Shown here: one piece after another, positions 1-17,944 of the stretch | Position numbering within the stretch: position 1 is the stretch's first letter | How the letters are laid out: every line of letters begins with the position of its first letter | NCBI GenBank assembly: GCA_930980675.1 | Contig: CAKNIU010000021.1 | Coordinates: forward strand, 1 to 17,944 | Source: an uncultured Clostridium sp. | GTDB taxonomy: Bacteria > Bacillota_A > Clostridia > TANB77 > CAG-508 | Direction of reading: 5' to 3' | DNA: 17,944 bases | Program-made: the position numbers and the translations under genes | Notes under the pieces: generated by a model | Databases searched by the model: none | Seen by the model: only the letters and a program-made list of their open reading frames with translations | What the model was told of the DNA's origin: nothing

Positions 1-37
1 AGTATTTATTAAGATTTATTTTTAATTTGCTAATGTT

Positions 38-1519
38 CTATGCCAATGGTTTCATAGTTGGAAATAGCAATATATCTCTAATTGATGCTGAATTTGTAAG
101 TAGCATTATTAATCTGTCTAATCCTATTCCTAAACCTCCTGTTGGTGGAAGACCAATTTCTAGTGCATTTACAAAGTCTTCGTCCATCATACCCGCTTCT
201 TCATCACCATTTGCTCTAGCTTCTGCTTGTTTCTTTAATCTTTCATATTGGTCTATTGGGTCATTTAATTCTGAATAAGCATTTCCGTATTCTCTACCGC
301 CAATAAATACTTCAAATCTTTCTGTTAAGCTTGGATTATCTTTCTTTCTTTTTGTAAGTGGAGATACTTCAACTGGATAATCCATTATAAATGTTGGTTG
401 AATTAGTGTTTCTTCTACAAATGTTTCGAAGAATTCGTTTATTATGTGTCCTCTTGTTGTTTTTCCTTCTTCTAATTCTACACCTTTTTCATCAGCTAGT
501 TTTCTTGCTTCTTCATCAGTTTTTACTTCATTAAAGTCTATTCCTGTTACTTCTTTTATTGCATCAATCATTGAAATTCTTTTCCAAGGTGTAGATAAGT
601 CTAAATCTAATCCTTGATAATTTATTTGCAAAGTTCCATTTACTTTCATACATAGTCTTGTAATTATTTCCTCTGTAATATCCATCATATCATTGTAGTC
701 TTCATATGCTGCATATAGTTCAACATTTGTGAATTCAGGATTATGCTTAATATCCATTCCTTCATTTCTGAAATTTTTGCATACTTCATAAACTTTATCA
801 AATCCACCAACTATTAGTCTTTTTAAGTTAAGCTCTGGTGCTATTCTTAGGTACATATCTATATCTAGTGTGTTATGATGTGTTTCAAATGGTCTTGCTG
901 CATCTCCTGTAATCAAATTATTTAGTATTGGTGTTTCAACCTCTAAATAACCTTTTTCATCAAGTATGTTTCTTAGTTCTTTTATTATAATACTTCTTTT
1001 GATAAAAGTATCTCTAACTTCTGGATTAACTATTAAATCTACATATCTTTGTCTGTATCTTAAGTCTGTATCCTTTAGTCCATGGAATTTTTCAGGTAGT
1101 GGCTTTAATGATTTTGTAAGTAATGTAACTTCTTTTGCGTGAATAGATATTTCTCCTGTACGTGTTTTAAATACAAAACCGGTTATTCCTATAATGTCTC
1201 CGATGTCATCTTCTTTGAATTGTTTGTAGCTTTCTTCTCCTAAATCATTTATGCTAACATAACTTTGGATTTTTCCTTCACCATCTTGAATATGGCAAAA
1301 AGAGGCTTTACCCATTATTCTTTTAGCCATTAATCTTCCTGCTATTGTTACGTCTTTGCCTTCTAATTCATCATAGTTATCTATTATTTGTTTTGTTGTA
1401 TGTGTTCTATTGAACTTTGTTATTTGAAATGGATCTTTTCCTTCTGCTCTTAGTTTATCTAATTTTTCTCTCCTAACCTGCATTAAATGATCCATGTCTA
1501 ATTCTTGATTTTCTTCCAT
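38..1519 (-). CDS. lysS: Lysyl-tRNA synthetase, class II
   Basis: Charges tRNA-Lys with lysine using ATP in the cytoplasm. The N-terminal OB-fold anticodon-binding domain covers about residues 55-140 and the class II catalytic core follows. Visible signatures are RYRQRYVDL (about 157-165), the [10 protein letters not shown] stretch after the first catalytic strand, motif 2 with FRNEG and HNPEFT (about 253-267), and motif 3 GLGIGLDRL near the C-terminus. About 493 residues is normal for bacterial LysRS. The frame opens at an ATG at 1528, but AGGAAAGGA lies almost against that codon and about 9 nt before the ATG at 1519, so I place the start at 1519 (MEENQELD). It has its own promoter at 1633-1661 and no T-box specifier or antiterminator is visible. 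The stop is at 38-40; the next gene is outside the window. Confidence 0.97.
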
Positions 1520-1632
1520 AATATTCATTCCTTTCCTACTTTGAAATTAACGTTCTTGTAATTAATTGTTATGCCGTATAATCTTTTAAAATTTCCATGT
1601 TTTTGTATTTTCTTTACATTAATTATGATGAT

Positions 1633-1661
1633 ATTATAACTTATATTCCACATTTTGTAAA
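1633..1661 (-). promoter_or_regulatory. lysS promoter
   Basis: On the minus strand TTTACA (1661-1656) is followed by exactly 17 nt and TATAAT (1638-1633), a near-consensus sigma-A promoter. Transcription would start near 1626, giving a leader of about 105 nt before the lysS start. It lies downstream of the terminator at 1673-1698, so lysS is transcribed separately from the upstream ncRNA. Confidence 0.75.
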
Positions 1662-1672
1662 CCTTTTTACTC

Positions 1673-1698
1673 AAAAAGACCCCTCAAAAGAGGGGTCT
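1673..1698 (-). terminator. Intrinsic terminator of the ncRNA
   Basis: A perfect 9-bp GC-rich hairpin, AGACCCCTC - TTTT - GAGGGGTCT on the minus strand (arms 1690-1698 and 1677-1685), runs straight into a U tract (1677-1673). It ends the RNA that starts near 1860 and separates it from the lysS promoter. Confidence 0.85.
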
Positions 1699-1860
1699 CC
1701 CAAAGTCTTACATTACTCCCACTATTGTAAGAGTTCTCCCCAAGACTTTGTTGTGCTTATACTTCTCTACATTTGTATCACTTGGAGGTAAGACAACGGT
1801 TGCAACGTTTTTCTTAATTATAGAGAAGTATTTGTAGTCATATAAATGACCAGCACATAC
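1673..1860 (-). ncRNA. Independent structured small RNA, class not recognised
   Basis: An RNA of about 185 nt with its own consensus promoter and an intrinsic terminator, and no credible ORF. Reading the minus strand: a GTGC/GCAC closing pair encloses a small GTCAT/ATGAC hairpin and a perfect 11-bp stem ATACTTCTCTA/TAGAGAAGTAT (right arm near 1770, left arm near 1825). Inside that stem a short CTT/AAG hairpin presents ACCTCC, an anti-Shine-Dalgarno sequence. A second domain closes with a perfect 9-bp stem CAAAGTCTT/AAGACTTTG (1741-1749 with 1703-1711). GGGAG occurs three times in the 3' part and could pair with CTCC of the loop. The size would suit 6S RNA, but the fold is two side-by-side domains rather than a rod with one central bubble. 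A regulatory sRNA is possible. Confidence 0.6.
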
Positions 1861-1864
1861 TATT

Positions 1865-1893
1865 ATTATAGCAGACATTCTAGGTTATGTCAA
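1865..1893 (-). promoter_or_regulatory. Promoter of the ncRNA upstream of lysS
   Basis: TTGACA (1893-1888), 17 nt, TATAAT (1870-1865) on the minus strand: a perfect sigma-A consensus. The expected start is near 1858-1860, just at the 5' end of the structured RNA. Confidence 0.8.
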
Positions 1894-1980
1894 CGTTTTT
1901 TTGTTTATTGAAATCTAATCCTTTAATTCACTTTTCTTTATTGCAATCTAATTCAAATTTTGCTTTTGATATTATCTATT

Positions 1981-3600
1981 TTATGCTGATTTTCTTAATT
2001 CTATTGCATGCATTCTTGCAGTTTCAGTTATTTCACCATTAGATATTCTAGCTACTTCGTTTATTACTTCGTCCTCATTTAGCTTTTTAATTTGAGTGAA
2101 TGTTCTACCCTCTTTAGATATTTTACTTATATAAAAGTTTTCATCACCTTTGGCAGCAATGCTTGGTTGATGTGTAATGCATAATACTTGATGACTTTTT
2201 CCTATTAGTTTAAGTTTTTCTCCGACAGATTTTGCAGCTTTTCCACTAATACCTGTGTCAATTTCATCGAATATAAGTACTGGTGTGCTATCTGTATTTG
2301 CCAAAACTGTTTTTATTGCAAGCATTATTCTAGACATTTCTCCACCAGATGCTATTTTAGCTAATTCTTTTTCACTTTCACCAATATTTGTAGATATGTA
2401 ATATTCTACTTCATCTATACCATTTTTGCCAAAATCTACTGGGTTTATGTGTGTTATAAATGTACTATTTGGCATTTCTAAGTCCGCTAATTCTTTGTTT
2501 ATTTTGCTGTCTAATATTTTAGCATTTGTTATTCTTATTTCATGCATTTTGTCTGCTAAATTTTGCATTTTGCTTTCAACTTGTGCCAGATCTTGTTTTA
2601 ATTTGTTATTGTATTCATCTAAATTATTTATTCTGTCTATTTCTTTTTCTATTTTTTCTTTATATTCTACTATTTCTTCTACACTATTTCCATACTTTCT
2701 TTTTAGAGAGTAGATTAAATCTAGTCTTTCTTCAACATCATTTCTTTCATTTTCATCAAAATAAATATCTGAATTAAGTGAGGATATGTCTCTTGAAAGT
2801 TCTTGCACCTCATAATAAATGCCTTTTAGATTATTTAATGTATCATCATACTTTTTGTCTAAATCACTTATTTTTTCTATTGCTCTTATTGCTTCATTAA
2901 TTTTATCTATTGCACCTTCACCAAGTGACAAATCTGCTTGATTTAAGCTTTTGCATATTTTTTCTGAATTCATGAAGAACTTTCTTTTTTCTTCTAATTC
3001 TTCTTCTTCTCCCATCTTTAATTCTGCATTTTCTATTTCATCAAATTCGTATTGAAGTAAACTTAACTGTCTCTGTTTTTCTTTATCATCACCTAAATTT
3101 GCTTTTAAATCTTTTTTTATTTTCTGCCTTTTATTATATAATTCTTTATAACCAGTTTTTATTTGAAGTATTTGTTCTCCTATGAAGTTGTCTAAATATT
3201 TTATATGATACTCAGGATTTAAGATTTTTTGATTGTCATTTTGACCATGTATATCTATTATGTTACTCATAAAATCCTTAAGTTCTGTTAAAGTTACTAA
3301 TCTACCATTTATTTTGCAAGAGTTTCTACCATTTGAATGAATTTCTCTGCTAACTATAATGTTATTTTCTATTGAGAGTTCATTGTTTGGAAGATATAAA
3401 TTAAGCTCAACAAATGAATAGTCCTCTCCTCTTCTTATCATTTCTTTTGAGAACCTACCTCCACATATTATATTAATTGAATCAATAATTAAAGTTTTAC
3501 CTGCACCAGTTTCACCTGTAAGTACATTAAAACCATCTCCTAGTTCCATACTTAAATCATCTATAATTCCTATGTTTTTTATATGTAGAGTTGTTATCAT
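1981..3600 (-). CDS. recN: DNA repair protein RecN
   Basis: SMC-like ATPase that acts early at DNA double-strand breaks during recombinational repair. The N-terminal head carries Walker A GETGAGKT (29-36), followed by a coiled-coil arm (about 150-360). The C-terminal head carries the ABC signature SGGEMSR (418-424), Walker B LIFDEIDTG (442-450) and the switch histidine in THQ (476-478). At 539 residues it is slightly shorter than the 550-580 usual for RecN, with a somewhat reduced coiled coil. A strong AGGAGG lies 8 nt before the ATG. Its promoter at 3710-3738 is followed at once by a LexA-type box, so DNA-damage induction is expected. No clear terminator follows it; the ncRNA promoter starts about 90 nt downstream. 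Confidence 0.96.
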   Translation of the reverse strand: MITTLHIKNIGIIDDLSMELGDGFNVLTGETGAGKTLIIDSINIICGGRFSKEMIRRGEDYSFVELNLYLPNNELSIENNIIVSREIHSNGRNSCKINGRLVTLTELKDFMSNIIDIHGQNDNQKILNPEYHIKYLDNFIGEQILQIKTGYKELYNKRQKIKKDLKANLGDDKEKQRQLSLLQYEFDEIENAELKMGEEEELEEKRKFFMNSEKICKSLNQADLSLGEGAIDKINEAIRAIEKISDLDKKYDDTLNNLKGIYYEVQELSRDISSLNSDIYFDENERNDVEERLDLIYSLKRKYGNSVEEIVEYKEKIEKEIDRINNLDEYNNKLKQDLAQVESKMQNLADKMHEIRITNAKILDSKINKELADLEMPNSTFITHINPVDFGKNGIDEVEYYISTNIGESEKELAKIASGGEMSRIMLAIKTVLANTDSTPVLIFDEIDTGISGKAAKSVGEKLKLIGKSHQVLCITHQPSIAAKGDENFYISKISKEGRTFTQIKKLNEDEVINEVARISNGEITETARMHAIELRKSA

Positions 3601-3690
3601 TATTTATTCCTCCTGACATTTTGTATAATATATGGTTTACGTAAATTATATTTCAGTCTATTTTCGCATGTAATTTCTAGCAAAGCCTTC

Positions 3691-3704
3691 TGAACTTTTG
3701 TTCG
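3691..3704 (-). promoter_or_regulatory. LexA (SOS) operator over the recN start site
   Basis: Reading the minus strand, CGAACAAAAGTTCA matches the Gram-positive SOS box CGAAC-4-GTTCG except at the last base. It lies 5 bp downstream of the -10 hexamer, where bound LexA would block initiation. recN is a standard SOS gene in Firmicutes, which fits. lexA itself is not in the window. Confidence 0.8.
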
Positions 3705-3709
3705 TTTAT

Positions 3710-3738
3710 ATTATACATACATTTGTTTGGTTTGTCAA
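3710..3738 (-). promoter_or_regulatory. recN promoter
   Basis: TTGACA (3738-3733), 17 nt, TATAAT (3715-3710) on the minus strand, a perfect consensus. The predicted start near 3703 falls inside the LexA box at 3691-3704. The leader is about 100 nt. Confidence 0.85.
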
Positions 3739-3832
3739 GAGTTTTTTTATAAAAGCAACCAATTTTTTTTGAAGCTTCTACCTATTTATTTTTCTATATA
3801 TAATTATTTCTTGAAAAAGTAATTTTTTTAAT

Positions 3833-5818
3833 TTAGGACCTTCCCCAACTGAAAATATCAAAAGAAAAGAAGGAAGTTTTACCTTCCTCCTCCACCACCA
3901 CCGGCCTCCTCCGCCGGCCGCCTCCTCCTGAGAAGCCACCGCCTCCGCCAGAGCCTGATGAGAATGATGATGACATTGCATTACTTACTGACCTAAAACT
4001 ACTTGAAAAGTCCATATGTGACATTATAAATATTGTAGGATATATGCTGTAATCGTAGTTATCGAAGTCAGGATATACAATTTTTAATTCTTTTATTACT
4101 TTTTCTGATATACCAAATGCAGTAGCATATACTAAGTATTTTTCCCATATTGCTAAGTCTGGTACATTCTTTTCTTTAAGAAGTGAAAAGTCTTCCATAT
4201 ACTTTTTAAACGCTTTCCACTTGTCTTGTTCATCTACACCTTCTTGAGTGTATACACTTATTCTTTTATTTGCTCTATTTATTAAAATAAAGTCAACTAT
4301 AAGCCATATTAATGCTATAACTAATAAATACCATGGAATTCCTATGCTATTTACCGTATTTGTAACAAATTCCATATTATCTAGTAAAAATACTAAAACA
4401 AATGGTATAAATACACCAATAGAACAGCCTGCCATATTGGCATTTCTTCTTTTTATTCCTTTTAAATCTAGTATTCTATTTGATGTTAGTTTTGATTTAA
4501 TTGCTTTGTCTATTGCACTTTTTAATGCTACAACTTTTGAACTATTATTGCTTATATATTTTTTTAGCCCTTTCATTGTAATTTCATTTGGATTATCTGT
4601 TTCTTTATTTCCACCGAATACTGATTTAGATTTATTTTTGCAGGCTGTAATTAAAAAGTTTAATATTATTATTTCATCACTGTTAAGACTAACATTACTC
4701 GAATCTTGAGGCAAGATAGTTATTTTGCTATCTTTTTTACCTCCATCTGGAATTTCTTCTATTTTTATTATTTTTTTCAAAGATAATTCTAAAATTGTTG
4801 ATGAAAATACTTGCCCAAGCTCATACTGTGAAAAGCCTTGATATTTATCTGTTAAAATATATAACGCTTCTGCTGGGCTTGCATCTGCTCTTGGTAAATC
4901 TCTAAAATAGTCAAAATGTGTAGTTGGAACTACAGGCTTTACTTTTAATAGTATTCTTATGTTTTTTACCATAAAATATAGTAAAATTCCAAATATAATT
5001 AAACAAACAATAGCACTAACAATAATTTTAAAGATTCTTGAGCTATTTGCATCATTTGCCCATTCATTTTCTTCTTGTAAAATAGTATTTAATCTATTTG
5101 CATTATAAGTTCTTCCTGAATATTCAATTAAATTTCTAGGCATTGCAATTCTTACTTCAACCATTTTTTCTGCTTTATTATTGTTTACTTCAAAGCTTAC
5201 AGTATCATTGCTTGTTTTTGTAATTGTACCATTTAGGTCCGGTGTATGTCCCCAAACTCTTAAATCGTCTAAGTTAGAAACTTCAGCAGGTAATTTTATA
5301 GTTCCTGTAATTTTTTTTGCTGGAATTTCAAAGTCTGAGCCCAAAAACTGCCAATACATTTCTGCACAGTCATTATATAGTGCTATAGCATCTTCTATGT
5401 GATAGCGTATTATATAAGTTTCAGTTGCAGAGTCATATTCATGACCTGTACCCCAAGCTACTTCATAATTGGACCCCATATCTAGTAAATAGTATTCATC
5501 AGTTGGAACATGGTTAGCATACATACCATAATCTTCAAGCGGTATCTCTCTACCCGAGCTACTTATTTTGCTTACACTTCCATCAGTTATTGCAGTATAT
5601 TTACTGCGATCCTTTTTGAACGTTTTAAATAATGTGTTTGTGTCACTTATATCAATATTCCATGTTTCTACAACATCCATTGACCCGTCACTATTAATTT
5701 GTACATCAAAATTTAGACTATTTAAGTATAGGTCTGAACTTGCTTCTACACTATTAAATATTGATATAGCCCCAATTAAAAATACAATCAATATAATTGC
5801 TCTTTTTAAAGTTTTCAT
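3833..5818 (-). CDS. DUF2207 (YciQ-like) membrane protein, C-terminus apparently frameshifted
   Basis: A secreted and membrane-anchored protein of unknown function. Residues 1-26 form a signal peptide. An extracytoplasmic DUF2207 domain follows (about 30-230), then a transmembrane segment (about 263-284), a cytoplasmic region (about 290-460) and two further transmembrane segments (about 463-480 and 494-513). A Ser/Gly-rich tail starts near 615 (SSSFSSGSGGGGGFSGGGG). Family members normally end in a Gly run and one or a few basic residues. Here the frame instead goes into RRRRPVVVEEE and continues for about 27 residues. Removing one C from each of two GGCCGG sites (3914-3919 and 3901-3906) restores an unbroken Gly run ending GGGR at a TAA (3879-3881), in the loop of a terminator hairpin. 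I infer two one-base insertions, real or from sequencing. The start has AAGGGGA about 6 nt upstream. Confidence 0.85.
   Translation of the reverse strand: MKTLKRAIILIVFLIGAISIFNSVEASSDLYLNSLNFDVQINSDGSMDVVETWNIDISDTNTLFKTFKKDRSKYTAITDGSVSKISSSGREIPLEDYGMYANHVPTDEYYLLDMGSNYEVAWGTGHEYDSATETYIIRYHIEDAIALYNDCAEMYWQFLGSDFEIPAKKITGTIKLPAEVSNLDDLRVWGHTPDLNGTITKTSNDTVSFEVNNNKAEKMVEVRIAMPRNLIEYSGRTYNANRLNTILQEENEWANDANSSRIFKIIVSAIVCLIIFGILLYFMVKNIRILLKVKPVVPTTHFDYFRDLPRADASPAEALYILTDKYQGFSQYELGQVFSSTILELSLKKIIKIEEIPDGGKKDSKITILPQDSSNVSLNSDEIIILNFLITACKNKSKSVFGGNKETDNPNEITMKGLKKYISNNSSKVVALKSAIDKAIKSKLTSNRILDLKGIKRRNANMAGCSIGVFIPFVLVFLLDNMEFVTNTVNSIGIPWYLLVIALIWLIVDFILINRANKRISVYTQEGVDEQDKWKAFKKYMEDFSLLKEKNVPDLAIWEKYLVYATAFGISEKVIKELKIVYPDFDNYDYSIYPTIFIMSHMDFSSSFRSVSNAMSSSFSSGSGGGGGFSGGGGRRRRPVVVEEEGKTSFFSFDIFSWGRS
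3860..3891 (-). terminator. Intrinsic terminator of the DUF2207 gene
   Basis: On the minus strand AGGAGGAAG (3891-3883) pairs with CTTCCTTCT (3876-3868) across the 6-nt loop GTAAAA, and is followed by TTTCTTTT. It overlaps the last codons of the frame-corrected gene, with the restored TAA in the loop. This supports a true gene end at 3879 rather than 3833. Confidence 0.65.
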
Positions 5819-5927
5819 ATTTTCCCCTTTGCATTTTGCTTTTATGTAATTGCTGATGTTTAATTTTTCTGTAGTTTCTCACCAAGTCAAAATGCTTTTT
5901 TAATATTATTATTTTATTCTCACAATT

Positions 5928-5956
5928 ATATTACACTATTTTTATTTTTTTGTCTA
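5928..5956 (-). promoter_or_regulatory. Candidate promoter of the DUF2207 gene
   Basis: TAGACA (5956-5951), 17 nt, TAATAT (5933-5928) on the minus strand. The match is fair and gives a leader of about 100 nt before the start at 5818. No riboswitch was recognised in that leader. Confidence 0.45.
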
Positions 5957-5997
5957 TGGGAAGTGAAATAAAATTTACCTTGCTTATTATTTTGTGG

Positions 5998-6065
5998 TTT
6001 TTTGTCTTGTATCTTTTTATCTCGAATCTTTTATCTTGCATCTTTTTGTCATATATCTTTTTGAA
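5998..6065. repeat. Degenerate 14-15 bp tandem repeat
   Basis: Four imperfect units follow a partial one on the plus strand: 6007-6021, 6022-6035, 6036-6050 and 6051-6065, sharing a core like TTGNATCTTTTTATC. The array begins in the last codons of the COG2865-type fragment and runs past its stop codon. Confidence 0.55.
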
Positions 6066-6410
6066 AAGTTACAACAAAATCTTCTCTTTCATTTGTAAAT
6101 ACAGGCTCTGGCAGATTTGCTTCTTTCATCTTTTTTTGCATAGTAAAAATTCCTGTATGTCTATTTTCAATTATTCCACCTAATGTTTCTAACAGTTTTA
6201 CAATAGTTTCATTTCTTACTTCCATTGCTTTCCTAGTTTCTAATAATTCAATTGTATTAGAACCATATAAATTTCCAACATTTCTAAATTCTATTCTATT
6301 TCTGTAAAAGCAACCATATTGAAGTAAAATTTCTTCATCGCTAAATTCTGCAAATTTAGGTTTATCTGCCTTAGCATTTACAATAAATTTGCTAATACTG
6401 GACTTATTAC
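6049..6410 (-). pseudogene. C-terminal fragment of a COG2865-type ATP-binding regulator (HATPase_c_4/AlbA_2)
   Basis: Translating the minus strand in the frame ending at the TGA at 6049-6051 gives about 115 residues with no start codon of their own. The diagnostic run is RNRIEFRNVGNLYG, then IVKLLETLGGIIENRHTGI, then EANLPEPVF and FVVTF. That pattern is typical of the C-terminal ATPase-like and winged-helix part of AlbA_2/HATPase_c_4 proteins, which elsewhere read RIEI-NPGGLYG, EN-GSGIP, GLPEPEF and FKVTF. The AlbA_2 N-terminal domain and most of the ATP-binding half are missing. The 5' end merges, in a different frame, with the truncated intron reverse transcriptase at 6378. I infer a deletion that joined the two remnants. 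No function is expected. Confidence 0.6.
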
Positions 6411-6847
6411 TCCTCCTTGTGGTGTTCCTGCTGTTCTTTCTACTATTGTTCCATCTTGCATTTTAAATGGTGTTTTTAGCCATCTTTCTATGTACAGAAC
6501 TATCCATTGCTCATTCGTATGTCTTTTGACCATTTCAATTAGATAGTCATGTCTTATATTATCAAATAGTCCTTTGATATCAAAATCAACTACCCAATCT
6601 TTTCTCCAACATCTTTCTCTTAATACTCCTATTGCTTGTATTGCTGATTTATTTGGTCTATATCCATATGAATCTTTATAAAATATTTTCTCTACATTTG
6701 GCTCGAGGTATATCTTGGCTACCATTTGTGCTATTCTGTCCTCAACTGTTGGTATACCCAGAATTCTAGTTCCACCATTTTTCTTTGGTATTGCTACTGC
6801 TTTTACTGGTTTTGGAAAATATTCTTGAACGGTTTTGTTTCTTCCAT
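6378..6847 (-). pseudogene. Group II intron-encoded reverse transcriptase, internally deleted and truncated
   Basis: An ATG at 6847 starts MEETKPFKN, the usual N-terminus of an LtrA-like intron protein. That frame stops after 14 codons. In another frame, directly after, the protein resumes as EYFPKPVKAVAIPKKNGG, LGIPTVEDRIAQMVAK and SYGYRPNKSA. Then come FDIKGLFDNI (domain with the first catalytic Asp), LYIERWL and TPQGGVISPVLANL (domain 4), ending at a stop at 6378. By comparison with the family, roughly 60-70 codons are missing after residue 8, and everything from just before the catalytic YADD onward is gone. TPQGG-ISP identifies it as a group II protein and not a diversity-generating retroelement, where that motif is altered. 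Inactive. Confidence 0.85.
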
Positions 6848-7376
6848 AAGTTTCTCCTATTTCTAGTTGACTTATTTATACAAACTGATAACTCCAAGCC
6901 CTTCGCTCCATTCCCATTACAGAATTTTCTTCACTACTACGGCTTGGTCTGCCCCTATGACTACATTGGTACTCTTATCTTGTAGTTTCTGCTACTTGAT
7001 ATACTCCCTTAACATTAGCCCGTAGGTTCTCACGTTCCGTATAAACGCCCATATTATGTTCATGCCACCTTTGTACCGTCCATCATCTAGCCAGTAACCA
7101 GGTTTCCACTAGACTCTGTCTCAAAGCAAACTGCCATACTTTGATTTTGATGGAATTTTGCACTTTTCGATACTTTCATAAGTGGTTCATTTGGTCTTTC
7201 ATCTCCATAATACACACCTGACAACTTTTGTTGCCTTTTCTCTAACGCTCAATACCATATCTTTTGAATACAGCATCTTGGAGTGGTTTGCAGGCTTCAC
7301 CTGAATAACGCCTGCGGTAGGTCTACTACCATCATTTATACAGTTCCAAAAATCTTTTGACTTTTTCGTGACACAC
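6378..7376 (-). mobile_element. Group II intron, 5' part only (3' truncated)
   Basis: The minus strand from 7376 begins with a group II 5' end, GTGTGTCACGAAAAAG. About 520 nt of intron RNA sequence (domains I-III) follow, including the conserved-looking stretch with TGTAATGGGAATGGAGCGAAG near 6915-6895, and then the intron-encoded protein opens at 6847. The rest of the reverse transcriptase, the maturase region and domains V and VI are absent, so the element cannot splice or move. The 5' exon junction lies about 80 bp beyond the stop codon of the pilin-like gene. Domain assignment is by resemblance, not by folding. Confidence 0.8.
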
Positions 7377-7456
7377 GCTATTTAGTACAGTGCTAAGATT
7401 ATTATTTTTTCATTATAACCAAACTAGAGCAGTTACTATTAAACTGTAACAAGAAA

Positions 7457-8563
7457 TCATTCTAGAAATAAGCAAACACGAAATCCATAGAAATCAGTAA
7501 TTACATCTGTTGCCGTATTACGAAAACCGGCTGGATAATCATTAAAAGAACTTCCATATCCTCCGCCTCGTGATACAGGCTGGTTCAAAGGACTATAAGC
7601 TTCTGAAGAAAGCTCCCATACATTTCCACCTAAATCATATATATTGCAAATGCTTGTTGTTAATCCTGTTGGAACGAGGATTCCATCACCATCTTCTTTT
7701 TCTTTTTCTTCCCCATCTATATCAATATATTTAAATGATCTATCTTTATAATTTCCCTGTGGAGAACTAAGTGCATAATTTTTTTCGACTTTACTTATAA
7801 ATGTTACTGCTGCATCATATGCATAGCTACTACATAATCTAGTATTTACAGAAGAATATCCCTGCTTTTCTTTCATATCATTTGATAATATTATTGCTTG
7901 TTCTACAGATATATAATTATATGGCACTTGTCCTCTTCTTATTGAAATAGTATTATCACTACTTGAGTTTTCGTCTCTATATGTTCTATTATGAGTGCTT
8001 TCATAATCACCTGCTTCATATCTTCCAATATAATATCCACCATATTTTTGTATGCTTTCACTTTCGATATCAGATAGAGTTTCATGATATGTTGAGTAAA
8101 GTCCTGCTTGTATCCCAAAATCAATTCGTACATAATTATCTATATTAACTGGCACCCATACAAATTCATTTCCTTTTGAATCTATTATTACCAATCCATC
8201 ATCAACTGTATTTTCTCCTTCTACTTGTGATACTGCAAATTCTGCTGGTATTATAACTTTATCTTCATTTTCATCTATATACTCATAACTCTCAAAATGT
8301 GTAGCTGCTTCAGCTTGTGTTAGTTTTCTCAGTTCAACTTCTTCTGCTTCTTCTGTTTTAACCTTTGCCTCTTGTGCTCTAGTTAATATTCCATTATCTC
8401 CAGTCAATGTGGCAATACTCACTCCAGCTAGTATTAGCAAAACTATAATAGTGACTACGAGCGCTATAAGTGTTATACCTTTTACTTGTCTTTTCAACTT
8501 TTTTATTGTAGTTTTGTGCTCTTTTACATTTGTGTTCTTTTGACTTTCTTCTTTAATGTTCAT
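7457..8563 (-). CDS. Prepilin-like N-terminus with C-terminal formylglycine-generating-enzyme (SUMF1) fold domain
   Basis: A probable surface protein. After a basic cytoplasmic head comes KGITLIALVVTIIVLLILAG, a prepilin peptidase site (cut between G and I) with a hydrophobic helix, followed by LTGDNGILTRAQEAK, a stretch common in clostridial pilin-like proteins. Position +5 is Ala, not the usual Glu. The C-terminal half carries FGE-sulfatase landmarks: EFVWVPV, GGYYIGRYEAG, GGNVWELSSEA, SRGGGYG and a terminal GFRVCL. This fold often acts as a C-type-lectin-like ligand scaffold, so I infer a displayed binding protein rather than an enzyme. The frame opens at 8584, but GGGAG lies inside it, 11 nt before the ATG at 8563, which I choose (368 residues). 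A long leader with a terminator-like hairpin precedes it. The intron remnant lies about 80 bp downstream. Confidence 0.88.
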   Translation of the reverse strand: MNIKEESQKNTNVKEHKTTIKKLKRQVKGITLIALVVTIIVLLILAGVSIATLTGDNGILTRAQEAKVKTEEAEEVELRKLTQAEAATHFESYEYIDENEDKVIIPAEFAVSQVEGENTVDDGLVIIDSKGNEFVWVPVNIDNYVRIDFGIQAGLYSTYHETLSDIESESIQKYGGYYIGRYEAGDYESTHNRTYRDENSSSDNTISIRRGQVPYNYISVEQAIILSNDMKEKQGYSSVNTRLCSSYAYDAAVTFISKVEKNYALSSPQGNYKDRSFKYIDIDGEEKEKEDGDGILVPTGLTTSICNIYDLGGNVWELSSEAYSPLNQPVSRGGGYGSSFNDYPAGFRNTATDVITDFYGFRVCLFLE

Positions 8564-8660
8564 TTTTTTAAATTCTCCCTTCATTTGTTTTTTAAAATGT
8601 TAAAATACTATACATAAAAATTTTTATTTTGCAATTGTTTTTAATTGCATTTAATAAATA

Positions 8661-8711
8661 AAAAAACTACGCTAATTAGACATTTTAAATACGTCTAAAA
8701 AGCATAGCTTT
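8661..8711 (-). terminator. Intrinsic terminator inside the pilin-like gene leader
   Basis: A two-part hairpin on the minus strand. The outer stem AAAGCTATGC/GCGTAGTTT (8711-8702 with 8672-8663) has two G-U pairs; the inner stem TAGAC/GTCTA (8697-8693 with 8681-8677) encloses an 11-nt loop. A run of seven T follows. It lies between promoter and gene. Confidence 0.65.
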
Positions 8712-8751
8712 ATCTCTATGTTTGCTTATTTTTATTTGGTTAAATCTTACG

Positions 8752-8772
8752 ATATATATATATATATATATA
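8752..8772. repeat. AT dinucleotide microsatellite
   Basis: Uninterrupted alternating AT for 21 bp, inside the transcribed leader of the pilin-like gene and able to fold on itself. Such tracts change length by slippage, so leader length could vary between strains. Confidence 0.85.
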
Positions 8773-8841
8773 CAGCCTCAAGGCTTTCAGCGATTTTCAT
8801 GTTTGTTTTTACCTTTCTATTTCAATTTTTGTTCTATTATT

Positions 8842-8870
8842 TTTATACATTTAATTTTTGTTTTTGTCAA
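8842..8870 (-). promoter_or_regulatory. Promoter of the pilin-like gene
   Basis: TTGACA (8870-8865), 17 nt, TATAAA (8847-8842) on the minus strand, a near-consensus sigma-A site. The start near 8836 gives a leader of about 270 nt. Confidence 0.75.
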
Positions 8871-8898
8871 TCCCTAATGTTAATTTTTCATTAAAAAT

Positions 8899-8927
8899 TG
8901 TATTTTCGCCATTTTTATTGTATAATA
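8899..8927 (+). promoter_or_regulatory. mutS2 promoter
   Basis: TTGTAT (8899-8904), 17 nt, TATAAT (8922-8927). The start near 8934 leaves a leader of about 24 nt with the ribosome-binding site AAAGGA at 8943-8948. It is arranged back to back with the pilin-like promoter. Confidence 0.7.
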
Positions 8928-8957
8928 CCTAATATACAAGCGAAAGGAACAATTACA

Positions 8958-11189
8958 ATGTTTAATTTAGACAAATTAGAATTTAATAATATACGTGAAA
9001 ATTTAGCAAATTATACTCAAACTAATGAAGGAAAGAATTTAGCATTAAGTTTAGAGCCTTCTTCAAAAACTATGGAAGTCAAGTCTTGGCTTAGCGAAAC
9101 CAATGAATGTTTGCAAATTAGAAATATTAAAGGTGAATTACCTATTTCACAAATAGATGATGTAAGTTATCTTATAAAAAGCTTAAAGAGCTCTCTTTCA
9201 TTATCCTCAAAAGGTTTACTTGAAATGAGCAATATTTTAAGAATTGCAAGAGAACTTACTGAATATATTAAAGATTTAGAAACACCATTACCTACTTTGC
9301 AAGATTATTTTTCTATGCTTTATTCAAATAAAGATATTGAAAATAAAATAAGTTCATGCATTATTTCTGAAGATACCATTGCTGACAATGCTTCTCAAAA
9401 ACTTTATATCATTAGAAATAGTAAAAAAGCTTTAGAAAGTGACATTAAAAATAAACTAAATCAAGTTATGCATCAAAATAGCAAATATATAATGGATCAA
9501 GTTATTACTATTAGAGATGGCAGATATGTTATACCTGTAAAAGATGAATACAAGAGCTTTGTAAAAGGCTTTATTCATGATACATCAAGTAGTGGTTCTA
9601 CCGTTTACATTGAGCCAATGGCTGTTTTTGAGATTAATAATAAAATAAATAATTTAAGTTTAGAAGAAAACAAAGAAATTGAAAGAATTTTAAGTAAGCT
9701 TTCTAGCTTACTTTACCCTATTGTTTATCAAATGGAAAAAGATGTAGAGGTTATTTCTAAGCTTGATTTTATAAACGCAAAAGCCAAACTTGCTATCGAA
9801 ATGGAAGCAAATTTACCTATAATTTCAAATGAAATAAATTTGATTAAAGCAAGACATCCTCTAATTCTAAAAGATAAAGTTGTTCCAATAGATATTTATG
9901 TTGGCAAGGATTTTACTACATTAGTTATTACTGGTCCAAACACTGGTGGAAAAACTGTTAGCTTAAAAACTGTAGGTTTACTTTGCCTTATGGCTCAGTC
10001 TGGCTTATTTATACCTGCTGAAGAAAATTCTACTGTTAAAATATTTGAAAATATATTTGCAGATATCGGTGATGAGCAAAGTATTGAGCAGTCTTTAAGT
10101 ACATTTTCTAGCCATATGACTAATATTGTAAAAATTGTAGAACAAGTAAATGATAAAAGTTTAATTTTGGTTGATGAATTAGGTTCTGGTACTGACCCAA
10201 TAGAAGGTGCAAATTTAGCTTTAGCACTTCTTGAATATTTTCATAACCAAGGGGCTATTACTGTTGCTACAACCCATTATCATGAAATAAAAAATTATTG
10301 TATAACACATGATGGATTTGAAAATGCAAGTTGTGAATTTGATATAGAAAAATTAGAACCTACATACCACTTGCTTATAGGTATTCCCGGCAAAAGCAAT
10401 GCTTTTGCCATAAGTAAACGTTTAGGACTAAAACAATCTATTTTAGATAGAGCAAATAATTTAATGGAAAAACCTGATACAGATGTTGAAACTTTAATGA
10501 AACAAATTTATGATGACAGAATTTCCATAGAAAATTTGAAAAAAGAAGAGGAAAAAAATCTTAATCAAGTAACTCTTTTACGAAAATCTCTAGAAAAGCA
10601 ATTATCAGATAAGCTAGCTCATGAAGAAGAAAAAATAGAAAAAGCTAAAAAAGAAGCTCGAGAAATACTACAAGATGCAAAAGACGAAGCTAATAGAGTA
10701 ATAAGAGAATTAAATGGATTAGGCTCAAAAGATTTGAAAAAAGCAAATGAATTAAGAAATAAATTAAATAGTGATTTAAAAGAAACTGAATCAAATCAAG
10801 GCTTAGATTTAAGTGTTTTGTTAAAATTAAATAATCAAGAAACTAATAAGCCAAGTGGTCAAAATTTAGGAAATGTTAAAAATTCATCTCAATATAATGT
10901 TCATACAAAATCTTCTGTGCATATTTCAAACACTTCTGCATATGACGTATCCCCTGAAATAAATCTTATTGGTGAAAACGTAGATACTGCAGTAATGGCA
11001 CTTGATAAATATTTAGATAACTGCACAATGGCTCACTTAAAACAAGTTAGAGTAATTCACGGTAAAGGCACTGGCAAGCTACGTGAAGGCATACACAATT
11101 ACTTAAAGAAATCTAAATATGTTAGTTCATACAGAATTGCTGGATTTGGTGAAGGCGACTATGGTGTAACAATTGTGGAGTTAAAATAG
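8958..11189 (+). CDS. mutS2: Endonuclease MutS2 / ribosome-collision factor RqcU
   Basis: MutS-family ATPase lacking the mismatch-recognition domain. In Bacillus subtilis it acts on collided ribosomes; older work links it to suppression of recombination. Visible features are a coiled-coil core domain (about 50-290), Walker A GPNTGGKT (326-333) and Walker B LILVDELGSGTDP (402-414). Next come the dimer-interface histidine region ATTHYHEIK and a long charged coiled coil (about 510-620). The C-terminal Smr domain (about 665-743) carries NLIGE and HGKGTGKLR. The frame opens at 8898, but that region is the promoter. The ATG at 8958, 9 nt after AAAGGA, gives 743 residues (B. subtilis has 785) and begins MFNLDKLEF as in homologues. 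Confidence 0.96.
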   Translation: MFNLDKLEFNNIRENLANYTQTNEGKNLALSLEPSSKTMEVKSWLSETNECLQIRNIKGELPISQIDDVSYLIKSLKSSLSLSSKGLLEMSNILRIARELTEYIKDLETPLPTLQDYFSMLYSNKDIENKISSCIISEDTIADNASQKLYIIRNSKKALESDIKNKLNQVMHQNSKYIMDQVITIRDGRYVIPVKDEYKSFVKGFIHDTSSSGSTVYIEPMAVFEINNKINNLSLEENKEIERILSKLSSLLYPIVYQMEKDVEVISKLDFINAKAKLAIEMEANLPIISNEINLIKARHPLILKDKVVPIDIYVGKDFTTLVITGPNTGGKTVSLKTVGLLCLMAQSGLFIPAEENSTVKIFENIFADIGDEQSIEQSLSTFSSHMTNIVKIVEQVNDKSLILVDELGSGTDPIEGANLALALLEYFHNQGAITVATTHYHEIKNYCITHDGFENASCEFDIEKLEPTYHLLIGIPGKSNAFAISKRLGLKQSILDRANNLMEKPDTDVETLMKQIYDDRISIENLKKEEEKNLNQVTLLRKSLEKQLSDKLAHEEEKIEKAKKEAREILQDAKDEANRVIRELNGLGSKDLKKANELRNKLNSDLKETESNQGLDLSVLLKLNNQETNKPSGQNLGNVKNSSQYNVHTKSSVHISNTSAYDVSPEINLIGENVDTAVMALDKYLDNCTMAHLKQVRVIHGKGTGKLREGIHNYLKKSKYVSSYRIAGFGEGDYGVTIVELK

Positions 11190-11381
11190 AGTAGGAACTT
11201 TGGCCCCTACTCTTTACCCTGTTTTAGTATTTAAAAATACAAGGCTAAGGATTTCCTCTTTACATATACCCTATTTTAATACTATTCCTAGTATAAGGCT
11301 AGGGGTCTCCTCTTAATCATACCCTAACTTTTAGGCTTAGGGATTTCCTCTTGTAATATTATAAAATATTACATTAACAGT
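11183..11381 (-). ncRNA. Putative small RNA with three tandem repeat hairpins
   Basis: A consensus minus-strand promoter (11388-11416) fires into about 200 nt without a reading frame, ended by the hairpin at 11189-11212. After an AT-rich 8-bp hairpin (11372-11353) come three units at 11352-11320, 11314-11267 and 11260-11215, period 52-53 bp. Each unit reads AAGAGGA[AG]A, then a stem strand like TCCCTA, GCCT, an inner stem, TAAAA, then TAGGGTA closing the stem. The inner stem is ATACTA/TAGTAT in unit 2, GTATT/AATAC in unit 3 and absent in unit 1: different sequence, pairing kept. Outer stems are CCCTAA/TTAGGG, CCCTA/TAGGG and a weaker CCTT/AGGG. The purine-rich linkers resemble Shine-Dalgarno or protein-binding sites. 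I do not recognise the class. Confidence 0.6.
11189..11212. terminator. Bidirectional terminator between mutS2 and the repeat RNA
   Basis: GAGTAGG (11189-11195) pairs with CCTACTC (11206-11212). On the plus strand it follows the mutS2 stop directly and leads into TTTACCCTGTTTT. On the minus strand the stem extends to 8 bp and leads into ATTTTAA, ending the repeat-hairpin RNA. Confidence 0.6.
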
Positions 11382-11387
11382 ATAATC

Positions 11388-11416
11388 ATTGTACTACCTT
11401 TTTATACCAATGTCAA
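11388..11416 (-). promoter_or_regulatory. Promoter of the tandem-hairpin RNA
   Basis: TTGACA (11416-11411), 17 nt, TACAAT (11393-11388) on the minus strand. It lies just past the stop codon of the gene at 11434-12111 and points away from it into the repeat units, so it has no protein gene to serve before mutS2, which is on the opposite strand. Confidence 0.7.
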
Positions 11417-11433
11417 GATATTTTTTATATTTC

Positions 11434-12111
11434 CTACACTCTTCTCAAGCAATTTCTAAATTGTCTTTGGCAAGCACAAGTTCTGCAAGCAGTTGTATTA
11501 GGGTCACCATTTCTCAAAGTGCCACACCCACAATTCCAATTGTTTCCGCTTCTATTCTGCAAGCCATTATTTGAATTGCAACATGAGCAATTGTCACTAT
11601 CATCATTTTGTGCATTTATACTGTCAGCCAATTCGTCAATACTATTGCTCAAAGCCACAACATTCTCATTAAAACAAGCTAAATTTCTGCTAAAACCATT
11701 ATTTCCATTGCAACAATTTGATCCACTTCTGTTGTTACCACTTCTATCATTTCCATTATTACATAATGAACATCTACCCTCACCTGTTCTTGAATTATTA
11801 CAATTATTGCAACAAGATGAATTATTATCACCGGCTCTTCCGCTTCCGTTATCACCTATAAAGTTTATTTCTATAGACCTATTAGCAATTTTGCAGAAGA
11901 TACTAACAATGTATGCCGTAATCAGCGCTATAATTGCATAAATAAATGCAGCTATTAAGAAACTTACTCCATATACAGTAAATGTAACAATTAAGAAAAT
12001 TGCTAAAACAATTGCTGATACTAAGTATGGGTTACAAAGTATTTTTTGTAGAGCAATTGCAAAAATTATAGTTGCAATAGGAAATATAAATAAAAATAAA
12101 ATTATATCCAT
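11434..12111 (-). CDS. DUF2651-like membrane protein with Cys/Asn-rich C-terminal tail
   Basis: Function unknown. Residues 1-75 hold three hydrophobic helices and resemble the small DUF2651 (YbeF-like) proteins, which are normally about 80 residues. Here a 150-residue hydrophilic tail is added, low in complexity and rich in Asn, Ser, Gly and Cys, with 17 Cys, many in CC or C-x-C pairs. The last part, WNCGCG followed 12 residues later by CRTC, looks like a zinc ribbon. A short helix-forming stretch (FNENVVALSNSIDELADSI) interrupts the low-complexity part. AAGGGGAT lies just before the ATG. It follows truA with a long inverted repeat between them. Many Cys suggest a cytoplasmic metal-binding tail or a disulphide-rich exported one; topology is not decided. 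The family call is moderate. Confidence 0.7.
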   Translation of the reverse strand: MDIILFLFIFPIATIIFAIALQKILCNPYLVSAIVLAIFLIVTFTVYGVSFLIAAFIYAIIALITAYIVSIFCKIANRSIEINFIGDNGSGRAGDNNSSCCNNCNNSRTGEGRCSLCNNGNDRSGNNRSGSNCCNGNNGFSRNLACFNENVVALSNSIDELADSINAQNDDSDNCSCCNSNNGLQNRSGNNWNCGCGTLRNGDPNTTACRTCACQRQFRNCLRRV

Positions 12112-12157
12112 ATTATCCCCTTGTATATTTTATGTCAATCTTACGATTTTTGACACT

Positions 12158-12249
12158 AAAATTCCAATATACATTCTCTCACATTTCACGGCGCTGGTCG
12201 CTGCTTGCTCCAGCTTGTGAAATATCGAGAACATATATTGGAATATTTT
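12158..12249. repeat. Long imperfect inverted repeat (about 90 bp hairpin)
   Basis: Paired blocks from outside in: ATTCCAATATA (12161-12171) with TATATTGGAAT (12234-12244), TTCTC (12174-12178) with GAGAA (12227-12231), ATTTCAC (12183-12189) with GTGAAAT (12217-12223), and GCTGG (12193-12197) with CCAGC (12210-12214). It lies 3' of truA and ends in a short T run on the minus strand, so it could terminate the operon. It is far longer than an ordinary terminator and may be a dispersed palindromic element. Confidence 0.7.
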
Positions 12250-12251
12250 AA

Positions 12252-13007
12252 TTAACTCGTTAAATTGACATCATCATACTCCACATTAACCAAATATAGT
12301 CCCGTAGGTGGCAATGTTTTTCCTGCCCTTAGCCTATCTTTTGCATCCAATATTTCTTTAACATCAAAAGGCTCTATCTTTCCTATACCAACATCTACTA
12401 AAGTTCCCGCAATTATTCTTACCATATTATACAAAAAGCCATTTCCAGTAAGTTCAATGGTTACAATTTCACCATCTCTTGTAACTTTAGCATCATATAT
12501 TGTTCTTACACTACTTTTGCTACTTGTACCACTTGCTTTGAATGATTTGAAATCATGTTCACCTATTAAGTATTTTACTGCTTCATTCATTTTATTTTCG
12601 TCTAATTTTTCTGGAAAATGATATTGCAAATATCTATAAATTGCGGTTCCTTGAACAGAATTATTTATTACATATCTATATGTTTTCTTTTTACAAGTAT
12701 ATCTACTATGAAATTTTTCTGGTACTTCTTCTGCCTGTTTTATTCTAATAGATTTTTTTAGTTTTGAGTTTAATGCATATGGCATTTTTTCTATTGGAAA
12801 ATCTTTTTCTAATCTAAAATTTGCTACTTGGCCAGTAGCATGTACTCCTGCATCAGTTCTACCAGATGCAATTAAGTCTACTTTTTCTCCTGTTACTTCT
12901 TCTATGGCTCTTTCAATCTCTCCTTGTATATTTAGCTTATCTCTTTGTTTTTGCCATCCATTAAAGTCTTTTCCATCGTATTCAATTGTTAATTTTATAT
13001 TTCGCAT
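12252..13007 (-). CDS. truA: tRNA pseudouridine(38-40) synthase TruA
   Basis: Isomerises uridines 38-40 in the anticodon stem-loop of many tRNAs. Family landmarks are IEYDGKDFNGWQKQ near the N-terminus, the catalytic Asp52 in SGRTDAGVHA (48-57), the FHSRY/KKKTYRY segment, HDFKSF, and GNGFLYNMVRIIAGTL near 190-205. Its 251 residues are typical. The start overlaps the end of cdaA by 26 bp, which points to one transcript and translational coupling. No mutation in key residues is visible. An inverted repeat follows its stop. Confidence 0.97.
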   Translation of the reverse strand: MRNIKLTIEYDGKDFNGWQKQRDKLNIQGEIERAIEEVTGEKVDLIASGRTDAGVHATGQVANFRLEKDFPIEKMPYALNSKLKKSIRIKQAEEVPEKFHSRYTCKKKTYRYVINNSVQGTAIYRYLQYHFPEKLDENKMNEAVKYLIGEHDFKSFKASGTSSKSSVRTIYDAKVTRDGEIVTIELTGNGFLYNMVRIIAGTLVDVGIGKIEPFDVKEILDAKDRLRAGKTLPPTGLYLVNVEYDDVNLTS

Positions 13008-13905
13008 TTTGCTTTTCAGCCTTTCTGTCTTCCCATTTTTCTTTCATTTTATCTATTTTACTAACTCTTTGTTCTGAGCCAAATTTAGCTGTAACCAAGT
13101 TTTTAATTAAAATGCGTTTAAGTGCATCCTCTTTGACATCTGCAATTAATGTACCATCTTTTGCTATTGATATTTTTCCTGTCTCCTCTGAAACTACTAC
13201 TGCAATTGCGTCAGATTCTTTAGATATACCTATAGCAGCTCTGTGCCTTGTACCTAGTTCTCTTGCAATGTCTTTATCGTCTGCAAGTGGCAATATACAA
13301 GCTGCTGCAGTTATTTTGTTATTACTTATAACTACTGCTCCATCATGAAGTGGTGTTTTGGGTACAAATATATTTACTAACATTTGTGGAGATATTTCTG
13401 CATCTAATTTTATTCCGGTTTCTACAATATCTTGAATTTTTATATCTCTTTCAAATACTATTAAGGCACCTGTTTTTGATTTAGACATTTCCTCTGCTGC
13501 AATAACTACTTTGTATATGTCTTCTTTTGTTTTGTCTCTTAAGCTTTTGTCCATACCAAACAATCTTGTAAATGTTCTTGAACCGAGTTGTTCTATTGCT
13601 CTACGTAGTTCTGGTTGGAATATAATTAAAAGTGCAATTACTCCATAGCTCATAAATGATGTTAATATAAAATATAGTAATCTTAGTTCAAATAAATTAC
13701 TTAAAATTGTTATAATTACAAGCAAAACTATACCTTTTATTAATTGCCATACCCTCGACTTTTTAGCTACCTTTATGAAGTAAATTAGTAAAAATATAAC
13801 TATTGTTATGTCTAAAACAAAAGTAACAATTTGCCAAGGATGCGAACTTAAATCACTTATATAGTCTGCAAAATCAAAATTTAGATTTGATAAATTTTCA
13901 AACAT
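12982..13905 (-). CDS. cdaA: Diadenylate cyclase CdaA (c-di-AMP synthase)
   Basis: Makes cyclic di-AMP from two ATP at the membrane; the messenger controls potassium and osmolyte balance and wall homeostasis. Three transmembrane helices (about 24-44, 54-72 and 75-98) precede a DAC/DisA_N domain with the catalytic DGA (188-190, in LHDGAVV) and RHR (220-222, in GTRHRAA). The 307 residues exceed the 270 or so usual because of a charged C-terminal tail (about 280-307). A weak AAAGAAG site precedes the ATG. In most Firmicutes cdaA is followed by cdaR (YbbR domains) and glmM. Here truA overlaps its 3' end instead, so any CdaR must be encoded elsewhere. The promoter is probably that at 14337-14365. 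Confidence 0.96.
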   Translation of the reverse strand: MFENLSNLNFDFADYISDLSSHPWQIVTFVLDITIVIFLLIYFIKVAKKSRVWQLIKGIVLLVIITILSNLFELRLLYFILTSFMSYGVIALLIIFQPELRRAIEQLGSRTFTRLFGMDKSLRDKTKEDIYKVVIAAEEMSKSKTGALIVFERDIKIQDIVETGIKLDAEISPQMLVNIFVPKTPLHDGAVVISNNKITAAACILPLADDKDIARELGTRHRAAIGISKESDAIAVVVSEETGKISIAKDGTLIADVKEDALKRILIKNLVTAKFGSEQRVSKIDKMKEKWEDRKAEKQNAKYKINN

Positions 13906-14024
13906 TTTATACTTCTTTTAATATACTCTTTGTTCAGTAACGTTGATTTTATGCTATATAATTTTTGAATATATTAAAACTCCTTTTTTATATTTAGGTT
14001 TTTTCATGGGATTTGCCTATAAAC

Positions 14025-14228
14025 CTAGTTTAAATACCACATTAAGTAAAATATTAGTGTAGCTGATGAAGCTAATAATAAACAAATAACAATTATTAAA
14101 GCTACTAATCTTCCTAAGTTTTTCTTTACATTAAATTTTTTGTGATCTCTTTTTTTTGATTTATTTTGTTCACTTTTTTCTGTTAAAACTTCTTTTTCTT
14201 CTATTTTATTTTTATTTCTTTTTGCCAT
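14025..14228 (-). CDS. Small basic single-pass membrane protein, hypothetical
   Basis: Of 67 residues, the first 40 are very rich in Lys, Glu and Asn (MAKRNKNKIEEKEV), followed by one hydrophobic helix (about 42-64, VALIIVICLLLASSATLIFYL) and a four-residue end. The layout recalls small tail-anchored or SecE-sized proteins, but SecE motifs are not evident and I assign no function. AAGGA lies 7 nt before the ATG and a perfect consensus promoter about 110 bp upstream, so it is likely expressed. It is probably the first gene of the transcript carrying cdaA and truA. Similar TAGGT hairpin sequences flank it on both sides (13993-14025 and 14250-14275). Confidence 0.7.
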   Translation of the reverse strand: MAKRNKNKIEEKEVLTEKSEQNKSKKRDHKKFNVKKNLGRLVALIIVICLLLASSATLIFYLMWYLN

Positions 14229-14336
14229 TTTTTAATCCTTGTATGTTTATTTAGGTTTTTATTGGACCTATAACCGTTTTATATTTAAATTTTTATATAT
14301 TGGTTTGTACTGACTTTTAACCCTATATATAATTAA

Positions 14337-14365
14337 ATTATAATTAAATTGTTCATTATTGTCAA
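14337..14365 (-). promoter_or_regulatory. Promoter of the small-protein/cdaA/truA operon
   Basis: TTGACA (14365-14360), 17 nt, TATAAT (14342-14337) on the minus strand, a perfect consensus. The start is expected near 14330, with a leader of about 100 nt before the 67-residue ORF. The mnmA stop lies about 50 bp upstream. Confidence 0.8.
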
Positions 14366-14413
14366 TAATCGCTCATAATAATCTTTGGAGTTGAGTATGA
14401 TTAGCATCATCGC

Positions 14414-15457
14414 TTAATGTGATAATATTTTTCCTCCACCTAAAACAACATCTCCATCATAAAACACTACTGATTGTCCTGGGGTAATGGCTCTTTGAGG
14501 TTCATCAAAAATTACTCTTGCATAACCTTTAGTAAGTAATATTATTTTTGCTGGCTTAGGCTCAGCAGCATATCTAATTTTTGCATTCACTTTTATTCCT
14601 GTTTTTACATTATCTACTAACCAATTAATATCTGCTGCAAGTAAGCTATCTTTATATAAATCTTTTTCTTCTCCCACTATAAGCTCATTTTTTAATTTGT
14701 TAAAATCTATTACAAACAAAGGAACAGGATTTGATATGCCTAGACCCTTTCTCTGACCAATTGTATATTTGTATAATCCATTATGCTTCCCTAATATATT
14801 TCCTTTTTTATCTACTATATTGCCTTCTTTTGGTTTAAACTTAGCTTTTTTCTCTAGAAATTCTTTATAATCTCCATTGGGTATAAAGCAAATATCCTCA
14901 CTATCTGGTTTATTTGCAACATCTAGACCATATTTTTTAGCTATTTCTCGTATTTCTTCTTTACTCTCAAATTTTCCTAACGGAAATATAGTATGATTCA
15001 ACATTTCTTTTTTAATATCATATAACACATAGCTTTGGTCTTTTTGGATATTATTTGCCTTTTTTAAAACATTAGCATTATATTTATCATCAAATTCTAT
15101 TTTAGCATAATGACCTGTTGAAATATAACTACACTTCAACTCTTTTGCTCTTTCATACATGAATCCAAATTTCATAAATTTGTTACAAACAATGCAAGGA
15201 TTTGGCGTGGTACCACTTCTATATCCTACAATAAAATTTTTGATAACAAAGTCCTTAAAATCATTTCTTAAATCTAAAAAAGTAAAAGGAATTTGTAATT
15301 TTTTGCATACCTTTCTTGCATCTGAGGCATTTTTTGTATCATCTCCCCAAAGCAACATATTTACACCTATTACGTCATATCCTTGCTCTTTAAGTAGAAT
15401 AGCTGAAACAGAACTATCTACTCCTCCACTCATACCTAATAAAACTCTTTTATTCAT
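14414..15457 (-). CDS. mnmA: tRNA-specific 2-thiouridylase MnmA
   Basis: Adenylates and thiolates U34 of tRNA-Lys, tRNA-Glu and tRNA-Gln in the cytoplasm, taking sulphur from a cysteine desulfurase that is not in the window. The PP-loop is MSGGVDSS (9-16). The catalytic Cys pair is Cys88 in NPCIVCN and Cys190 in SEDICFIP. Other landmarks are TGHYAKI, KDQSYVLY and the GQRKGLGI segment, with the usual C-terminal beta-barrel ending GQSVVFYDGDVVLGGGKI. Its 347 residues are typical. AAAAGG precedes the ATG by 9 nt. It is divergent from ssrA. Confidence 0.97.
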   Translation of the reverse strand: MNKRVLLGMSGGVDSSVSAILLKEQGYDVIGVNMLLWGDDTKNASDARKVCKKLQIPFTFLDLRNDFKDFVIKNFIVGYRSGTTPNPCIVCNKFMKFGFMYERAKELKCSYISTGHYAKIEFDDKYNANVLKKANNIQKDQSYVLYDIKKEMLNHTIFPLGKFESKEEIREIAKKYGLDVANKPDSEDICFIPNGDYKEFLEKKAKFKPKEGNIVDKKGNILGKHNGLYKYTIGQRKGLGISNPVPLFVIDFNKLKNELIVGEEKDLYKDSLLAADINWLVDNVKTGIKVNAKIRYAAEPKPAKIILLTKGYARVIFDEPQRAITPGQSVVFYDGDVVLGGGKILSH

Positions 15458-15493
15458 TTTTAATAACCTTTTTATAATTATAAATTCTACATA

Positions 15494-15499
15494 ATTATA
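15494..15499 (-). promoter_or_regulatory. Candidate -10 box of mnmA
   Basis: A TATAAT on the minus strand about 37 bp before the mnmA start. The -35 region is poor (TGGTAA at 17 bp), so this is a weak call based on position. Confidence 0.4.
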
Positions 15500-15541
15500 T
15501 CATAAAGTTATTAAGTTTACCATAATTTTTTGTAATTTTAT

Positions 15542-15570
15542 TTGCTATCTTTCATAAAATATAGTATAAT
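15542..15570 (+). promoter_or_regulatory. ssrA promoter
   Basis: TTGCTA (15542-15547), 17 nt, TATAAT (15565-15570). The primary transcript would start near 15577, about 50 nt before the mature tmRNA 5' end, which fits 5' processing by RNase P. Confidence 0.65.
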
Positions 15571-15628
15571 AATAAGTGTATGCTTAATTTGCTGTCAATT
15601 TATATAAGGTTACACTCAATATTTACAC

Positions 15629-15987
15629 GGGGGTGTAAATGGTTTCGACAGTTATTTAGAAGTATTTATAGCGAGTAGTGGATGGTTGCTTTGGCCACTT
15701 AAAATCAAGCAAACTAAATATAAAGGCTAACGATAGAGAATTAGCTTACGCTGCTGCCTAAGGCTCAGCGTCGCCTTACCCAAGAGCCTACTGCTTGGAA
15801 TAAGACGTCGACAAAAGTAGGAAACAAAGTTGCTTATTCCATTTAAGCAATGGGTATTTTAAATGGATATAAATAAAATGCTTTGTTCATTTGCTATTTT
15901 ATTTAGAATTTTAAAAATGAACTGCACTCGGAGAAGTAAATATGGAAAAATAATTGGACGCGAGTTCAACTCTCGCCACCTCCACCA
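15629..15987 (+). ncRNA. ssrA: Transfer-messenger RNA (tmRNA)
   Basis: Rescues stalled ribosomes together with SmpB and tags the unfinished protein. The tRNA-like part is formed by the 5' end GGGGGTG (15629-15635), the conserved TGGTTTCGACA segment, and the 3' end with a TTCAACTC T-loop followed by CACCTCC that pairs with the 5' strand; ACCA is encoded (15984-15987). The mRNA-like part starts at GCT 15726 and reads ANDRELAYAAA, ending at TAA 15759-15761. It is a one-piece tmRNA of about 359 nt. The tag ends in AAA instead of the commoner LAA. A bidirectional terminator lies at 16054-16082. smpB is not in the window. Confidence 0.96.
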
Positions 15988-16053
15988 ATTAATTATTATG
16001 TAAATTTTACTTATAAATATAATAAGTGTTAATCGATATTATATAAGCTTACA

Positions 16054-16086
16054 AAAAGGTATGAGCTTTGCTCACACCTTTTATTT
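16054..16086. terminator. Bidirectional terminator between ssrA and the dGTPase gene
   Basis: AAAAGGTATGAGC (16054-16066) pairs with GCTCACACCTTTT (16070-16082), 13 positions with one A-C mismatch and a TTT loop. T-rich sequence follows on the plus strand and a run of five T on the minus strand, so it can end both ssrA and the convergent dgt-like gene. Confidence 0.8.
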
Positions 16087-17294
16087 TAAAAATGTATAAT
16101 TTCATTGTACATATCAATTGCAAATTTATCTGTCATACCAGATATATAGTAAATAATTGCTTGAATATAATCTTCTTTTTTATTAATATCAAAAACGACT
16201 TTATTTTTCAATCCTTCACGTTTACCTATGTTCCAATATTTCTCTATCCAACTATAAAAATTATTCAATAAATTAGGATAATATTTAGCCATATTTCTAA
16301 TTTTATTTGGTGTATTTTCTCCATCATAAGTATCCTTTAATATATCAAATATTTGATTTATTACTATTTCAAAATATTTATTGGATGGATTCATTCTTTT
16401 AGCACCATAAATGTATTTATAGTTAAAAACTTTTATTTTGTCCATCATTTCAATAGCTTCTTTTGAAAGTCTTATGCCTTCTTCCGGTGAAGAGTTTTTA
16501 CAAATATCTGTTACCAATGTATTTATTATAGCAGAATTGCTGGTTTTGCTAGTAATACCTGTAATGTCTGATAATTCATTTAACATATCCTCTGTCAAAA
16601 AATTTTCTTCTATGGCATCTTCTATATCTCTTCCTAAATATGATATTTTATCTGAAACCTTTACTATGCAGGCCTCCCAAGTAAAAGGAGCATATTCATT
16701 TGGTTTTGTATAATTATTTAAGTCTATTGCTTCTACTCTAGGCTTTATACTATTTTCATCTATTTCACCACAATGTGAAATTATGCCATCTCTTACTGCA
16801 TAAGTTAAATTTAAATTTTGCTTATTTCCTTCATAGTCATCTAAAAGTTCTACATTGTCAACTATATTAAGACCATTTTGCTCATGCCAAAATGGTTTGC
16901 CTAGTTCTCTTTGAGATATACTTGATAAAATTTTTTCGCCTTTATGTCCAAAAGGTCCATGCCCCACATCATGCCCACAAGCAATAGCTCTAGTAAGTTC
17001 ACTATTTAATCCCAAATAATTTGAAATAGTATAACTTATAGATTCAACATAATTTACATGCTCTATTCTTGTAGAAATATGGTCATTTTCTGGTGAAAAG
17101 AATACTTGTGTTTTATGTTTTAGTCTATTATAAGCGTTTGTATGCAAGATTCTATTAAAATCTCTTTCGAAAGGGGAACGTATATCTCCTGGTTTTGAAT
17201 AAAGTTCTTGCTCTCTTTTTATCATTTGATTCCATTTTGGATTATTTTCGTTTGCTGAGTAGTTTTTAAATAAATTTTTATTTTCCATAATCAT
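16086..17294 (-). CDS. dgt: dGTP triphosphohydrolase-like HD-domain protein
   Basis: Predicted to hydrolyse dNTPs to nucleosides and triphosphate, controlling the dNTP pool. N-terminal FERDFNRILHTNAYNRLKHK matches the dGTPase pattern of Phe-x-x-Asp-x-x-Arg. The HD metal site is visible as RIEH, then GHDVGHGPFGHKGE. Further landmarks are the SHCGE motif in DGIISHCGE and VKVSDKISYLGRDIEDAIE, which supplies the last metal-binding Asp. The frame is open to a TTG at 17345, but the only good ribosome-binding site (AGGAGAG, 17340-17334) lies inside that extension. I choose the ATG at 17294 (402 residues). A perfect 10-bp hairpin separates the two. The specific substrate is unproven; some relatives act on other dNTPs. 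Confidence 0.9.
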   Translation of the reverse strand: MIMENKNLFKNYSANENNPKWNQMIKREQELYSKPGDIRSPFERDFNRILHTNAYNRLKHKTQVFFSPENDHISTRIEHVNYVESISYTISNYLGLNSELTRAIACGHDVGHGPFGHKGEKILSSISQRELGKPFWHEQNGLNIVDNVELLDDYEGNKQNLNLTYAVRDGIISHCGEIDENSIKPRVEAIDLNNYTKPNEYAPFTWEACIVKVSDKISYLGRDIEDAIEENFLTEDMLNELSDITGITSKTSNSAIINTLVTDICKNSSPEEGIRLSKEAIEMMDKIKVFNYKYIYGAKRMNPSNKYFEIVINQIFDILKDTYDGENTPNKIRNMAKYYPNLLNNFYSWIEKYWNIGKREGLKNKVVFDINKKEDYIQAIIYYISGMTDKFAIDMYNEIIHF

Positions 17295-17340
17295 TGTGGC
17301 ATAAATACATTTTAATTTATTATTTATGCCAAACTCTCCT
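17295..17340 (-). promoter_or_regulatory. Shine-Dalgarno site separated from the start codon by a hairpin
   Basis: On the minus strand AGGAGAG (17340-17334) is followed by TTT, then GGCATAAATA (17330-17321), a 13-nt loop, TATTTATGCC (17307-17298), ACA and the ATG at 17294. The 10-bp stem is perfect. Folded, it brings GGAG to about 8 nt from the ATG; unfolded, the gap is about 40 nt. An ATG in the loop is out of frame. Confidence 0.6.
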
Positions 17341-17382
17341 CTCAAATATTTTTATAAATAATTTTAGTAACTTGCTTCACCT

Positions 17383-17396
17383 CAGAAAATTTTCTG
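17383..17396. repeat. Perfect 14-bp palindrome
   Basis: CAGAAAATTTTCTG, extendable by a TCAC/GTGA pair, lies between the GtrA gene and the dgt-like gene. On the plus strand it leads into six T, so it could terminate antisense transcription. On the minus strand it sits about 90 bp before the dgt start and could be an operator. Confidence 0.5.
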
Positions 17397-17410
17397 TGAT
17401 TTTTTATTTA

Positions 17411-17842
17411 TTAATTTTTCTTTTTAAAAACAAATATTTTACTAAATACATAATTTCCTATTATTACCAAAACTTGAGATATCAATTTTATTATTTTATC
17501 ATTTCCATGCAAACAAGTTACACCTACAAACATTATAAGCATATCTAAAATTAGTGTTGTAAATCTTGAGGCAACAAATTTGCTTAATTCTTTAAATTTA
17601 TTTTTTTCCTTACTCTCAAAAACGAATTTTCTATTTGTAACATATGCAAATGCAACACCTGCAATCCATGATAATATATTAGCAATTTGTAATTGTATAG
17701 CATTTTCTGGATTTAATAATGTAAATATTAATCCATAATAAACAATTAAAGAAACTACTGTTGTAAGTACTCCAAATATTAGATACATTATTACTTCTTT
17801 TGTACATATTTTTTTCATTGGTTTTGTTACTTTTTCTTTCAT
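17411..17842 (-). CDS. GtrA-family membrane protein
   Basis: A small four-helix membrane protein of the family that includes GtrA, thought to help move polyprenyl-linked sugars across the membrane for glycosylation of wall polymers. Helices are seen at IMYLIFGVLTTVVSLIVYY, the IANILSWIAGVAFAYV segment, FTTLILDMLIMFVGV and LISQVLVIIGNYVFSKIFVF. The family landmark is NRKFVFES before the third helix, with YVFSKIFVFKKK at the end. The frame is open from 17899, but GAGG lies 9 nt before the ATG at 17842, giving about 143 residues, the usual size. A partner glycosyltransferase would be expected nearby, possibly beyond the window edge. Confidence 0.9.
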   Translation of the reverse strand: MKEKVTKPMKKICTKEVIMYLIFGVLTTVVSLIVYYGLIFTLLNPENAIQLQIANILSWIAGVAFAYVTNRKFVFESKEKNKFKELSKFVASRFTTLILDMLIMFVGVTCLHGNDKIIKLISQVLVIIGNYVFSKIFVFKKKN

Positions 17843-17944
17843 TACAATTAACCTCGCTTTTCTTATTATGCCCGTCCCCGACAAAAAACTATTTACCATA
17901 GTAACTATCTAATAATATTTGTTTAATTTCACTTACTAGTGGTA

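Follow-up and report, generated by a model that had tools for sequence, protein, structure and literature searches.

A Probable ToxIN-Type Antitoxin RNA Array Without Its Toxin Gene Beside mutS2 in an Uncultured Clostridium

Introduction

Between two convergent genes in the DNA of an uncultured Clostridium sp. lies a short array of hairpin-forming units, which raises the question of what kind of RNA it encodes and what that RNA might act upon. A sequence-only reading had described it as the gene of a free RNA, some 200 nt long and encoded on the minus strand, that matches no named class. The three tandem hairpin units, the promoter, and the terminator of that reading are all present at positions 11183–11416 of the window (the whole stretch of DNA analyzed, 17,944 nucleotides), and the length predicted from the sequence is ~190–200 nt, but a named class does fit: arrays of this kind are type III ToxIN antitoxins, with ToxN encoded downstream in sister genomes. 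The window array is thus, with high probability, a type III (ToxIN-type) antitoxin gene whose toxin gene has been lost, that is, a toxin-less toxI array.

Type III loci are described as consisting of a promoter, repeats, a terminator, and a toxin, with ToxIN repeats of 34–36 nt and with antiQ activity needing at least 1.8 repeats (PMC5086642), while CptI is reported to be a 45-nt H-type pseudoknot (PMC4627078).

Anatomy of the Array

The minus strand of 11183–11416 carries a promoter, a 5′ hairpin, three tandem units of 38, 54, and 47 nt, and a terminator, flanked by two protein-coding genes. The features are as follows, with L001, L003, and L010 denoting loci of relatives.

11411–11416, minus strand: −35 box, TTGACA, identical in L001, L003, and L010
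11388–11393, minus strand: −10 box, TACAAT, which reads TATAAT in L001, L003, and L010
11353–11372, minus strand: 5′ leader hairpin, GTAATATT/AATATTAC, ahead of unit 1
11315–11352, minus strand: probable antitoxin unit 1, 38 nt, fitting a pseudoknot without a loop-2 hairpin; S1 AGG/CCU, S2 CCCUAA/UUAGGG
11261–11314, minus strand: probable antitoxin unit 2, 54 nt; S1 11311–11309 with 11298–11296
11214–11260, minus strand: probable antitoxin unit 3, 47 nt; loop-2 hairpin GUAUU/AAUAC
11188–11213, minus strand: Rho-independent terminator that closes the array; 11 pairs, five of them G-C
11187–11190, no strand: junction without toxN, where the terminator overlaps the mutS2 stop codon (TAG, 11187–11189); identical junction in L003
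8958–11189, plus strand: mutS2, the convergent neighbor, with predicted name and start codon
11434–12111, minus strand: gene for a cysteine-rich membrane protein (Pfam DUF2651), the upstream neighbor on the strand of the array

The 5′ hairpin (11372–11353), the overlap of the terminator with the mutS2 stop codon, and the possible AGG/CCU pseudoknot pairing go beyond the sequence-only reading. Leader-like hairpins, as judged by eye, also stand ahead of the arrays of relatives.

The promoter, TTGACA-17-TACAAT at 11416–11388, carries 11 of 12 consensus bases, has the top score among the promoter-like sites of 10900–12300, and recurs in relatives. The number of such sites is not enriched (nine, vs. 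a shuffled mean of 7.3 with a standard deviation of 2.7), so it is the score of this site and its conservation that carry the promoter call. Terminator-like sites number one, against 0.5 in shuffled sequence. The minus strand folds with a z-score of −2.6 (four of 200 shuffles being equally good) and the plus strand with −1.5. Each unit begins with AAGAGGA(A/G)A, and the unit starts are 38 and 54 nt apart; the period of 52–53 nt proposed earlier holds for the TACCCT motif and not for the unit starts. When the window was searched with a covariance model at E up to 1, the three units alone were matched, at 68.2, 56.1, and 38.0 bits, a self-match that is not independent because the training set included the units of the window. 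The recurrence of promoter, units, and terminator at this locus in L001 and L010 is more independent evidence.

No Rfam family reaches its gathering score in the array; a threshold relaxed to E ≤ 10 brings up six matches, all of them below gathering scores and unrelated. In ten ToxN-bearing loci, a search at E ≤ 0.5 gave two sub-gathering matches, both in L121 and on the strand opposite the array. The window contains no toxN; a copy may exist elsewhere in the genome. Between the terminator and mutS2 there is no toxin gene of the ToxN, CptN, or TenpN type, and because no toxN stands beside the array, the window does not hold a complete type III toxin-antitoxin system.

Homologous Loci and the Link to ToxN

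Relatives of the locus were gathered via mutS2, which yielded 30 loci, all from records titled as metagenome-assembled genomes, with downstream flanks examined for 29 of them. Two of these loci, L001 and L010, carry a TTGACA-17-TATAAT promoter, three units, a terminator, and then an open reading frame before mutS2, such that the counterpart of the window's terminator stands between array and toxN. Both reading frames match Pfam ToxN_toxin (PF13958; E 1.7e-44 for L001 and 9.8e-47 for L010) and are labeled AbiQ by PADLOC, and that of L001 matches the solved chains of ToxN (2xd0 and 4ato, 1.4e-17) and AbiQ (4glk, 6.8e-14), CptN being absent from the four solved chains matched. Since ToxN directly follows the homologous arrays of L001 and L010, the array of the window is very probably the antitoxin part of a type III locus from which the toxin gene is missing. 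In a third relative, L003, the same promoter is followed by one unit and a terminator that abuts mutS2 at the window's junction, the stretch of units 1 and 2 being absent; as the junction is identical, an assembly error of a single genome is an unlikely cause of it. At the position of the array, L004 has a similar lone hairpin and nothing more, as judged by eye.

The association with ToxN extends beyond mutS2. ToxN is frequent in this bacterial family: 126 of 292 genomes have one that passes the Pfam cut-off, 13 of the 29 genomes of the fetched loci have one, and the ToxN of L010, used as a query, has matches in 133 of 390 genomes at E ≤ 1e-15. The 14 closest of these (L108–L121; 55–99% identity to the L010 ToxN) all have this unit class upstream, in arrays of two to four units with at least one long-loop unit each. 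A search for the unit pattern that was blind to the toxin found matches in 11 of the 390 genomes; nine adjoin those ToxN genes, and the other two, in G003 and G118, lack a full toxin. As a control, the longer unit pattern was reversed and gave no match in the 390 genomes; a shorter 15-base pattern was less clean, with nine matches against four for its reverse in 14 genomes. Two pattern matches, in G004 and G001:C12, were set aside, as by eye they appear to lie inside a protein-coding gene.

These loci also bear on the earlier suggestion that the repeated units titrate a protein. Repeated units that would bind a protein are indeed present, and AGGA-containing segments recur on what would be a free RNA, as a sponge for CsrA or Hfq would have them; the conserved AGG, however, fits a pseudoknot stem, and arrays of this class lie directly upstream of ToxN, which makes a CsrA/Hfq-type sponge very unlikely. 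From its genomic company, the protein that the array evolved to bind is most likely a ToxN ribonuclease.

Among known systems, ToxIN (ToxI of Pectobacterium, Bacillus, and E. coli; AbiQ/antiQ of Lactococcus) shares with these loci the order of promoter, tandem RNA units, and terminator, followed by ToxN in the relatives, as well as A-rich joints between units and a probable H-type pseudoknot topology. The window differs in having no toxin gene and in its units of 38, 54, and 47 nt, which are dissimilar to one another, whereas the ToxIN repeats described in PMC5086642 are near-identical and 34–36 nt long; in addition, some units of the present class have an extra hairpin inside loop 2. CptIN, a type III system of Eubacterium rectale, is likewise a chromosomal locus of a gut bacterium, and its repeat, at 45 nt, is longer and includes an extended A-rich loop 2, but the toxins found here match the ToxN family (PF13958 and solved ToxN/AbiQ chains). 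A sister class in the same bacterial family, consisting of GGTGAATCCAGCC units and referred to below by its model, R2, has the same putative pseudoknot topology by sequence, is located upstream of ToxN, and is also frequently without a full toxin; its aligned units, in contrast, measure 31–32 nt and have no loop-2 hairpin, and its toxins (e.g., that of L053) bear SPK-type motifs.

Probable Pseudoknot Structure of the Units

Across 44 units from 18 arrays, comprising 23 distinct cores, a common order is found: AGG, the 5′ strand of S2, GCCU, a hairpin or a short A-rich loop, and the 3′ strand of S2. Three spurious places returned by the search expression were omitted from this set, a further unit, from L120, was entered manually, and genomes found solely by model R1 (G252, G288, and G364; see below) were excluded from the unit counts. 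The pairing of AGG with CCU (S1) crosses S2, which is the arrangement of an H-type pseudoknot. The units fit such a pseudoknot, and S2 has strong compensatory changes: all 92 cells at its positions 2–5 are paired across the 23 distinct cores, through variants as different as CCCUA/UAGGG, UUCCUA/UAGGAA, UUCUCUA/UAGAGAG, UUUCCA/UGGAAA, and ACCUA/UAGGU. Over positions 1–6, 117 cells are paired, whereas 2000 shuffles averaged 102.7 and peaked at 112, with the register of S2 partly set by the author, and by hand for five units (the third unit of the window, the third of L109, and three of L121); positions 6 and 7 are mostly unpaired (paired in 9/23 and 7/23 cores).

Alignment A1, from which three repeated units were removed (44 to 41 distinct units) and in which the first units of the window and of L109 were left one column out of register, was used to score the whole structure. 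Paired cells amount to 85.3%, vs. 78.3% when shuffled and at most 61.7% when slid; ten pairs are changed on both sides, a number reached in one of 500 shuffles; and the covariation score of 0.176 (shuffled, 0.096) is reached in none of 500. Further pair types, at 22 vs. 20.6 (144/500 shuffles), are not above chance. The shuffle control is lenient, since the units of one array are kin, as are those of different relatives. RNAalifold alone recovered four S2 pairs. S1 is possible in nearly all units and almost invariant, hence without covariation support of its own, and is best regarded as plausible rather than proven as one stem of the pseudoknot. The AAGAGGA segment, previously taken as unpaired, need not be so, as its AGG fits S1 with the conserved GCCU of the supposed internal loop.

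The inner stems reported earlier (ATACTA/TAGTAT in unit 2, GTATT/AATAC in unit 3, none in unit 1) are as described and correspond to the loop-2 hairpin. In unit 2, S2 pairs 11304–11300 with 11273–11269 and the loop-2 hairpin pairs 11294–11289 with 11284–11279; in unit 3, S2 is weakened by an A·C at its inner end and a U·G inside. Five of the six pairs of the loop-2 hairpin have both-side changes. Against shuffles, three of 22 distinct long loops reach p < 0.05 individually, and because the other 19 are not significant, this hairpin rests on its changes across species; the long loop of L118 has just a 3-bp stem.

Compensatory changes in relatives thus lend support to selection on the structure of the array RNA, as the sequence-only reading had suspected. 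They also argue against a DNA repeat, mobile or dispersed, that has no role as an RNA. Such a repeat might be suspected from the tandem arrangement and from other palindromic repeats nearby in some relatives; covariation, however, is above that of shuffles, matches occur in only 20 of 390 related genomes with one array each, and no scattered single copies without promoter or terminator were seen, so that this explanation is scarcely credible.

Arrays Without a Full Toxin

How often the array stands alone was estimated by searching 390 related genomes, the drawn part of the family, with model R1, whose training set already contained most of the arrays that it went on to recover and whose filters lose weak matches. 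Arrays were found in 20 genomes, and in each the listed matches all fall in one array. Fourteen of the 20 are those of the ToxN clade, of which one (G060) has an in-frame stop in toxN. The remaining six have toxin pieces or nothing, as assessed by tblastn and by eye: G003 has no ToxN remnant, G009 ~13 residues (E 0.16), G118 ~35 residues, G288 a few residues (by eye), G252 a C-terminal piece, and G364 N-terminal and middle pieces. With the window included (n = 21), ToxN is uninterrupted in 13, has a stop inside in one, and is absent or fragmentary in seven.

The comparator model R2 found 45 array loci of the sister class in 43 of the 390 genomes; three of the loci were cut by contig ends and left out. 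ToxN covers at least 145 of 161 query residues in 28 loci (22 by tblastn and six from other ToxN searches), two of which, in G045 and G192, are interrupted by an in-frame stop or have a shortened frame. When three ToxN queries were used in tblastn, 14 of 42 loci showed no full ToxN (eight none, six partial). Just one model match (E 6e-7 to 2.6e-4) underlies the array in eight of these 14, among which there may be a chance match, and two (G017 and G172) have just ~0.4 kb of contig downstream. A full toxin is therefore absent in about a third of the decidable arrays of both classes.

If about a third of the family's arrays have outlived their toxins, ToxIN loci would turn over fast, and the RNAs left behind could render their hosts immune to addiction or abortive infection that works through ToxN. 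Several relatives share the toxin loss, and antidote RNAs that stand alone may be frequent yet overlooked. The catalogues described in PMC5086642 and PMC6504116 find type III systems via the toxin protein and hence miss a lone RNA antitoxin by design, and TASmania is stated to be unable to detect RNA antitoxins (PMC6504116). In the literature searched, of incomplete coverage, no description of toxin-less ToxI or type III arrays was found. The nearest parallel is with orphan type II and IV antitoxins, which are reported to be abundant in Klebsiella and for which an anti-addiction role or a remnant state is proposed (PMC7192599); these also lack a toxin, but they are proteins, whereas the antitoxin here would be an RNA, which protein-based searches miss.

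Retention or Decay of the Array

Transcription from the minus-strand promoter would give a ~190-nt RNA of 5′ hairpin, three pseudoknot units, and terminator. In relatives, going by known ToxIN biology, a small share of transcripts would pass the terminator and extend through toxN, and the toxin would cleave the RNA at the unit boundaries into pieces that keep it inactive. In the window, the RNA would either protect in trans against ToxN-type toxins of incoming elements or other loci, or be a slowly decaying relic.

That the array became functionless when its toxin was lost and persists until it is deleted, its terminator perhaps being kept since it also serves mutS2, has a little short of an even chance of being right. 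Decay could be what lies behind the changes found in the window alone: the −10 box reads TACAAT for TATAAT, two changes fall in the terminator, others affect unit 3 (at the end of its S2 and around its hairpin loop), and a linker is also altered. Units 1 and 2 are precisely what is missing from L003, L004 shows just the lone hairpin noted by eye, and arrays of this class have one to three units without a full toxin vs. two to four in the 14 with ToxN. Against decay, the window and L003 differ at 6/139 array positions vs. 54/207 fourfold sites of mutS2 (p 3e-8). The picture is similar between the window and L010, which has the toxin (8/231 vs. 29/171), and the difference of 2/141 between the arrays of L003 and L010 fits recent transfer as well as constraint. 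In the sister class, a toxin-less two-unit array precedes a dCMP-deaminase-like gene in L208 and L215 and is identical from array to start codon (0/120), with differences at 11/46 fourfold sites of the gene (24%) and 46/162 positions just upstream (p 3e-7). This identity favors selection at that locus, in a single pair whose second unit has, by eye, a mismatched S2 and whose array doubles as the leader of the gene. Constraint before the toxin was lost, or transfer, could partly explain both comparisons.

A second possibility, less likely than not, is that the RNA is retained because it disarms ToxN from other elements or loci and so counters addiction or abortive infection; the identity of L208 and L215 speaks for it. 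The share of decidable arrays without a full toxin in two classes points the same way, phage pseudo-ToxI repeats are reported to have suppressed ToxN (PMC5086642), and ToxN relatives exist in two of 50,697 phage records and in 187 of 72,556 records of plasmids, where none reaches 60% identity to the ToxN of L010. Clear constraint, however, is seen in one case of two genomes; the Pectobacterium and Bacillus pairs are described as having no functional cross-talk (PMC5086642), so protection may be narrow; and a search of the possibly incomplete assemblies of G003 and G009 found no ToxN partner. When viral contigs were scanned for the pattern, 13 isolated matches turned up, none with a second unit nearby and 12 without a 5-bp second arm; the exception, in L038, is judged by eye to fall where a reading frame starts, and all were set aside.

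A Toxin Lineage With an EHPR Motif

The toxins that adjoin the present unit class are themselves distinctive. All 14 ToxN of the clade carry EHPR where most other ToxN examined read SSPK, TSPK, or FSPK; in E. coli ToxN, residues T52, S53, and K55 of the SPK-type motif are described as active-site residues (PMC8860590). Among 83 ToxN loci scanned (L053–L135, some of them second copies), EHPR occurs in 17, namely the 14 and three second copies (L083, L095, and L097); 51 have other motifs (52 motif matches, none of them EHPR) and 15 have no motif match. Toxin motif and unit type thus go together.

A broader proposal is that toxin-less type III antitoxin RNAs are common, selectively kept stand-alone antidotes against ToxN in this clostridial family, missed by toxin-protein catalogues, and that EHPR-type ToxN with loop-2-hairpin units form a distinct lineage whose unlike units may fill defined positions of a toxin-RNA ring. 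As a whole this is rather unlikely. For the study of how an enzyme and its RNA inhibitor co-evolve, the clade provides a natural set of predicted hairpin-inserted pseudoknots, together with an altered active-site motif in the toxin. Among 101 database relatives, the motif reads EHPR in 86, ESPK or ESPR in four, and EHPI in one, ten having no readable motif.

Small genes and repeats beside mutS2

In some of the relatives' loci fetched through mutS2, the gene convergent with the array, a small open reading frame (ORF) lies next to mutS2, where it either adjoins the toxin gene toxN or replaces it:

L010:1741-1899, (-), ORF encoding a small and hydrophobic peptide of about 46-52 aa

A similar ORF occupies the same position in L006 and, by eye, in L001. 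A Pfam search with the ORF returned nothing above the Pfam cut-off; the peptide is reminiscent of type I toxin peptides. Small toxin-antitoxin genes seem to have a hot spot on the 3' side of mutS2.

Near-perfect palindromes with the ends GGGACGGTCC / GGACCGTCCC, probably a small mobile repeat, are repeatedly present 3' of mutS2 (L001, L002, L006, L007, and L009), and one with the same ends lies upstream of the array promoter in L010. Downstream of mutS2 in L004, a single hairpin closely resembling the array terminator abuts the gene with the units absent, possibly the final stage of array decay.

The sister class of arrays includes a toxin-less form, unchanged over 120 nt in two genomes and followed immediately 3' in both by a dCMP-deaminase-like gene (named by eye):

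L208:1207, (+), sister-class array without toxin
L215:1220, reverse strand, sister-class array without toxin

Other features of the window

15629-15987, (+), tmRNA gene, matching Rfam RF00023 at E 5e-69
7457-8584, (-), 375-aa ORF with a prepilin-like N-terminus (by eye)
7216-7330, (-), match to a group II intron domain (Rfam RF01999, E 1e-21)
6378-6725, (-), 115-aa ORF near the intron domain match

The C-terminal part of the 375-aa ORF, judged by eye, resembles formylglycine-generating-enzyme-like domains. The 115-aa ORF looks, also by eye, like a reverse-transcriptase fragment.
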